Source of the DNA: Thermaerobacter sp. PB12/4term
GTDB taxonomy: Bacteria > Bacillota > Sulfobacillia > Thermaerobacterales > Thermaerobacteraceae
DNA: 64,000 nucleotides
Direction: 5' to 3'
Assembly (NCBI RefSeq): GCF_003403315.2
Contig: NZ_CP048407.1
Coordinates: 1,240,001 to 1,304,000 of the forward strand
Shown here: positions 1-64,000 of the stretch, in pieces
Numbering within the stretch: the first letter of the stretch is position 1
Layout of the letters: every line of letters begins with the position of its first letter
The notes under the pieces: generated by a model
What the model was told of the DNA's origin: nothing
The model's database searches: none
The model's input: only the letters and a program-made list of their open reading frames with translations
Position numbers and translations under genes: made by a program

Positions 1-1157
1 GCCAGATCGAGGAGTTCAAGCGCTACATGCACCACTACAACTTCCCGCCCTACAGCACGGGGGAGGTGGCGCCCCTGCGGGCGCCCAGCCGGCGGGAGAT
101 CGGCCACGGCGCTCTGGCCGAGCGCGCCCTAGTGCCGGTTCTTCCCGACGAGCTGGACTTTCCCTACACCATCCGCCTGGTGTCCGAAGTGCTGAGCTCC
201 AACGGGTCCACCTCCATGGCCAGCACCTGCGGCAGCACCCTGGCCCTGATGGACGCAGGCGTGCCCATCAAGGCGCCGGTGGCCGGCGTGGCCATGGGCC
301 TGATCAAGGAGGGCGACCGCTTCGCCGTCCTGACGGACATCCAGGGCATCGAAGACCATCTGGGCGACATGGACTTCAAGGTGGCCGGCACCCGGGAGGG
401 CGTCACGGCGATCCAGATGGACATCAAGATCGCCGGCGTGGACCGGGCGGTGCTGGAGACGGCCCTGGAGCAGGCGCGGGCAGGGCGGCTGTTCATCCTG
501 GAGAAGATGCTGGCCGTCATCGACAAGCCGCGACCGGAACTGTCGCCCTACGCGCCGCGGATCATCATCATGCAGATCCCGGTGGAAAAGATCCGCGAGG
601 TCATCGGCCCCGGCGGCCGCATGGTGAACCGCATCGCCGACGAGTGCGGGGTCAAGATCGACATCGAGGACGACGGCAAGGTCTATATCGCGGCCCAGAC
701 CCAGCAGGGTGGGCAGAAGGCGAAGGAGTGGATCGAGCAGATCGTCGCCGACGTGGAGGTGGGCAGCGTCTACCTGGGCAAGGTGACGCGGCTCATGACC
801 TTCGGCGCCTTCGTCGAGATCCTGCCGGGCAAGGAGGGGCTGGTCCACGTCTCGCGCCTGGCGCCGCAGCGGGTGCCCAAGGTGGAGGACATGGTCCGTC
901 CCGGCGATACGGTGCTGGTCAAGGTGGTGGAGATCGACGACCTGGGACGGGTCAACCTCTCGCGCAAGGACGCCATCGAGGAACAGCCCGAGAAGAAGCA
1001 CATGGAACAGCTCAGCGGCCCGCGGGCCCACGACTTCGACGAGCCGGTGGCCGTGGCCGGGCCGGGCGAGCGGCGAGGTCCTGCCGGCCGCAACGGGCGG
1101 CCCGGAGGCGGGCCGGGGGGCGGCATGGGCGGCCCCCGCGGGCGCCGGCGCCGGTGA
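1..1157 (+). CDS. pnp: Polyribonucleotide nucleotidyltransferase (PNPase), C-terminal part
   Basis: This is the 3' part of pnp; it enters the window in frame at base 3 and its start lies upstream. PNPase is a phosphorolytic 3'-5' exoribonuclease of mRNA decay. Visible in order are the second RNase PH core with the conserved SNGSTSMAS and [16 protein letters not shown] stretches (about bases 195-400), a KH domain containing VIGPGG (about 560-700), and an S1 domain around TFGAFVEI (about 760-970). The tail is rich in Gly, Arg and Pro. The stop at 1155-1157 is followed by a strong terminator. The next gene is the M16 peptidase, as in Bacillus, but without the polysaccharide deacetylase gene ylxY in between. 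Identification is certain; only the N-terminus is missing. Confidence 0.97.
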
Positions 1158-1211
1158 CCGCCGGCCCGGCCCGGGAGGCCGGCTCCGGTGGTGCGCGGGC
1201 CCAACCAGGTG

Positions 1212-1242
1212 AAGCTTCCCCGTGGCGGGAAGCTTTTTCTTT
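1212..1242 (+). terminator. Rho-independent terminator after pnp
   Basis: A perfect 9-bp stem, AAGCTTCCC (1212-1220) and GGGAAGCTT (1227-1235), closes a 6-base loop and runs into TTTTTCTTT (1234-1242). It separates pnp from the next operon. Confidence 0.9.
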
Positions 1243-1284
1243 GACCGCACAACCCCCGGCCGGGGGAGGGGAAGGAGGTTGGGG

Positions 1285-2583
1285 ATGAACGGAGGGCACG
1301 GTGTGCCGGCGGCCGGCGCCTGGGCCGGCACGCCCTACCGCATCACCACACTGCCCAGCGGCCTGCGGGTGGTCAGCGAGACGGTGCCGGGCGTGCGCTC
1401 GGTGACGTTGGGCATCTGGTTCCGCACCGGGTCCCGGTTCGAGCCGGAGGAGCAGGCCGGGATCGCCCACCTGCTGGAGCACATGGCCTTCAAAGGAACC
1501 GAATCCCGCAGCGCCCGGGAACTGGCCGAAGCGGTGGACCGGGTGGGCGGGCAGATGAACGCATATACGTCGAAAGAGGATACGTCCTTTTACATCAAGG
1601 TGCTGGATGAGCACTTCGGCCTGGGCATGGAGATCCTGGCGGACATGCTCCTGCACTCCCGGCTGGACGGCGACGAACTGGAGAAGGAGAAGCGGGTCAT
1701 CCTGGAAGAGATCAAGATGTACGAAGATGACCCGGAGGACGTGGTCCACGACCTGGCGGTGCGGACCCTGTGGCCGGGTCATCCCCTGGGCCGCCCCGTG
1801 ATCGGGTTCGAAAGCACGGTGGGGGCCGTGGACCGCGACGCCTTGGTGGATTTCTGGCGCCGGCACTACGAGCCCGGCCGCACCGTCATCGCCGCAGCCG
1901 GCCACATAAGCCACCAGCAGGTGGTGGAGGAGGTCCAGCGCTGGTTCGGCGGCTGGGTCCGGGCCGGGGAGCGGGCCCGCCAGGCACCTCCCGTGCCCCA
2001 GGCGGCTGACGCCTGGCGGCAGAAGCCCGTCGAGCAGGTTCACCTGTGCGTGGTGGCGCCGGCGGCCGCCTACGGGAGCGACGAGATCTACCCCGAAATG
2101 GTGCTGTCCAGCATCCTGGGCGGTGCCTCCAGCTCGCGCCTCTTCCAGGTGATCCGGGAGGACCACGGCCTGGCCTACTCGGTGTACACCTATCACGGCG
2201 GTTATTCCGATGCGGGCGTCTTCGGCATCTACGCCGCCACCAGCCCCGAGACGGCGGCGCGGGTGCTGGAGCTGGTGGGCCGGGAATGCCGCAAGGTGCG
2301 CCGGGAGGGGGTCACCGCCGCGGAGCTGGCCCGAACCCGGGACCAGATCAAGGCCAACCTGCTGATGGGGCTGGAAAGCACGGGCAACCGGATGAACCGG
2401 CTGGGCCGCACCCTGCTGATGCTGGACCGGGTGGTGACGGTGGAGGAAGTGGTCCGCCGGGTGGAAGCGGTCACCGCCGAGCAGGTGGCCGCCGCGGCGG
2501 AACGGCTTCTGGATGCGGACCGCTGGGTCGTGGCAGGCGTGGGGCCGGCGGAATCCCTGCCCCTGCGGGAGTGGCTGGCATGA
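1285..2583 (+). CDS. mlpA: M16-family zinc peptidase (MlpA/YmxG type)
   Basis: A 432-aa processing-peptidase-like metalloprotease. The inverted zinc motif HLLEH is at residues 62-66, and Glu141 lies at the spacing expected for the third ligand of the HxxEH-X74-E pattern. The C-terminal half carries the typical inactive-like M16 domain. The ATG at 1285 was chosen because GAAGGAGGT (1271-1279) precedes it; an in-frame start at 1222 lies inside the terminator. It stands directly after pnp, as mlpA does in Bacillus, and overlaps dut by 4 bases (ATGA). Family assignment is secure. The physiological substrate is not visible; Bacillus homologues affect extracellular protease output. Confidence 0.93.
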
Positions 2584-3056
2584 CGGGCGGCGGCCACCAC
2601 CCGGCCGGCGCCGCGGGGGGAGTGCCCGTGGCGGTGCGCCGCGTCCATCCCCGGGCGCAGTTGCCCCGCTACGCCACCGAGCTGGCCGCCGGCTGCGACC
2701 TGGTGGCGGCGCTGGATGAACCGGTCCGCATCCCGCCCGGGGGCACCTGCCGGGTGCCCACGGGCCTGGCCATCGCCCTCCCGCCCGGCTACGAGGCCCA
2801 GGTCCGGCCGCGCAGCGGATGGGCCGCGCGCCATGGCATCACCGTGCTCAACGCCCCCGGTACCATCGACGCCGACTACCGGGGCGAGATCCAGGTGCTG
2901 CTGGTCAACCTGGGCAGGGAGCCCGTGACCATCGCGCCGGGCGACCGCATCGCCCAGCTGGTGGTGGCGCCGGTGGTGCGCGCGTATTTTGTCGAGGTGG
3001 AGAGCCTTCCCCCGACCCCCCGCGGGGAGGGGGGCTTCGGCAGTACGGGACGGTGA
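2580..3056 (+). CDS. dut: dUTP diphosphatase
   Basis: A 158-aa trimeric-type dUTPase, which hydrolyses dUTP to dUMP and PPi to keep uracil out of DNA. All five family motifs are present in order: [33 protein letters not shown] and the C-terminal [10 protein letters not shown]. Motif 3 supplies the catalytic Asp and the base-stacking Tyr. The ATG overlaps the mlpA stop by 4 bases, so translation is probably coupled. The gene is inserted between mlpA and the PRC-barrel gene relative to Bacillus synteny. Confidence 0.96.
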
Positions 3057-3257
3057 GGGCGGTGACGACAGCCGGCGGCCGGCACCGTCCGGCACGGGCT
3101 GCACACGGTGGGGCGGCCGGGAGCGGGGCCCGGCCTGCAGCACCGCGCAGGGGATCCGGGGCGTGCCCCGGACGGGCTGCCGGACGGGTTGCGGGTGGCC
3201 CTGGCGCGGCCCGGTTCCGCGGGGAAGGCCAGGGTCCTGACGGCCGCCGAGGCGAGC

Positions 3258-3605
3258 ATGGGCGATGGGGCGGCTATACCGGCCGGGAGGCGGGGCACCG
3301 TGGGCTCCGGGGGGCGGGGCACCGTGCGCTGGACGCACCTGGCGGGCAAGGAGATCATCGACATCACCCACGCCCGGCGCCTGGGGCGCGTGGCCGACGC
3401 CGACCTGGTGTTCGACCCGGCCACGGGCCAGGTGGTGGAGCTGCGCCTGGCCGGACCGCCCCGCCCCTTCTGGCGCGGCGGGCGGCGGGTCCTGGTGATC
3501 CCCTGGCCGGCCATCCGCCGCATCGGCGAAGATCTGGTGCTGGTCGAATTGCCCGCCGCAGGAGACCCCGAGGCCGGCGCGCGTGACCAGGGTGGTGCGC
3601 ATTAG
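3258..3605 (+). CDS. PRC-barrel domain protein (YlmC/YmxH family)
   Basis: A small protein of 115 aa from ATG 3258, or 93 aa from GTG 3324. The PRC-barrel core runs from HLAGKEIIDI through GRVADADLVF to VIPWPAIRRIGEDLVLV. This matches sporulation-associated YlmC/YmxH proteins, which occupy the same place after mlpA in Bacillus. Neither start has a strong ribosome site; GTG 3324 gives the usual family length, so the first 22 residues may not be translated. PRC barrels act as small adaptor domains; no ligand can be read from the sequence. About 200 bases upstream hold nothing recognisable. Confidence 0.82.
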   Translation: MGDGAAIPAGRRGTVGSGGRGTVRWTHLAGKEIIDITHARRLGRVADADLVFDPATGQVVELRLAGPPRPFWRGGRRVLVIPWPAIRRIGEDLVLVELPAAGDPEAGARDQGGAH

Positions 3606-3671
3606 CCCGGGAATCGGGGTGCAGGCTACCACCGGGTGCCCTGCACCGGGCACCGGAAGGGGGTAGCACGG

Positions 3672-4166
3672 TTGGCCAAGACGGTCATTGGTTCCTTTGA
3701 CAACCGGCAGCAGGCGGAAGCGGCCGTGGAGGCCCTCAAGGCGCGGGGCGTGAAGGAACAGGAGATCTCCCTGGTCTCCCGGCGGGAGGGCGGCCGGGAC
3801 GCCGGTAACGGCGATCCGTCCTTCACCAACCAGTCGCTGAGCGAGGGCACGGCCTGGGGCGCCGGCCTGGGCGCGGGTGCCGGCCTTCTGGCTTCGGCCG
3901 GCGCGCTGGCCATCCCCGGCATCGGTCCCCTGGTGGCGGCCGGACCTCTGGCGGCCACCCTCTCGGGCGCGGCGGCCGGCGGCCTGGCGGGCGGCCTGGT
4001 GGACTGGGGCATTCCCGAGGCCGAAGCCCGGGAGTTCGAGAACAAGGTGAAGCAGGGCAAGACCCTGTGCGCCGTGCGCTGCGAGGACGCCCAGGTCAAC
4101 GACGTGGCCCAGGTGCTCCGCCAGCACGGCGCCGCCGACGTCAAGACCCATCCTGCTGCCCGCTGA
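3672..4166 (+). CDS. General-stress-protein-like membrane-associated protein (YflT / GSP17M domain)
   Basis: A 164-aa protein. It opens with a ferredoxin-like domain (TVIGSFDNRQQAEAAVEALKARG) typical of YflT/GSP17M-type stress proteins. A Gly/Ala-rich hydrophobic centre (about residues 55-115) could form a glycine-zipper membrane hairpin, and the C-terminal half returns to an alpha/beta fold (KTLCAVRCEDAQVNDVAQVLRQHGA). TTG 3672 was chosen because GGAAGGGGG (3655-3663) precedes it at 8 bases; an upstream in-frame ATG at 3636 has no ribosome site. No enzymatic role is known. It stands alone between the PRC-barrel gene and dapB. Confidence 0.78.
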   Translation: MAKTVIGSFDNRQQAEAAVEALKARGVKEQEISLVSRREGGRDAGNGDPSFTNQSLSEGTAWGAGLGAGAGLLASAGALAIPGIGPLVAAGPLAATLSGAAAGGLAGGLVDWGIPEAEAREFENKVKQGKTLCAVRCEDAQVNDVAQVLRQHGAADVKTHPAAR

Positions 4167-4275
4167 GCCGCAGCCTGGCGCACGGAGCCCGGCCGTGGAC
4201 GTCGCCCGGCCCTGCCGGTCCCTCGAGGAGCGCCGCGGCGTTCCGGGGTTTCCCGCCCCGGGACGCCGCGTTGCG

Positions 4276-4281
4276 TATAAT
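4276..4281 (+). promoter_or_regulatory. Candidate -10 element (TATAAT) for the dapB-dpa-asd-lysC-dapA cluster
   Basis: A perfect TATAAT, rare in sequence this GC-rich, lies 105 bases upstream of the dapB start in the 219-base gap after the stress-protein gene. A TG lies two bases upstream of the hexamer (TGCGTATAAT), one base off an extended -10. No convincing -35 is visible 16-18 bases upstream. Confidence 0.5.
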
Positions 4282-4385
4282 GGAGGAGATTGGGACGGAG
4301 CCGCTGGAGTGCCCTGTGGTGATCCCGCGCCTTGCCCTGGGCGGACGGATCCCGTGGCGCAGCGGCTGCGGAGGGATGGGTATTG

Positions 4386-5168
4386 GTGCGCGTGATCGTG
4401 TGTGGCGCCACCGGGCAGACGGGCAGCGCCATCACCCGCGGGCTCCTGGCCGAACCCGACGTCCAGCTGGTAGGGGCCGTGGCCTCCCACGGCGCCCCGG
4501 ACGTGGGCGTCGAGGTGGGCGCCGGCCCGGCAGGCGTCCCCCTGGACACCGACCTGGCCGCCGTGCTGGCCCGCACGGAGGCCGATGTCCTGGTCGACTT
4601 TACCGTGGCGCCGGTGGCGGAGCGGCACCTGCGCCTGGCGGTGGAACACGGCGTGGCCCCGGTGGTGGGCACCACCGGCCTGTCCGCCGAGGTGCTGTCC
4701 GCCCTGGAGGAAGCCTGCCGCCAGCGGGAACTGGGGGCCGCCGTCATCGCCAACTTCTCCCTTGGAGCCATGCTGCTGGCCCAGCTGGCCGCCCTGGCGG
4801 CGGAGCTGCTGCCGGACCTGGAGATCATCGAACTGCATCACGACCGCAAGCGGGACCGGCCTTCGGGGACGGCCCTGCGCCTGCGGCAGCGCCTGAAGGC
4901 GGTGACGGGCCGGCCTGCACCCGTCCACAGCGTGCGCCTGCCCGGTCTGGTGGCCCATCACCGGGTGATCCTGGGGGGCCGCGGCGAGGTGCTGACCATC
5001 GCCCACGACAGCCTGAGCCGCGACTCCTTCGTGCCCGGCGTCCTGCTGGCCGTCCGGCACGTGCGCGAGCTGGCGGGCCGGGTGGTCTATGATCTGGAGG
5101 AACTGGTGGCCCTGCCGGCGCGCCGGGGCGGCGAGCCGGGCCGTGGTGCGGTCCGGCGGCGGGGGTGA
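4386..5168 (+). CDS. dapB: 4-hydroxy-tetrahydrodipicolinate reductase
   Basis: A 260-aa enzyme that reduces the DapA product to tetrahydrodipicolinate for diaminopimelate and lysine synthesis. The N-terminal nucleotide-binding loop is GATGQTG (residues 7-13). The substrate/catalytic motif is ELHHDRKRDRPSGTA, with His151-His152 and Lys155. GTG 4386 was chosen because GGAGGGATGGG lies about 7 bases upstream and it gives the family N-terminus (RVIVCGATG); TTG 4383 is an alternative. The stop overlaps the dpaA start (TGATG), so the two enzymes that compete for the same branch-point metabolite are coupled. This linkage is absent in B. subtilis. Confidence 0.96.
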   Translation: MRVIVCGATGQTGSAITRGLLAEPDVQLVGAVASHGAPDVGVEVGAGPAGVPLDTDLAAVLARTEADVLVDFTVAPVAERHLRLAVEHGVAPVVGTTGLSAEVLSALEEACRQRELGAAVIANFSLGAMLLAQLAALAAELLPDLEIIELHHDRKRDRPSGTALRLRQRLKAVTGRPAPVHSVRLPGLVAHHRVILGGRGEVLTIAHDSLSRDSFVPGVLLAVRHVRELAGRVVYDLEELVALPARRGGEPGRGAVRRRG

Positions 5169-6034
5169 TGGGGGTGAAGGCAGCGGAGGCGGCACCCGTG
5201 GCCGCGGTGATCACCACCGACGAGCGGCAGGTGGCCTGTGCCCGGGAGCTGGCCGCCCGGGGATGGGCGGTGCGCTGCTGGGGACAGCCCGTGGAGGGCC
5301 TGCCCGGCGGGGCCGGCGCGGAGGCGCTGGCCGGTGCGGCGGTGGTGGTCGGGCCCGTGACGGGCGGTCCTACGGTGGGCCTGATGAACACGGTGGGCGC
5401 CGCCTGGCTCGAGCCGGCGCGGTGGCCGCTGGCTCCCGGTGTCCTCTACGTGGGCGGGCGGCCCGGTCCCGCCGTCGAGGCGGCGGTGGGCGCCGTGGGC
5501 GGCCGCGTGTACGATATCCTGACCGACGCCGCCTTTGCCGAAGCCAACGCCTGGCCGACGGCCGAGGGGGCCGTCCTGCGGGCCCAGCAGCTGGACCGGC
5601 AGGTGGTGGGCGGCCGGACCGCGGTGGTCGTGGGGTATGGGCGCTGCGGGCGGGCCCTGGCCCGGCTGCTGCACGGCTTCGGCTGCCGGGTGACGGTGGT
5701 GGCCCGGCGGGAAGAGGCGCGGGCCCAGGCGGCGGCGGCCGGGGCGGCGGCGGTGGCTTTCGACGGACTGGCGGCTGCCCTCCGGGACGCCGAGCTGGTC
5801 TTCAACACCGTCCCCGCCCCGGTGCTGGACGCTGCCGCCCTGGGGGCCCTCCCGCCGGGCGCCCTGGTGATCGACATCGCCTCCCATCCCGGCGGCGTGG
5901 ACTGGGAGGCCGCCCGCCAGCGGCAGATCCGTGCCTACCTGGAGCTAGGCCTGCCGGCCCGGTTCTTCCCCGTCACGGCCGGCCGCATCCTGGCGGAGCG
6001 GGTCATGGCGGTGGCCTCAGGTCAGCTAACCTGA
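5168..6034 (+). CDS. dpaA: Dipicolinate synthase subunit A
   Basis: A 288-aa DpaA (SpoVFA), the NAD(P)-binding subunit of dipicolinic acid synthase, which oxidises the DapA product to the spore-core chelator dipicolinate. The Rossmann loop GYGRCGRALARLL lies near residues 156-168. The N-terminal domain carries the family GPVTGGP and DILTDAAFAEANAWPTAEGA stretches. ATG 5168 overlaps the dapB stop. dpaB, asd, aspartokinase and dapA follow in Bacillus order. In Bacillus this gene is mother-cell expressed under sigma K; no sigma-K promoter could be assigned here. Confidence 0.95.
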   Translation: MGVKAAEAAPVAAVITTDERQVACARELAARGWAVRCWGQPVEGLPGGAGAEALAGAAVVVGPVTGGPTVGLMNTVGAAWLEPARWPLAPGVLYVGGRPGPAVEAAVGAVGGRVYDILTDAAFAEANAWPTAEGAVLRAQQLDRQVVGGRTAVVVGYGRCGRALARLLHGFGCRVTVVARREEARAQAAAAGAAAVAFDGLAAALRDAELVFNTVPAPVLDAAALGALPPGALVIDIASHPGGVDWEAARQRQIRAYLELGLPARFFPVTAGRILAERVMAVASGQLT

Positions 6035-6158
6035 CGCGAACGAGCCCAATTCCACCCGGCCGGGGTGACCTCCTTGCCCGGGACGCCATAGGGTGCCCAT
6101 GAGGGGCCCGGACACGGGTCCCAAGCGGATCACGCCCGCGGCGGGGAGGGGTCGGGCA

Positions 6159-6743
6159 GTGCTCGAGGGACGGCGCGTGGGTTTCGCGCTGTGCGCGTCC
6201 CATCACAATCTGGACACGGTCCTGGGGTGGGTGGAGCGGTTCGTGGCCGAGGGGGCCGATGTGTACCCCATCGTGTCCCATTCGGTGGCCACGGTGGCCA
6301 CCCGCCACGGGACGCCGGAGCAGTGGCTGGCCAGGCTGGAAGCCGTCACGGGCCGCTCGCCCTGGCGGACCATTCCCGAGGTGGAACCCATCGGGCCGGG
6401 GCTCCTCCTGGACGTGCTGGTCATCGCGCCCTGCACCGGCACCACCCTGGCCAAGCTGGCCAACGGCTTCAGCGATTCGGCGGTGCTGATGGCGGCCAAG
6501 GCCCAGTTGCGCAACCAGCGGCCTGTGGTCCTGGCCATCTCGACCAACGACGGCCTGGGGCTCAACGCCCGCAACCTGGCCACGCTGCTCAACGCCAAGA
6601 ACGTCTACTTCGTTCCCTTTGGCCAGGATAATCCCGGCGAAAAACCGAACTCTCTGGCGGCACGCTTCGACCTGTTGCCCCAGACGGTGGCCGCGGCGCT
6701 GGAGGGGCGACAGCTCCAGCCCTTGCTGGTAACGCCCCGGTAG
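6159..6743 (+). CDS. dpaB: Dipicolinate synthase subunit B
   Basis: A 194-aa flavoprotein-like subunit of dipicolinate synthase (SpoVFB). It shows the flavodoxin-type start VGFALCASHHNLD and the phosphate-binding stretch IAPCTGTTLAKLANGFSDSAV. The end is typical of the family (LNAKNVYFVPFGQDNPGEKPNSLAA). GTG 6159 follows GGGGAGGGG with good spacing and gives the usual length of about 200 aa; the longer in-frame ATG at 6093 has no ribosome site. It works with DpaA 124 bases upstream. Confidence 0.95.
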   Translation: MLEGRRVGFALCASHHNLDTVLGWVERFVAEGADVYPIVSHSVATVATRHGTPEQWLARLEAVTGRSPWRTIPEVEPIGPGLLLDVLVIAPCTGTTLAKLANGFSDSAVLMAAKAQLRNQRPVVLAISTNDGLGLNARNLATLLNAKNVYFVPFGQDNPGEKPNSLAARFDLLPQTVAAALEGRQLQPLLVTPR

Positions 6744-6835
6744 GCGCCGGCGGCAGGCGCCGCGGGGCGAAAGCGCGGGGGTCCGGCGCGATGGCCGGGC
6801 GTGGGTGACCATGACGGAGGAGGGTGGAGCAGGGT

Positions 6836-7855
6836 ATGGGCTTTCGGGTTGCTGTGGTGGGGGCTACGGGACTGGTCGGCCGGCAGGTGCTGCGGGTGCT
6901 GGAAGAACGCCGCTTCCCGGTGGAGGAACTGCGGCCCCTGGCCACCTCCCGCTCGGCCGGGCGCACGGTGGAGTTCGGCGGCACCACCTGGGAGGTGGGC
7001 GAAGCCACGGCCGGCGCGCTGGCCGGTGCCGATTTCGCCTTCTTTGCGGCCAGCGGCGACGTCAGCAAGGAGCTGGCTCCCGTGGCCGCCCGGGCAGGCA
7101 CCGTGGTGATCGACAAGTCCAACACCTTCCGCATGGATCCGGAGGTTCCGCTGGTGGTGCCTGAGGTCAACGGCCACGCCCTGGCCCGCCACCGCAACCT
7201 GATCGCCAGCCCCAACTGCTCCACCATCCAGCTGGTGGTGGCGCTCAAGCCCATCCTGGACCGCTTTGGCCTGGAACAGGTGGTGGTGTCGACGTACCAG
7301 GCCGTCTCGGGCACGGGCGCCGCCGCCCTGGAAGAGCTGGAGGCGGAGGTCCGGGCCGACGTGGAGGGCCGTGCCCACGGGCCCCAGGTCTACCCCCAGC
7401 CCATCGCCTTCAACGTCCTGCCCCATTGCGACCGCTTCGAGGCGGAAGGCTCCACGCTGGAGGAATGGAAGCTGGTCCGCGAGACCCGCAAGATCCTGGA
7501 GCAGCCCGACCTGGCGGTGACGGCCACCGCCGTGCGGGTGCCGGTGCGGGTGGGGCACAGCGAGGCCGTGTGGCTGAAGACCCGGGAGGAGGCCACCGTG
7601 GACGACCTGCGGTCGGCTCTCCAGGCAGCGCCCGGTGTGGTGGTGCTGGACGATCCCGGTGCCGCCGCCTATCCCACGCCGCTGCAGGTGGCAGGCCGCG
7701 ACGAGGTGTACGTAGGCCGGCTGCGCCGCGATCCCGCCGTGCCCCGCGCCTTCTGGCTCTGGATCGTGGCCGACAACCTGCGCAAGGGCGCCGCCACCAA
7801 CGCCGTGCAGATCGCCGAGGCCCTGGTCGCCGCCCGGGCCCCCTCGGGGCAGTAG
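6836..7855 (+). CDS. asd: Aspartate-semialdehyde dehydrogenase
   Basis: A 339-aa enzyme that reduces aspartyl phosphate to aspartate semialdehyde with NADPH. Visible are the N-terminal GATGLVG nucleotide loop, the active-site SPNCST with catalytic Cys128, and the substrate-binding VSTYQAVSGTGAAALEEL stretch. The C-terminal active-site region contains RVPVRVGHSEAVW with the conserved His. ATG 6836 follows GGAGGAGGGTGG (6816-6827). It is part of the dapB-to-dapA cluster and supplies DapA with one of its substrates. Confidence 0.97.
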   Translation: MGFRVAVVGATGLVGRQVLRVLEERRFPVEELRPLATSRSAGRTVEFGGTTWEVGEATAGALAGADFAFFAASGDVSKELAPVAARAGTVVIDKSNTFRMDPEVPLVVPEVNGHALARHRNLIASPNCSTIQLVVALKPILDRFGLEQVVVSTYQAVSGTGAAALEELEAEVRADVEGRAHGPQVYPQPIAFNVLPHCDRFEAEGSTLEEWKLVRETRKILEQPDLAVTATAVRVPVRVGHSEAVWLKTREEATVDDLRSALQAAPGVVVLDDPGAAAYPTPLQVAGRDEVYVGRLRRDPAVPRAFWLWIVADNLRKGAATNAVQIAEALVAARAPSGQ

Positions 7856-7953
7856 GGGTGCCGGCGGCCGCAGGAGCCGGCACCGGCTCCACGGCGCGGC
7901 GACCGGCACCATTCCACGGTTCACGATTTCACGGTCAAAGGAACGGGAGCACC

Positions 7954-9291
7954 GTGCGCACCATCGTCCAGAAATTCGGCGGCACGTCCCTACGCGGCCC
8001 GCAGGAACGGGCAGCGGCCGCGCGCCATGTGGTCGCCGCCGTCCAGGACGGCCTCAAGCCAGTGGTGGTGGTGTCCGCCATGGGCCGGCGGGGCGATCCC
8101 TACGCCACCGACACCCTGCTGGAGCTGGCCCGCGGCGTGCACCCGCGGCTGGCCGAGCGGGAACAGGACCTGCTGATGGTTTGCGGCGAGATCATTTCGG
8201 CCGTGGTCTTCGTCCAGGAACTGCGGGCCCGGGGCATCCAGTCCGTGGCCCTGACGGGCGGCCAGGCGGGCATCGTCACCGACGGCCAGTTCGGCGATGC
8301 CCGCATCCTGCGGGTTGACCCGGCCCCCCTGCGCCGCCTGCTGGAGCGCGGCCTGGTCCCGGTGGTAGCCGGGTTTCAGGGCATGACCGAGGACGGTCGC
8401 GAGTTCACCACCCTGGGCCGGGGCGGCAGCGACACCACCGCCGCGGCCCTGGGCGTGGCCCTGCGGGCCGAGGTGGTGGAGATCTACACCGACGTGGACG
8501 GCATCAAGACGGCCGATCCGCGCCTGGTCCCCGAGGCCCGCACCCTGAGCACGGCGACCTACGACGAGATCGTGCAGATGGCCCATGAAGGGGCACGGGT
8601 GGTGCATCCCCGGGCGGTGGAGTTGGCCATGCGGGGCAACGTGCCCCTGCGCATCCGCAGCACCTTCAGCGACGATCCGGGCACGCTGATCACCCGGCAC
8701 TGGGAGGTCGACCAGGTCTGGCCCGACCTGCGCCAGGTCCGGGCGGTGACGGGCATCACCCACATCCCCGGGCTGACCCAGATCACCCTCCACACCACCG
8801 CCGAGGACGACCAGGCGCTCAACGTGCGGCTCTTCCGCAGCCTGGCGGACCGGGGGATCAGCGTCGACATGATCAACGTCTCGCCCCGGCGCAAGTCCTT
8901 CGTGGTGCGGGACGAACGGGCCGGGGAGGCCCGCGCCGCCTTGGAAGAACTAGGGCTGGAGCCGGAGCTGCGCCCGGGGTGCGCCAAGGTGACGGTGGTG
9001 GGAGCCGGGATGCACGGGGTCCCCGGGGTCATGGCCCGGGTGGTGGAAGCCCTCAAGGCGGCCGGGGTGTCCATCCTGCTGACCGTCGACTCCCACATGA
9101 CCATCTCCTGCCTGGTGGACGGCGATGACCTGGGCCGGGCCGTGCGTGCCCTTCACGAGCACTTCGGCCTGGGATCGGTCGAGCCGCTGCTGGACGGGCC
9201 CGAACGGGCGCCGCGGGAGCAGGCGCCGGCGGCGACCCGGGGCGGGCGAGACCGGGCCCCCGGTACCGCGGCGGGTCAAGGCGGGGCGTAG
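7954..9291 (+). CDS. dapG: Aspartate kinase (DapG-like)
   Basis: A 445-aa aspartokinase, the first step from aspartate to lysine. The kinase motif KFGGTS is at residues 7-12, the nucleotide/substrate loop is FTTLGRGGSDTTAAALG, and two ACT domains fill the C-terminal third (around ITQITLHTT and CAKVTVVGAGMHGVPG). The position between asd and dapA matches dapG, the diaminopimelate-regulated isozyme, so feedback by DAP or lysine is likely but not proven. GTG 7954 follows AAGGAACGGGAGC. The last 30 residues are a low-complexity tail not usual for the family (about 405 aa in Bacillus). Confidence 0.95.
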   Translation: MRTIVQKFGGTSLRGPQERAAAARHVVAAVQDGLKPVVVVSAMGRRGDPYATDTLLELARGVHPRLAEREQDLLMVCGEIISAVVFVQELRARGIQSVALTGGQAGIVTDGQFGDARILRVDPAPLRRLLERGLVPVVAGFQGMTEDGREFTTLGRGGSDTTAAALGVALRAEVVEIYTDVDGIKTADPRLVPEARTLSTATYDEIVQMAHEGARVVHPRAVELAMRGNVPLRIRSTFSDDPGTLITRHWEVDQVWPDLRQVRAVTGITHIPGLTQITLHTTAEDDQALNVRLFRSLADRGISVDMINVSPRRKSFVVRDERAGEARAALEELGLEPELRPGCAKVTVVGAGMHGVPGVMARVVEALKAAGVSILLTVDSHMTISCLVDGDDLGRAVRALHEHFGLGSVEPLLDGPERAPREQAPAATRGGRDRAPGTAAGQGGA

Positions 9292-9331
9292 GTCTTTCCA
9301 GTTCGTCACTCAGGGAAGGGAGGGACCGCGG

Positions 9332-10222
9332 GTGGCCGATTACGGCTCGGTGATCACCGCCATGGTCACGCCCTTCGACAGCGAGGGGCGGCTCGACGTC
9401 GCCCGGGCGGGCGCCCTGGCCCGCCGCCTGGTGGACGCCGGCTCGGACGGCATCGTGGTGGCGGGCACCACCGGGGAATCGCCGACGTTGACCGAAGACG
9501 AGCGGGCGGCCTTGCTGGCGGCGGTGCTGGATGCTGTGGGCGACCGGGTCTTCGTCTGGATGGGGACCGGGACCAACGACACCGCCACCAGCATCCGCTT
9601 GTCGCGGGCGGCGGAGCATCAGGGCGCCCACGGGGTCATGCTGGTGGCGCCGTATTACAACAAGCCGCCCCAGGCGGGCATGCTGGCCCACTTCCGGGCG
9701 GTGGCCGAGGCAACGTCCCTGCCGGTGATGATCTACAACGTGCCAGGGCGCACCGCTTCCAACCTGGAGCCGGCGACCCTGGCCCGGCTGGTGGAACAGG
9801 CACCCAACGTGGTGGCGGTGAAGGAGGCCAGCGGCAACCTGGACCAGGTGGGTGAGGTGCGCCGCCTGCTGCCGCGCCCCTTCCGGGTGTATTCAGGCGA
9901 CGACAGCCTGCTGCTGCCCATCCTGGCGGTGGGCGGGGATGGGGTGGTCAGCGTGGCTTCCCACCTGGTGGCGCGGGAGCTAAGGCAGCTGGTCGATGCT
10001 TTCCGGGCCGGCCGGGTCGACGAGGCCGCCGCCATCCACCTGCGGCTGCTGCCCCTGTTCAAGGGCCTGTTCTGGACGGCCAACCCGATCCCGGTGAAGA
10101 CGGCCCTTCGCTGGGTGGACTTCGATGCCGGGGGGTTCCGCCCGCCGCTGGTGGAGATGCCGGTAGAGATGGCGGGTCGCCTGCGCCGGCTGCTGGTGGA
10201 GCTGGAGCTCTTGCCTGCCTGA
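9332..10222 (+). CDS. dapA: 4-hydroxy-tetrahydrodipicolinate synthase
   Basis: A 296-aa TIM-barrel lyase that condenses pyruvate with aspartate semialdehyde. The Schiff-base lysine is Lys164 in VAVKEASGN, the catalytic tyrosine lies in APYYNKP (Tyr108/109), and the pyruvate-binding GTTGES is near residue 45. GTG 9332 follows GGGAAGGGAGGGA. It ends the lysine/dipicolinate cluster; its product feeds both DapB and DpaAB encoded upstream. Confidence 0.97.
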   Translation: MADYGSVITAMVTPFDSEGRLDVARAGALARRLVDAGSDGIVVAGTTGESPTLTEDERAALLAAVLDAVGDRVFVWMGTGTNDTATSIRLSRAAEHQGAHGVMLVAPYYNKPPQAGMLAHFRAVAEATSLPVMIYNVPGRTASNLEPATLARLVEQAPNVVAVKEASGNLDQVGEVRRLLPRPFRVYSGDDSLLLPILAVGGDGVVSVASHLVARELRQLVDAFRAGRVDEAAAIHLRLLPLFKGLFWTANPIPVKTALRWVDFDAGGFRPPLVEMPVEMAGRLRRLLVELELLPA

Positions 10223-10359
10223 ACGGTCGAACCGGCGCCGCCGCCGCGGCACCGCCCGGGCGGCGGCCCGGTCCGGACCCGGGCGGGCTCCGCGCCGCCG
10301 ACCGCCGGGACGAGCCCGGCGCCCGCCCCGGCACCCTGGCGCCCCTTGCCGGGGCCGGG

Positions 10360-10365
10360 TATAAT
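10360..10365 (+). promoter_or_regulatory. Candidate -10 element (TATAAT) before RNase J
   Basis: A perfect TATAAT lies in the 276-base gap between dapA and the RNase J ribosome site, about 150 bases upstream of the proposed start. TTGCCG at 10346 is too close (8 bases) to serve as its -35, and no other good -35 is visible. The remaining gap is GC-rich, with the short palindrome GGTCCGGACC and no T-tract terminator. Confidence 0.45.
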
Positions 10366-10498
10366 AGCGGCAGCGGATTCGGGTTCGGGATGCCACCGCG
10401 CCGTGGCGCGGGGCATTTCTTTGTGTATCGCTGGATCGCGAAGTACCCCCGCTGCCCGTTCTGCGGGCCGCCGCGCAGGGCGGGGCGGGGCCTGGCGC

Positions 10499-10516
10499 AG
10501 GAGGTGGACGAGCATC
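10499..10516 (+). promoter_or_regulatory. Strong Shine-Dalgarno followed by ATC at the expected RNase J start
   Basis: AGGAGG (10499-10504) is followed after 9 bases by ATC (10514-10516), in frame with RNase J. No ATG, GTG, TTG or CTG lies at usable distance. Counting the ATC as codon 1 gives [23 protein letters not shown], which has the N-terminal length normal for RNase J. The next ATG (10547) has only a poor AAGGGA-like site. Confidence 0.6.
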
Positions 10517-12187
10517 GCGGCACAAGGTAAGGGATCCGCGGTCACGATGGTGCCGCTGGGCGGGCTGGGCGAGATCGGCAAGAACATGATGGTGCTCGAA
10601 ACCGAGCAGGACCTGATCGTCATCGACGCGGGTCTGGCCTTCCCCGGCGACGACATGCCCGGCGTCGACGTCGTGATCCCGGACTACACGTATCTCATCG
10701 AACGCCGGCAGAAGCTTCGCGGTATCTTCCTCACCCACGGGCACGAGGACCACATCGGCGGGATCCCCTACCTGCTCAAGGAGATCCAGGCGCCCATCTA
10801 CGCCACGCGCCTCACCCTGGGCCTGGTGGAGCGCAAGCTGGAGGAGGACAAGCGGGCCCTGCCCCCCCGGTCGCGGGCCATCCGGCCGGGCGAGAGGGTG
10901 AAGGCCGGCGCCTTTACCGTCGAGCCCTTCCTGGTGAACCATAGCATCCCCGACTCCGTGGGCTTTGCCATTCGCACCCCGGTGGGCCTTTTCATCCATA
11001 CGGGGGACTTCAAGTTCGACCAGACCCCCATCGACGGGCGGGTAGCCGATTACCAGCGGCTGGCGGCCTACGGGGCCGAAGGCGTTCACGTGCTCATGAT
11101 GGACAGCACCAACGCCGAGCGCCCCGGGGTCACCGGTTCGGAGCGCCAGGTGGGCGAAGCCCTTGCGAACGTCTTCCGGCAGGCGCGGGGGCGCATCCTC
11201 ATCGCCAGCTTCGCCAGCCACCTGCACCGCTTGCAGCAGGTCTTCGACCTGGCGGCCCAGTTCAAGCGGCGCCTGGCGGTGATCGGGCGCAGCATGGAGA
11301 ACGCCGTGGAGGTGGCGATGAAGCTGGGGTACCTGCGGGACACCGGCGGCGTCCTGACCCCGGCCGAGAAGATCGGCGAGCTGGCGCCCGAGCGGGTGGT
11401 GGTGCTGATGACGGGCAGCCAGGGCGAGCCCCTGTCGGCCCTGGTGCGCGCCGCCACCGGCGAGTTGCGCAAGCTCGAGCTGATCCCGGGCGATACGGTG
11501 GTCATCGCGGCCAACCCCATCCCCGGCAACGAGAAACTGGTGCAGCGCACCGTCGACAACCTGTTCCGGCGCGGCTGCCAGGTGGTGTACGGGCCCCACG
11601 CCGGGGTGCACGTGTCCGGTCACGGGTCCCGGGAAGAACTGCGGCTGATGCTCAACCTGACCCGACCGCGGTTCTTCATCCCCGTCCACGGCGAGTACCG
11701 GCACCTGCTGCACAACGCGGAGCTGGCGCGCTCGGTGGGGATCCCGGACAACCACATCCTGATCGGCGAGAACGGCAGCGTCTTTGAGGTCACGGCCAGC
11801 ACCGCCCGGGTGCGGGGCAAGGTGGCGGCGGGCGCCGTCATGGTCGACGGCCTGGGCGTGGGCGACGTGGGCAACGTGGTGCTGCGCGACCGGCGCCAGC
11901 TGGCACAGGACGGTGTCCTGATCGTGGCCATGGTGCTCAGCCGGGAACAGCGCAAGGTGGTGTCGGGTCCGGACCTCATCACCCGCGGCTTCGTCTACAT
12001 GCGCGAATCGGAAGACCTCTTGTCGGAGGCGCGGGAGCGGGCCGTCAAGGCCATCAACGGCATCGACGAGCAGGACATCACCGAATGGTCCACCATCAAG
12101 GCCGCGGTGCGCGACGCCCTGGGGAAGTTCCTTTATGAGCGCACGGGCCGGCGGCCGGTGATCCTGCCCATCGTGCTGGAGATCTGA
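10514..12187 (+). CDS. rnjB: Ribonuclease J
   Basis: A metallo-beta-lactamase/beta-CASP ribonuclease with 5'-3' exo- and endonuclease activity. The zinc motif HGHEDHIGG lies at His64, His66, Asp68 and His69 when counted from ATG 10547. Further metal ligands lie in [11 protein letters not shown] and in the beta-CASP region ([32 protein letters not shown]). Length is 557 aa from the ATC at 10514, or 546 aa from ATG 10547; Bacillus RnjB has 555. The ATC start is supported by the ideal ribosome site but is non-canonical, so 10547 is the conservative alternative. The place between dapA and tepA matches rnjB. Confidence 0.93.
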
Positions 12188-12225
12188 CGGTCCGGCGACA
12201 CCGGGCGAGGGCTCGGCGGCGCAGG

Positions 12226-12261
12226 GGCAGGCGGCGGGATCCACCCGCCGCCTGCCGCCTT
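12226..12261 (+). terminator. Terminator hairpin after RNase J
   Basis: A perfect 13-bp stem, GGCAGGCGGCGGG (12226-12238) and CCCGCCGCCTGCC (12244-12256), encloses a 5-base loop and is followed by GCCTTTCC. The T-run is short, but stem strength and position favour termination. Confidence 0.75.
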
Positions 12262-12317
12262 TCCGTGGGCTGGTGGGGCATCCCGGCGGCCATACTACAC
12301 GCCGAGGAGGGATACCC

Positions 12318-13406
12318 TTGCCTGGACCGGACCAGCGCTTCCGGGCGACCCAGCCGGGGCCGCCCACCACGGTGCCGTACACCCCCGTGCCGGGACCCGC
12401 CCCCACCCCCGGCCGGGGCCCGGGAGGCGACGGAGGAACCGGCCCCGACCAGCCGCCCATGGACGAGGCGGCGGCCAACATCAAGGAAATGGGCACGGAC
12501 CGGGTGCCCCAGTCGCCGCCGGACATCCACGTGCTGACCATCGTCGGGCAGGTGGAGGGCCATCTCCAGCTGCCCGCCCAGAACAAGACCACCAAATACG
12601 AGCACATCATTCCCCAGCTGGTGGCGGTGGAGCAGAATCCCGCCATCAAGGGGCTGCTGGTGATCCTCAACACCGTGGGTGGTGACGTGGAGGCCGGCCT
12701 GGCCCTGGCGGAGCTCATCCGCTCGCTCTCCAAGCCCAAGGTGTCCATCGTCCTGGGCGGCGGCCACTCCATCGGCGTCCCCATCGCCGTGGCGGCCGAC
12801 GTGAGCTTCATCGCCCCCACGGCCACCATGACCATCCACCCCATCCGCCTGACGGGCCTGGTCATCGGCGTCCCCCAGAGCTACGAGTACCTGGACAAGA
12901 TGCAGGAGCGCATCATCCGCTTCGTGGTGGAGAACTCCCGCATCAGCCGCGACCGCTTCCGCGAGCTGATGTTCCGTACCGGCGAGCTGGCCCGGGACAT
13001 CGGGACGGTGCTGGTGGGCGAGGACGCCGTCCGGGAGGGCCTCATCGACGAGGTGGGGGGGCTGGCCCAGGCCGTTCAGCGGCTCAACCAGCTGATCGCG
13101 CAGAGGAGCGCCGGCCGGGCTGGCGAGCCGGCAGCGGCGGGTGGAGCCCCGGAGGCGGGGGCCGGCGGCCCGGCCAACGGGCTCGCGCCGGGCGGTCCGG
13201 GCCCTGTGGGGCCGGGCGCCTGGCCTGCTCCCCCGGTACCGGCCCCGGCGCCCGCCTGGGGTGGGGGAGCCCCGGCGGCGTGGGGCACGGGAACCCAGCC
13301 GGCGGTGAACCCGGGGTGGAACCCGCCCGGCGGGGCGAGCGGGCGGGCCCAGGGCACGCCCTGGGCCCCGGTGGGCCCAGCGGGCGGGCGCCGGTACGGC
13401 CGGTAG
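12318..13406 (+). CDS. tepA: TepA-like ClpP-fold serine protease
   Basis: A 362-aa ClpP-family protein of the TepA (translocation-enhancing) group. The nucleophile is Ser151 in GGGHSIGVP and the base is His174 in TMTIHPIRL; the oxyanion region is [15 protein letters not shown]. The catalytic domain spans roughly residues 65-262. About 60 N-terminal and 100 C-terminal residues are Pro/Gly/Ala-rich linkers not found in the Bacillus protein. TTG 12318 follows GAGGAGGGA at 7 bases. Context (rnjB before, ylzJ and spoIIIE after) is the Bacillus tepA locus. CCATACTAC, resembling a sporulation -10 element, lies at 12290-12298. Confidence 0.9.
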
Positions 13407-13620
13407 CATCATCCGCCGGTCAAGGTGCAGCGGCCGTCCAGCCCGGGCGGGCCGCTGCTGCGCAAGGAGGGCGGCCGCCGGCGCGGCAAGAATACGGGCC
13501 CGCGCCACCGCTCGGGTCGGACGCGGGCCCGGGCCCCGGCAACAACGCCCTCACCGGTTAGCCTGAATCCCCCGGCGGCTGTTCATTCCGGCGGCGGTTC
13601 GCCCGAAAGGAGGATGGTCG

Positions 13621-13842
13621 TTGCTGCTCTACACCGTCGTTCCCCTCCACCAGGTGCTGGAGGGCTGGGATGCTCCCCGGCCGGAGCCGGTGGAGCTCCA
13701 GATCAACGGCCGCACGGTGCTGGTCGAACCCGACTCGCCCTACGGGGGCCGGATCGTCCGGCTCCTGTCCTGCGACCCCAAGGACTTCCTCGATCCCGCG
13801 TACCAGCCCGGACGCCGCGTCTTGTGGTGGGGGCCCCGCTGA
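13621..13842 (+). CDS. ylzJ: YlzJ-like small protein
   Basis: A 73-aa protein starting at TTG 13621 behind AAAGGAGGAT (13607-13616). It has the YlzJ-type start LLYTVVPLHQVLEGW and a middle GRTVLVEPDSPYGGRIVRLLSCDPKDFLDPAYQPG. Its location between tepA and the spoIIIE homologue is the same as ylzJ in Bacillus. The family has no known biochemical function and is mostly found in spore formers. Recognition rests on synteny plus the conserved pattern. The 214 bases upstream of it hold no supported gene. Confidence 0.83.
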   Translation: MLLYTVVPLHQVLEGWDAPRPEPVELQINGRTVLVEPDSPYGGRIVRLLSCDPKDFLDPAYQPGRRVLWWGPR

Positions 13843-13898
13843 CGGCGGGGCCCCTGGCTTTTAAAATGGGGGAAGCGCCACCGCGGGGAGGAGTGGAC

Positions 13899-14750
13899 GT
13901 GGAGCTTTCCCTCTGGAACGCCGTTCTGCTGGGCGTGGTGCAGGGTTTGACCGAGTTCTTGCCGGTTTCCAGCAGTGGCCACCTGGCGGTGGCCGAAGAT
14001 CTCCTGGGGCTGCAGCTGCCGGGGCTGGCCTTCGAAGTGGTGGTCCACCTGGGTACCCTGGCGGCGGTCCTGGTGGTGTACGGGGCGGACCTGTGGGCTG
14101 CCCTGGCCGGATTCCTGCGCACCGGCGGGGGATTGGCCGGGGGCCGCCGGCCAGGCAGCGCGCAGTGGTGGCAGGGGCTGGATCCCGGCACCCGGCTGGG
14201 CTGGCTGGTCATCGCCGGGACGATCCCGGCGGCCGTCGCCGGCCTGGCCTTCGAGGGCTTAATTGAAGCGGCTTTCGAGTCCCCCGTGGTGGTGGCCGCC
14301 TTCTGGATCTTCACCGGCGCCCTGCTCTGGTGGGCCGGCAGGAGGCCGCCGGGCGGCCGGCCCCTCGCCCGGGCGACCCTGGCCGATGCGGTGGTGGTCG
14401 GGCTGTTTCAGGCGCTGGCGCTGTTTCCCGGGGTCTCGCGCTCCGGCAGCACGCTGGTGGGCGGCCTGGTGCGGGGGCTCGAGCGGGAGGAGGCGGCCCG
14501 CCTCTCCTTTCTGCTCTCGGTGCCGGCCATCCTGGGCGCGGCGATCCTCCAGCTGCCCGACCTGGTGGCCACCGGCGGCGGTGCCGGCTGGGCGCCGCTG
14601 CTGGCCGGGGCGGTGGCGGCCGGCGTCACCGGCTACATGGCCATCCGCTGGCTCCTGCGCTGGCTCATCGCCGGCCGGTTGCCATGGTTTGCATACTACT
14701 TGTGGGCCGTCGCCATTCTTCTCTTGTTCTACAGCGGCTGGCGGGGCTGA
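13899..14750 (+). CDS. uppP: Undecaprenyl-diphosphate phosphatase (UppP/BacA)
   Basis: A 283-aa integral membrane phosphatase that recycles the undecaprenyl carrier for cell-wall synthesis. The active-site segments VVQGLTEFLPVSSSGHL (N-terminal Glu-rich motif) and FPGVSRSGST are both present, with about eight hydrophobic helices. GTG 13899 follows GGGGAGGAG at proper spacing; GTG 13893 is also in frame. It is inserted between ylzJ and the FtsK gene relative to Bacillus. Confidence 0.95.
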   Translation: MELSLWNAVLLGVVQGLTEFLPVSSSGHLAVAEDLLGLQLPGLAFEVVVHLGTLAAVLVVYGADLWAALAGFLRTGGGLAGGRRPGSAQWWQGLDPGTRLGWLVIAGTIPAAVAGLAFEGLIEAAFESPVVVAAFWIFTGALLWWAGRRPPGGRPLARATLADAVVVGLFQALALFPGVSRSGSTLVGGLVRGLEREEAARLSFLLSVPAILGAAILQLPDLVATGGGAGWAPLLAGAVAAGVTGYMAIRWLLRWLIAGRLPWFAYYLWAVAILLLFYSGWRG

Positions 14751-14856
14751 ACCAGCTGGCGGGGCTGACGCCCGGACAGGGGGGGCCGAGTGCCCCGATC
14801 GGGCGTAGGAAAAACCCGGCTGCGGCCGAAATGCCTGTCCAGGAGGGGGGAGGCGG

Positions 14857-17592
14857 ATGGCACGGCGCAGGGCGCGGCGCAAGGCGGCATCCGGCGAGGC
14901 CGGTCCCCTGCGGGCAGAAGTCGGGGGCATCGTGCTCCTGGTGGCGGCGGCCGCCACGGCCCTGGCCCTGGCGGGCGGCCCGGCGGCAGGCGGCGTGGTG
15001 GGGAGCCAGCTGGCGGCAGGCCTGCGCTGGTTCCTGGGCCGGGCGGCCTGGGTCCTGCCGCCCCTGATGGCCTGGCGGGCCCTGGTGGCCCTGCTGGCCG
15101 CGCCGGCGCTGCGGGCCCGCTCCCGGCAAGCGGGACTGCTGCTGGCCGTGGTGCTGGTGGCGGTGGCCGTGGCCGAGCCCTGCGGGGACCTCTGGTCCAC
15201 CCGCTGCTACCGCTCCGGCGGCGGCCTGGTGGGTACCGCCGCCGGCTGGCTCCTGGCCCGGGCCTTCGGCGCCACCGGCGCCCTGGTGGCGTGGGCGGCC
15301 CTGGCGGTGCTGGCCTTCCGGCTGATCAGCGGCGTGCCCCTGGCCACCTGGGCCGCCCTGGCCGGCCGGGGCCTGGCGGCGGTGGCCCTGCAGGTGCGGG
15401 AATGGGCGGCGGCCGCCTTCTTCAGCCCCGACGGGGATGAACCCGGGCAGGCGGCGGCCGTGGCACCCGGGGCGGCCGCCGGCCGGATGGCGGCGGCCGC
15501 CCGGGACCCCGAGACAGGCACCGCCGAAGCCCGCCCGGTGGAAGACCTGGCCGGGGCGGCGGCTTCCGCCCCGGGGGCGGGCCGGTCGCGCTCCGGAACG
15601 GCCGCCGCCGGCCCTGCTGCCGCCCCGCCCGGCGACGGCATCCGGGGCGGGCGGGCGCCCTGGTGGCACCCGCGGCGCTGGTGGGCCGGGGGGCGCGCCA
15701 AGCCATCACAAGGCGATGGGGCGGTAGCCTCCTTGCCTCCGGCCACCGGGCCGCAGGGCGCCGTTGCCGAGGAGCCCGCCGTGCTGCTGCCGGGACTGGA
15801 ACGGCTTCTCGAGCGTGCTTTCCAGGACGGAGCCGGCGTGCTGGAGGAAGTCTCCGGCGCCGGCGCCGTGCCGGAGGGTGCCGGCGGGGCGGGAGCCGGG
15901 CACGACGGCGGGGCTTCCGACCCGTTGCCCCGTTCAGGACCCGGCGAAGGGCGGCTTGCGAACGCCGGCGGCCGGGACGAGGCGGGCGAAACCGGCCCCG
16001 GCGGCGGCTCCGGCGGGGGAGGCGGCCCGCACCAGCCGGGTGCGGGCAAGGCACCGGCGGGCGGGGAGACCGGTTCCTCCGCTGCACCGGAGCCGGCGGG
16101 CGGTCCCTCGACCGCACCGGATCCGGTAGTGCCCCAGTCCTTCCGCCTGCCGCCCCTGGAGCTGTTGAGCCGGGGCCGGCAGGGGGCCACCGCCCGCAGG
16201 CAGCGGGAAATCCTGGAGAAGGCGGCCACCCTGCAGGAGACCCTGGCCAGTTTCGGCGTGCAGGCACGGATCGTCGACGTGGCCGTGGGGCCGGCGGTCA
16301 CCCGCTTTGAGGTGGAACCGGCCCGCGGCGTCAAGGTCAGCAAGATCCAGGCCCTGGCCAGCGACATCGCCCTGAGCCTGGCGGCGCCCGACGTGCGGAT
16401 CGAGGCGCCCATTCCGGGCAAGGCGGCGGTGGGGATCGAGGTCCCCAACCGGGAGATCGTGGCGGTCCAGCTGCGCGACGTGCTGGAGACCCCCGAGTTC
16501 GCCCGGTCGCGGTCGAAGCTCACCGTAGCCCTGGGCCAGGACATCGCGGGGCAACCCGTGGTGACCTCGCTGGACAGGCTGGTGCACGTCCTCATCGCCG
16601 GCGCCACGGGCTCGGGCAAGAGCGTGTGCATCAACGCCCTGATCGCCAGCCTGCTCTTCAAGGCGCGGCCGGACGAGGTCAAGCTGCTCCTGATCGACCC
16701 CAAGGTGGTCGAGCTGAGCGGGTACAACGGCATCCCCCACCTGATCGCGCCGGTCATCACCGACGCGCGCAAGGCGGCGGGAGCCCTCCAGTGGGCCGTG
16801 CGGGAGATGGAGCGCCGGTACGAGCTCTTTGCCCGCACGGGCGTCAGGGACGTGACCCGCTACAACCTGCGCGCCGCCCAGGAAGGGGAAGAGCCGCTGC
16901 CCCTGATGGTGGTGGTGATCGACGAGCTGGCGGACCTGATGATGGTGGCCCCCGTGGAGGTGGAGGACGCCATCCAGCGGCTGGCGCAGATGGCGCGGGC
17001 TGCGGGGATCCACCTGGTGGTGGCGACCCAGCGGCCGTCGGTGGACGTCATCACCGGCGTCATCAAGGCCAACATCCCGTCGCGCATCGCCTTTGCCGTC
17101 TCGTCCCAGACCGACTCCCGGGTCATCCTGGACCTGGCCGGGGCGGAGAAGCTGGTGGGGCGCGGGGACATGCTCTTCATGCCCGTGGGGGCGACCAAGC
17201 CCGTCCGGGTGCAGGGCGCCTACATCTCCGAAAAGGACCTGGAGGCCGTTCTGGCCTTCCTGCGGCGCCAGGCCCAGCCGGCCTACGACCAGGAGGTCCT
17301 GCGCGCGGAGGTGCAGGCGGGCGACAACCCGGCAACGGAGGAAGACGACGACCTGTTCGTCCAGGCGGTACGGGTGGTTCTGGAAGCGGGCCAGGCCTCG
17401 GTCTCCCTGATCCAGCGCCGCCTGCGCGTCGGTTATACCCGGGCCGGGCGCCTCATCGACATGATGGAGGAACGCGGCTACATCGGCCCCCACCAGGGGG
17501 CCAGGCCCCGCGACGTGCTGATCACCTGGGAGGAGTTCCGCCGCCGCCACGGCGATGCCGGCCTGCCGCCGGGGATGCCGGCCGGCGGCTAG
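14857..17592 (+). CDS. spoIIIE: FtsK/SpoIIIE DNA translocase
   Basis: A 911-aa hexameric DNA pump for chromosome segregation into the forespore or through the division septum. Four N-terminal membrane helices (about residues 25-185) are followed by a very long Ala/Gly/Pro-rich linker (about 190-430). The motor shows Walker A GATGSGKS near residue 585, Walker B LLLIDPK near 610 and the conserved [23 protein letters not shown]. The C-terminal gamma winged helix ([14 protein letters not shown] to [13 protein letters not shown]) reads polarity sequences. ATG 14857 follows AGGAGGGGGGAGG. Position after tepA/ylzJ indicates the SpoIIIE orthologue; the linker is longer than in Bacillus SpoIIIE (787 aa in total). 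Confidence 0.95.
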
Positions 17593-17768
17593 CCGGCCGG
17601 GCCGGTTCGCGGCGCCGGGGAAGGCCTCGTACGGTGGCTGCCGGCGGGCGTGATGCCGGTCGGGGAGGGATCGCCCGGCGGCATGCCCGTGACACCCGGC
17701 GGCGTTCCCTTCCATTCTTACGACACAATGCCGCGCGGCGCCCGGCTCAACGGCCCGAGCCTCATGGC

Positions 17769-17775
17769 CATACTA
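17769..17775 (+). promoter_or_regulatory. Candidate sporulation-sigma -10 (CATACTA) before the first GH18 gene
   Basis: CATACTA matches the -10 of forespore/mother-cell sigma factors and lies 25 bases before the ATG of a spore-type GH18 gene. The -35 region is not convincing. The same CCATACTAC string stands upstream of tepA (12290-12298). Confidence 0.3.
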
Positions 17776-17799
17776 CGGCCGGAAAGCGAGGTGAGGGCC

Positions 17800-19032
17800 A
17801 TGCGGAATCGCGCCTGGGTCTGGGTGCTGGTGGCCGTGCTGGTGGGCGCCGGCATCTGGATGGCGGCCGGTGGCGATCGCAACCCGGTGGCCAAGCCGCG
17901 GGCCGACCGGAGCAACGACAACCTGCAGCTGCCCGCCAAGCCGGCGCCGCGGGCCAAGGTGCCGGGCCAGCTCTTCATCCTTGGCTTTTACGACGAGACC
18001 GAGGAGGCCCGGGGCGAGGACATCCTGGCCACCCTGCGCCGGCACCGCAACCAGATCGAATACCTGTCGCCCTTCTGGTACAGCGTGCGGGCCGACGGCT
18101 CCATCGTCGACCGCAGCGACCGGGACCTGCGGGACTTCGCTGCGCGGGAAAACATCAAGCTGATGCCCCTCTTCAACAACCATGAGGGGACCGATGCCTT
18201 CCTGCACGACGCCGGCGCCCGGCGCCGGGCCGTGACCAACATCGTCCACCTGGTTCGCCAGCATGGTTACGGCGGCGTCCAGATCGACTTCCAATTGCTG
18301 GAGCCCCAGAGCCGCCAGGAGCTGACGACCTTCCTGAGGGAACTTCGCCAGGCCCTGCCGGAAGACAAGGCGATCACCGTGTCCGTCATCCCCCACCGCC
18401 ATCAGGAGGACAGCGCCCAGCACAGCAAGGACGCCTACAGCTACAAGGGCCTGGCCCAGTATGCCCGCATCGTCCTGATGGCGTACGACCGGCACGGCGA
18501 GCTGACCGGCCCCGGGCCCGTCTCGCCTCTGGACTGGGTGGGAGAGGTGGTGGCCGCCGCCCGGGAGGACGGCGTCCCGGCCGACAAGATCTGGCTGGGG
18601 ATTCCCGCCTACGGCTACGACTGGGCGGAGAACCGCGACCGGGCCACGCCCGTTCCCCTGCGAGAGGTGCGGACCCTGACCCGGCAAAGGGACATCCAGG
18701 TGCAGCGCAACGAAGACGGGATCCCCCACTTCACCTACGTGGACGAGCGGGGAGTCCGCCACACCGTCTGGTACGAGGACGAGGTCTCCGTGGCCCGCAA
18801 GGTGCGCCTGGCCCGCCGCCACAACCTGTACGGCGTGGCCATCTGGCGCCTGGGATACGAGGATGAACCGTACTGGCGCATGCTGCTGCGGGAGACCGGC
18901 CGCACCGGCATGGACATGACGCCGGACCGGAACCGGCAGCGGGAAAGCGAGAACAAGGATCCCGACGCGGATCCCGGGGAGATCCAGGAGGGGCATCCGG
19001 GCAACGACCCGGACGGCAACGGCGGGACCTAG
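17800..19032 (+). CDS. GH18-family spore-type protein with altered catalytic site
   Basis: A 410-aa protein with one N-terminal membrane or signal helix (about residues 5-22) and a GH18 barrel of the YaaH/YdhD spore peptidoglycan hydrolase type (about 55-355). The second GH18 gene at 22230 has the catalytic motif DGVNIDFE, but here the same position reads GGVQIDFQ (residues 158-165). The acid/base Glu is thus Gln165 (codon CAA, 18292-18294) and the first Asp is Gly158. The conserved MAYDRHG and IWRLGYEDE segments remain. Hydrolysis is therefore doubtful; a binding or regulatory role is inferred. The charged tail (residues 370-410) is unique. ATG 17800 follows GCGAGGTGAGG. Confidence 0.88.
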   Translation: MRNRAWVWVLVAVLVGAGIWMAAGGDRNPVAKPRADRSNDNLQLPAKPAPRAKVPGQLFILGFYDETEEARGEDILATLRRHRNQIEYLSPFWYSVRADGSIVDRSDRDLRDFAARENIKLMPLFNNHEGTDAFLHDAGARRRAVTNIVHLVRQHGYGGVQIDFQLLEPQSRQELTTFLRELRQALPEDKAITVSVIPHRHQEDSAQHSKDAYSYKGLAQYARIVLMAYDRHGELTGPGPVSPLDWVGEVVAAAREDGVPADKIWLGIPAYGYDWAENRDRATPVPLREVRTLTRQRDIQVQRNEDGIPHFTYVDERGVRHTVWYEDEVSVARKVRLARRHNLYGVAIWRLGYEDEPYWRMLLRETGRTGMDMTPDRNRQRESENKDPDADPGEIQEGHPGNDPDGNGGT

Positions 19033-19067
19033 GCCCCACCGCTCCCCGTACCCGAAGGGAAAGGGCC

Positions 19068-19094
19068 AGGGGCGGAGCACCAGGCTCCGCCCCT
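19068..19094. terminator. Bidirectional terminator-like hairpin between convergent genes
   Basis: A perfect 11-bp stem, AGGGGCGGAGC (19068-19078) and GCTCCGCCCCT (19084-19094), with a 5-base loop lies between the GH18 gene and the minus-strand operon. No T-run is present on either side. Confidence 0.6.
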
Positions 19095-19122
19095 GCTGCG
19101 GCCGTTTCGCGGGAAACGCCCC

Positions 19123-19233
19123 TCACCATGAGCGCCGGGGTGGCCGGGTCACGCTCCACAGCCAGTAGCCGACGAACAGCACGAACCCCCACGGCAGAAT
19201 CCAGTTGCTCAGGATCGAAAGCAGGGTGACCAT
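19123..19233 (-). CDS. 36-aa single-helix membrane peptide
   Basis: A short reading frame on the minus strand. ATG 19233 is preceded by GGGAGG (19240-19245 on the plus strand) with a 6-base spacing. The peptide is a single hydrophobic, Trp-rich helix: MVTLLSILSN, a WILPW segment and GYWLW, ending in a basic TRPPRRSW tail, so a C-in orientation is likely. It lies 34 bases downstream of the dehydrogenase and would be the last gene of the ComA operon. I do not recognise the family. Its size, helix and position suggest a small membrane adaptor or sporulation peptide; function is unknown. Confidence 0.65.
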   Translation of the reverse strand: MVTLLSILSNWILPWGFVLFVGYWLWSVTRPPRRSW

Positions 19234-19267
19234 GGCGGGCCTCCCGTCTTCAGGGTTCGCCCCCATT

Positions 19268-20305
19268 CTAGCCTTGCAGCGGCCCCTGCCGCAACGCACC
19301 CGCCGTGGCCGGCAGGAAGGCCGGCTGCAGCGGCGGCAGGCCGCGCAGCACGCGCAGCACGTCTTCGGCCACCGAACGGGCGATTCGCTCCTGCGCCTGG
19401 ACCGTCAGCCCTGCGATATGGGGCGTCAACACCACGTTGGGCAGTCCCCGCAGGGGATCACAGGGACCCGGTGGTTCCAGGGCCCTTACATCCAGGGCCG
19501 CCCCGGCCAGATGGCCGCTGCGCAGCAGGTCCGCCAGGGCCGCCTCGTCCACCACGCCGCCCCGGCCGGTGACCACCAGCCGGGCTCCGGGTTTGAGGGA
19601 CGCCAGCAGGGACCGGTCCAGCAGGCCACGGGTATCGGCGCGCAGCGGCAGGAGGACGACCAGGTAATCCGACCAGGCCAGCAGGTCCTCCAGGGGCCGC
19701 CAGTGGATGCCCAGGGCTTGCCATTCGGGATCCTCGGGCCCCCGTCGGGGATGAAAGGTGGCCACGGCCCCCACCAGGGGCCGGAGCAGGGGCACCAGGG
19801 CCCGGCCGATCCGGCCAAGGCCCAGGATGCCGACCCGGGTTCCGGCCAGCTCGTCCCCCAGCAGGGCCTGGCGGGCCCAGAGCCCCGAGGCTCCCATGGC
19901 CGTGGCGGCGGGCAGCCGCCGGGCCAGGGCCAGCATCTGGGCCAGGACGAACTCGGCCACGGCCCGGGCGTTGCCACCGGGGGCGTATACCACCGTCACC
20001 CCGTGGCGCGCCGCCGCCTCGCCGTCGATGTTGTCAAGTCCTGCACCCAGGCGCCCCACCACCCGCAAGCGTGGTGCGGCCTCGAGGAGCGCGTCGTCGA
20101 CCCGGAGCTGGTTGCGGACCACCAGGCCGGTGGCGTGCTGCAGCAGGCGCAGCAGGCGCGCCGGGTCGCGGGCCAGCCCGGGGTCGTAGACCACCCGGCA
20201 GCCTGCCCGCTGGAGGATCTCCACCGCCGACCCGGGACAGAACTCGGCCACCACCACCGGTCCCGCCAGGGACTCCGGCACCGGCACGCTGGCCACGGCT
20301 CTCAC
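19268..20305 (-). CDS. D-isomer-specific 2-hydroxyacid dehydrogenase, possible sulfolactate dehydrogenase
   Basis: A 345-aa NAD-dependent dehydrogenase of the SerA/SlcC superfamily. The Rossmann loop GLGRIG is at residues 162-167, and the catalytic triad is Arg248 (GRGG), Glu277 (RALEPP) and His296 (PHIAG). The family conserves 2-hydroxyacid/2-oxoacid chemistry. GTG 20305 overlaps the stop of the phosphosulfolactate synthase gene (GTGA), so the two are translationally coupled. The context makes a sulfolactate/sulfopyruvate oxidoreductase plausible, but a phosphoglycerate or other hydroxyacid substrate cannot be excluded. No ACT or ASB regulatory domain is present. Confidence 0.87.
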   Translation of the reverse strand: MRAVASVPVPESLAGPVVVAEFCPGSAVEILQRAGCRVVYDPGLARDPARLLRLLQHATGLVVRNQLRVDDALLEAAPRLRVVGRLGAGLDNIDGEAAARHGVTVVYAPGGNARAVAEFVLAQMLALARRLPAATAMGASGLWARQALLGDELAGTRVGILGLGRIGRALVPLLRPLVGAVATFHPRRGPEDPEWQALGIHWRPLEDLLAWSDYLVVLLPLRADTRGLLDRSLLASLKPGARLVVTGRGGVVDEAALADLLRSGHLAGAALDVRALEPPGPCDPLRGLPNVVLTPHIAGLTVQAQERIARSVAEDVLRVLRGLPPLQPAFLPATAGALRQGPLQG

Positions 20306-21135
20306 CCCTGGGGAAACCGGACGGAGCGCAGGTCGGGCCGCCCGAGCAGGGCGGCGCGCAGGGTGTCGCCGCGCAGGCCGTGGCGCAAGGCCTCCAGGGC
20401 CAGGACGTCCGCAGGCTGCACGTTGCCCAGGTTGACGCCGGGCCCGAAGCGCAGGATCAGGTCCTGTTGCTGGTGGACCTGCGGCGCCTCGAAGACCAGC
20501 ACGTAGGGGTCGGGCAGCCCGCGCACCAGGGCCTCCAGTTCGTCTTCATCCACCCGGCCCTGCGCATCGTAGATCACGATGCCCTTGCCCGACTCCCGTG
20601 CCTCCACGATGACCTTCTCCACCCCCGCCTCAAGGTCGTCCAGCACCTGCTGGTGCAGGCGCAGGGTGGAGACCCGATCGGCGGGATGCTTCTTGCCGAC
20701 CTCGCTCACCACCCCCAGGCCCTCCGCGAGCAAGGCGCGGATCAAGTCGCGGCGCACCTCGGGGGCGATGTCCACCGTGCCGTCGGACACCTCCACGTGG
20801 GTGAAGCCCACCTCCCGAACGGCCTCGAGAAAGGCCCGGAAGCGTCCCTGCACCAGGGCCACCTCCAGGAACGTGCCGCCCGGGTAGACGGCAATGCCGG
20901 CCGCGCGGATCCGCTCCACCTTGGCCTTGAGCACCGCCGGGGGGTAGCAGGCGGGGGTGCCGAAGGCCAGCTTCCAGTAATCGATGCAGTGCCCGGCCAC
21001 TTCGATGAGGTCCGCCGTGGCGCGGGGCCCCAGCCCTTTGTCGAGGATCATGGTCAAACCGCGCTGGCGGGGCTTGGGAGGTCGTCCCGCCAGGGGGGGC
21101 GAGACCACGCCGTTCCAGGGCGCAGGCAAGCTCAT
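20302..21135 (-). CDS. comA: Phosphosulfolactate synthase (ComA/YitD family)
   Basis: A 277-aa TIM-barrel enzyme that adds sulfite to phosphoenolpyruvate to make (R)-phosphosulfolactate, first described in methanogen coenzyme M synthesis. Bacillus has a homologue (YitD), and sulfolactate is abundant in its spores. The family pattern is clear: TMILDKGLGP at the start, CIDYWKLAFGT, YPGGTFLEVA, VEVSDGTVDI, EVGKKHP, KVIVEARESG and LGNVQPADVLALE near the end. ATG 21135 follows GGAGGAGGAAAA on the minus strand. No comB phosphatase gene is in the window. Coupled to the dehydrogenase downstream. Confidence 0.93.
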   Translation of the reverse strand: MSLPAPWNGVVSPPLAGRPPKPRQRGLTMILDKGLGPRATADLIEVAGHCIDYWKLAFGTPACYPPAVLKAKVERIRAAGIAVYPGGTFLEVALVQGRFRAFLEAVREVGFTHVEVSDGTVDIAPEVRRDLIRALLAEGLGVVSEVGKKHPADRVSTLRLHQQVLDDLEAGVEKVIVEARESGKGIVIYDAQGRVDEDELEALVRGLPDPYVLVFEAPQVHQQQDLILRFGPGVNLGNVQPADVLALEALRHGLRGDTLRAALLGRPDLRSVRFPQG

Positions 21136-21304
21136 GGGTTTTCCTCCTCCGCCGCCCGGGCCGGTGTCCCGGACGGCCACGGCCTTTGCCACGCCCATCC
21201 TATGGCGGCGCCGGCCGCGCCGTGACGCCGCCCCGGCCGTTAGAACGGGGCCGCCCCGCACACACTACTGCCGGCGGGCCCAGGGGCGGCCGGCCGGTGA
21301 ACCG

Positions 21305-22147
21305 ATGGACGTCAACCTGGGGGCACTGCTCAGCAACCTGTTCTGGTTCGTCCTGATCCTCTGGTCCCTGCTGCCCCTGCTGCGGCAACGGCGCATTGCC
21401 GACCGCCGCCTGCAGGTGATCCGCCAGCTGGAACGGGAGCGGGGCTCGCGGGTCATCACCCTGATCCACCGCCAGGAGTCCCTGAGCCTTCTCGGCATCC
21501 CCCTGACCCGGTACATCACCGTCGACGACTCGGAGCAGGTTCTGCGGGCCATCCGCTACACCCCGCCCAACATGCCCATCGACCTCATCGTTCACACGCC
21601 GGGCGGCCTGGTGCTGGCGGCCGAGCAGATCGCCGAGGCCATCCGGCGGCATCGGGGCCGGGTGACCGTGATGGTACCCCACTACGCCATGAGCGGCGGC
21701 ACCCTCATCGCCCTGGCGGCGGACGCCATCTGGATGGACGAGAACGCCGTGCTGGGTCCCGTGGACCCCCAGCTGGGCGGCTACCCCGCGGCCAGCATCC
21801 TGGCCGCCATCCGCCAGAAGGGCCCCGACAAGGTGGACGACAAGACCTTGATGCTGGGTGATCTGGCCGAAAAGGCCATCACTCAGGTCCGCCAGACCGT
21901 CCAGCGGCTGCTCCAGGACCGCCTTCCGGCCGGGGACGCGCGGCGCATCGCCGAGGCGCTGACGGAAGGCCGCTGGACCCACGACTTTCCCATCGGCTGC
22001 GACGAGCTGCGCGCGCTGGGGCTGGAGGTGCGCTGCGAGCTGCCGGACCTGGTATACCGGCTGATGGAACTCTACCCCCAGCCCGACGGGCGGCGCCCTT
22101 CGGTCCAGTTCATCCCGGTGCCCTATGCCGAGCGGCCCACGCGGTGA
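21305..22147 (+). CDS. SDH-type membrane serine protease (ClpP/crotonase fold)
   Basis: A 280-aa protein with one N-terminal membrane helix (about residues 8-25) and a serine dehydrogenase proteinase (SppA/ClpP-like) domain. Conserved elements are IDLIVHTPGGLVLAAEQIAEAI, the nucleophile Ser130 in PHYAMSGGT, and the MDENAVLGPVDPQLGG block. It is divergent from comA with a 169-base shared upstream region. ATG 21305 has only a weak ribosome site. Members are often paired with membrane quality-control genes; the substrate is unknown. It is the second ClpP-fold protease in the window after TepA. Confidence 0.88.
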   Translation: MDVNLGALLSNLFWFVLILWSLLPLLRQRRIADRRLQVIRQLERERGSRVITLIHRQESLSLLGIPLTRYITVDDSEQVLRAIRYTPPNMPIDLIVHTPGGLVLAAEQIAEAIRRHRGRVTVMVPHYAMSGGTLIALAADAIWMDENAVLGPVDPQLGGYPAASILAAIRQKGPDKVDDKTLMLGDLAEKAITQVRQTVQRLLQDRLPAGDARRIAEALTEGRWTHDFPIGCDELRALGLEVRCELPDLVYRLMELYPQPDGRRPSVQFIPVPYAERPTR

Positions 22148-22229
22148 GTCCCGCCGGGGGCCCTGCAGTAGAGGTTCGGCGCCGGAGGGCGGCTGCGAGG
22201 GGCCGATTCCAGAGAGGGGAGGCGATGGT

Positions 22230-23768
22230 GTGAACACCGAAGGACCGGAACATCACCACGGGCCGGAGCTGCACCGCGGGAGCGCAGGCCGTTCCGCCGG
22301 GCGGGGCAGGCAACCGGCCGCCGGGCCGCCTGCTCCGGCGGGCGAGTCCGGGGCTGGGAATCCCGGCCGGCCGGCGGTGGCCTTCGACCGCGGCGCGGCC
22401 GCAGGTGACGGTGGAAACGCGGAGGGCCGGGAAGCGCCGGCAGGACGCACCCCCGTCCAGTGGGACGCCGGCGGGGGCCCTGCCGGTGGCAGCCAGCATG
22501 CCGGCCCCGCCGGGGGCGGCCCGTCCGGCGGAGGTGGCCCCGCCGGCCCCCGGGGGGTGGGTCCCGGGGGCAGGCCGCCGGGTGGTGGCGGCGGTCCCTG
22601 GGGCGGTGGCGGCGGGCGCGGTGGAGGCTGGTGGGCGAGCCTGGGCGGGTGGAACGGGATCTGGGACAAGCTGCGCACGGACCGGCGCTGGCAGGTCGGC
22701 GCCGTGACGGCGGGCCTGTTCCTCCTGATCCTGGCGACCCTGCCGGGGGAGCCCGGACCCCAGGGGCAGCCGCCGCTGCGCAAGCCGGCCGGGGTGGCGC
22801 GCCCCGAGGTACTGGGATTCTTCGAGAACGGGTGGTCCCCCGTCTTCGGCGATTCCTTCCCTTCGGTGAAGAAGCGGCCCGATCTCATCGACAGCATCAG
22901 CCCCTTCTGGTACTCCATCCGTTCCGATGGGAGCCTCTGGCCCCAGGAGATTCGCCAGGAGGTCATCGATTTCGCCAGGGCGCAAGACATCTTGCTGATC
23001 CCGCTGTTCAACCTCCTGCAGAGCGGGGGCAACGAGGCCGGGTTCCTGGTCGACCCGGCGGCCCGTTCCCGGGCCGTGCAGGCCATCGTGCGCGAGGTCC
23101 AGCAGCGGGGCTATGACGGGGTCAACATCGACTTCGAGCTGCTGCCGCCCGACGCGGAGCCTTTGATGTCCGATTTCATCCGGGAGCTGGACGCGGCGCT
23201 GCCGGAGGACAAGCGGCTGGACATCGCCGCCTTCCCCAAGGTGGACGTAGATCCCTCGGTCCACGGCGGGCACAACTGGCAGGTGTTTGCCCGGCACGCG
23301 GACCAGGTGATCCTCATGGCCTACGACCGCCACTACCTGGGCAGCCAGCCGGGTCCCGTGTCGCCGGCCGGCTGGGTGGAAGCCAACATCAAGGAGATGC
23401 TCAACGCCGGGATCGCAGGGAACAAGATCCTGCTGGGCGTGGGGGCCTACGGGTACGACTGGCCGGCCGGGGCCGGTCCCGGCAACGAGGCCAGTTCCAC
23501 CCCCGTGCCCCTCTGGCAGGTCAAGCAGATCATCGACCGCCACGGCGTGCGGCCCCAGTGGGACCGGGAGAGCCAGAACCCCCACTTCACCTATACCGGT
23601 GAGGGAGGCCAAGAGCGCGAGATCTGGTACCTGGACGAGCGGGTGCTGGAGCAGCGCATCGATCTCGTGCGGAAGTACAGCCTGGGTGGCATTGCCATCT
23701 GGCGGCTGGGGTACGAGGACGACGCCTTCTGGAACGTGATCGAGAGGGCGTACGGCCCGCGCCGGTAG
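22230..23768 (+). CDS. GH18-family spore peptidoglycan hydrolase-like protein
   Basis: A 512-aa protein. The first 148 or so residues are a Gly/Pro/Ala-rich, probably disordered cytoplasmic region, followed by one membrane helix (GAVTAGLFLLILATL, about 157-171). The GH18 barrel (about 190-510) has an intact catalytic motif DGVNIDFE at residues 296-303 with Glu303. It closely resembles the GH18 domain encoded at 17800, including FWYSIR, MAYDRHY and IWRLGYEDD, so the two are paralogues. GTG 22230 follows GAGAGGGGAGG. By family it should cut N-acetylglucosaminyl bonds in spore cortex or cell wall; the cytoplasmic low-complexity tail is unusual. Confidence 0.9.
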   Translation: MNTEGPEHHHGPELHRGSAGRSAGRGRQPAAGPPAPAGESGAGNPGRPAVAFDRGAAAGDGGNAEGREAPAGRTPVQWDAGGGPAGGSQHAGPAGGGPSGGGGPAGPRGVGPGGRPPGGGGGPWGGGGGRGGGWWASLGGWNGIWDKLRTDRRWQVGAVTAGLFLLILATLPGEPGPQGQPPLRKPAGVARPEVLGFFENGWSPVFGDSFPSVKKRPDLIDSISPFWYSIRSDGSLWPQEIRQEVIDFARAQDILLIPLFNLLQSGGNEAGFLVDPAARSRAVQAIVREVQQRGYDGVNIDFELLPPDAEPLMSDFIRELDAALPEDKRLDIAAFPKVDVDPSVHGGHNWQVFARHADQVILMAYDRHYLGSQPGPVSPAGWVEANIKEMLNAGIAGNKILLGVGAYGYDWPAGAGPGNEASSTPVPLWQVKQIIDRHGVRPQWDRESQNPHFTYTGEGGQEREIWYLDERVLEQRIDLVRKYSLGGIAIWRLGYEDDAFWNVIERAYGPRR

Positions 23769-23950
23769 CGCCGTGAGGAGAATCGCTCCTTGCTGTGCCC
23801 GGCCTTGCCGTGCCCGGCGCCCGCCCGAGCCGGCCGGCCCGGCCTTCCGCCCGGCGGTACCCCAGGACGGCAGGACACCCCCGGCCCTTTCCGAAAGTAG
23901 GTATGGAATGGGCACGCCGGCGGGCCTTCGGGTCCGCCCGGCGTGTTGCG

Positions 23951-25111
23951 ATGCCCACGGGGGTGGCGCCGTTGGACTTTGAGCTGTCGGAGCAGCAGCG
24001 GCTGGTGCGGGAGATGGTCCGCGACTACGCGGCGCGGCGCATCGCGCCGGGGGCGGCGGAGCGCGACCGGACGGGGACCTTTCCGGCGGAGCAGTTCCGG
24101 GAGCTGGGTGAGCTGGGGATCCTGGGCCTGCCCTTTCCCGAAGAGGTGGGCGGCTCCGGCGGTGACACCCTTTCCTTTGCCATCGCCGTCGAGGAGATCG
24201 CCCGGGCCTGCGCCTCCACCGCCCTGACGGTGGCGGCCCACGTCTCCTTGGGCTGCACGCCCCTCTACCTGTTCGGCAGCGAGGACCAGAAGGCCCGCTG
24301 GCTCGCGCCGGCGCTGCGCGGCGAGAAGATCGCGGCCTTCGGCCTCACCGAACCGGAGGCCGGCTCCAACACGGCGGCCATCCGCACCCGGGCGCGGCAG
24401 GAAGGCGACCGGTGGGTCATCGAGGGCACCAAGATCTTCATCACCAACGGCAGCCGTGCGGATTTCGTGGTGGTGGCGGCCGTCACCGACCCCGAGGCCG
24501 GGCGCGACGGCATCAGCAACATCCTGGTGCCGCGGGAGGCGCCGGGCTGGCGGGCGGTGCGCCGGTACGAGAAGATGGGCCTGCACGCGTCCGACACGGC
24601 GGAGCTGGTCTTCGACGGTTGCCGCGTTCCCCTGGACCACCTGGTGGGGGAGCGGGGAAAGGGGCACCAGCAGTTCCTCCAAACCCTGGACGGTGGCCGC
24701 ATCGGCATCGGCGCCCTGTCGGTGGGCATCGCCCAGGCCTGCCTGGACGCCGCCCTGGAGTACGCCCGCCATCGCCGGCAGTTCGGCCGGCCCATCAGTA
24801 AGTTCCAGGCCATCCAGTTCAAGCTGGCGGACATGGCGACCCAGCTGGAAGCCGCCCGCTGGCTGGTGTACCGCGCCGCCTGGCTGCGGGACCAGGGCCG
24901 GCCCTACCGGCGGGAGGCCGCCATGGCCAAGCTGTTCGCTTCCGAACTGGCGGTGCGGGCGGCCCTGGAGGCCATTCAGATCCACGGCGGCGCCGGCTAC
25001 ACCCGGGATTTCCCCGTGGAACGGTATCTGAGGGATGCGAAGCTGATGGAGATCGGCGAGGGCACGTCCGAGGTCCAGCGCCTGGTCATCGCCCGGGAGC
25101 TGGGCTGCTAG
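23951..25111 (+). CDS. Acyl-CoA dehydrogenase
   Basis: A 386-aa FAD enzyme that introduces the alpha-beta double bond in acyl-CoA. It has the three ACAD domains, the signatures [10 protein letters not shown] and [11 protein letters not shown], and the end [18 protein letters not shown] with catalytic Glu367. Chain-length specificity cannot be read; pairing with HMG-CoA lyase suggests an isovaleryl- or short-chain substrate. The start is uncertain: ATG 23951 has no ribosome site, while TTG 23972 ([10 protein letters not shown]) has GGGGGTGG ahead and matches the family N-terminus. It is followed 89 bases later by the lyase gene. Confidence 0.92.
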
Positions 25112-25200
25112 GGTGGCGGTGCGGGCGGGACCCTGCCTATGGCCTTCTTCCGGCAGGGGCGCCCTGTCCAAGACACCTGTCAGGGAAGGGGAGGAACGGG

Positions 25201-26151
25201 ATGGACTGGCCGGCGCAGGTGACCGTGCGGGAGGTGGGGCCCCGGGACGGCCTGCAGGCCGAGGTCCGGACCCTGTCCACGGAGGAAAAGGTCCGCCTGA
25301 TCGATGCCCTGACGGAGGCCGGCTTCGGCCGCATCGAGGTGACGTCCTTCGTCCACCCGGGGGCCATCCCCCAGCTGGCCGACGCCGAGGCGGTGATGGC
25401 CCGCATCCGGCGCCGCCCAGGGGTGATCTACAGCGCCCTGGTGCCCAACCGGCGGGGTGCGGAGCGGGCCCTGGCCTGCGGCGTCGACGAGATCAGCCTG
25501 TTCGTCTCGGCCAGCGAGACCCACAACCGCCACAACGTCCGCCGGTCCATCGCCGAGTCCCTGGCCGGGTTCGTCCCGGTGGCGGAGCTGGCCGCCGCGG
25601 CGGGGGTGCGCCTCTCGGGCTATGTGGTGACGGCCTTCGGGTGCCCCTACGAGGGGGATGTGCCGGAAGAACAGGTGGAGCGTATCGTCGCGGCCTACCG
25701 GGATCTGGGTGCGGCCGCCGTATACCTGGGGGATACCACCGGCATGGCCAACCCGGCCCAGGTCGCAAGGCTTTGCCGCCGGTTGAAACAGCGCTTTCCC
25801 GATCTGGAGCTGGGGCTTCACTTCCACAACACCCGCGGCGCGGCGCTGGCCAATGTGGTGGCCGGGCTGCAGGCCGGCATCACCGTGTATGATGGGGCCG
25901 TTGGGGGCTTGGGAGGCTGCCCCTATGCGCCGGGGGCCACGGGCAACGTGGCCACCGAAGACCTGGTGCACATGCTGCACGAGATGGGGATCGCCACGGG
26001 GGTCGACCTGGACCGCCTGCTGGCGGCGGCCCGGCTGGCGCAGGAGCTCATGGGCCGGGAGCTGCCGGGATTTGTCCTCAAGGCCGGCAGGCGTAGCGAT
26101 CTGGTGCGCTCGGTCCAGGCGCGCCAGGCGGCCCGGGAGGCGGAGGGGTAG
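25201..26151 (+). CDS. Hydroxymethylglutaryl-CoA lyase
   Basis: A 316-aa TIM-barrel lyase that cleaves HMG-CoA to acetoacetate and acetyl-CoA, the last step of leucine catabolism. Visible are the N-terminal EVGPRDGLQ, metal-binding HFHNTRG and the signature GLGGCPYAPGATGNVATEDLV with the active-site Cys. ATG 25201 follows AAGGGGAGG (25185-25193). With the acyl-CoA dehydrogenase upstream it forms a two-gene catabolic unit, but the carboxylase and hydratase of the pathway are not in the window. Confidence 0.94.
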   Translation: MDWPAQVTVREVGPRDGLQAEVRTLSTEEKVRLIDALTEAGFGRIEVTSFVHPGAIPQLADAEAVMARIRRRPGVIYSALVPNRRGAERALACGVDEISLFVSASETHNRHNVRRSIAESLAGFVPVAELAAAAGVRLSGYVVTAFGCPYEGDVPEEQVERIVAAYRDLGAAAVYLGDTTGMANPAQVARLCRRLKQRFPDLELGLHFHNTRGAALANVVAGLQAGITVYDGAVGGLGGCPYAPGATGNVATEDLVHMLHEMGIATGVDLDRLLAAARLAQELMGRELPGFVLKAGRRSDLVRSVQARQAAREAEG

Positions 26152-26191
26152 CGGGGCGGCGCCGGCTGTCCGGGTCTCGCACGGCGTCCCC

Positions 26192-26213
26192 CCAGGGCTC
26201 CTTTGAGCCCTGG
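26192..26213. terminator. Perfect hairpin between HMG-CoA lyase and DacF genes
   Basis: CCAGGGCTC (26192-26200) pairs perfectly with GAGCCCTGG (26205-26213) around a 4-base CTTT loop. No T-run follows, so termination is likely but not certain. Confidence 0.55.
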
Positions 26214-26250
26214 AACATCGCCGCGGGTTGAAGGAGGCGAAAGGGTTCCC

Positions 26251-27528
26251 ATGGGGTTGGTTGAATCCCGGCGCGCCCGCCGGGGGCGGCGGTGGAGGGC
26301 TGCAGCTGCGGTGGTGATGCTGGCGGCGAGCCTGGCGACGGTGCTGGGAGCTGGGACGGGCCTCCCTGTCGCCGGGGCCCAGGCCGGTGCACCGCAAGGC
26401 AGCCCGCCTGCGGCCGGCGCGGGCGGTGAGGCCGGCCTCAAGATCCAGGCCCGTTCCGCCCTGCTGGTGGACGCGACCACCGGCCAGGAGCTTTTCGCCC
26501 AGAATGCGGACGAGCCCATCCCGCCGGCCAGCCTGGCCAAGATCATGACCCTGGACCTGGTCTTCCATGCCCTGGAACAGGGCCAGATCGCGCTGGATCA
26601 GGAGGTGCCCGTCAGCGAGGCCGCCTGGCGGCTGTCGGTGCAGGCGGGGCTGGGCGGGCCGTCGGCCATGTTCCTGGAGGTGGGGGAGCGGGTCCGCATC
26701 GAGGACCTGATCCGGGGCGTGGCCATCGCCTCGGGCAACGACGCCAGCACGGTGCTGGCCGAGGCGGTGGCGGGCAGCGAGGAAGCCTTCGTCCAGCGGA
26801 TGAACCAGCACGCCGCCGAGATCGGCATGAAGAACTCGGTGTTCAGCAACAGCCACGGCCTGCCCGGGGGCGAGCAGCACGTGACCGCGCGGGACATGGC
26901 CCGGCTGGCCCTGCATGTCCTGGCGGAGCACCCCGACATCCTCAAATACACCAGCATGAAGTATTTCGAATGGAAAGATTTTGATCCCCAGCCCAACTAC
27001 AACCGGCTGCTCTTCCGCGACGACCGGGTGGACGGCATCAAGACCGGCCACCTGTCGGAAGCGGGCTACCACCTGGTGGCTACGGCCCGGGAGGGTGACC
27101 GGCGCCTGGTGTCGGTGGTGATGGGAGCGGCCAGCGACGCCTTGCGGGTTGGAGAAAGCCAGCGGCTCCTGGACTACGGGTTCCAGCAGTTCACCAACAC
27201 CCGGGTGGCCTTTGGCGAGAACGGGCGGCAGGTGGTCCCCGTCTTCAAGGGTGCCCGGTCCCAGGTGACGGTGCAGCCGGCGGCGCCCCCGGTGGTGACC
27301 GTACCCAAGACCGCCGCCGGGGAGGTGCGCAGCCGGGTGGAGTTGAAGGAGCCCCTGGTGGCGCCTCTGGAGCGAGGGCAGCGGGTGGGGACCCTGACCA
27401 TCGAGGATGCAGAGGGCCGGGTGCTGCGCCAGCTGCCCCTGGTCACGGCCGACGCCGTGCCGCGGGGCGGGTTCTTCCGGGTCATGTGGGACAGCGTGCG
27501 CCTGCTCTTCCGCAACCTCTTCGGCTGA
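26251..27528 (+). CDS. dacF: D-alanyl-D-alanine carboxypeptidase (DacF/PBP5 type)
   Basis: A 425-aa low-molecular-weight penicillin-binding protein that trims peptidoglycan pentapeptides. A long signal sequence spans about residues 1-45. The active site is Ser94-Lys97 (SLAK), Ser161-Asn163 (SGN) and KTG at 264-266, followed by a PBP5-type beta-rich C-terminal domain (about 310-400) and an amphipathic membrane-binding end ([15 protein letters not shown]). ATG 26251 is preceded by AAGGAGG at a rather long 13 bases. A sporulation role is inferred from the DacF-like architecture. Confidence 0.93.
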
Positions 27529-27605
27529 GGGCGGCGGTCCCTGCGGGGGCCGACGGGAAAGGGTGCAGGCGGCGAATGGGAGACGGTGAAGGCGGAGGGA
27601 TGGTC

Positions 27606-28898
27606 GTGAGGGTCACCGTGGCCCAGGTGGGCCGGTTTGAAGGCCAGGAGGTGGAACTGGCCGGCTGGGTGTACAACCGCCGGTCCAGCGGGCGCATCGC
27701 CTTTCTGTTGCTGCGCGACGGCACGGGCGTCATCCAGTGTGTGCTCACCCGCGACGGGGCGGGGGAGCAGGGGCTGGAGACCTTCGAGTCCCTGACCCAG
27801 GAGTCGTCCTGCCGGGTGTGGGGCGTGGTGCGGGCCGACCGGCGGGCGCCAGGAGGGTACGAGCTGGATGTGACCCGCCTGGAGCCCGTGCACGTGGCGG
27901 AAGACTATCCCATCAAGCTCAAGGAACACGGTGTCGACTTCCTCATGGATCACCGCCACCTGTGGATCCGCACGCCGCGGCAGAATGCCATCCTTCGGGT
28001 GCGGGCGGCGGTGATGCAGGCGGCGGCCGCGGTGCTGGCTGAGGAGGGGTTCGTCCGGGTCGATGCGCCCATCCTGACCCCCTCGGCGCCTGAGGGGACC
28101 ACCAACCTGTTCGAAACCGACTACTTCGGCGAGAAGGCTTACCTCTCCCAGAGCGGCCAGCTCTACATGGAGGCGGCCTGCATGGCGCTGGGCAAGGTGT
28201 ACTGCCTGGGCCCCACCTTCCGGGCCGAGCAGTCCAAGACGCGCCGCCACCTGCTGGAGTTCTGGATGCTGGAGCCGGAGGCCGCCTTCTTTACCCACGA
28301 AGACAACGTGGCGCTGCAGGAGCGGCTGGTGCGGGGGATCGTGCTGCGCGTGCTGGAAGAGTGCCCTCGGGAACTGGAGACCCTGGGCCGTGACCCCGAG
28401 ACCCTGCGCCGGGAGGTCGAGGCGCCTTTCGCCCGGATCAGCTACGACGACGCCCTGCGCATCCTGGACCAGCGGGGCCTGGCCCTGCCCTGGGGCGAGG
28501 ACTTCGGCGCCCCGCATGAGACGGCGCTCAGCGAGCACTTCGGACGGCCCGTATTCGTCGAACGGTTTCCCACCCGGGTCAAGGCCTTCTACATGGAACC
28601 CGATCCGGAGCGGCCGGAGGTGGCCCTCTGCGCCGACCTGCTGGCCCCGGAGGGCTACGGGGAGATCATCGGCGGCAGCCAGCGCATCAGCGACCTGGAC
28701 CTGTTGCTGCGCCGGATCGACGAGCACGGTTTGAACCGCCAGGCTCTGGCCTGGTACATCGACCTGCGCCGCTACGGTTCGGTTCCCCACTCCGGGTTTG
28801 GCCTGGGCATCGAGCGAACGGTGGCCTGGATCTGCGGCCTGGAGCACGTCCGCGAGGCCATTCCTTTCCCGCGCTTGCTCAACCGGCTCTATCCTTGA
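27606..28898 (+). CDS. asnS: Asparaginyl-tRNA synthetase
   Basis: A 430-aa class IIb synthetase. An OB-fold anticodon-binding domain ([26 protein letters not shown]) is followed by the class II core, with motif 2 [21 protein letters not shown] and motif 3 [15 protein letters not shown]. The C-terminal half matches AsnRS rather than AspRS, which carries a long insertion. GTG 27606 was chosen for spacing from GGCGGAGGGA and alignment to the Bacillus N-terminus; ATG 27576 and 27600 are in frame. Confidence 0.93.
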
Positions 28899-29119
28899 CG
28901 GGGCCGGGCGGCACGGGCGGCGCAGGAGGCGGGGCGGCGGCGGGCCCCGCCGCAGGTGGCCCCCGGGACGGGCCGCCGGCCGGCCGGAGGTGCACCGGCG
29001 CGGCGGGCTCCGTCCCGGGCTCAGGGGGACCAGGCCGGCGGCTGCCGGTGCGGTGCAGCCAGGAGTTGGGGACGTTGCCAGCGGGCGGACAGCGGGCGGC
29101 AGGGCACGGGGGTGATGGA

Positions 29120-30343
29120 GTGACCCTTGAGGAGATCGGGCGGCAGCTGCGGGAGGCCCGCGAGCGCAAGGGGTTGACCCTGCACGATGTGCAGGTGGCC
29201 ACCAAGATCCGGCGCAAGTACCTGGAGGCGCTGGAACGGGGCGACGATTCGGAGTTGCCCCCGGAGGTGTACACCCGCGGATTCATCCGGGCCTACGCCA
29301 GCCTGGTCGACCTGGACGGGATGGAGCTGGCCCGGGCCTACAGCCAGTGGAAGCAGGGCCGGGGCACGGCCGGCGGCCAGGAAGGGGAGGCGGGAGCGCT
29401 GGAACCTGCCGGGGTGCCCGGAAGCCGGGGTGAAGCGCCGGAACCCCCAGACCGCCCGCCGGCGCCCGCCGAGGCCCCCCGCGATGCCTCCGGCCGCATC
29501 CAGGAAGGGGTCCGGGAAGGGCGCCGTCCCCCCGCGGAAGCGGAACCCGGCGGCCGCCGGCGGCCTCCATCGCCTCCCTCCGCGCCCCCCCGCCGGCCCG
29601 CTGGCGATCCTGAGGCCTTGACACCACCCCCGCTGGTGACACCCGGGCCCCGCCGGAGGGCGGCGGCCCGGGGAGGCGGGCGGGGAAGGGGGACCGGCCC
29701 GCGGGCGCTGGCGGGCACGTCCCGGGCACCGCGCCCGTGGGGACGGTGGCTGGCCGGCCTGGTGGCCCTGGCGGCCGTGGTGGCCGTGGTGCTGTACATC
29801 GCCGGTGCGCCCGACACGGCCGAGAACCCCCGGCCGCCGGTCAGCCGTAGCCAGCCGGGCCAGGCTCCGGGCGGGCAGCCGGCCGCTCCCGGCAGCGACG
29901 GCGGCGGAGCGGCGGCCCCTGGCGGCGGGGGGGCCGGGCCCCAGGCTCCGGCGGAACCCCCGGCTACCGAGCCGACCGCGCCCCAGGTCATGGTGCGCCG
30001 GGATGGGAACGACGTCTATTACGCCATCCGCCTGGCGGAACCCGGCGGCGGGGCCCCGCCGGCTGGGGGGGCCGGGGCACCCGGGGCCGGGCCCGCGGGG
30101 GAGGGGCCGCAGGTAACCCTGACGGCCCTGGACCGGGTCTGGGTCCGGGTGCGGGATGCCGGTGGCCAGGTGGTCTTCGAGCAGCTGATGCAGGCCGGGC
30201 AGCGACACGAGGTGCCGCTGGGTGAGGGCCTGGTGATCCGGGTGGGGTATCCCCGGGGGCTGGCCCTGCAACTGGGAGACGCGGAGCTGGACGTTCCCGA
30301 CGAGCAGTCGCCTCTGAACCTGCACCTGGAGCCGGCCGCGTAG
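29120..30343 (+). CDS. rodZ: RodZ-like membrane protein with N-terminal HTH domain
   Basis: A 407-aa cell-shape protein. The cytoplasmic N-terminus is a Cro/C1-type HTH (LEEIGRQLREARERKGLTLHDVQVATKIRRKYLEALE, with RGFIRAYA), which in RodZ binds MreB. A charged, Pro-rich linker (about 85-205) leads to one membrane helix (about 212-232), a second low-complexity stretch and an extracytoplasmic beta domain of the RodZ C-terminal type (VTLTALDRVWVRVRDAGG onward). GTG 29120 gives the exact HTH start. The gene lies between asnS and a DD-carboxypeptidase gene. Confidence 0.9.
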   Translation: MTLEEIGRQLREARERKGLTLHDVQVATKIRRKYLEALERGDDSELPPEVYTRGFIRAYASLVDLDGMELARAYSQWKQGRGTAGGQEGEAGALEPAGVPGSRGEAPEPPDRPPAPAEAPRDASGRIQEGVREGRRPPAEAEPGGRRRPPSPPSAPPRRPAGDPEALTPPPLVTPGPRRRAAARGGGRGRGTGPRALAGTSRAPRPWGRWLAGLVALAAVVAVVLYIAGAPDTAENPRPPVSRSQPGQAPGGQPAAPGSDGGGAAAPGGGGAGPQAPAEPPATEPTAPQVMVRRDGNDVYYAIRLAEPGGGAPPAGGAGAPGAGPAGEGPQVTLTALDRVWVRVRDAGGQVVFEQLMQAGQRHEVPLGEGLVIRVGYPRGLALQLGDAELDVPDEQSPLNLHLEPAA

Positions 30344-30506
30344 GGGCAGCCCGCATGGGCGGTGGAACCAGCGGCGGCAGCCCGTCTGGGCGGGACCACC
30401 GGCGCCGGGCCAGGACCGCCGGCCGCGGCGGGGCTGCGACCGGTCTAGCCGGCTCAGGCTTGCCATACCCATGGGGCGGGAGCAACCCCCTGGGGAGGCA
30501 GGCACC

Positions 30507-32024
30507 GTGAGGCACGCCGGTTTTTCACCGCCGCCTTGTACGGAAATCCCGGGCCCGATCCCTTCCGCACCCGCGCGGGCGGCCGGTGGGGCGAGCCGGC
30601 CGGCGATCCGGCCCCCGCAGAGGGGGCGCCCCCGGCCGGCGGCCGGGCTCCGGCGACCGGACCCCAGCCGGCCGGTGGTGCTGCGGTGGGGGCCGCGGGC
30701 CCTTGTGGCCCTGCTTGCCCTGCTTCTGGTGGGAGCGGTGTCGCTTCCGCCCGGGCCGGCCCGGGCCTCCAGCCTGTGGCCGGGCCGGCCGGCCGTGGCT
30801 CCCGTGGAGCCCGAGCCGGCCCTGGACGCCGTGGCGGGCGAACCCGGTACGGCGATCCGGCCCGTCACCGTGCCGGTTGCAGGTGCGGGCGGGAGCCGGC
30901 CCCCCCGGCGGGCGGAGGTCTCCTACCCGCTGCAAGGGTCGCCCTACCCGGTGCCGGAGGGCGTGGCACCCCTGTGGCGCGGGGTGGTGGCGCCGCCGCC
31001 GGCCACCGGCGCGGCGGCTGCCGTGCTGATGGATCAAGCCAGCGGCCAGGTCCTCTTCGCCCACAACCCCCACCAGCGCCGGGCGCCGGCCAGCACCACC
31101 AAGATCCTCACCGCCATCGTGGCCCTGGAGTTCGGCAACCTGGACGACGTGGTCACGGTGAGCGAGCACGCCGCCGCCACGGAAGGGTCGACCATGGACC
31201 TTGTGGCCGGCGAGCGGTACAGCCTGCGGGAACTGCTGTGGGGTTTGATGCTGGAGTCCGGCAACGACGCCGCGGTGGCCATTGCGGAGCACATCGCGGG
31301 CAGCGAGGCGGCCTTTGCCCGCCTGATGAACGAGACGGCCCTGCGGCTCGGCCTGCGGGACACCCACTTCACGAACCCCCACGGCCTCCACGACCCGGCC
31401 CACTTCACCACCGCCTACGACCTGGCCGTGATGACGCGCTACGCGCTGGCCAACGACTACTTCGCCCGCCTGGTCTGCCAGCCGGAGAAGGTCCTCTGCC
31501 GCGGCGACGGTGACTGGGTCCGCATCCTTTCGTCGACCAACCGGCTGCTCTGGTATCACGAGTGGATCCGCGGGGTGAAGACCGGGACAACCGGCGCGGC
31601 CGGGCCGTGCCTGGTCAGCTCGGGGGAGCTGGAGGGGCGTCGCCTGATCGCCGTCGTGCTGGATTCGGGGGATCGCTGGGCGGACAGCCAGGCCCTGCTG
31701 GAGTGGGGGTTTGAACAGTTTGCACCGGCCCAGGGCGGCCGCGCCGGCGACGGGGTGGGGCAGGTGGCCGTGGCGCGCGGGCGCCAGCCGGCGGTGGAAG
31801 CCCGCCTGGCGGGCGACCTGACGGCCCTGGTGCCGCCGGGGCTTGTGCCCCGGGTCCGGCGGGTCCTTGAGCTGGCCCGGCAGGTGGAAGCGCCCGTGGC
31901 GGCCGGGCAACGCCTGGGCACTGCGTCCCTGGTTCTCGACGGGGTGCCCCTGGCCCGTACCGCGGTGGTGGCGGCTGCCGGTGTGGACCCTGCGCCGTGG
32001 TGGCGCCGCTGGTGGCCCTGGTAA
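30507..32024 (+). CDS. D-alanyl-D-alanine carboxypeptidase (DacB-like)
   Basis: A 505-aa penicillin-binding protein of the S11 family. It has a long basic N-terminus, a signal or anchor helix (about residues 64-80), then the active site Ser196-Lys199 (STTK), SGN at 251-253 and KTG at 358-360. The C-terminal part holds a PBP5-like domain and ends in WWRRWWPW, a probable membrane-association segment. GTG 30507 follows GGGGAGG at 10 bases; ATG 30471 is in frame but has no ribosome site. A cortex or vegetative wall role cannot be separated from sequence. Confidence 0.91.
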   Translation: MRHAGFSPPPCTEIPGPIPSAPARAAGGASRPAIRPPQRGRPRPAAGLRRPDPSRPVVLRWGPRALVALLALLLVGAVSLPPGPARASSLWPGRPAVAPVEPEPALDAVAGEPGTAIRPVTVPVAGAGGSRPPRRAEVSYPLQGSPYPVPEGVAPLWRGVVAPPPATGAAAAVLMDQASGQVLFAHNPHQRRAPASTTKILTAIVALEFGNLDDVVTVSEHAAATEGSTMDLVAGERYSLRELLWGLMLESGNDAAVAIAEHIAGSEAAFARLMNETALRLGLRDTHFTNPHGLHDPAHFTTAYDLAVMTRYALANDYFARLVCQPEKVLCRGDGDWVRILSSTNRLLWYHEWIRGVKTGTTGAAGPCLVSSGELEGRRLIAVVLDSGDRWADSQALLEWGFEQFAPAQGGRAGDGVGQVAVARGRQPAVEARLAGDLTALVPPGLVPRVRRVLELARQVEAPVAAGQRLGTASLVLDGVPLARTAVVAAAGVDPAPWWRRWWPW

Positions 32025-32073
32025 CGCGGCTCCCGGGCCTGGAACGGAACCGCGGTAAGAGGGGGGACGCTGG

Positions 32074-32934
32074 GTGTTCATCACCCTGGGCCGTTCAGGC
32101 CGCGCGTGGCTCCTTTTCCTGGCGGGTCTGGCGACGGTCCTGGGACTGGCGCGGCTTACCCTTCCCTGGGAACGGCCACCCCTGGACGGCATGGACGCAG
32201 GTCCGGGCCGGCCCGTGGCGGCTCCCGCCGGCGGGGAGAGGGCGGCCGTCACCCGGGGTCCGGAGGAGGGACGGCAGGTGGCCCTCACCTTCGACGTGCT
32301 GGAGGGCGAGAGGGTGGTCGTGCAGGTGCTGGACGCCCTGGCCTGGCGGCGCACCCCGGCGACCTTTTTCGTCACCGGCCTGTGGGCACGGGCGCATCCC
32401 GACCTGGTGCGGCAGATGGTGGCGGCCGGTCACGAGGTGGCGCTGCGCCAGCCGCCCCGGCCCGGGGCAGGGGCGGGTCTGGAGGGTGGGCCGTCCGGAC
32501 CGGGCCCCGGCCGGGGCAGCGGCCGCCCCGGACCGGCAGGGGGCGGCCCCGATCCTGGGCTGTACGAAGAAGCGACCCGGCTGGCCCGGCTCTCTGGGCA
32601 GCCCGTCCGCTACGTGCGACCGGCACAGGTGGGGCTGGTGGAGCCGGCCGGCGCTCCCGGCCCTGGCGGCGGGCCCGCCGGCAGGCCCCCGCAGGGGGTG
32701 CGGCCGGTGCTCTGGAGTCTTGACCTGCAGGACTGGATGAACCCCGGCACCGACTACATCGTCTACCGGGCCGGGCAGGCCCGCCCCGGGGACATCCTGC
32801 TGCTTCAGGCCAGCGATTTTGCCCGCCAGACGCCACGGGCGCTGCCCCGGGTCCTGGACCAGCTGGCCCAGCTAGGCCTCCGGCCGGTGACCCTGAGCAC
32901 GCTGCTGGGGGAGGGCGACGCCGCGACGCCCTGA
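32074..32934 (+). CDS. Degenerate polysaccharide deacetylase-like (NodB-fold) membrane protein
   Basis: A 286-aa protein with an N-terminal membrane helix (about 9-28) and a NodB-homology fold. The expected TFDDG is TFDVLEG (residues 72-78), so the metal-binding Asp is Val75. The H-(S/T)-x-x-H metal motif after AAGHEVA (His120) is lost and replaced by a Pro/Gly-rich insert. The late motifs VLWSLDLQDWMNPGTDYIVYR and GDILLLQASD remain. It therefore looks like a catalytically dead relative of the YlxY/PdaB sporulation group. GTG 32074 follows AAGAGGGGGGAC. Confidence 0.83.
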   Translation: MFITLGRSGRAWLLFLAGLATVLGLARLTLPWERPPLDGMDAGPGRPVAAPAGGERAAVTRGPEEGRQVALTFDVLEGERVVVQVLDALAWRRTPATFFVTGLWARAHPDLVRQMVAAGHEVALRQPPRPGAGAGLEGGPSGPGPGRGSGRPGPAGGGPDPGLYEEATRLARLSGQPVRYVRPAQVGLVEPAGAPGPGGGPAGRPPQGVRPVLWSLDLQDWMNPGTDYIVYRAGQARPGDILLLQASDFARQTPRALPRVLDQLAQLGLRPVTLSTLLGEGDAATP

Positions 32935-32956
32935 AGACCGGCCACAAGCGGCCCGC

Positions 32957-34657
32957 TCAGAGGGCCCGCGCCTGGACCTGACCGCCGGCGGCCAGCTGCT
33001 GCCGCAGCCGTTCCAGCCGGTGACCCAGGGGGCCCGCGGGCAGGCCGGGGCGGGAGGGGCCGGAGGCTCCCCGCCACAAGCGTTGCCGCCGTTGCCAGAG
33101 CCGCTCCGCCTGGGCCAGGTACCGGGCCGCCTGGGGGAGGTCCCGCAACCGCAGCCAGAGCTCCGCCAGGTCGACCCAGGGGTCGAGCGGAGCCAGCGGG
33201 TGCTGCGGGTCGCAGAGGCCGGCCAGCAGGGCCACGGCCTCGGCCAGGCGGCGCTGGCGCCGGTAGAGGGGTACCAGCCGCCGCGCGACGGCCGTCACGG
33301 CCGCCCGGCTGGGGGCCAGGGCCAGGGCACGTTCGTACCAGGTCGTGGCCGTGGCCGTATCGACCCGCTCCCACTCCCGGCCCCCGGCCAGGGCCTCGTC
33401 CCACCGCTCCAGCGTGGCGGCTCCCACCGCGAGCCAGCCGCCGATCCAGGCCGCTAGACCCACCAGGGACAGCAGGTCCAGCCGGTTATGCCGGAGGACG
33501 GGGGCGAGCAGGTCCACGGGGCCGCCGCCCCGCAAGAACTGGCCGTACCGCCCGGGAATCTCGGCCCCCGGGATGTCGCCCGTGCGGAGGAAGCCCAGCA
33601 GGCGGTGCTCCAGGGCCCGCAGGTTGACCCGGGAGCCCGGGCCGGCCCACAGGCGGCGAGCGGGGTAGAGCAGGTCGAAGTGGGCCTTGAGGGGCGGAGC
33701 CGGGCGGCGGTGCCATTGCCACCGGGTCTCCAGCATGGGCCAGTCGAAACCCCGGCCGTTGAAGGTGACCAGCCAGGGCCGTTCCTCCACCCGGCGGGCC
33801 AGGGCAGCCAGCCATGCCGCCTCCGTCCCCGGCTCCAGGTCGGGGACCAGGTACTGCTCGAGGTAGAGGGCGTAACCGGCCGCGGCCGGGGTGCCGCCGG
33901 CGGGCACCGGGTCCGGGCGGCGGGGGGCCGCGGCGGCTGCCCCGGCCCGTCCTTCGCGGCCGGCCCGGTACGCCGCCGGCGAAGGTTCGCCGCCGTCCGC
34001 GGCGGCCGGGGCCGGACCAAACCAGGCCAGCCCGGCCAGGAAGGGCCGGTGGCCGGCGGCCACGGCAAGGCCCGTGGTCTCCAGGTCCAGGAACAGCAGC
34101 TGGCCGGGACCGGGAGGGGCGGCCTGGCGCCGCCCGGCGGGGCCCGCCACGGCGGCCAGCACCTCCAGGGACCGGCCAAGGTCCGCAAACCATGCCGCGG
34201 GATGACCGTGGCCGTGGCGGTGGTGGGCCGGGTACACCACCTGCCAGCGCCAGACCGCGCCGTTCCCGTCCTCGATGGGCTGCAGGCCGGCCGCCTCGGG
34301 AGCGGGGCCGCCAGATCCAGGCGGAGGATCCGGCGCCTCCCGGCAGCTTGTCCTGCCGCCGTCCAGGTCCCTGGTGCGGCCGCCGGCCGGCGCCGCCGGA
34401 CGGCCACCGGCGCCGGGATCGGCTGGCCCACTCCCGGCGGGGCGGCCGGCTTGCTGCGGGTCGCCCGTGCCGCCGGTCCCGGCCGGGCCGGCGGCACCGC
34501 CCCCTTCGGCAGCCCGCCGCCCGCCGGCCGCGCCGTCTGCCGGCCCTTCCTCCGCGTCCGCTCCCTCTCCCGCGTCCGCGGGCGCAGCCTGGGGCTGGGC
34601 CTTCAGCACCAGCCGGCCCGCGGCCCGCAGGGCCCGCAACTGCTCCAGCCGGCTCAC
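32957..34657 (-). CDS. mrfB: MrfB/YprB-like DEDD exonuclease with TPR-like C-terminus
   Basis: A 566-aa protein. After a 120-residue low-complexity N-terminus, the YprB-type RNase H-like exonuclease starts at LLFLDLETTG (Asp191, Glu193). Further acidic ligands lie in VTFNGRGFDWPML and HNRLDLLSL. The C-terminal 150 residues are alpha-helical repeats (WYERALALAPSRAAVTAVARRLVPLYRR). In Bacillus, MrfA and MrfB act together to repair mitomycin C adducts independently of UvrA. The start overlaps the mrfA stop by 4 bases, as expected for partners. Confidence 0.9.
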   Translation of the reverse strand: MSRLEQLRALRAAGRLVLKAQPQAAPADAGEGADAEEGPADGAAGGRRAAEGGGAAGPAGTGGTGDPQQAGRPAGSGPADPGAGGRPAAPAGGRTRDLDGGRTSCREAPDPPPGSGGPAPEAAGLQPIEDGNGAVWRWQVVYPAHHRHGHGHPAAWFADLGRSLEVLAAVAGPAGRRQAAPPGPGQLLFLDLETTGLAVAAGHRPFLAGLAWFGPAPAAADGGEPSPAAYRAGREGRAGAAAAAPRRPDPVPAGGTPAAAGYALYLEQYLVPDLEPGTEAAWLAALARRVEERPWLVTFNGRGFDWPMLETRWQWHRRPAPPLKAHFDLLYPARRLWAGPGSRVNLRALEHRLLGFLRTGDIPGAEIPGRYGQFLRGGGPVDLLAPVLRHNRLDLLSLVGLAAWIGGWLAVGAATLERWDEALAGGREWERVDTATATTWYERALALAPSRAAVTAVARRLVPLYRRQRRLAEAVALLAGLCDPQHPLAPLDPWVDLAELWLRLRDLPQAARYLAQAERLWQRRQRLWRGASGPSRPGLPAGPLGHRLERLRQQLAAGGQVQARAL

Positions 34658-36921
34658 GGCCGCACCGCCTCCCCGGCCAGGCGGGCCAGCAGCCGGCGGG
34701 CCGCGGCCTTGGCGCCCGGCCCGCTCTCGGTCTCCGGCCCCACGCAGGCGGGGCAGCCTCCCTGGCAGGGGCAGGCGTCCACGGCCTCCAGGGCCGCTTG
34801 CCAGAGCAGGGGCAGGATGTCATACGCCTTGTCGGCCAGGCCGACCCCGCCGGGATAGCTATCGTAGAGGAACAGGGTGGGGCGGCCGGTGAAGGGCGAG
34901 CGCAGCTGGGCCACGGTGCCCAGGTCGCGCCGGTCGCAGAGCAGGTAAAGGGGCGCCAGGTGACCCAGCAGGTGGGCGATGCCCTGCAGGCCGGCCTGCA
35001 GGGCGGCCGGATCCAGGCCGGTCGGTTCGTCCTCCAGGGCCAGCCAGCAGGCGGTGGTGTGCATCTCCAGCTCCGGCAGGTGGATCCGGCCCCAGCCCAC
35101 GTTCTCGTGGGTGAAGAGCTTGATCTTCTTGAACAGGGTGGCCCGGGCGATGACGGCCACCTCCCCCCGGGCGGCGGTCCCGCCGGGAGCCGGGCGGCTG
35201 GCGAAGGTGTCCAGCACCTTGAGGTCGACGGCCAGGTGGGCATCGGTGTAGTAGTCGACCTGGACGGGCCGGACGTAGGCCTTGTTTTCGGCGAAGTCCA
35301 GGCGCTCCACCTGGTACTGCTGCCCCTCGTGGATGTAGATGGCCTGCTCGTGGACCAGCAGGGGCGCCGAGAAGCGGTCGACCTCCCCGATGACCCGGGC
35401 TCCCCGGCTGGTGTCGATGATCACCACATTATCCTCCGCCGCCGAGCGCAGGCTGATCTCGTGGGCGGGGAAGGTGTCGCTGATCCAGTGCCAGCGGTCG
35501 CCCGCCCGGTGGACCAATCCCTGCTCTTCCAGGAAGGTCAGGACGTCGTCCACGGGCTGGTCGCCGAAGCGCTCGCCCGCCCGGAACGGCAGCTCGAAGG
35601 CCGCGCACTGGATGTGGCTGACCAGGATGTAAAGGTTGTCGGGATGGATGAACGCCGCCTCCACGGGCTGGTCCAGCAGGAAGCGCGGGTGGCGGGCGAT
35701 GTACTGGTCCAGGGGGCTGGAGGAGGCCACCAGCACCGCCACCGCCCCGCCGTGCCGCCGGCCGGCGCGCCCCGCCTGCTGCCAGAAGCTGGCCACGCTG
35801 CCGGGGTAGCCCGCCAGGACCGCCGCCTGCAGGGACCCGATGTCGATGCCCAGCTCCAGGGCGCTGGTGGCCACCACCCCCAGCACCTCCCCCGAGCGCA
35901 GCCCCCGCTCGATCTCCCGCCGCTGGTTGGGCAGGTAGCCGCCGCGGTAGCCCCGCACCCGGTGGCCCTGCTCGCCCATGGCCCGGCGCAGGTAGGTGAG
36001 CAGCACCTCCACCGACAGCCGGCTGCGGGTGAACACGATGGTGGCGATGCCGTTCTTCAGAAACCGCTCGGCCCAGCGGCGCGCTTCCTGCAGCACGCTG
36101 CGCCGGATGCCCAGCTGGGCGTTGACCACCGGCGGGTTGTACACGATCACGTGCCGCTCCCCGCGGGGGGCGCCGCTTTCGCCGATCACCCGGACCGGCC
36201 GCCCCAAGAGCCGGGTGGCGTGGTCGCCGGGGTTCCCGATGGTGGCCGAGCAGGCGATGATCCGCGGCCGGGAGCCGTAGAAGGCGCAGACGCGGAAGAG
36301 CCGGCGCAGCACGTTGGCCACGTGGCTGCCGAACACGCCGCGGTAATGGTGGAGCTCGTCCACCACCACGTACTCCAGGTTCTCAAAGAGGTTGACCCAG
36401 CGTGTATGGTAAGGAAGGATGCCCGCGTGCAGCATGTCCGGGTTGGTGATCACCACCTGCCCCGCAGCCCGGATGGCGCGCCGCGCCGCTTCGGGCGTGT
36501 CGCCGTCGTAGGTGTAGGCCTTGAGGTCGAGGCCCAGCTGGTCGATGGCCTCCTGCAGGGCCGCATACTGGTCCTGGGCCAGGGCCTTGGTGGGGAACAG
36601 GAACAGCGCCCGGGCTGACGGCCGTTCCAGCATGCGCTGGAGCACGGGCAGGGTGTAGCACAGGGTCTTGCCGGAGGCGGTGGGCGTCACCACGACCACG
36701 TCCTCGCCGGCCAGGCTGGCGGCGACGGCTTCTGCCTGGTGGCTGTAGAGCTGCGCGATCCCACGCCGGTCCAGCCAGTCCACCAGCCGCGGGTCCAGGG
36801 CCTCCGGCGGCGGTGCGAAGCGGCCCGGGCAGGCCGGTTCCACCTCCCAGGCCTGGATCCCCGCGACCCAGGCGGGGTCAGTGCGCAGCTGGTCCAGCAC
36901 CTGGCTCAGGTTCAAGGGCAC
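34654..36921 (-). CDS. mrfA: MrfA/YprA-like DEAD-box DNA helicase with C-terminal zinc cluster
   Basis: A 755-aa helicase. Walker A TPTASGKT (about residues 79-86) and the DEAD-like box DELH (188-191) define the first RecA fold; SATIGNP and the second fold (GVVATSALELGIDIG, QQAGRAGR) follow. The DUF1998-type C-terminus ends with Cys717, Cys719, Cys723 and Cys726, a likely zinc site. GTG 36921 was chosen because GGAGGTGG lies 5 bases upstream and the length matches Bacillus YprA (749 aa); an in-frame GTG at 37020 gives 33 extra residues. It is divergent from bshC. Confidence 0.93.
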   Translation of the reverse strand: MPLNLSQVLDQLRTDPAWVAGIQAWEVEPACPGRFAPPPEALDPRLVDWLDRRGIAQLYSHQAEAVAASLAGEDVVVVTPTASGKTLCYTLPVLQRMLERPSARALFLFPTKALAQDQYAALQEAIDQLGLDLKAYTYDGDTPEAARRAIRAAGQVVITNPDMLHAGILPYHTRWVNLFENLEYVVVDELHHYRGVFGSHVANVLRRLFRVCAFYGSRPRIIACSATIGNPGDHATRLLGRPVRVIGESGAPRGERHVIVYNPPVVNAQLGIRRSVLQEARRWAERFLKNGIATIVFTRSRLSVEVLLTYLRRAMGEQGHRVRGYRGGYLPNQRREIERGLRSGEVLGVVATSALELGIDIGSLQAAVLAGYPGSVASFWQQAGRAGRRHGGAVAVLVASSSPLDQYIARHPRFLLDQPVEAAFIHPDNLYILVSHIQCAAFELPFRAGERFGDQPVDDVLTFLEEQGLVHRAGDRWHWISDTFPAHEISLRSAAEDNVVIIDTSRGARVIGEVDRFSAPLLVHEQAIYIHEGQQYQVERLDFAENKAYVRPVQVDYYTDAHLAVDLKVLDTFASRPAPGGTAARGEVAVIARATLFKKIKLFTHENVGWGRIHLPELEMHTTACWLALEDEPTGLDPAALQAGLQGIAHLLGHLAPLYLLCDRRDLGTVAQLRSPFTGRPTLFLYDSYPGGVGLADKAYDILPLLWQAALEAVDACPCQGGCPACVGPETESGPGAKAAARRLLARLAGEAVRP

Positions 36922-37123
36922 GGAGGCCACCTCCAGCGAATATCCGTTCGCTGCCGGGAGCGCCTTCCCTGCCGCCGTGGCGCCCAGGGCATCCCGCAGC
37001 CGGCCCCCGGGGCCGGTCACGGCCGGCGGGCAGGCTTCCCCCCGCCCCCGGCGAAGAAGGGGAAGGCGGCCCCCCCAAGACCGGCGGGGGCGACCAATGT
37101 TTACGAGGGGAAGGGACCGGCCG

Positions 37124-39040
37124 GTGCAGATTCAGCCCCTGGAACAGCTGGAATGGGTATATCCCGATTTCTTCGTTCATTATCAGCGGGATTTCGAGCG
37201 GGTTCGTCCCTTCTTTCACTACAACCCCCAGGACGAGTCGGCCTTCGCCCGCCGGGCCCAGGTCCTGGAGCGGCTTCCCCACCGGCCGCCCCGGGAGGCG
37301 GTGGCCCAGGCGCTGGCGGCCTACAACGCGGCCCTGGATGCGGAAGAACCGGCCCTCGAGGCCGCCCGCGGGCTGGCCGATCCGCGGGCCCTGGTGGTGG
37401 TGGGGGGCCAGCAGCCGGGCCTGGCCACGGGGCCGCTTTACACGGTGTACAAGGCGCTGGGCATCATCCGGTGGGCGCAACGGCTGGCCGGCGCCCTCAA
37501 CCGGCCGGTGGTCCCCGTGTTCTGGCTGGCCACCGAAGACCATGACCTGGCCGAGTGCAACCAGCTCCACATGCTGGACGACCGCGGCCGGCTCCACCGG
37601 CTGGCGCTGCCCTTTCCGGCCGCCAGCGCCGGCGGCCAGCCGCCGGTGGGTACCCTGCCCCTGGTGCCGGCCGCCCGCGCCCTGATCGCGGAGATGGCAC
37701 GCCTGGCGGGCGTTCCGGCGGGCCACCCGGTGGTCAAGGTACTGGAAGACGCGTGCCAGCGCTCGCAGAACCTGGGCCAGTGGGTGGGCCGCCTGCTGGC
37801 GCGCCTGTTCTCCCGGGACGGGCTGGTGATCCTGGATCCCATGGATCCGGTCCTGCGGTGCCTGAGCCGGCCCCTGTTCCAGCGCGCGGTGGTGCGGCGG
37901 GAGGCGATCCACCGGGAGCTGGCGGCGGCAGCCCAGCGGCTCCAGCGGCGGGGCTACCGGCCCGGGCTGGACGTGGACCCTGCCCATGCCAACCTGTTCT
38001 ACTTCGATGGGCGCCGCCGGGCCGCCCTGCTCTGGCAGGACGGCCGCTTCGCCGACCGGCACGGCCGGCTGGCCTTCAGCCCGGCGGACCTGGCGCGGGA
38101 ACTGGAGCGCCGGCCCGAGGCCTTCAGCCCCAACGTGGTGCTGCGTCCCCTGGTGCAGGACTGGCTCCTGCCGGTGGTGGGCTTCGTGGTCGGACCCGGC
38201 GAGGCGCTCTACCTGGCCCAGCTGCGCGATGTCTACCCCCTGTTCGGCCTGGAGATGCCGGTGGTGCTGCCCCGGCCCGGCTTCACCCTGGTCGAGCCGG
38301 CGGCGGTGGAACGGCTGGGACGGTACCGGGCCACCGTGGGCGAGGTACTGGCCGATCCGGCGGGCCTGCGCCGGCGGGTGCTGCAGGAGCTGGATCCGGT
38401 GGGCATCGACGACCGGTTCGCCTCCCTTAGGCAACAATTCAAGGACCTCTACGCCGCCCTGCTGGACGATCTGGAGCGGGTGCGGCCCGAGCTGCGCTCC
38501 CTGGGCCAGGACAACCTGGGCCGGATCCTGATGCAGGTCGACTACCTGCACCGCAAGACCTGGCAACATCACCGGCGGCGCCAGCGGGAGGCGGGCCGCG
38601 ACCTGGACTGGCTGGAGGGCAGCCTGCGCCCTGCCGGCCAGCCCCAGGAGAGGGTGCACAACGTCTTCCCCTATCTGATGCGCTACGGCGAGCGCTGGCT
38701 GCGATCCCTCCTGCGGGCGCCCTGGCCGGGAGGGCACCAGCTGGTGTTCCTCGATCCCCCCGGGGACGAACCCGGCACCCTGCCGGCGATCCCTGCGTCG
38801 GCCCATGCTCCGGGCATGCCGCCGGAACGGGCAGCGGGCGCAGGCCGCTACGCCGGCGCGCCGGACGCCGGCTGCATCGACGCCTCCGGCGCGGGCCGCA
38901 TCGGCGCCTCCGGCGCCGGTCGTATCGCCAGCCCGGTGCCGGCCGCCCCCCGGGCATGGGCGGCGGAAGGCAGCCCTGCCGCCGGCCGGGAGCCGGGTGC
39001 AGCGCCGGCACCGGGACCGGCAGGGGGCTCTGGGCGGTGA
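37124..39040 (+). CDS. bshC: Putative cysteine ligase BshC (bacillithiol biosynthesis)
   Basis: A 638-aa BshC, the enzyme assigned to adding cysteine to glucosaminyl-malate in bacillithiol synthesis. Clear family blocks are VVGGQQPGLATGPLYTVYKALGII, VFWLATEDHDLAECN, GLVILDP and NVVLRPLVQDWLLPVVGFVVGPGE. The C-terminal coiled coil and VHNVFPYLMRYGERWLRSLL are also typical. GTG 37124 follows GAGGGGAAGGGA; ATG 37097 is also in frame. The last 70 or so residues are a low-complexity tail with a 24-base tandem duplication (38874-38921), beyond the usual length of about 540 aa. bshA and bshB are not in the window. Confidence 0.94.
   Translation: MQIQPLEQLEWVYPDFFVHYQRDFERVRPFFHYNPQDESAFARRAQVLERLPHRPPREAVAQALAAYNAALDAEEPALEAARGLADPRALVVVGGQQPGLATGPLYTVYKALGIIRWAQRLAGALNRPVVPVFWLATEDHDLAECNQLHMLDDRGRLHRLALPFPAASAGGQPPVGTLPLVPAARALIAEMARLAGVPAGHPVVKVLEDACQRSQNLGQWVGRLLARLFSRDGLVILDPMDPVLRCLSRPLFQRAVVRREAIHRELAAAAQRLQRRGYRPGLDVDPAHANLFYFDGRRRAALLWQDGRFADRHGRLAFSPADLARELERRPEAFSPNVVLRPLVQDWLLPVVGFVVGPGEALYLAQLRDVYPLFGLEMPVVLPRPGFTLVEPAAVERLGRYRATVGEVLADPAGLRRRVLQELDPVGIDDRFASLRQQFKDLYAALLDDLERVRPELRSLGQDNLGRILMQVDYLHRKTWQHHRRRQREAGRDLDWLEGSLRPAGQPQERVHNVFPYLMRYGERWLRSLLRAPWPGGHQLVFLDPPGDEPGTLPAIPASAHAPGMPPERAAGAGRYAGAPDAGCIDASGAGRIGASGAGRIASPVPAAPRAWAAEGSPAAGREPGAAPAPGPAGGSGR
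38874..38921 (+). repeat. 24-bp tandem duplication in the bshC tail
   Basis: Two adjacent 24-base units (38874-38897 and 38898-38921) differ at 3 positions and encode the repeated peptide IxASGAGR. This looks like replication slippage in a low-complexity tail. Confidence 0.75.
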
Positions 39041-39738
39041 CAGGGCGCGGGGCGGCGGTGCCGGGCCCGGGCGGCACGCCCACCTGGCCGGCCACGGCGG
39101 CGGATCCGCCCGCCTTCCGCTCGGTGACCCGGGAGGCCGAGGTGGAGCTGGAGATCCGGCGCTCCCGGTTCATCGCCCGGGTGGCCCCGGTGGCGGGCCG
39201 GGAAGGGGCCGAGGCCTGGCTGGAAGAGGCCCGGGCCCGCCACCCCCGGGCAACCCACAACGTGCCCGCCTTCATCGCCGGGTTCCGGGGCGAGTGGCGG
39301 TGGTGCAGCGACGCCGGTGAGCCTTCCGGCACCGCCGGCCGTCCCGTGCTGGAGGTCCTGGAGCGGGCGGGCCTGGTCCAGGTGGCCGTGCTCGTCACCC
39401 GCTACTTCGGCGGGGTGAAGCTGGGGGCTGCAGGGCTGGTGCGGGCCTATGCCGGTGCCTGCGCCGCCGCCGTCCAGGCGGCCGGGCCCGTCACCTACCG
39501 GCGGGGCCGGCGCGGGCGGCTGGAATTGCCTTATGCGGCCTACGGCCCGGTCCGGGCCTGGCTGGAGGAACAGGCCATCGCCATCCTCGACGAGTCCTTC
39601 GACACCGGCGTCTCCCTGGACTTGTGGGTGCCGGAGGATCTGGAGGCCCAGGTTCCCGCCCAGGCGCGGGAACGGTCTGCCGGACAGGCCTCCTGGCAGC
39701 CCGGGCCGTGGGAGTACCGTGCGGCCGAACCCGCGTAG
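39037..39738 (+). CDS. YigZ/YvyE (IMPACT) family protein
   Basis: A 233-aa protein of the YigZ family. The conserved N-terminal IMPACT domain shows RRSRFIARV, AWLEEARARHPRATHNVPAFI, SDAGEPSGTAGRPVLEVL and VTRYFGGVKLGAAGLVRAY. A ferredoxin-like C-terminal domain (DUF1949-like) follows. Relatives regulate translation in eukaryotes; the bacterial role is unclear. GTG 39037 overlaps the bshC stop (GTGA), so it is co-translated with bshC. Confidence 0.9.
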   Translation: MTGRGAAVPGPGGTPTWPATAADPPAFRSVTREAEVELEIRRSRFIARVAPVAGREGAEAWLEEARARHPRATHNVPAFIAGFRGEWRWCSDAGEPSGTAGRPVLEVLERAGLVQVAVLVTRYFGGVKLGAAGLVRAYAGACAAAVQAAGPVTYRRGRRGRLELPYAAYGPVRAWLEEQAIAILDESFDTGVSLDLWVPEDLEAQVPAQARERSAGQASWQPGPWEYRAAEPA

Positions 39739-40244
39739 GGCGGCCCCGCGGGGGGCAGGGTGTCGCCGGCCCGGGACCGCCGCAGGTGCCCCTAGGGGGA
39801 GGTCGCCTACCGTACCCGCCGGGCGTCCGCTGCGGCACCCGCCGGGCACGGGCCCGAGCACCCCCGCAACACCCGCCGCCCCAGGCATGCCCTCTGCCGA
39901 TGTCGGACCCAGGAGCCCGCACCCGATGCCCCCGACGCCACGCAGCCCGTCGCCCTGCATGGCGGCAGGGTGGCAGGCGGTCCCGGTGATGCCGGAGTTT
40001 GTGCCGGCCGCCGCGGCGCCGGCCACCGGGCCAGGCGCCCCACAGGTGGTATAATGGAACCTGCCTGTTGACGGTTTGTTGACCTCTCTTCGTGCCTTTT
40101 ACGCTGCTTGACCGCGATCCAGCGCCGCTTCTCGTACCCGGTGCGGCGGCCTTCGCCGCTTCTGAATCGATGCACCCCGGTGGGAACGGGATGTTCCCCG
40201 GTTCGTTGATCACGGCATCGCCCGGAGCGGCTGCTGGGGCGACG
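39739..40244 (+). other. 506-base intergenic region
   Basis: No supported coding region is seen. The first 300 bases are GC-rich without structure I can assign. The rest is less GC-rich and contains a consensus extended -10 promoter (40047-40055) and two TTGAC strings (40068, 40079) without matching -10 boxes. The transcript would have a leader of about 185 bases before the ATG at 40245, or shorter if translation begins at the in-frame ATGs at 40170 or 40191. Confidence 0.6.
40047..40055 (+). promoter_or_regulatory. Extended -10 promoter before the FtsH-like operon
   Basis: TGGTATAAT is a perfect extended -10 (TGnTATAAT), which can work without a -35. It is the best single -10 in the window and lies in an intergenic region ahead of a two-gene operon. 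Confidence 0.65.
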
Positions 40245-40796
40245 ATGGGGTTGAAGCGCATGTTTGGACGACCGCTGGAAATCCGCTGGGTGGCCCTGAC
40301 CGCGGCCATCACCCTGGGGGTCCTCCTGCTGGCCAGCCTGTTCTACCAGGAACAGGCCAAGGCAGCGCCGCTGGAGCGGGATCTGGCCGGCGTGCCCGGG
40401 GTGGCGGCGGTGACGGTGGAACGGGACGCCGGCCGCTGGCACGTGCGCGTCCAGCTGGGCAGCGTGGACCTTTTCCCCGCCACCTACCGGGAACTGCGGG
40501 AGCGGGCCGACCGGCGGCTGGGTCCCGGCCAGTATGACCTGGAGTTGGCCGACCGCCGGACGCCCGAGCTGGAGCAGGCGTTCTACGAGGTGAGCTACTA
40601 CGTGGAGGAAGGGCGCAGCCGGGGCGACTATGCCGAAGCCGCCCGCCAGGTGGAAGCCGCCGGCCGGCGCCTGGGCCTCGACCGCGCGCGGCTGTACGTC
40701 GACGCCGAGTTCCTCTACCTGGAGCTGGCTCGCGGCGAGGGTGTCCTGTATTCCGTCATGCCCCTGCGGCCGGAGCAGGAGGTGACGGCCCGGTGA
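40245..40796 (+). CDS. Single-pass membrane protein, partner of the FtsH-like protease
   Basis: A 183-aa protein of no recognised family. It has one N-terminal membrane helix (WVALTAAITLGVLLLASLFY) and an extracytoplasmic or cytosolic alpha/beta domain containing PGVAAVTVERDAGRWHVRVQLG and the helical YEVSYYVEEGRSRGDYAEAARQVEAAGRRLG. The stop overlaps the protease start (GTGA), so the two proteins are made together, probably as a membrane complex. ATG 40245 and ATG 40260 are both possible starts; neither has a strong ribosome site. Analogy to the periplasmic domain of FtsH or to HflK/C-like modulators is only inference. Confidence 0.75.
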   Translation: MGLKRMFGRPLEIRWVALTAAITLGVLLLASLFYQEQAKAAPLERDLAGVPGVAAVTVERDAGRWHVRVQLGSVDLFPATYRELRERADRRLGPGQYDLELADRRTPELEQAFYEVSYYVEEGRSRGDYAEAARQVEAAGRRLGLDRARLYVDAEFLYLELARGEGVLYSVMPLRPEQEVTAR

Positions 40797-42466
40797 AGGA
40801 CCGCTGGCTGGAGATCGCCGTCGGCGTGGGGGCCGGGGTGCTGGCCTTCTTCCTCCTGCGGCTGCCCCTGGCCCAGTGGCTGCCCCTGCTGGTGCTGGCC
40901 GGCGTGCTGCTCTACGTGTTCCGGTCGGGCCTGTTGCCGGCAACGGGGCGCGGGCCGGCGGCGCGGGCCGTCGAGTCCACGGGCGTCACCTTCGACGACA
41001 TCGGCGGGCAGGCGGCGGCCAAGCAGGAGCTGAAGGAGGCCCTGGAGTTCCTGCGCCGGCCCAAGGAGGCGCAGCGCTTCGGCATCCGGCCCATCAAGGG
41101 CATCCTGCTGGCGGGGCCGCCGGGCACCGGCAAGACCCTGCTGGCCAAGGCGGCGGCCACCTACACCGACTCGGCCTTCCTGGCCACCTCGGGTTCGGCC
41201 TTCGTCGAGGTGTACGCGGGGGTCGGCGCCCAGCGGGTGCGGGAGGTCTTCGCGGAGGTGCGGCGGCTGGCGCGGCGCCAGGGCAAGCAGAGCGCGATCC
41301 TGTTCATCGACGAGATCGAGGTGCTGGCGGGCAAGCGGGGCCGGCACACCTCGCACCTGGAGTACGACCAGACCCTGAACCAGCTGCTGGTGGAGCTGGA
41401 CGGCATCGGATCCGATGACGACGTGCAGGTGCTGGTCATGGCGGCGACCAACCGGGTCGACCTGATGGACGATGCCCTCTTGCGGCCCGGCCGCTTCGAC
41501 CGCATCGTGCGGGTCGAGCTGCCCGACCGGGAGGCGCGGGAGCAGGTGCTGCGCATCCACATGCGCGGCAAGCCCCTGGCCGCGGACGTCGACCTGGGCC
41601 AGGTGGCCCAGGAGACCTTCGGCTTCTCCGGCGCCCACCTGGAGAGCGTGTGCAACGAGGCCGCCATCCTGGCCATGCGGGCGGGAGCGCCGGCCATCAC
41701 CATGGAGCACCTGCGCGAGGCCATCGAAAAGGTGATGATGGGCGAGCGCCTGGACCGGCGGCCCGGGGAGGAGGAGCGGCGGCGGATCGCCGTGCACGAG
41801 TGCGGCCACGCCCTGGTGGCCGAGCTCCTGCGCCCCGGTTCGGTGGCCAGCGTGACCATCGCCTCGCGGGGGCAGGCGCTGGGCTACGTGCGCCAGCGCC
41901 CCGACGAGGACCGGTTCCTCCAGACCCAGGACCAGATGGAGGACACCATCTGCATCGCCCTGGCCGGTTCGCAAGCCGAGAGGCTGCTTTTGGGCCGGCC
42001 CAGCACCGGCGCCGCCGCCGACTTCCAGCAGGCGGTGGAACTGGCCCGGCGCATGGTGGAAGACGGCATGACACCCCTGGGGGTGGTGGCCCGGGACGTG
42101 TTGCCGCCCGCGGCGCTGCACCGGGCGGTGAGCCGGGTGCTGCGGCGCCAGGAACTGCGGGCCCGGGCGCTTTTGGGCGAGTTCAGCGACGGGCTGCGCG
42201 CGGCGGCCGAGGTCCTGCTCGAGCGCGAGCGGCTGACCTCGGCCGAGTTCCGGCGGCTGGTGGGCCTGCCGCCCCTGCCGGGCGGCGCCGCGGGCCGCAC
42301 CGCGGAGGAAGCCGCCGGCGGCGGCCCGGGCCCGCGGGACGGCGGACCGGCGGGTGGCGGCCCGGGGCCGGAGGGGCCCGGCGGGCCACAGGACGGCAGT
42401 TCCGGCCGGGACGAACCCGGCCCCCGGGGCCGGCGCGGCGCGCCGCAGGACACGGCCGGCGATTGA
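40793..42466 (+). CDS. FtsH-like membrane AAA+ zinc protease
   Basis: A 557-aa protein with two close N-terminal membrane helices (about 9-43), so it lacks the large exterior loop of classical FtsH. The AAA module has Walker A GPPGTGKT (108-115), Walker B ILFIDEIE and the arginine-finger RPGRFD (231-236). The peptidase has HECGH (335-339) with the third ligand likely Asp410 in TGAAADFQ. From about residue 480 the tail is Gly/Pro-rich. The absent exterior domain may be provided by the coupled upstream protein. Possibly a second, specialised FtsH; the housekeeping ftsH is expected elsewhere. Confidence 0.9.
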   Translation: MKDRWLEIAVGVGAGVLAFFLLRLPLAQWLPLLVLAGVLLYVFRSGLLPATGRGPAARAVESTGVTFDDIGGQAAAKQELKEALEFLRRPKEAQRFGIRPIKGILLAGPPGTGKTLLAKAAATYTDSAFLATSGSAFVEVYAGVGAQRVREVFAEVRRLARRQGKQSAILFIDEIEVLAGKRGRHTSHLEYDQTLNQLLVELDGIGSDDDVQVLVMAATNRVDLMDDALLRPGRFDRIVRVELPDREAREQVLRIHMRGKPLAADVDLGQVAQETFGFSGAHLESVCNEAAILAMRAGAPAITMEHLREAIEKVMMGERLDRRPGEEERRRIAVHECGHALVAELLRPGSVASVTIASRGQALGYVRQRPDEDRFLQTQDQMEDTICIALAGSQAERLLLGRPSTGAAADFQQAVELARRMVEDGMTPLGVVARDVLPPAALHRAVSRVLRRQELRARALLGEFSDGLRAAAEVLLERERLTSAEFRRLVGLPPLPGGAAGRTAEEAAGGGPGPRDGGPAGGGPGPEGPGGPQDGSSGRDEPGPRGRRGAPQDTAGD

Positions 42467-42533
42467 AGGGACGGCCCCAAGGGCAGAGCGCCGCGGGGGC
42501 GGGTCGGTCGCGGGGATCGGCAGGGGGCGACGG

Positions 42534-43988
42534 ATGGACATGGACGGGACAGCGCGGGACGGCACGGGCACGGGCGGGGCCGGCGCCGGGGGGACCGGGG
42601 CCGGGAGCGGCCTCAACGCCGAGATCGTCTGCGTCGGCACGGAACTGCTGCTGGGCGAAACCATCAACACCCACGCCGCCTTTCTCTCCCAGCGGCTGGC
42701 GGAGTACGGCATCGACGTCTACCACCATGTCACCGTGGGCGACAACCCCGCCCGCCTGGAGGCGGCCCTGCGACAGGCCGCCGGCCGGGCGGGCGTCGTC
42801 ATCGTCACCGGCGGCTTGGGCCCCACCGGCGACGACCTCACGCGGGAGGCCATCGCCCGGGTGACGGGCCGTCCCCTGGTCCTGGACGCCGGTGTGCTGG
42901 AGGGGATCGAGCGCTACTTCGCCGCCCGGGGCCGGTCCATGGCCCCGGGCAACCGCAAGCAGGCGCTCTTCCCGGCGGGCAGCGCCATCCTGCCCAATCC
43001 CAACGGCACCGCGCCGGGATTCGTCCTGGAGTGGGACGGCGGCCGCTGGTTCGTCGCGTTGCCCGGGCCGCCCCGGGAGCTGCGCCCGATGGTGGACGGC
43101 CCGCTGGTCCCCTACCTGGAGCGGTGGAGCCGCCGGGCGGGGGGCATGCGCCTGGTGCGGCGGGTGCTCCGGGTCGCGGGGCTCGGGGAGAGCGAGGTGG
43201 AGCACCGGCTGGCGGACCTGTTCGCCCGGCAGCAGCGGGTGACCCTGGCCACCTACGCCAGGGACGGGGAGGTCCACGTGCGGCTGGCGGCCAAGGTGCC
43301 CCTTCCTCCCGGGGCAGAACCCGGCGGCGGGCCGGGGCGGGACCCCGGAGCGCCCGCCGCCAGCGCGGGCGCGGCGCCATCACCGGAGGCGGCCGCCGCC
43401 TCCGCCCTGGCCGAGCTGGAGGCGGTGGCCGCGGCCATCCGCCAGCGGCTGGGCATCCACGTCTACGGCGAGGGTGACCAGACCCTGGAGGCGGTGGTCG
43501 GGGAGCTGCTGGGGCGGCGGGCCGAGACGGTGGCGGTGGCGGAGTCCTGCACCGCCGGGCGGGTGGCCGACCGCCTCACCGCCGTGCCGGGAAGCTCCGC
43601 CTATTTCCTGGCGGGCGTGGTGGCGTACGCCAATGCCGCCAAGGTGCTGGCCCTGGGGGTCAGCCCCCACGACCTGGCGGCCCACGGCGCGGTGAGCGAG
43701 GTGGTGGCCCGGGCCATGGCGGCGGGCGTGCGGCGCATGTTCGGAGCCCACTGGGGCGTGGCCACCACGGGCATCGCCGGTCCGGGCGGCGGCACGCCGG
43801 AAAAGCCGGTGGGCACCGTCTACGTGGCCGTCGCCGGCCCGGGAGGAAGCCGGGTGGAACGCCACCGCTTCCTGGGCGACCGCGACACCGTCAAGGCCCG
43901 CTCGGCCCAGGCGGCCCTGCTGCTGCTCTACCGGGCCCTGGTGGAAGGCCTGGAGGCCGGGAACGCCGGGGCCGCGGGCCCGGCCTGA
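42534..43988 (+). CDS. cinA: CinA-family protein (competence/damage-inducible, NMN deamidase domain)
   Basis: A 484-aa protein. The N-terminal molybdopterin-binding-like COG1058 domain shows IVCVGTELLLGETINTHA and VTGGLGPTGDDLTREAIA. The C-terminal NMN amidohydrolase-like domain shows VAESCTAGRVADRLTAVPGSS and VATTGIAGPGGGTPEKPVGTVY. A low-complexity insert (about residues 262-288) separates middle regions. The N-terminus starts with a 26-residue Gly/Thr/Asp-rich stretch from ATG 42534. In Bacillus cinA directly precedes recA; here two genes lie between. Confidence 0.94.
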   Translation: MDMDGTARDGTGTGGAGAGGTGAGSGLNAEIVCVGTELLLGETINTHAAFLSQRLAEYGIDVYHHVTVGDNPARLEAALRQAAGRAGVVIVTGGLGPTGDDLTREAIARVTGRPLVLDAGVLEGIERYFAARGRSMAPGNRKQALFPAGSAILPNPNGTAPGFVLEWDGGRWFVALPGPPRELRPMVDGPLVPYLERWSRRAGGMRLVRRVLRVAGLGESEVEHRLADLFARQQRVTLATYARDGEVHVRLAAKVPLPPGAEPGGGPGRDPGAPAASAGAAPSPEAAAASALAELEAVAAAIRQRLGIHVYGEGDQTLEAVVGELLGRRAETVAVAESCTAGRVADRLTAVPGSSAYFLAGVVAYANAAKVLALGVSPHDLAAHGAVSEVVARAMAAGVRRMFGAHWGVATTGIAGPGGGTPEKPVGTVYVAVAGPGGSRVERHRFLGDRDTVKARSAQAALLLLYRALVEGLEAGNAGAAGPA

Positions 43989-44520
43989 CGGGCCGCACGC
44001 CCCGGCGTCCCGCCGGGGGTCCATGGCCGGGCCGGCCCGGCGCGGCCCATCGTGCATCCCTCCCGCGGTTTCCCTCACAAGCCCTTCCCGGACGTCGGCG
44101 GCCCATCGAGCCGGACGGAACCGCCATCCCCCGACGGTGCCGGAACCCCGCTACCGGCCCTCCCGCCCGGTCCCCGGTGCGGCCCTCCCTGCCAGGTGCG
44201 GCCACCGGTGTCAATGGGTGCCGGCGCGCCGAAAGGGTCACGGTAAGCATGGCACGGTGCCAGAGTCGAGGGAAGGGCGCCCGGCTCGCCCAGGTCCGGA
44301 CCTCCCGCTCCGGGGCCGGGGCCGGCGGGTACCGGCCCGGCCCCCGCGACCCGGTGAGGCGCGGCCGCCGGGAGGCTGGCGGAGGCCGCCGGCAGGTCCG
44401 GCGATCCTGCCGGGCGGGTGCTGCGGGATGGCTGTGGTCTGCGGCGTCCGGGTGGCCGGGTGCCGCCGCCCACCGGCCGCGGGCCGGAGCGGCGGGGCGC
44501 TCGTGAGGGGAGGGGCGGGC
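43989..44520 (+). other. 532-base intergenic region
   Basis: GC-rich sequence between cinA and the metallophosphoesterase gene. An in-frame upstream extension of the downstream reading frame (ATG 44428 and earlier) lacks ribosome sites and conserved sequence, and no tRNA-like fold, T-run or consensus promoter was seen. Confidence 0.5.
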
Positions 44521-46041
44521 TTGCCGGGCACGGAAGGGCATTCCCCGCGGCCTGCGCCATTGCGGGTCTTGCGCCTGTGGCAGCGGCGCCTGGTCCTGAT
44601 CCTGGCGGCTGCCGCTGCGGCCTACCTGGCCATGGTGGCCGGTTCGCCCGCCCGGGTCAGCCTGGGCCCCTTCGGCGTGGCCCTGGCGGCCCGCCCGGCG
44701 TGGCAGGGGCTGACCGAAGTGGCCATCCCGCCCCTGGGCCGGGTGCGCGCGGCCACCCACGCCGCTCCCCTGGAGCTCGAGGTGCGGCTGGAGACCGTCG
44801 ATATCCCGACCCTGGGCCGGCTGCTGGAGCACCGGGGCACCCGCGGCCTGGTGGACAGCCTGCGCCAGCAGGTCGGCGGAGTGGCGCGCCGGTTTGCCCT
44901 GCGCCTGGTCCTGCTGGGTGCCCTGGGCGGCGGGCTGGCCGGGTTCGTCCTGGCCCGGCGGCGCTGGCGCCGGATCGGCGTGGGGGCGGCGGTGGGCCTG
45001 CTGGTCGGTGGCGGCCTGGTGGTGGCAACCCAGCAGACCTACGATCCCGGCGCCTTCCGCCAGGCGGAGTACAGCGGCGCCATCACCGCGGCCCCCTGGC
45101 TGTTGGACGTGTTCACCCGCACCCCGGCCAAGGTGGAGGCCTTCAGCCGCCAGATGGAGGTGCTGGTGGGCCGGCTGAACGACCTCTACCAGGGGATCGA
45201 GGTCCAGCAGGCGGTGGTGCCCCAGGACGAGAGCCTGCGGGTGCTCATCGTCTCGGACTTGCACAACAACCCGGCGGGGGTCCGGCTGATCCGGGAGATG
45301 GCCGCCAGCTTCCGCCCCGACCTGATCCTGGACGCGGGCGACGTGGCGGACTGGGGCACCGCGCCGGAAGCCCGCCTGGTGGCCGAGCTGGCCGATCTGG
45401 AGGTTCCTTACTACCTGGTGCCGGGGAACCACGACTCCCCCCAGTCGCTCGGCGCCCTGGCAACCCAGACCGGCGTTCAGATCCTGGAGGACGGGCTGGT
45501 CACCCTGCCCGGCGGGCTGCTCCTGGCCGCCAGCCGGGATCCGGCCAGTCACCGCGTGTCCCCCGCCATGGGTCGGCCGGCGGAGATCGAAGCCCAAGTG
45601 GGGGCGCTGGAGAGCCTCCTCCAGGCGGCGCCGCGGCGTCCGGACATCCTGGTGGTCCACAACCCCGTGGTGGCGGGCCGGTTCCGGGGCCGGGTCCCCG
45701 TCCTGGTCAGCGGCCACACCCACGTCCAGCGGGTGGACGACACCCCGCAGGGCCTGTTCCTCAACCCGGGTTCCACGGGGGCCGCCGGCCTGCGCGGCCT
45801 CACCGCGCCGCGGGAGATCCCGTACGGCCTGCTCTTGCTGACCCTGGTGCCGGCGCCGGGCGACGCTCCGGGCTGGGTACCCATCGCCGTCGATGCGGTC
45901 GAGGTCTTTCGCCTGGCGTCCACGGGCTTCACCCTGCAGCGCTACGTGGTGGACGGCCGGCCGGATGCCCCTGTCTCCTTCCGGGAACGGCCGTCCCTGC
46001 CCCTGGAGGAGTTGCCCGCGGGCGGCGGTGACGGCCCCTGA
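44521..46041 (+). CDS. Membrane-anchored calcineurin-like metallophosphoesterase
   Basis: A 506-aa protein. Membrane helices lie at about residues 24-41 and at two segments around 124-168, flanking a hydrophilic region that probably faces outside. The phosphoesterase domain begins at about residue 235 with all metal motifs in order: SDLHNN, DAGDVADWG, PGNHDS and SGHTHVQ. TTG 44521 was chosen because GAGGGGAGGGG ends 6 bases before it. The substrate is unknown; relatives act on phosphoesters such as cyclic nucleotides, UDP-sugars or lipids. It is placed between cinA and thpR, ahead of recA. Confidence 0.87.
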   Translation: MPGTEGHSPRPAPLRVLRLWQRRLVLILAAAAAAYLAMVAGSPARVSLGPFGVALAARPAWQGLTEVAIPPLGRVRAATHAAPLELEVRLETVDIPTLGRLLEHRGTRGLVDSLRQQVGGVARRFALRLVLLGALGGGLAGFVLARRRWRRIGVGAAVGLLVGGGLVVATQQTYDPGAFRQAEYSGAITAAPWLLDVFTRTPAKVEAFSRQMEVLVGRLNDLYQGIEVQQAVVPQDESLRVLIVSDLHNNPAGVRLIREMAASFRPDLILDAGDVADWGTAPEARLVAELADLEVPYYLVPGNHDSPQSLGALATQTGVQILEDGLVTLPGGLLLAASRDPASHRVSPAMGRPAEIEAQVGALESLLQAAPRRPDILVVHNPVVAGRFRGRVPVLVSGHTHVQRVDDTPQGLFLNPGSTGAAGLRGLTAPREIPYGLLLLTLVPAPGDAPGWVPIAVDAVEVFRLASTGFTLQRYVVDGRPDAPVSFRERPSLPLEELPAGGGDGP

Positions 46042-46420
46042 CGCCCGGACCGCCCGCCGGACCGGCCGTCGCCCCCGGATCGACCTGCCATGGCCCGGGG
46101 GTCCTGGCCAGGTGCCGGGCCCGGCCGGCCGGCTCGTCTCAGCGGCTGTCCGGCGTCCTGCCGTCCACCCGGCCGGCCATCCCACCGGCCACCGGGCCGG
46201 CCCCCGGCCGGCCGCGTAGCCTCCGCTGCCCCGCACCCCGCCACCCCGGACCGCCTCGGGATGCAGGTTGCCTCCGGCGCAGGATTCGACGCCGGCATGT
46301 CAAACTATTGTTCGGTGCCGGGCCGGCGGTGGCCCGGATCCCTGCCGGGCACGCGCCCGGCAGGGATCGCGCGGGCTCACGGTCCGCCCGGCCCGGGAGC
46401 CGCCGGGGAGGTGCGCGGTC
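46042..46420 (+). other. 379-base intergenic region with a perfect hairpin
   Basis: No gene is supported. A local less GC-rich patch (GTCAAACTATTGTTC, about 46299-46313) precedes a 14-bp perfect hairpin at 46337-46368. The patch could hold a promoter, but no consensus pair with correct spacing was found. Confidence 0.5.
46337..46368. terminator. 14-bp perfect hairpin upstream of thpR
   Basis: GATCCCTGCCGGGC (46337-46350) pairs with GCCCGGCAGGGATC (46355-46368) around ACGC. There is no T-run. It may terminate the upstream transcript or act in the thpR leader, 53 bases before the proposed start. Confidence 0.55.
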
Positions 46421-47221
46421 TTGCCGCAGGGCCGCTCGCCGGCTCCGCCAGCCCGTGTCCGTCTGGAGGTGGCGGCCATCGACAGGAACCGGCAGTCCGT
46501 GCCGGCGGAGGGGACGAACGCGGCCGCCCGGCGGCCGGTCGCGGCCGCTCGTGCGGACCGCGGGCCCCGGCCCATGCCGGCCCGCACCGCGGCCGGTGGG
46601 GACGGCGAAGACCACTGGCGGCTGTTCATCGCCGTGCCCGTGACGGGCCCGGTGGCCGGGGCGCTGCAGGCCTGGATGGCCGCGGCCCGCCGCCAGCGGC
46701 CCGGGCTCAAGTGGGTCCGTCCCGGGGACCTGCACATCACCTTGCGGTTTCTGGGGAACCGCCCCGTGGCCAGCATTCCCTCCCTGGTGGCAGCCGGGGC
46801 GAAGGCGGCGCGGGAGGCGGCCCCGCTGGACGTGGAGGTGCGAGGGGTCGGCGGCTTTCCCGCTGCCGGCCGGGCCCGCACGTTGTGGGCCGGAGTGGGC
46901 GAGGGAGCCGCCGGGCTGGCCGCCCTGGCGGCCAGCCTGGAGACGCAGCTGCTGGCGGTGGCGCCCGACCTGGATCCGGTGCACCAGCCCTTCCAGGCCC
47001 ACATCACCCTGGCCCGGGTCCGTGGCGGCTGGATCGACCTCGACCGCTGGCCCCATGCCGTGGCGGTGCGGGAACAGGACTGGGGCCGGCTTCCCGTGCG
47101 GGCCATGGTCCTGTTCCGCAGCCAGTTGCATCCTGGCGGGCCGGTGTACACGCCGCTGCACCGCTGGCCCCTGGGGGAGGCGGCGGCCGCCGGCCTTGAC
47201 GAGCCCCCTGCCCCACGGTAA
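46421..47221 (+). CDS. thpR: RNA 2',3'-cyclic phosphodiesterase (2'-5' RNA ligase family)
   Basis: A 2H phosphoesterase of the ThpR family. The two HxT motifs are HITLRFLGN (His105) and HITLARVRG (His194). Proteins of this family hydrolyse 2',3'-cyclic phosphates on RNA ends. TTG 46421 has the best ribosome site (GGGGAGGTG, 46405-46413) and gives 266 aa, with an atypical N-terminal extension of about 50 residues; ATG 46574 gives the usual size (215 aa) but has no ribosome site. Gene order thpR-recA differs from Bacillus, where cinA-recA are adjacent. Confidence 0.88.
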
Positions 47222-47303
47222 GGTAGAAACTGGAAATCCGTGGCGGGATTCGGCAGGCCGTTACCTGCGGGCACGGGTGCGGCCGGAGACGGAGGCGACG
47301 CCC

Positions 47304-48326
47304 ATGATCGAGCGGGAGCGGGCCCTGGAGATGGCCCTCAACCAGATCGAGAAGCAGTTCGGCAAGGGCTCCATCATGCGCATGGGGGAAGCCTCGGCGC
47401 GCCTGAACGTCGAGGTCATCCCGACAGGCTCCCTGGCTCTTGACATCGCCCTGGGGGTTGGCGGCATGCCCCGGGGCCGGATCATCGAGATCTTCGGGCC
47501 GGAGGCGTCGGGCAAGACCACCGTGGCCCTCCACGTGGTGGCGTCCGCCCAGCGGTCCGGAGGGGTGGCCGCGTTCATCGACGCCGAGCATGCCCTGGAT
47601 CCGGTCTATGCGGAAAATCTCGGGGTCGACATCAACAACCTGCTGATCTCCCAGCCGGACACCGGCGAACAGGCCCTGGAGATCGCCGAAGCCCTGGTGC
47701 GCAGCGGCGCGGTGGACGTGATCGTCATCGACTCGGTGGCCGCCCTGGTGCCCCGGGCGGAGATCGAAGGGGAGATGGGCGACGCCCACGTGGGCCTCCA
47801 GGCCCGGCTCATGTCCCAGGCCCTGCGCAAGCTCACCGGAGCCATCGCCAAGTCCAGGACCTGCCTGATCTTCATCAACCAGATCCGGGAGAAGGTGGGG
47901 GTGATGTTCGGCAATCCCGAGGTGACGCCCGGCGGGCGGGCGCTGAAGTTCTACGCCTCGGTTAGGCTGGATGTGCGCCGGGTGGAGACGCTCAAGCAGG
48001 GCGGCGAGATGATCGGTATTCGCGCCCGGGCCAAGGTGGTGAAGAACAAGGTCGCCCCGCCCTTCCGCCAGGCGGAGTTCGACCTGCTCTACGGCAAGGG
48101 CATCTCCCGGGAGGGCGACCTGCTGGACATCGCCACCCAGCACGGCATCATCGAGAAGGCGGGCGCCTGGTATTCCTACGGGGACACCCGCATCGGCCAG
48201 GGCCGGGAGAACGCGCGGGAGTACCTGGTGCAGCACCCCGAGGTGGCCGATGCCATCGAACGGCGGCTACGGGAGCTGCTGAGCCTGGGTGGCATCCGGG
48301 CCGCCACGGCCAACGAGGACGAGTGA
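47304..48326 (+). CDS. recA: Recombinase RecA
   Basis: A 340-aa RecA, which forms the DNA strand-exchange filament and triggers LexA cleavage. Walker A GPEASGKT is at residues 65-72; [37 protein letters not shown] holds Walker B and the ATP-sensing region, and [16 protein letters not shown] with [13 protein letters not shown] carries DNA-binding loop L2. ATG 47304 follows GGAGACGGAGGCGAC. No canonical Gram-positive SOS box (CGAACNNNNGTTCG) was found in the 82 bases upstream. recX follows 67 bases downstream. Confidence 0.98.
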
Positions 48327-48393
48327 AGGCACCTGGGAGGAGGGCCTTACGGCGGGCGGCCTCGCAGGCGCCCGGCAAGGAGGAGGGACCGCA

Positions 48394-49083
48394 TTGGCCG
48401 GCGCGAGACCGGTATCCGGGGGCGCGGGGGAGGCCGGAGACGAGCCGGCCGGGAGCGCCGGAGCGGGCGGGGCCGCCAGGTGGGACCGGCCGGCGGGGGG
48501 CGCCGGCGCTGGCGGCGGCGAGGGACTGGGCCTGGACCAGGCCCTCGCCCTGGCCTTGCGCTGGTTGGGCTTGCGGGCGCGTACGGCCAGGGAGATCGCC
48601 CGGCGGCTGCAGGAACGGGGTTTCCCGGAGCCGGTGGTGGCGGCTGCTCTGGATCGCCTGCGGGGTTGGGGCTACATCGATGACCGGCAGCTAGCCCGGG
48701 ACCAGGTGGAAGGGGCGCAGGTTCGACATATCGGACCCCTCCGCCTGCGGGCCGAGCTTCTGCGCCGCGGGATCGCGCCGCCCCTGGCCGACCAGGTCCT
48801 GGCCGAAGGATGGCCGGAAGGGGCCGAGCTGGAACAGGCGCGCCAGCTGGCCCGCCGCCGCTGGGCGCAACTTGAGGGGAGCCTGGCCCGCCGCCAGGGC
48901 GCGGAGGCCAGCCTGCAGGCCAGGGACCGGCCCGGTAGCGACGCGCGCCGGCGGGCCGCGGGGCGGCTGTACCGGTACCTTCTGGGCCGGGGGTTTCATG
49001 CCCAGGTGGCGGAGAGGGTGGTGCGCGAGCTCTTAGGTGACCTTCAGGACGGGGCGGGCGGGAGGGCCGGCGCCGATCCCTGA
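48394..49083 (+). CDS. recX: RecX regulatory protein
   Basis: A 229-aa modulator of RecA filaments. The RecX helical repeats are clear: ALRWLGLRARTAREIARRLQERGF, AALDRLRGWGYIDDRQLARDQVE, LRLRAELLRRGIAPPLADQVL and a last repeat ending LYRYLLGRGFHAQVAERVVREL. TTG 48394 follows AAGGAGGAGGG (48378-48388). The first 45 residues are Gly/Ala-rich and not part of the fold. Adjacent to recA, the usual arrangement. Confidence 0.93.
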   Translation: MAGARPVSGGAGEAGDEPAGSAGAGGAARWDRPAGGAGAGGGEGLGLDQALALALRWLGLRARTAREIARRLQERGFPEPVVAAALDRLRGWGYIDDRQLARDQVEGAQVRHIGPLRLRAELLRRGIAPPLADQVLAEGWPEGAELEQARQLARRRWAQLEGSLARRQGAEASLQARDRPGSDARRRAAGRLYRYLLGRGFHAQVAERVVRELLGDLQDGAGGRAGADP

Positions 49084-49170
49084 CGCGGGCGCCCGGGAGC
49101 AGCGGCCCGGAGGCGGGCCCGGTGGCCGGTGGCCGGACGGCCACCGGTGCAGTGCTGGATGGGGGGCGAT

Positions 49171-49199
49171 CCGCGCGGCCTGCCGCTCGGGTCTTTTTT
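49171..49199 (+). terminator. Weak rho-independent terminator after recX
   Basis: CCG-C-GCGGC pairs with GCCGC-T-CGG (49171-49190, one mismatch, tight loop), followed by GTC and six T (49194-49199). This T-run stands out in GC-rich DNA. It lies 88 bases after the recX stop. Confidence 0.5.
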
Positions 49200-49308
49200 A
49201 TCAGCTCCTGCAGCGAGCCCGCCTGGCCCCCGGCCGCCGGCTGCGGAGGGGACGGCCGGTGGCACCCGCCCGGTCAGGGAGCGGCAGGGAGGCCTGGCCG
49301 CGGTTCCC

Positions 49309-49338
49309 TTGACATGGCTTTCCCGCAGCCCCTAGAAT
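49309..49338 (+). promoter_or_regulatory. Sigma-A promoter for the rny leader
   Basis: TTGACA (49309-49314, perfect -35), an 18-base spacer and TAGAAT (49333-49338, one mismatch). It is the best two-box promoter in the window. Transcription should start near 49345, about 255 bases before rny. A second, weaker pair (TTGACG 49382-49387, TGAAAT 49405-49410) lies downstream. Confidence 0.85.
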
Positions 49339-49340
49339 GA

Positions 49341-49532
49341 ATTATCGGGATGACTCGAAAACGCGACCACGCATCCGCCTTTTGACGAAAATCGGCGATA
49401 ATCATGAAATATGTCCGAAACCTGGGCGTAACAACGAACGGATTGCCGGTCCCCGTCCCGGCCCCCACGGGGTTCGGGGCGTGCGTCGGAGTGGTCAGCG
49501 CGCCGAGCCGGGTCCCCGAACTCGGCTTTTTT
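49341..49532 (+). ncRNA. Structured leader / candidate attenuator RNA upstream of rny
   Basis: Between the promoter and rny lies an RNA of about 190 bases ending in an intrinsic terminator. The first 70 bases are unusually AT-rich and hold nested complementarities: ATTATCG (49341-49347) with CGATAAT (49396-49402), and GGATG (49348-49352) with CATCC (49372-49376). Further on, CCCCGT (49451-49456) can pair with ACGGGG (49467-49472). An alternative 10-bp helix joins 49470-49479 to 49514-49523, which overlaps the 3' arm of the terminator. This is the layout of an attenuator with terminator and antiterminator. I recognise no known riboswitch class or leader-peptide signature. Confidence 0.55.
49502..49532 (+). 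terminator. Intrinsic terminator inside the rny leader
   Basis: GCCGAG (49502-49507) pairs with CTCGGC (49521-49526), followed immediately by six T and then GTT. It stands 68 bases before the rny start and after its promoter, so it would reduce readthrough into rny. Confidence 0.8.
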
Positions 49533-49599
49533 GTTACAGGGACCCCAGCGGCGGCGGGGACCGGGGGACTGCTGGTCGTGGCCCGAGGGAGTGAAAGGG

Positions 49600-51144
49600 A
49601 TGGTGTCGACAGCCATCGTCGTCCTGATCGTGCTCGTCACCGTTGTCATCGCCGGGGCGGCGGGCTACGTGATCCGGAAGCTGGTGGCCGAAAGCCGGAT
49701 CGGGTCTGCCGAGGCTCTGGCCCGACAGCTGGTGGAGGAAGGGCGTAAGGAAGGCGAGGCGCGCAAGCGCGAGGCCCTGCTGGAGGCGAAGGAAGAGGTC
49801 CACAGGCTGCGGACCGACTTCGAGCGCGAAACCCGGGAGCGGCGCCAGGAACTGCAGCAGCTGGAGCGCCGCCTCCTCCAGCGGGAGGAGGCGCTGGACC
49901 GCCGGGCCCGGCAGCTGGACGAGCGGGAAGAGCTCATGCGGGCCCGGGAGCGGGACCTGGACCGGGCGGAGGAGCTGGTGGAAGAGCTCCGCTTGCGCCA
50001 GATGACGGAGCTGGAGCGCATCGCCGGGCTGAGCCGGGAGGAGGCGCGGGAGTACCTGCTGGCTCAGGTCCAGCAGGAAATGCGCCATGACCTGGCCGTG
50101 ATGATCCGCGAGATGGAGGAAGAAGCCCGGGCGGAAGCCGACCGGCGGGCCCGGGAGATCATCGCCACCGCCGTCCAGCGCCTGGCGGCGGAGTACGTGC
50201 CGGAGCTGACCGTCTCGGTGGTGGAGCTGCCGGGAGATGAGATGAAGGGGCGGATCATCGGCCGGGAGGGCCGCAACATCCGCCACTTTGAGGCACTGAC
50301 CGGCGTCGACCTGATCATCGACGACACGCCGGAAGCCGTGGTGATCTCCTGCTTCGACCCCATCCGGCGGGAGATCGCACGGATGACCCTGGAGAAGCTC
50401 ATCGCCGACGGCCGCATCCACCCCGCCAAGATCGAGGAGATGTACGCCAAGGCCGTGCAGGAGATGGACCAGCGCATCCAGGAGGAAGGCGAGCGCGCCT
50501 GTTACGAGGTGGGCGTGCACAACCTGCACCCCGAGCTGGTCAAGCTCCTCGGGCGGCTGGCCTTTCGCACCAGCTACGGCCAGAACATCCTGCAGCACTC
50601 CATCGAGGTGGCTCACCTGTGCGGCCTGATGGCGTATGAACTGGGGGCCGACGTCAACGTGGCCCGGCGCGCCGGCTTGCTGCACGACATCGGCAAGGCC
50701 CTGGACCACGAGATGGAGGGCACCCACCTGACCATTGGCATGGAGATCCTGCAGAAGTATCATGAGTCCGAAGAGGTCATCCATGCCATGTCCTGCCATC
50801 ACGGCGACTTCGAGCCCAGGACCATCGAGGCCGTGATCGTGACGGCGGCCGACGCCCTGTCGGCGGCCCGGCCGGGTGCCCGGCGGGAAACCCTGGAGGC
50901 TTACATCCGGCGGTTGCGGCAGCTGGAGGAGATCGCCAGCAGCTTCGAAGGCGTCGCCAAGGCCTACGCCATCCAGGCCGGGCGCGAGGTCCGGATCATG
51001 GTCCACCCGGACAAGGTGGATGACGCCGAGGCCTACCTGCTGGCGCGGCAGATCGCCAAGCGGATCGAGCAGGAGCTGCAGTACCCGGGCCAGATCAAGG
51101 TGACGCTGATCCGGGAGACGAGGGTGACGGAGTACGCGCGTTGA
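49600..51144 (+). CDS. rny: Ribonuclease Y
   Basis: A 514-aa membrane-bound endoribonuclease that starts mRNA decay (520 aa in Bacillus). One N-terminal membrane helix (about 4-24) is followed by a long coiled coil (about 30-190) that forms the dimer, a KH domain with [15 protein letters not shown] (about 217-231), and an HD domain with His362-Asp363 in [20 protein letters not shown] 49600 lies 9 bases after GAGGGA. ymdB follows, as in Bacillus. Expression is probably controlled by the leader terminator upstream. Confidence 0.97.
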
Positions 51145-51150
51145 GGCGAG

Positions 51151-51189
51151 GCGGCCCAAAGGGCGGCCGGGGGCCGCCCTTTGGGCCGC
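51151..51189. terminator. 18-bp perfect hairpin after rny
   Basis: GCGGCCCAAAGGGCGGCC (51151-51168) pairs perfectly with its complement (51172-51189) around GGG, 6 bases after the rny stop. No T-run follows. Confidence 0.75.
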
Positions 51190-51211
51190 GCAGGCAGCCG
51201 GGGTGTGACAG

Positions 51212-51264
51212 GGCGCGCCGAAACGGCGGGCGGGGGCCCGCCGTTTCGGCGCGCCGCGGCTTTT
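51212..51264 (+). terminator. 20-bp perfect hairpin with short T-run before ymdB
   Basis: A 20-base arm (51212-51231) pairs perfectly with 51236-51255 around GGGG. It is followed by GCGGC and TTTT (51261-51264), and ends 31 bases before the ymdB start. Confidence 0.75.
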
Positions 51265-51294
51265 CAACCCAGAGCCAGGATAGGGGGCACGGGC

Positions 51295-52083
51295 GTGCGG
51301 CTACTGTTCATCGGCGATGTGGTGGGCCGGGCGGGGCGGCGCATGCTGCGGGACCACCTGGAGACCCTGATCGAACAGCATGCCATCGAGCTGACGGTGG
51401 TCAACGGCGAGAATGCCGCCGGCGGGTGGGGCCTGACCCCGGACACCGCCGAGGAGATCTTCGCCGCGGGGGCCGACGTCATCACCCTGGGCAATCACTG
51501 GGCCGATCGCAAGGAGATCCTGCCCTACCTGGACCGCCACCCGCGGGTGCTGCGCCCACTGAACTGGCCCGGTCGCCCGCCGGGCCGGGGGATGGCCGTG
51601 GTGGAGGGGCGCAGCGGCTGCCCGGTGGCGGTGGTTTGCCTCATGGGCCGGGTCTTCGCCGACAGCCTGCTGGACGACCCCTTCGCCGCGGCCGACCAGG
51701 CGCTGGCCGAGCTGGCCGGCCAGGCCACGGCCATCCTGGTGGACTTCCACGGCGACGCCACGTCGGAGAAGCAGGCCATGGCCTGGTACCTGGACGGGCG
51801 AGTCTCGGCGGTGCTGGGCACCCACACCCACACGGCCACGGCCGACGAGCGGGTGCTGCCGGGGGGCACGGCCGCCATCACCGACGTGGGGATGACGGGA
51901 CCCCGGGATTCCGTCATCGGCTTCCGGCCCGACCTGGTCATCCAGCGGTTGCGCACCCAGCTCCACGTGACCCTGGAGGTGGCGTCCGGGCCGCGCATGC
52001 TGTGCGGCGTCATCGTGGACGTGGACCGCGACACCGGCCGGGCTGTGGCCATCGAGCGCATCCGGCTGGAGGATTCCGGCTGA
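51295..52083 (+). CDS. ymdB: YmdB-family metallophosphoesterase
   Basis: A 262-aa phosphodiesterase of the TIGR00282/YmdB family; Bacillus YmdB hydrolyses cyclic nucleotides and directs biofilm versus motility choice. Metal-binding motifs in order: FIGDVVGRAGR, VVNGENAAGGWG, TLGNHWADR, VDFHGDATSEK and LGTHTHTATAD. GTG 51295 gives the family start (RLLFIGDVVG). It follows rny but is separated by two strong hairpins, so it may be expressed at a lower level than rny or independently. Confidence 0.95.
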   Translation: MRLLFIGDVVGRAGRRMLRDHLETLIEQHAIELTVVNGENAAGGWGLTPDTAEEIFAAGADVITLGNHWADRKEILPYLDRHPRVLRPLNWPGRPPGRGMAVVEGRSGCPVAVVCLMGRVFADSLLDDPFAAADQALAELAGQATAILVDFHGDATSEKQAMAWYLDGRVSAVLGTHTHTATADERVLPGGTAAITDVGMTGPRDSVIGFRPDLVIQRLRTQLHVTLEVASGPRMLCGVIVDVDRDTGRAVAIERIRLEDSG

Positions 52084-52377
52084 GGGCGCGGGCCGCCGCC
52101 GGTCCGCCTCCGGCCGGGCCGTTCCCCGGCCGCTGCCGCGGTACGGGCGCCGCCCCGGTAGGGGCCGCGGCCGCGGTGCCGGGGATGCACGGTGCGGCAG
52201 GATGGTGCCGGCCACGGCATGAGGCGTGCCCTGCGCACCGGCATGGTTGCGGAAGGAGGGGCCTGCCCGCTGGAGCGGGCCCCTGCCGCCCCCGGCCCGC
52301 CCCAGCCGGCCCTACCGGCCGAGGCGGATCCGGCCGCTTGCCTGCCGGTTCGACCCACCCATCAGGAGGCGAAAGCC

Positions 52378-53403
52378 ATGTCCTATACGCCCTACGGCCC
52401 CATTGTGGATGCCCATGTCGACACCGTCCTTGATCTGGCCGCCGGTCGCCGGCGGCTGGGCGAGCGTTCCTACCAGGGCCATGTGGACCTGCCCCGCCTG
52501 GAAGAGGCTGGCGTCGGCGTGCAGGTCTTCGCCCACTATATCGAACCCGTTTACAAGCCCCATGCCGCCCTGATCCGCTTCATGGAGCTTTACGACGTGT
52601 TCCTCCGGGAGGTGGCCCTCTACCCCGACCGGATCACCGTGGTGACCACCGTCGCAGAGCTGGATCGCGCCCTGGCGGCGGGGAAGGTGGCTGCCATCAT
52701 CGGCATCGAGGGGGGCGAGGCCCTGCAGGGCCGGCTGGGCATCCTGCGCCTGCTCCATCGCCTGGGGGTTCGGTTGATCGGCCTGACCTGGAACGAGCGC
52801 AACGACCTGGCCGACGGAGCCGGCGACGCCCGCAGCGGGGGCGGCCTTTCCCAGCTGGGGGAGCAGGTGGTGCGGGAGATGAACCGCCTGGGCATGGTGG
52901 TTGACGTGAGCCACCTCTCCGATGCCGGCTTCTACGATGTCCTGGCCGTATCAAGCCAACCCGTGGTGGCCTCCCACTCCAACTGCCGGGCCCTTTGCCC
53001 CCACCCGCGCAACCTGACCGACGACCAGATCCGCGCCCTGGCCGCCCGGGGGGGCGTCATGGGGATGAACTTCTTCGCCCGGTTCCTCCGGCCCGAGGGC
53101 CCCGCCACCATCGACGACGTGGTTCGACATATCGAACACATCGCCGCCCTGGTGGGCCCCGCCCACATCGGCCTGGGCTCGGATTTCGACGGCATCAGCG
53201 AGACACCCCAGGGGCTGGAGGACGTCACCCGCCTGCCACGGCTGGTCGAAGCGCTGCTGCGACGCAACTGGAAGGAAGAACACCTGCGCTGGATCCTGGG
53301 TGAGAATTTCCTCCGGGTCTTCCGCCAGGTGTGGTCGGCGGGTGAGCCGGCCTACCCGGTGCCGGAGGACCCGGCCGGCGGAGCCCGTGGAGGGGAACCT
53401 TGA
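52378..53403 (+). CDS. Membrane-dipeptidase family (M19) metallopeptidase
   Basis: A 341-aa M19 renal-dipeptidase-like enzyme. Zinc ligands are in VDAHVDTVLDL (His13, Asp15), GIEGGEAL (bridging Glu near residue 112), DVSHLSD and ASHSNCRALC; the conserved GLGSDFDGI is near the end. Bacterial members cleave dipeptides, including D-residue-containing ones. ATG 52378 follows AGGAGGCGAAAGCC. In the 294 bases upstream there is a GCCCGC/GCGGGC hairpin (52265-52280) but no promoter. The stop overlaps the aminopeptidase start region (TTGA). Confidence 0.92.
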   Translation: MSYTPYGPIVDAHVDTVLDLAAGRRRLGERSYQGHVDLPRLEEAGVGVQVFAHYIEPVYKPHAALIRFMELYDVFLREVALYPDRITVVTTVAELDRALAAGKVAAIIGIEGGEALQGRLGILRLLHRLGVRLIGLTWNERNDLADGAGDARSGGGLSQLGEQVVREMNRLGMVVDVSHLSDAGFYDVLAVSSQPVVASHSNCRALCPHPRNLTDDQIRALAARGGVMGMNFFARFLRPEGPATIDDVVRHIEHIAALVGPAHIGLGSDFDGISETPQGLEDVTRLPRLVEALLRRNWKEEHLRWILGENFLRVFRQVWSAGEPAYPVPEDPAGGARGGEP

Positions 53404-53420
53404 CCCGGGGAGGGGATGGC

Positions 53421-55241
53421 ATGACCTTGGGAGGGAATGGCATACGCATGCCGGAGGTCGCCTTTCGCGTGGTGCCGGTGACGGAGGTGGCCGCCGACGC
53501 CGTGGTGGTCAACCTGTTTGAGGGGGTCACGGTGCCGGGCGGCGCCACGGGGGCGGTGGATCAGGCGCTCCACGGCGCCATTCAGGAAGCCATCGCCGCC
53601 GGCGCCCTGCGCGGCCGGCTGGGGGAGGTGCTGGTGCTGCCCACCCTGGGCCGGCTTCCCGCCCGCTGGGTGGTGGTGGCGGGCCTGGGCCCGCGGGAGG
53701 AGTTCGGCCGCGTGGCAGCCCGGACGGCCTCTGCCACCGCGCTGCGGGCGGCGAAGAAGCACGGCTGCCGCTCGGTGGCCACCATTGCCCACGGTGCCGG
53801 CATCGGCGGGCTGGATCCGCAGCTGGCCGCCCTGGCCACGGTGGAGGGTGCCCTCCTGGGCCTGTACCGCTACCAGCCCGTAGGGCCGGTGGGGCGGCCC
53901 GGTGAGGGCGGTGAGGCAGCAGGAGGCGGCAGGGGCGCGGCAGGGCTGGGCGGTGCCCCGGCCCATGGAGGCAGCAGGGAAGGAGCCGCGGGGTCCTGGG
54001 CCGGATCCGCCGCCCGCCAGGCGGGGCCCGGCGCCCCGGCTGGGGCAGGCCTGGAGACAGCTCACGAAACGAGCCACGCCCTGGGCCTTCTGGGGGGTGC
54101 CGTCGACCCCACGGGGCGCCGCGGCGGCCGGCCCCTGGGACGGCGCGCCCGGGCCGGGGACGAAGGCGATGGGGCCGGCGTGGAGCGGATCTGGCTGGTC
54201 GACCGCAGCGGCGCGCAGCAGCAGGCGCTGGAGCGGGGCCTGCAGGAAGGGCGCATCCTCGCCGAAGCCGTCATCACCGCTCGCCAGCTGGGCAACCGGC
54301 CGGCCAACGACCTGACGCCGGCCCGGCTGGCCGAGGCGGCCGCGCGCCTGGAGGAGCTGCCCGGCGTGCAGGTGACCGTCCTGGACGAGGAGGAGCTGCG
54401 GCGGCGTGGCTTCGGGGCCATCCTGGCCGTGGGCCAGGGCAGTGCCCAGCCGCCGCGGCTCATTGCCATCGACTACGTGGGGCCGGGGCGGGATGGATCG
54501 GAACCGCCCGACGCCGCTTTCGTGGGCAAGGGCGTCACCTTCGACACGGGCGGCATCTCCCTCAAGCCCCGGGAAGGCATGGAGGACATGAAGTTCGACA
54601 TGATGGGCGCGGCGGCGGTCATCGCGGCGCTGGAGGCCGTGGCCCGGCTGGCCCTGCCCGCCCGGCTGCTGGGTGTGGTGGCCGCGGTGGAGAACATGCC
54701 CGGCGGCCGCGCCTTCAAGCCCGGTGACGTGATCACCACCTACGACGGCACCACCGTGGAGGTGAACAACACCGACGCGGAGGGGCGCCTGATCCTGGCC
54801 GATGCCCTGGCCTACGCCCGCGAGCGGGGTGCCCGGCGGCTGATCGACCTGGCGACCCTGACCGGCGCCATGGTCATCGCCCTGGGGCATCACGTGGCGG
54901 GCCTGTTTGCCAACGACGATGCCTGGGCAGCGCGGGTGCTGCGGGCCGCCGGCGCCGCCGGCGAGCCCCTGTGGCGGCTTCCCCTGGTGGCGTCCTATCG
55001 GGAGCGGCTGCGCAGCGAGTATGCCGACCTGCGCAACACCGGCGGCCGGCCCGCCGGGTCCATCACCGCGGCCCTGTTCCTCCAGACCTTTGCCGGCGAC
55101 ACGCCCTGGGCGCACCTGGACATCGCTGGGGTGGCCTGGTCCGACCGGGTCGAGGGCGATCACGGCAAGGGCGCCACGGGCTACGGCGTCCGCACCCTGG
55201 TGGAACTGGCCCGCAACCTGGCGGCGGGGGGACGGGCATGA
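53421..55241 (+). CDS. pepA: Cytosol (leucyl) aminopeptidase, M17
   Basis: A 606-aa two-metal aminopeptidase. The N-terminal macro-like domain (about 1-150) is separated from the catalytic domain by a 100-residue Gly/Ala-rich insert (about 155-252) absent in typical members. The catalytic domain shows FVGKGVTFDTGGISLKP, MKFDMMGAAAV and the signature NTDAEGRL (450-457). ATG 53421 follows GGGGAGGGG; ATG 53448 (MPEVAFRVV) and TTG 53400, which overlaps the dipeptidase stop, are alternatives. It forms a peptide-degradation pair with the dipeptidase upstream. Confidence 0.93.
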   Translation: MTLGGNGIRMPEVAFRVVPVTEVAADAVVVNLFEGVTVPGGATGAVDQALHGAIQEAIAAGALRGRLGEVLVLPTLGRLPARWVVVAGLGPREEFGRVAARTASATALRAAKKHGCRSVATIAHGAGIGGLDPQLAALATVEGALLGLYRYQPVGPVGRPGEGGEAAGGGRGAAGLGGAPAHGGSREGAAGSWAGSAARQAGPGAPAGAGLETAHETSHALGLLGGAVDPTGRRGGRPLGRRARAGDEGDGAGVERIWLVDRSGAQQQALERGLQEGRILAEAVITARQLGNRPANDLTPARLAEAAARLEELPGVQVTVLDEEELRRRGFGAILAVGQGSAQPPRLIAIDYVGPGRDGSEPPDAAFVGKGVTFDTGGISLKPREGMEDMKFDMMGAAAVIAALEAVARLALPARLLGVVAAVENMPGGRAFKPGDVITTYDGTTVEVNNTDAEGRLILADALAYARERGARRLIDLATLTGAMVIALGHHVAGLFANDDAWAARVLRAAGAAGEPLWRLPLVASYRERLRSEYADLRNTGGRPAGSITAALFLQTFAGDTPWAHLDIAGVAWSDRVEGDHGKGATGYGVRTLVELARNLAAGGRA

Positions 55242-56104
55242 CGCCGGAGCGGGGTGGGGCCGACCTGCACACCCACACCACCGCCTCCGACGGCACCGTC
55301 ACTCCCCGAGAGCGCATCCGCATGGCCCAGGAGGCGGGGCTCGAGTTCGTCGGCATCACGGACCACGACACCCTGGCCGGCCTGCCGGCGGCCCGGGAAG
55401 CGGCGCGGGAGGCCGGGGTGGTTCTGGTGCCGGGGGTCGAACTCAGCACCGACGTCGACCTGGGTAGCCGCCGGGTTGGCGTTCACATCCTGGGGTACTG
55501 GGTCGACGAGGCCGACGAGCCCCTGGTGCAGCTGCTGGCGCGCCGCAGGGCCTCGCGGGAGCAGCGGCTGGCCCGCATGCTGCAGCGCCTGGCGGAGGCC
55601 GGGATCGTCCTGGATGAGGCGCGGATTCGGGCCATGGCCCAAGGGGGCGCCATAGGGCGCCCCCACGTGGCCCGGGCCCTCGTGGACGCCGGGGTGGTGG
55701 CCACGGTGGCCGAAGCCTTTGAGCGGTACCTGACGCCGGGCAAGCCGGGCTACGTGCCCCGCGCGCCCCTGGCGCCGGAAGAGGCCATCGCGGCCATCCG
55801 GGCCGCGGGGGGCGTGCCCGTCCTGGCCCATCCGGGCCTCCTGCCCGCCCGCCTGCACGGCCTGTGGCCAACCTGGAAAAAGGTGGGCCTCGAAGGCGTC
55901 GAGGTCTATCACTCCAAGCACAGCCCCGAGCAGGCCGCCGCGTTCCTGGCGCGAGCGAGCGAGCTGGATCTGGTGCCCACCGGAGGATCCGATTGCCACG
56001 GACCCCAGCCGGGCCAGCCCGCCCTGATGGGGCAGGTGCGGGTTCCGCGGGAGTGGGTGGAGCGACTGGCCGCCCGGGCGGCCGATCCAAAGTGCACCCT
56101 CTAG
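55238..56104 (+). CDS. PHP-domain phosphoesterase (YciV/RNase AM-like)
   Basis: A 288-aa PHP-family metal-dependent hydrolase. Motifs are DLHTHTTASDG (His11, His13), GITDHDTLAG, VPGVELST, PVLAHPGLL and GGSDCHG. The inserted helical domain (about 100-180) is typical of the YciV group, members of which act on 3',5'-bisphosphonucleotides or 5' RNA ends. ATG 55238 overlaps the pepA stop (ATGA). Substrate is not certain from sequence. Confidence 0.92.
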   Translation: MTPERGGADLHTHTTASDGTVTPRERIRMAQEAGLEFVGITDHDTLAGLPAAREAAREAGVVLVPGVELSTDVDLGSRRVGVHILGYWVDEADEPLVQLLARRRASREQRLARMLQRLAEAGIVLDEARIRAMAQGGAIGRPHVARALVDAGVVATVAEAFERYLTPGKPGYVPRAPLAPEEAIAAIRAAGGVPVLAHPGLLPARLHGLWPTWKKVGLEGVEVYHSKHSPEQAAAFLARASELDLVPTGGSDCHGPQPGQPALMGQVRVPREWVERLAARAADPKCTL

Positions 56105-56286
56105 ACGCAGCCTGCTGATCCGGCCGCACCCTCTCGACGCACCCTTCCGAAGCCGAGAGATCGCCTCCGGGCGCCCGCCGGCCGGCGGCCGAGGCAAGCC
56201 CGGGGCCGGGCCCAATGCCGGGGCCAATGGGCCTGATGCATGGACCGGCCGGCGCGTGCATAATCCTCCCCTGGGAGGTAAGGCCC

Positions 56287-56733
56287 GTGAAGCGTGAGGC
56301 CCGATGGTCCAAGCCCCCCGACGGGCCGCGGGGCGCGCCACCGCTCCGCCGGCCCGGTGGAACGGCCCGGGGGTCCGGCGCCGGAGGACCGCCTCCGGCG
56401 TCCCGGCCCGCGGAACGGGTTCCGGTACCCGCTCCGGAAGAACCGGTCCCGGCGGGCGCCGGGCAGGCGGGCGCGGCGGCGGGGCCGGGCGGTGCCGGCG
56501 ACTGGCAGGTCCGGATTCTCTTGCTGGAGCGGCGGGTCGTGACCCTGCGCCGCAGCCGCCGGGTGCTGCTCGAGCTGCTGGCGACCCAGCAGGCGCGTTA
56601 CGAGGCGGAGGTCAGCCAGCTGCGCCGCCGGGTGGACGAGCTGGAGCGGCAGCGGCAGCGGCTGCTGGCCTTCATCCGCCGGCGGCGGGTCCTGCCGGGA
56701 AAGGCGGCGGCAAGCGGCGGGCCGCAGCGGTGA
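56287..56733 (+). CDS. Small coiled-coil protein of unknown function
   Basis: A 148-aa protein with a Pro/Gly-rich, probably disordered first half and a strong basic coiled coil in the second (VRILLLERRVVTLRRSRRVLLELL to ELERQRQRLLAFIRRRR). GTG 56287 follows TGGGAGGTAAGG. I recognise no family. Its last 62 bases overlap, in the opposite direction, the end of the zinc-ribbon gene. The CATAAT at 56259 may be part of a promoter, but no -35 fits. Confidence 0.72.
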   Translation: MKREARWSKPPDGPRGAPPLRRPGGTARGSGAGGPPPASRPAERVPVPAPEEPVPAGAGQAGAAAGPGGAGDWQVRILLLERRVVTLRRSRRVLLELLATQQARYEAEVSQLRRRVDELERQRQRLLAFIRRRRVLPGKAAASGGPQR

Positions 56734-57103
56734 ACATGGACTCCGGACCCGCAAAGCCGCAAAGCTCGCACCGCACCGTCAGGTCCGGCTCTCCGCCGGC
56801 CGCGGTGGCCAGCGCCGGTCCTGCCCGCCACTCCTCCACCTGACCCGTGTGGGCGTTCTTCCGCACGGACCAGGTCAGCGGCCACAGCAGGGTAAAGGAG
56901 GCCCGGTTGCCGGTGCAGCGCGGGCACGCATAAGGCGGCCGCCGGGTCAGGGCGGGCAGGGCCGCCTGCCAGGCGGCGGTGTCGCCGGACGCCACCGCAG
57001 CACCAGGCCCCGTTCCGGCCGCCGGAGGCGCCCCGCCGGCGTGGGAGGCCTGGGAAAGCCCGCCTTCAGGCATTGCGCCGGGTTCCACCCCAACCACCTC
57101 CAT
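56672..57103 (-). CDS. Zinc-ribbon-like hypothetical protein
   Basis: A 143-aa minus-strand reading frame that is embedded in a longer open frame. Two CxxC pairs, CPRC (Cys60, Cys63) and CELC (Cys112, Cys115), 48 residues apart, suggest a treble-clef or zinc-ribbon metal site. The conserved-looking middle is SFTLLWPLTWSVRKN. The codons have GC-rich third positions like neighbouring genes, supporting real coding. ATG 57103 is a possible start; GTG 57088 has a better site (GGAGGTGG, 5 bases). The C-terminus overlaps the coiled-coil gene by 62 bases. Family unknown. Confidence 0.65.
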   Translation of the reverse strand: MEVVGVEPGAMPEGGLSQASHAGGAPPAAGTGPGAAVASGDTAAWQAALPALTRRPPYACPRCTGNRASFTLLWPLTWSVRKNAHTGQVEEWRAGPALATAAGGEPDLTVRCELCGFAGPESMFTAAARRLPPPFPAGPAAGG

Positions 57104-57220
57104 CCTGGATTCTCCATTTCCTAGAATGCCCCTGGATCGCCCACCCAAGCCGGCAGGGGAACCCGCACCGGCCGGAGGGTCGTGGCGGCACCGCAGCTTC
57201 CGTGGCCAGGGTGCGGCGTG

Positions 57221-57260
57221 CAACAGCGTGCATCGGCCTGCATCGGCCTGCAACGGCCTG
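57221..57260 (+). repeat. Four 10-bp direct repeats upstream of miaB
   Basis: Four adjacent decamers of the form CAWCRGSSTG (57221, 57231, 57241, 57251; the middle two identical, CATCGGCCTG) and a degenerate fifth at 57261. They lie 22 bases upstream of the candidate -35. A unit of one helical turn is suggestive of a protein-binding array, but slippage is also possible. Confidence 0.7.
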
Positions 57261-57281
57261 CATGCCGTACCAGCCGCTGCA

Positions 57282-57311
57282 TTGCCCACGGGTGCCCGCA
57301 GCGCCCATAAT
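57282..57311 (+). promoter_or_regulatory. Candidate promoter for miaB
   Basis: TTGCCC (57282-57287), an 18-base spacer and CATAAT (57306-57311), 29 bases before the miaB ATG. The -10 has one mismatch, the -35 keeps only TTG and position 5. Confidence 0.45.
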
Positions 57312-57340
57312 GAACGAAGGTACAAAGGAGGAAACGAGCC

Positions 57341-58897
57341 ATGGAAACCCTGCCCCTGATCCCGCGGCCGGGGGCGGCAGGCACCCAGGACTACCGGGTG
57401 CTGCAGGCCCAGTGGGCCACCCGTTACGGCGCCTACCGGGACGAACAGAACGTCTGGCGCCTGGCCGACGGCCGCACCCTGGCCGAGTCGATCTTCGGCA
57501 AGCCCCACCCTGCGTACAAGATCCTGACCTGGGGCTGCCAGATGAACGAGCGCGACAGCGAGATCCTGGCCGGCCAGCTGGAAGAGATGGGCATGGTCCC
57601 GGCCGGCCTCCTGGACGACGCGGACCTGATCCTGCTCAACACCTGCGCCGTGCGGGAGACGGCGGAGGAGAAGGTCTTCGGCACCATCGGCTACCTGAAG
57701 GTGCTCAAGCAGAAGAACCCGGACCTGATCCTGGGCCTGTGCGGCTGCATGGCCCAGGAGGAGGCCACCATTCGCCGCATCCAGCGGTACTATCCCCACG
57801 TGGACCTGGTGTTCGGCACCCACAACGTCCACCAGCTGCCCCAGCTGATCGAGCGGGTGCGGCGGGAAGAGGGGATGGTGGTCGACGTCTGGCAGGCGGC
57901 GGAGGGCGTGGTCGAACACCTGCCCTCGCGGCGGGCCGGGGGCGTCAAGGCGTGGGTCAACATCATCTATGGTTGCGACAAGTTCTGCACCTTCTGCATC
58001 GTGCCCACCACCCGCGGGCGCGAGCGCAGCCGCCGCCCGGAAGACGTCATCGCCGAGGTGGAGTACCTGGCCGCCGAGGGGTACAAGGAGGTCACCCTGC
58101 TAGGCCAGAACGTCAACTCCTACGGCAAGGACCTGGGCATCGGGTTCGATTTCGCGGACCTGTTGGCTCGCCTGGACCAGGTACCGGGGATCCGCTGGAT
58201 CCGGTACACCACCTCCCACCCCCGGGACTTCACCGACAAGCTGATCCGGACCATCGCGGAGTCCGACAAGGTGACGGAGCACTTCCACCTGCCGGTGCAG
58301 TCCGGATCGAACCAGGTGCTGCGCTGGATGAACCGGCGCTACACCCGGGAGTACTACTTGCGCCTGATCGAGAAGATCCGGGAGGCGGTGCCGGACGCCT
58401 GCATCACCACGGACATCATCGTCGGGTTCCCCAAGGAGACCGAGGAAGACTTTCGCCAGACCCTGGACCTGGTGCGGCAGGTGGAGTACGACAACGCCTT
58501 CACCTTCATCTACTCGCCCCGGGAGGGCACGCCGGCCGCCCGCTGGCCCCAGCTGCCGCGGGAGGTCAAGCAGGAGCGCCTGGAGCGGCTGATGGAGGTG
58601 CAGTACGAGATCAACCTGCGGAAGAACAAGCGCCTGGTGGGCCAGAGGGCCGTGGTCCTCATCGACGGGCCCAGCAAGAAGAACCCGCAGGTCCTCAGCG
58701 CCCGCACCCGGACGAACAAGCTGGTGCTGGTGCCCGGCGACGCCGCCTGGGCCGGCCGCTTCGCCCGGGTGGAGATCACCCGGGCCCAGACCTTCACCCT
58801 GGAGGGGCGGCTGCTGGAGCTCTTGCCGGACGACGCGCCCGAAATCGGGCGGCACGGGCAGTTCTCGCCCTACGGCGCCGCGGCCCAGGGGGCCTGA
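57341..58897 (+). CDS. miaB: tRNA-2-methylthio-N6-dimethylallyladenosine synthase
   Basis: A 518-aa radical-SAM methylthiotransferase that modifies A37 of tRNAs reading U-codons. The UPF0004 domain carries three Cys (TWGCQMN, NTCAVRE, GLCGCMAQ), the radical-SAM cluster is Cys212-Cys216-Cys219 (CDKFCTFC), and a TRAM domain (KNKRLVGQRAVVLIDG onward) binds RNA. ATG 57341 follows AAAGGAGGAAA. It precedes mutS and mutL as in Bacillus, but ymcA and cotE are missing between miaB and mutS. About 50 N-terminal residues precede the catalytic fold, as in Bacillus YmcB. Confidence 0.97.
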   Translation: METLPLIPRPGAAGTQDYRVLQAQWATRYGAYRDEQNVWRLADGRTLAESIFGKPHPAYKILTWGCQMNERDSEILAGQLEEMGMVPAGLLDDADLILLNTCAVRETAEEKVFGTIGYLKVLKQKNPDLILGLCGCMAQEEATIRRIQRYYPHVDLVFGTHNVHQLPQLIERVRREEGMVVDVWQAAEGVVEHLPSRRAGGVKAWVNIIYGCDKFCTFCIVPTTRGRERSRRPEDVIAEVEYLAAEGYKEVTLLGQNVNSYGKDLGIGFDFADLLARLDQVPGIRWIRYTTSHPRDFTDKLIRTIAESDKVTEHFHLPVQSGSNQVLRWMNRRYTREYYLRLIEKIREAVPDACITTDIIVGFPKETEEDFRQTLDLVRQVEYDNAFTFIYSPREGTPAARWPQLPREVKQERLERLMEVQYEINLRKNKRLVGQRAVVLIDGPSKKNPQVLSARTRTNKLVLVPGDAAWAGRFARVEITRAQTFTLEGRLLELLPDDAPEIGRHGQFSPYGAAAQGA

Positions 58898-59171
58898 CCC
58901 GGGCGGGGTCGCGGCGGGCGGCGCGGCCGTCTAGGGCAGCTGTGGCCGTAGCCGGCTCCGGCGCCGCGAACCGTGGCACGGACCGCGGCGCGCGCGGTGG
59001 TGGGGACCGGGGCGCAGGCCGCGGGCCAGCCGGGCGACGCCGCCCGGGGGCGGCCATGGGCCGCAGCCGGCCCGGCCCGGGCCCCGGCGGGCTTTGTCCC
59101 GATTCCGCGCAGGCAAGGGGCGCCGCTTGGCGGGAGGCGAAGCGCTGCGGTGGGGGTGGCAGGCTCCAATC

Positions 59172-62100
59172 ATGGCGCAGGCTGACGAGCCCCAGCGAGG
59201 CAGGTCGGGCCGGGAAACCCCGATGATGCGGCAGTACCGGGAGTGGAAGGAGCGCTACCCGGACTGCATCCTGTTCTTCCGCCTGGGCGACTTCTACGAG
59301 ATGTTCGGCGATGATGCCCGCCTGGCCGCCAGGATCCTGGACATCACCCTGACCTCACGGGAGACGGCCAAGGGCGAGCGGGTGCCCATGTGCGGCGTGC
59401 CCTACCACGCCGTCGACCAGTACCTTCCGCGCCTGGTGGAAGCGGGTTACCGGGTCGCCATCTGCGAGCAGGTGGAGGATCCGCGGCTGGCCCGGGGGCT
59501 GGTGCGCCGGGAGGTGGTGCGGGTCGTCACCCCCGGCACCCTCTGGTCGGCGGCGGGAGGGGACGAAAGCCGGTACGTGGCCGCCCTGGCCCTGGACCCG
59601 GGCCCGGTGGCCGGCACCCCGGCCACCGGGCGGCGGGAGGTTGGGGGGCCAGGCCAGCAGCCCGAGGGGGCGGCAAGGCCTGTCGTGGCGGGCACCGTCC
59701 AGGCCGCTGCCGAATCCGCCCAGGTGACCGGGGACGACGCCGGGGATGGGGCGCCTGCCGGCCGGGATGCGGTGGAGGCCGCCCGGGTCCCCGCGGGGCC
59801 TGTGGCGGAACCGACCGCCCGTCACGCTCTGGCGAGGGGGGCGGGCGCTGGTGGGGCCATGGCAGGGGCCGGGGACGAACCGGCCGCGACCGGGCCCCGG
59901 GCCGGCCCGGCGGCCCCGGCCCGTTTGGCCGGCCCGGTGGCCCAGGACCCTGTGGCCCAGGACCCTGGTGATGGCACGGTCCCGGCCCTGCAGCAGGCAG
60001 GAAGCGGCCTTGAGGCCGGGAGCGCTGGCGGGGGCCCGCAGGTTCTGGGGCTTGCCTACGCCGACGTGTCCACGGGCGAGTTCACCATCGCCCAGCTGGC
60101 CGGGGACGACCCCCTGCGCCTGGCCCTGGACGAGCTGGCCCGGCTGCAGGCGGCCGAGTGCCTGCTGGGACCGGGGCTCGAGGGACCTGGTGCCGCCAAG
60201 CTGGAGCAGGCCCTGCGGGAGCGAGGCTGCACGGTCACCCGGACTCCGGCCGGCCCCTGGCGCCTCCGGGAAGCCGCCGCCGCCCTGGCGGCCCAGTTTG
60301 GCCGGCCGGCGGTCGGCCAGGCCCGGGCGGAGACCGGGGCCGCCGCCGTCAGCGCGGGTGGCGGGCTGCTGGCCTACCTCCGGGCCACGCAAAAGGTGGA
60401 CCTGGAGCACCTGCGCCGGCTGCGGACCGATGCCCTGGGTCAGTGGCTGGCCATCGACGCCAACAGCCGCCGGAACCTGGAGCTGGTGCGCCGGCTGCGG
60501 GACGGCTCCCGCCAGGGCACCCTGCTGGACGTGCTGGACCTGACGGAGACGGCCATGGGCCGGCGACTCTTGCGGCAGTGGATCGAGCGGCCCCTGGTGG
60601 ACCCTGCGGCCATCTCCGCCCGGCTCGATGCGGTGGAGGCCCTGGTGCGCGACCCCTTCCTGCGCGCCGGGCTGCGGCAGCTGCTGGCCGGCATGCAGGA
60701 CCTGCCCCGCCTGCTGGGCCGGGTGGGCTACCAGCAGGCCAACGCCCGCGACCTGCTGGGCATCGCCCGCGCCCTGGAGCGGCTGCCGGACCTGGCGGCC
60801 CAGCTGGAGGGAGCCGCCGGGGCCGGCCCCCTGGGCCGGCTGGAGGCCGTCCGTCAGGCCCTGGATCCCCAGCTGGCCCGCCTGGCCGCCCGGTTGCGAG
60901 GGGCGCTGGTGGACGATCCGCCCGCCGGCATCACCGAGGGCGGGCTGATCCGGGACGGGTTCCACCCCGAAGTGGATGCCCTGCGCCAGGCCATGGCCCA
61001 GGGCCGCCACTGGATCGCGGCCCTGGAGGCCCGGGAGAGGGAGCGCACGGGCATCAAATCCCTGAAGGTGGGCTTCAACAAGGTCTTCGGGTACTACATC
61101 GAGGTGACCCGGGCCAACCGGCACCTGGTGCCTCCCGACTACGAGCGGCGGCAGACCCTGGCCGGCGCCGAGCGTTTTGTCACCCCGGAGCTCAAGGCCA
61201 TGGAGAGCCGGATCCTGGGGGCGGAGGAACGCCTGGCGGCCCTGGAGCACCAGCTGTTCCTCGAGCTGCGGCAGGAGGTGGCCGCGGCCATCCCCCAGCT
61301 GCAGGCCACCGCCGACGCCCTGGCCGAGCTGGACGTGCTGGCGGCCCTGGCCGAGGCCGCGGCCCGGTACGGCTACGTGCGGCCCCGGCTCGGTTCCGGC
61401 CGACGGCTGCGGATCCGGGCGGGGCGGCACCCCGTGCTGGACCGGACGCTGGAGGGCCGGTTCGTCCCCAACGACATCGATCTGGACGGCGAAGAGGAAC
61501 GGGTCATGCTGATCACCGGCCCCAACATGGCCGGAAAGAGCACCTTCATGCGCCAGGTGGCCCTCATCGTCATCATGGCCCAGATGGGCAGCTTCGTGCC
61601 GGCCGCCGAGGCGGAGATCGGCCTGGTGGACCGGATCTTCTGCCGGGTGGGGGCCAGCGACGACCTGGCCTCGGGCCAGTCCACCTTCATGGTGGAGGTG
61701 GCGGAGACGGCCCTGGCCGTGCACCACGCCACCCCCCGCAGCCTGATCCTGCTGGACGAGATCGGCCGCGGTACCAGCACCTTCGACGGCATCGCCATCG
61801 CCCGGGCGGTGATCGAGTACATCCACGACCGCATTGGGGCCCGCACCCTGGTGTCGACCCACTACCATGAGCTGACGGGCCTGGCGGCCACGCGCCCCGG
61901 CATCCGCAACTACCACGCCCGGGTGGTGGAGGAAGGGGACAGCATCCGCTTCCTCTGGCGCATCGCGCCCGGCGGCGCCGATCGCAGCTACGGCATCAAT
62001 GTGGCTCGGCTGGCCGGGTTGCCGGTGGAGATCGTGGAGCGGGCCAAGGCCATCCTGGCGGAACTGGACCGGCGGGCCGGGCCGCGGCAGCTCTCCCTGG

Positions 62101-62696
62101 CCGACCTGATGGCGAGCCCCGTGGCGGCTTCGCCGTCCCGGGACGAACCCGGCACCGGCCCCGCCGACGTGGCCGGCGGGGCTCCGCCGGCGGGGGTCCC
62201 CGGCTCCGGCGGTGGCGGCAGCCTGCCCGCCGGGCCGCGGCCGGGCGCCGCGGCGGGGGAGGCCGGCGGGATGGCAACGACCGGGCGGGCCGGCGGCGAG
62301 GCGCCGGGGACCGCGGGCCTCGGGCCGGGCTCGCCGGCGGAGGCACCGAGTGGTGCCGGGGCGCCGCCGGGCTGGTCCCAGGCCGCCGCCGCCCGGGAGC
62401 CCGGCACGGGGGAGCCTCCCGGCCCGGCCGGGGTCTCAGGGACCGGGCCCCGGGACCCCGGTGCGGCCCCCGAACCTGTCGCCCCGGCCGCCACCGCCAC
62501 CGGGGCGGGGGCCGGGGCGCCGGCCGCCGGGGGGATGGGGGCCCCCGCCGTCCCGCCCGCAGGGGAGCGCCTGGCGCGGGTCTGGCTCGAGCAGCTGGCC
62601 CGCCTGGATCTGGTCCGCCTGACGCCGCTGGATGCAATGAACCTGCTCTACGCCTGGCAGCGGCGGCTGAAGCGGCTCGCGGAGGGCGGCGAATAG
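59172..62696 (+). CDS. mutS: DNA mismatch repair protein MutS with two long insertions
   Basis: A 1174-aa MutS (858 aa in Bacillus). Mismatch-binding GDFYEMF lies in domain I; the ATPase has Walker A GPNMAGKST (about 783-791), Walker B LILLDEIGRGTSTFDG and the STHYHEL switch. Two Ala/Gly/Pro-rich insertions explain the length: about residues 145-288, between domain I and the connector domain (which restarts at LGLAYADVSTGEF), and about 980-1130, before the C-terminal helices (DAMNLLYAWQRRLK). The first insert contains a 15-base tandem repeat at 59937-59966. ATG 59172 has a poor ribosome site. The start of mutL follows at 11 bases. Confidence 0.96.
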   Translation: MAQADEPQRGRSGRETPMMRQYREWKERYPDCILFFRLGDFYEMFGDDARLAARILDITLTSRETAKGERVPMCGVPYHAVDQYLPRLVEAGYRVAICEQVEDPRLARGLVRREVVRVVTPGTLWSAAGGDESRYVAALALDPGPVAGTPATGRREVGGPGQQPEGAARPVVAGTVQAAAESAQVTGDDAGDGAPAGRDAVEAARVPAGPVAEPTARHALARGAGAGGAMAGAGDEPAATGPRAGPAAPARLAGPVAQDPVAQDPGDGTVPALQQAGSGLEAGSAGGGPQVLGLAYADVSTGEFTIAQLAGDDPLRLALDELARLQAAECLLGPGLEGPGAAKLEQALRERGCTVTRTPAGPWRLREAAAALAAQFGRPAVGQARAETGAAAVSAGGGLLAYLRATQKVDLEHLRRLRTDALGQWLAIDANSRRNLELVRRLRDGSRQGTLLDVLDLTETAMGRRLLRQWIERPLVDPAAISARLDAVEALVRDPFLRAGLRQLLAGMQDLPRLLGRVGYQQANARDLLGIARALERLPDLAAQLEGAAGAGPLGRLEAVRQALDPQLARLAARLRGALVDDPPAGITEGGLIRDGFHPEVDALRQAMAQGRHWIAALEARERERTGIKSLKVGFNKVFGYYIEVTRANRHLVPPDYERRQTLAGAERFVTPELKAMESRILGAEERLAALEHQLFLELRQEVAAAIPQLQATADALAELDVLAALAEAAARYGYVRPRLGSGRRLRIRAGRHPVLDRTLEGRFVPNDIDLDGEEERVMLITGPNMAGKSTFMRQVALIVIMAQMGSFVPAAEAEIGLVDRIFCRVGASDDLASGQSTFMVEVAETALAVHHATPRSLILLDEIGRGTSTFDGIAIARAVIEYIHDRIGARTLVSTHYHELTGLAATRPGIRNYHARVVEEGDSIRFLWRIAPGGADRSYGINVARLAGLPVEIVERAKAILAELDRRAGPRQLSLADLMASPVAASPSRDEPGTGPADVAGGAPPAGVPGSGGGGSLPAGPRPGAAAGEAGGMATTGRAGGEAPGTAGLGPGSPAEAPSGAGAPPGWSQAAAAREPGTGEPPGPAGVSGTGPRDPGAAPEPVAPAATATGAGAGAPAAGGMGAPAVPPAGERLARVWLEQLARLDLVRLTPLDAMNLLYAWQRRLKRLAEGGE
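59937..59966 (+). repeat. 15-bp tandem duplication in the first MutS insertion
   Basis: GTGGCCCAGGACCCT occurs twice head-to-tail (59937-59951, 59952-59966) and encodes VAQDP twice. It marks the low-complexity insert as a site of slippage. Confidence 0.85.
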
Positions 62697-62706
62697 GAGG
62701 AGGCCC

Positions 62707-64000
62707 ATGGGCAGGATCCGGCGCCTGGATCCCCAGGTGATCAACCAGATCGCCGCCGGCGAGGTGGTGGAACGGCCCGCCTCGGTGGTCAAGGAGCTGG
62801 TGGAGAACAGCCTGGATGCCGGCGCCCGCCGCATCCGCATCGACGTGGCGGAGGGCGGCCTGCGCTCCATCACCGTGTCCGACGACGGCTGCGGCATGGA
62901 CCCCGACGATGCCCTGCTGGCCGTGGAGCGCCACGCCACCAGCAAGATCAGCCGCCTGGACGATCTGGTCCGCGCCGGCACCCTGGGCTTCCGGGGCGAG
63001 GCCCTGGCGGCCATGGCCTCGGTGGCCCGCCTGGAGCTGGTCACCCGGCCGCCGGCGGCGGAGGGCGGCTTCCGGGTGGTGGTCGAAGGTGGCGCCGAGC
63101 GCAGCGCCGGGCCCTGGGCCAGCCCACCCGGCACCCGGGTGACCGTGCGGGACCTGTTCTTCAACACGCCCGCCCGGCGCAAGCACCTCAAGGGGCCCGT
63201 GGCCGAGTTCGGCCGCATCGCCGACGTGGTCACCGCCCACGCCCTGGCCCGGCCCGACGTACGCTTCGAGCTCTGGCACAACGGCCGGGAGGTGCTGCGC
63301 ACCTCCGGCAGCGGCGACCCGGCGGTGGTGGTGCTGGAGTGCTTCGGGCCGGACGTGGCCGCCGGCCTGATCCCGGTGGCGGCCGCCGACGACGCCTGCC
63401 GGATCGAGGGTTACGTGGGGGCTCCGCGCATCGCCCGGGCCAGCCGTGCCTGGCAGTTTATCAGCATCAACCGCCGGCCCGTCGAGGTGTCGAGCCTGCG
63501 TTTCAGCCTGGAGAACGCCTACCGCCACCTGCTGCCCGCCCGCCGCTACCCCGTCGCCGTGCTGGCGGTGACGGTACCGGGTGAGGAGGTCGACGTCAAC
63601 GTCCACCCCGCCAAGCTGGAGGTGCGCCTGGTGCGGGAACGGGCGGTGGCGTCCCTGCTCTACCGGGCGGTGGAAGGTGCCCTGGCCGAGCGGGACCTGC
63701 TGCGACCGGCGGCGCCGGGACCGTTCCCTGAGAACGGCGGCGAGCGGCCCACCCCCCGCGGGGGGCGCCGGGGGGGCCGACAGGGGCCCTGGCGTCCGGG
63801 GGCGCCCCGGTGGGTCCGGGGGGCGTCCTGGGCGGTTCGGCCGGGGAGTGGGCCGGCTCCCGAAGCGGCGGCGGAAGCCGCGGCGGCCTATGGGGGTGCC
63901 ACGGCCGCCTGGCTGGAGGCCTTCCGCCGGGGGGCGGAACCCCAGGGGACCGGGGCGGCACCCGGGCCGCGACCGGAACGGGCCGCCGAACCAGCGGGGA
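62707..64000 (+). CDS. mutL: DNA mismatch repair protein MutL, N-terminal part
   Basis: The first 431 residues of MutL; the gene runs off the window end. The GHKL ATPase is complete: IAAGEVVERPASVVKELVENSLDAGA (motif I), SDDGCGM (II), TLGFRGEALAAMASVA (III) and the transducer domain with SINRRPVE and VDVNVHPAKLEVR. After about residue 330 a Gly/Pro/Arg-rich linker begins. The C-terminal endonuclease domain is outside the window. ATG 62707 follows AGGAGGAGG just after the mutS stop. Confidence 0.97.
   Translation, partial: MGRIRRLDPQVINQIAAGEVVERPASVVKELVENSLDAGARRIRIDVAEGGLRSITVSDDGCGMDPDDALLAVERHATSKISRLDDLVRAGTLGFRGEALAAMASVARLELVTRPPAAEGGFRVVVEGGAERSAGPWASPPGTRVTVRDLFFNTPARRKHLKGPVAEFGRIADVVTAHALARPDVRFELWHNGREVLRTSGSGDPAVVVLECFGPDVAAGLIPVAAADDACRIEGYVGAPRIARASRAWQFISINRRPVEVSSLRFSLENAYRHLLPARRYPVAVLAVTVPGEEVDVNVHPAKLEVRLVRERAVASLLYRAVEGALAERDLLRPAAPGPFPENGGERPTPRGGRRGGRQGPWRPGAPRWVRGASWAVRPGSGPAPEAAAEAAAAYGGATAAWLEAFRRGAEPQGTGAAPGPRPERAAEPAG

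What the first reader, a model, noticed from the sequence alone, without database searches (positions are those of the whole stretch)
19123..21135. Coupled ComA - hydroxyacid dehydrogenase - micropeptide operon
Phosphosulfolactate synthase overlaps by 4 bases a SerA/SlcC-type dehydrogenase, followed by a 36-aa membrane peptide. This suggests a pathway from PEP and sulfite to sulfolactate and then to sulfopyruvate, or the reverse, in a spore former. No ComB phosphatase is adjacent. Using an SlcC-like instead of a ComC-like dehydrogenase would be a new combination, and placement among spore genes points to a spore solute.
Basis: partly seen in the sequence, partly recalled or inferred. Interest (0 to 1): 0.55.

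Follow-up and report, generated by a model that had tools for sequence, protein, structure and literature searches.

The report
Conserved sulfolactate gene pair in thermophiles
Two neighbouring genes, one that joins sulfite to a sugar-breakdown product and one that looks like a sulfolactate-oxidising enzyme, stay side by side in many related bacteria, which points to a little-known route for making sulfur compounds such as sulfolactate; the tiny gene beside them is real but probably unrelated.

Summary
The genes are there. ComA (20302-21135, minus strand) passes the curated equivalog cut-off; next come a D-2-hydroxyacid dehydrogenase (DH) and a 36-aa membrane peptide conserved in 5 of 5 family genomes sampled. 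The 4-base overlap is probably a longest-ORF artefact. ComA-DH adjacency is real: the DH lies just 3' of comA in 28 of 79 comA loci counted (28 genomes, 10 families; sample enriched for DH), 17 co-directional, 11 convergent. In trees the DH lies outside SerA (a separate full-length SerA exists) and groups with SlcC-type DHs from suyAB-comC clusters. ComB is 1.2 Mb away; no ComC-family protein was found. The DH is most likely a sulfolactate/sulfopyruvate oxidoreductase, with a sequence hint of NADP(H). Open: ComA's product is (R) while SlcC takes (S); direction and end product are unknown. The peptide is probably not part of the module: in two order relatives a probable homologue sits beside ftsK, away from comA. 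The spore-solute idea is unshown; comA also occurs in genomes without Spo0A. Unexpectedly, ten relatives have comA-DH-panD operons whose PanD lacks the aspartate-binding Arg54, a possible cysteate-to-taurine branch.

The parts
20302..21135 (-). comA: phosphosulfolactate synthase (PEP + sulfite to (2R)-phosphosulfolactate), 277 aa
   Evidence: TIGR03849 313 bits, cut-off 280; PF02679; aligned along its core with M. jannaschii ComA 1qwg
19268..20296 (-). SlcC-like D-2-hydroxyacid dehydrogenase, probable start GTG 20296 (longest ORF begins at 20305); no ACT/ASB domain
   Evidence: PF02826/PF00389 only; tree outside SerA; motifs VRNQ, GRLGAGLDN, TPHIAG; catalytic Arg/Glu/His kept; NAD-type Asp replaced (FHPRRG); start
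20302..20309 (-). AGGGGTGA: comA stop overlapping the likely ribosome-binding site of the DH
   Evidence: read directly; relatives L073/L074 have ATG at DH codon 4
19123..19233 (-). 36-aa single-span membrane peptide gene; real, but judged a neighbour and not part of the module
   Evidence: 5 of 5 family genomes sampled; probable homologues in L160/L161 beside ftsK
19068..19094 (.). perfect 11-bp G+C-rich inverted repeat, loop of 5, between the convergent peptide gene and GH18a; no T-run, so not a textbook terminator
   Evidence: read, checked; not listed as a terminator

Best explanation
comA and the DH form a C3-sulfonate module. ComA joins sulfite to PEP, giving (R)-phosphosulfolactate. ComB, encoded elsewhere in the genome, removes the phosphate to give sulfolactate. 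The DH interconverts sulfolactate and sulfopyruvate in place of the absent ComC. Shown here: the families, presence and absence in the genome, the recurrent adjacency and the phylogenetic place. Inferred: substrate, enantiomer, direction and end product. In the window's lineage the DH probably prefers NADP(H) (inferred from sequence). The peptide is an independent small membrane-protein gene that lies downstream.
For: DH within 700 bases 3' of comA in 28 of 79 comA loci (28 genomes, 10 of 34 families), 17 same strand and 11 convergent, so adjacency outlives inversions. ComA-linked DHs as one clade are rejected only at the border (p-AU 0.0435), which would mean the pairing arose more than once. 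The same 99/97 clade holds DHs from suyAB-DH-comC-type clusters of the same class (L163, L167, L173) and from plasmid sulfolactate clusters. Of the eight top-ranked plasmid places, all opened (H1-H8), six have the DH directly followed by an Ldh gene, five of these also with a UxaA pair and a sulfite or sulfate exporter; H5 is a SerA in a serine cluster and H8 neither. Sulfite supply near comA: Sat within 5 kb in 8 genomes, CysH in 6, including both order relatives L077 and L078. Own genome: ComB present, PF02615 absent, a separate full-length SerA at 562271-563842, 557 bits.
Against: Stereochemistry: ComA/ComB give (R)-sulfolactate (PMC5695019) while SlcC is an (S)-sulfolactate enzyme (PMC12421959); the DH keeps the Arg/Glu/His triad of D-specific enzymes. 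The window DH lacks the NAD Asp of SlcC and SerA, and NADP-linked 2-hydroxyacid dehydrogenases usually reduce (general knowledge). No downstream enzyme was found: TIGR03846 over cut-off in 0 of 21 genomes. 51 of the 79 comA loci show no DH within 5 kb, some of them cut short by contig ends. Closest solved structures by sequence are phosphoglycerate dehydrogenases, and by bit score some serA-annotated Rhizobium plasmid hits (H26, H27, 170 bits) equal or exceed the SlcC-context hits (149-161 bits).
Confidence: 0.55

Rival explanations
1. The DH works the other way round: an NADPH-dependent sulfopyruvate reductase that returns stray sulfopyruvate to sulfolactate (or makes the (S) enantiomer), so that ComA, ComB and DH all feed a sulfolactate pool.
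For: 18 of 18 ComA-linked DHs without a PanD neighbour lack the NAD-binding Asp, most with Arg following (HPR, PPR), while 10 of 10 PanD-linked ones and 5 of 5 SlcC-context ones in the tree keep it. The reaction would fit the (S) preference of SlcC.
Against: No source of sulfopyruvate other than sulfolactate or cysteate is evident in this genome; cofactor inferred from sequence only; the Asp pattern follows clades and is not 28 independent events.
Confidence: 0.22
2. The DH is a phosphoglycerate dehydrogenase or another 2-hydroxyacid dehydrogenase, and comA is only a neighbour or shares a regulator.
For: Best solved-structure matches are PHGDH; TIGR01327 is the best NCBIfam hit; both substrate-side Arg positions of SerA are kept (VRN, GRLG).
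Against: TIGR01327 245 bits against a cut-off of 454; a true SerA is elsewhere; outside the SerA clade; VRS/GRAG/HLG motifs not met; adjacency across 10 families.
Confidence: 0.1
3. ComA-DH-peptide is one functional unit, the peptide being a membrane partner (for example of an exporter or of the DH).
For: Same strand, 34-base gap, conserved in 5 of 5 family genomes sampled.
Against: In G056 and G075 a probable homologue is convergent to ftsK and on a different contig from comA-DH; outside the family no peptide match reached E 0.001 anywhere in the 151 genomes.
Confidence: 0.06

Closest known systems
SlcC, (S)-sulfolactate dehydrogenase (slcC-comC-suyAB sulfolactate degradation)
   Same: D-2-hydroxyacid dehydrogenase, VRN / GRLG.GLDN / TPHIAG motifs, common clade 99/97 to the exclusion of SerA; 43% identity to the Paracoccus seriniphilus cluster enzyme
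   Different: Next to comA, not suyAB/comC; no ComC family member in the genome; NAD Asp replaced; not inside the 5-row SlcC clade
YitC/YitD (ComB/ComA) of Bacillus subtilis, spore sulfolactate
   Same: ComA plus ComB encoded, Spo0A_C match in the own genome; sulfolactate is about 5% of dry weight in B. subtilis spores (PMC517825, passages)
   Different: comA and comB not linked here; comA linked to a dehydrogenase; no evidence of sporulation control
Methanogen coenzyme M pathway ComA-ComB-ComC-ComDE
   Same: first two enzymes
   Different: ComC (Ldh_2) absent, a D-2-hydroxyacid dehydrogenase beside comA; ComDE beta subunit not found over cut-off
Bacterial coenzyme M pathway of Xanthobacter Py2 (pXAUT01)
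   Same: ComA homologue 50% identical
   Different: There comA is followed by two fumarate-lyase-type genes and a deaminase-type gene, no dehydrogenase of this kind
SerA, phosphoglycerate dehydrogenase
   Same: superfamily, catalytic triad, substrate-side arginines
   Different: outside the SerA clade, below the TIGR01327 cut-off, no regulatory domain, Arg-Asn instead of Arg-Ser

Membership tests
ComA (phosphosulfolactate synthase) | score above TIGR03849 / PF02679 cut-offs | tested here: met
   313 bits vs 280; 290 vs 25.2
ComA (phosphosulfolactate synthase) | PEP + sulfite condensation activity | not testable with these tools
   needs enzyme assay
SlcC | D-2-hydroxyacid dehydrogenase domains and catalytic Arg/Glu/His | tested here: met
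SlcC | groups with SlcC rather than SerA | tested here: met
   46-row clade 99/97 with SlcC-context rows, 15 SerA rows apart 100/90; 94/89 in the first tree
SlcC | lies within the SlcC clade proper (orthology) | tested here: not met
   5 SlcC rows form their own 100/100 clade; the window is in a separate 18-row group, 92/86
SlcC | NAD+-type Asp in the cofactor loop | tested here: not met
   FHPRRG instead of xDP
SlcC | neighbouring suyAB/comC | tested here: not met
   neighbouring window genes; PF02615 absent from the genome; suyAB was not searched genome-wide
SlcC | oxidises (S)-sulfolactate, not 3-phosphoglycerate | not testable with these tools
   needs enzyme assay
SerA | TIGR01327 cut-off and place in the SerA clade | tested here: not met
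   245 vs 454 bits
ComC (Ldh_2) | PF02615 domain | tested here: not met
   no PF02615 hit in the DH or in the genome
comA-DH-peptide operon | peptide tied to comA-DH beyond the family | tested here: not met
   L160 and L161: probable homologues beside ftsK, comA-DH on other contigs
spore solute module (YitCD type) | sporulation-controlled promoter | tested here: inconclusive
   one sigK-like match with up to one mismatch allowed, no sigE/sigG/sigA-like site in the 170 bases before comA; no sigma-70 site
PanD (the comA-linked homologues of relatives) | Arg54 that binds the substrate beta-carboxylate | tested here: not met
   absent in 16 of 16 distinct comA-linked PanDs (one beside a comA remnant); present in 5 of 19 other distinct PanDs aligned; role from PMC3975893 and PMC6969166 passages

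The most novel reading that the evidence does not exclude
This class of Firmicutes has a ComA-based sulfonate pathway in which an SlcC-type dehydrogenase replaces ComC and, in several families, a PanD paralogue without the aspartate-binding Arg54 decarboxylates cysteate to taurine: sulfate to sulfite (Sat/CysH), phosphosulfolactate (ComA), sulfolactate (ComB), sulfopyruvate (DH), cysteate (an aminotransferase), taurine (PanD-like). The window carries the short form that stops at sulfolactate/sulfopyruvate, with an NADP-type DH. The step order would match the comA-DH-panD gene order.
Probability: 0.25. Interest if true: 0.78.

Novelty: new variant of a known kind. Interest (0 to 1): 0.55.

Why it matters
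ComA homologues are in 113 of 151 sampled genomes of this class, and as far as I know (recalled) their products there are untested. A dehydrogenase that travels with comA, and in some families also a changed PanD, gives a concrete order of steps to assay. If right it adds a third use of phosphosulfolactate (beside coenzyme M and spore sulfolactate), links sulfate assimilation to a sulfonate solute or taurine, and poses a clean stereochemical question: does a D-type dehydrogenase accept the (R)-sulfolactate made by ComA?

Tried and rejected
DH as SerA: rejected. DH as ComC: rejected. Peptide as module partner: made unlikely by L160/L161. Coenzyme M as end product: no sulfopyruvate decarboxylase beta over cut-off in 21 of 21 genomes tested (three f25 genomes have hits of 109-114 bits against a cut-off of 221.5). 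The COG1900 gene near comA-DH-panD in f25 looked like the CoM synthase MMP16 (PMC12068725), but in L081 it scores 138 bits against a TIGR03287 cut-off of 364 and lies next to a PRK04334-type gene, so homocysteine synthesis is likelier. ThrC-like genes beside DHs (L164, L162) as cysteate synthase: they fit a threonine synthase model (PRK08197, 612 and 537 bits) and not TIGR03844 (77 and 68 bits, cut-off 325). Promoter sites before comA: nothing usable. AlphaFold and fold search were not used: the folds are not in doubt and would not decide the substrate.

Literature searches: phosphosulfolactate synthase; sulfolactate dehydrogenase + SlcC; sulfolactate + spores; Thermaerobacter + sulfolactate (52, none); cysteate + taurine + PanD; sulfolactate + taurine biosynthesis; taurine + cysteate + aspartate decarboxylase (78, none); coenzyme M biosynthesis; aspartate decarboxylase + Arg54 (91); comA + sulfolactate + dehydrogenase + Sulfobacillus. 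No listed title or abstract start names a comA-SlcC or comA-panD pairing. The library is open-access only. I saw passages of ten papers (PMC6303947, also its SerA section; PMC12421959, PMC9826295, PMC517825, PMC10562698, PMC5695019, PMC12068725, PMC3975893, PMC6969166, PMC10743139), so this is no proof of absence. Denger and Cook 2010 and Bonsen 1969 are known to me only through these papers and recall.

Rows dropped: tree 1 leaves out incomplete SerA rows L150-L152, duplicates of the same genes, and L166 (its match held a stop and the extension failed). Tree 2 also leaves out E. coli PdxB, E. coli SerA, two own-genome paralogues and the Roseomonas row as long or distant branches, and keeps the first 14 of 27 class SerA rows plus Deinococcus. 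L114 (DH + Ldh, no UxaA pair) and L181 (unannotated) count as SlcC rows. One search lists five fetched loci (L198-L201, L241) in which its ComA queries found nothing over 80 bits; they are not in the 79. Loci were picked with preference for genomes with a DH hit, so 28 of 79 is no random-sample frequency; the floor is 28 of 113 comA genomes. Of the other 41 not counted, 37 were not read and four (G050, G072, G105, G136) were read only at such a locus. In the PanD tree four comA-linked rows (L241, L243, L247, L248) were labelled free; the counts correct this.
Full report
WHAT IS THERE. On the minus strand of the window, comA (20302-21135) is followed by a D-2-hydroxyacid dehydrogenase gene (DH, longest ORF 19268-20305) and by a 36-codon ORF (19123-19233). 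ComA passes the curated equivalog model TIGR03849 (313 bits, cut-off 280) and PF02679, and aligns over its core with M. jannaschii ComA (1qwg, E 1.7e-55). The DH has PF02826 and PF00389 only. The window is G000:C1:1240001-1304000 of a 2.82-Mb single contig.

START OF THE DH. The GTGA overlap exists as letters, but in L073 and L074 the in-frame codon 4 is ATG (GTG in the window and L072). In all four genus genomes the comA stop lies inside a purine-rich stretch (AGGGGTGA in the window) that would be an SD for codon 4; in the same-family genome L075 an in-frame ATG follows 12 bases after the stop. I take 20296 as the likelier start; the genes are closely coupled but probably do not overlap.

PATHWAY GENES IN THE GENOME. 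ComB (PF04029) is present at 2478143-2478790, 1.2 Mb away. Of six ORFs scanned around it none is another recognisable sulfonate gene; an AP_endonuc_2-type gene and CcmF are near. ComC's family (PF02615) is absent. A full-length SerA lies at 562271-563842 (557 bits, cut-off 454); four 2-Hacid_dh_C proteins give matches over 160 bits in this genome, the window DH being one. TIGR03846 (sulfopyruvate decarboxylase beta) has no hit over its cut-off in 21 of 21 genomes tested, the own genome included. suyAB was not searched in the own genome.

CONSERVATION OF THE PAIR. ComA is found in 113 of 151 class genomes, ComB in 112 of 151. I counted 79 comA loci in 72 genomes of 34 family codes; the DH is within 700 bases of comA in 28 loci (28 genomes, 10 family codes), always on its 3' side, 17 times on the same strand and 11 times convergent. 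Loci were chosen with preference for DH-positive genomes, so only the floor (28 of 113 comA genomes) is safe; 51 of the 79 loci show no DH within 5 kb, some cut short by contig ends. ComB is within 700 bases of comA in 8 genomes, Sat within 5 kb in 8, CysH in 6. In the two order relatives of the window the DH is convergent to comA, followed by cysH and sat (L077, L078).

WHAT KIND OF DEHYDROGENASE. In a tree of 71 rows, 29 SerA rows form one clade (97/93), while the ComA-linked DHs group with SlcC-context enzymes (94/89). Without long branches and with more rows the split is firmer: SerA 100/90, and a 46-row SlcC-like clade 99/97. SlcC context means a UxaA pair (suyA/suyB type), a transporter, this DH and an Ldh gene on Paracoccus and Methylobacterium plasmids; L114 has DH and Ldh but no adjacent UxaA pair, and L181 is unannotated and taken as SlcC because PMC12421959 names S. 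mexicanum. Of the eight plasmid places ranked first, six have DH followed by Ldh; H5 is a SerA in a serine cluster and H8 is neither. By bit score, though, some serA-annotated Rhizobium hits (170 bits) are at or above the SlcC-context hits (149-161 bits); these were not opened. In three genomes of the same class the cluster is GD_AH - DH - Ldh_2 (L163, L167, L173), with a SAF-domain gene in front confirmed in L163 and L173 and a GntR regulator in L163. So one clade occurs in two independent sulfolactate contexts. ComA-linked and DH-PanD DHs as a single clade are rejected only at the border (p-AU 0.0435). Motifs separate the groups: VRN..., mostly GRLG.GLDN, and TPH(I/V/L)AG-like in SlcC-like enzymes against VRS..., GRAG.G and mostly TPHLG in class SerA. 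PMC6303947 (SerA section read) says SlcC falls in or beside SERA, does not accept 3-phosphoglycerate, and that SERA has an Arg-Ser phosphate motif and a conserved NAD-specifying Asp. The window DH has Arg-Asn, and His where that Asp sits. Across ComA-linked DHs the Asp is lost in 18 of 18 without a PanD neighbour and kept in 10 of 10 with one; this follows the clades and so is not 28 independent events.

THE STEREOCHEMICAL PROBLEM. PMC5695019 (passages) gives (R) for the ComA and ComB products and for ComC's substrate. PMC12421959 (passages) gives S-sulfolactate to sulfopyruvate to R-sulfolactate for the SlcC/ComC pair. A D-type dehydrogenase beside ComA therefore either accepts the (R) form, or makes or uses (S)-sulfolactate. 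The sequence does not decide this, and it is the main reason my confidence is 0.55 and not higher.

THE PEPTIDE. It is conserved in 4 of 4 genus genomes sampled and in the fifth family genome G083, where the peptide contig also carries the DH 3' end. Weak near-full-length matches in G056 and G075 (E 0.003 and 0.018) are backed by position: both lie convergent to and just behind ftsK, as minus-strand ORFs of 35 and 37 aa with G-rich ribosome sites, whereas comA-DH is on other contigs. In the window ftsK, GH18a and the peptide are consecutive. The peptide thus seems to follow ftsK, not comA. No Pfam or NCBIfam hit.

SPORES. Spo0A_C is found in 141 of 151 genomes, own genome included; all 10 of the 10 without it have ComA, six of them at least 90% complete. 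ComA is thus not tied to sporulation in this class, though in B. subtilis yitCD is under sigma K and E and sulfolactate is about 5% of spore dry weight (PMC517825, passages). The flanks in the window are uppP, ftsK, GH18, SDH protease, GH18 and acyl-CoA dehydrogenase, not specific spore genes. No convincing promoter was seen. The spore-solute idea stays possible and unshown.

AN UNEXPECTED EXTENSION. In ten genomes (G024, G057, G044, G128, G062, G129, G130, G108, G144, G150) the order is comA > DH > panD. G006 has comA > panD, and G071 and G132 have DH > panD without comA beside it. In f10 and f44 comA lies with a Sat-like gene, comB and panD, and in f10 also a class-III aminotransferase. The comA-linked PanDs lack Arg54 (16 of 16 distinct sequences, one of them beside a comA remnant), the residue that binds the beta-carboxylate of a substrate analogue and whose change to alanine leaves M. 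tuberculosis PanD inactive (PMC3975893, PMC6969166, passages). Among 19 other distinct PanDs aligned, 5 keep it, two of them next to PanC. In the three f25 genomes PanC was not found although PanD was, so this PanD is unlikely to serve pantothenate by the usual route there. Against: in G130, G108, G144, G128, G008 and G064 the Arg-less PanD is the only PanD while PanC is present, and 14 of the 19 PanDs away from comA are Arg-less too, so they may still make beta-alanine. The window's own genome has one PanD, with Arg54 (TGARFETY, L236), and no panD near comA. I therefore give the taurine reading 0.25.

VERDICT. Real, conserved and not ordinary: a ComA paired with an SlcC-like dehydrogenase. 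Most likely a sulfolactate/sulfopyruvate module; enantiomer, direction and product open; peptide probably unrelated; spore role unproven.

Noticed in passing
L081, L087, L088, L184, L185, L193, L194, L195, L215, L243: comA > DH > panD operons in relatives, with a PanD lacking Arg54; in three of them (f25) a COG1900 (HcyBio) gene lies nearby and PanC was not found.
   Followed up: partly
L163 3422-7740, L167 5246-8771, L173 4474-8747: Apparent sulfolactate-degradation clusters suyA-suyB-slcC-comC in three genomes of the same class (G006, G134, G032), all of which also have comA.
   Followed up: partly
comA loci of relatives: An MFS transporter within 700 bases of comA in 16 genomes (11 family codes) and a DUF441 membrane protein within 5 kb in 24 genomes; candidate sulfonate exporter, unexplained.
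   Followed up: no
window 19123-19233; L160 about 6450-6550; L161 about 6448-6549: A conserved 35-37-aa single-span peptide gene, convergent with ftsK in two order relatives; no known family.
   Followed up: partly
window 17650-19032 and 22125-23768: Two GH18 paralogues, each with a hydrophobic N-terminal stretch by eye, flank the peptide-DH-comA-protease stretch; perhaps a local duplication.
   Followed up: no
L164 4905-7222, L162 20-2402: SlcC-like DH genes beside a threonine synthase (PRK08197 type) in family f39.
   Followed up: partly
PDB 9cm1: A solved entry named phosphosulfolactate synthase has 60 chains; not looked into.
   Followed up: no
G136:C35 (L241): A comA remnant with an internal stop next to an Arg-less panD.
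   Followed up: no
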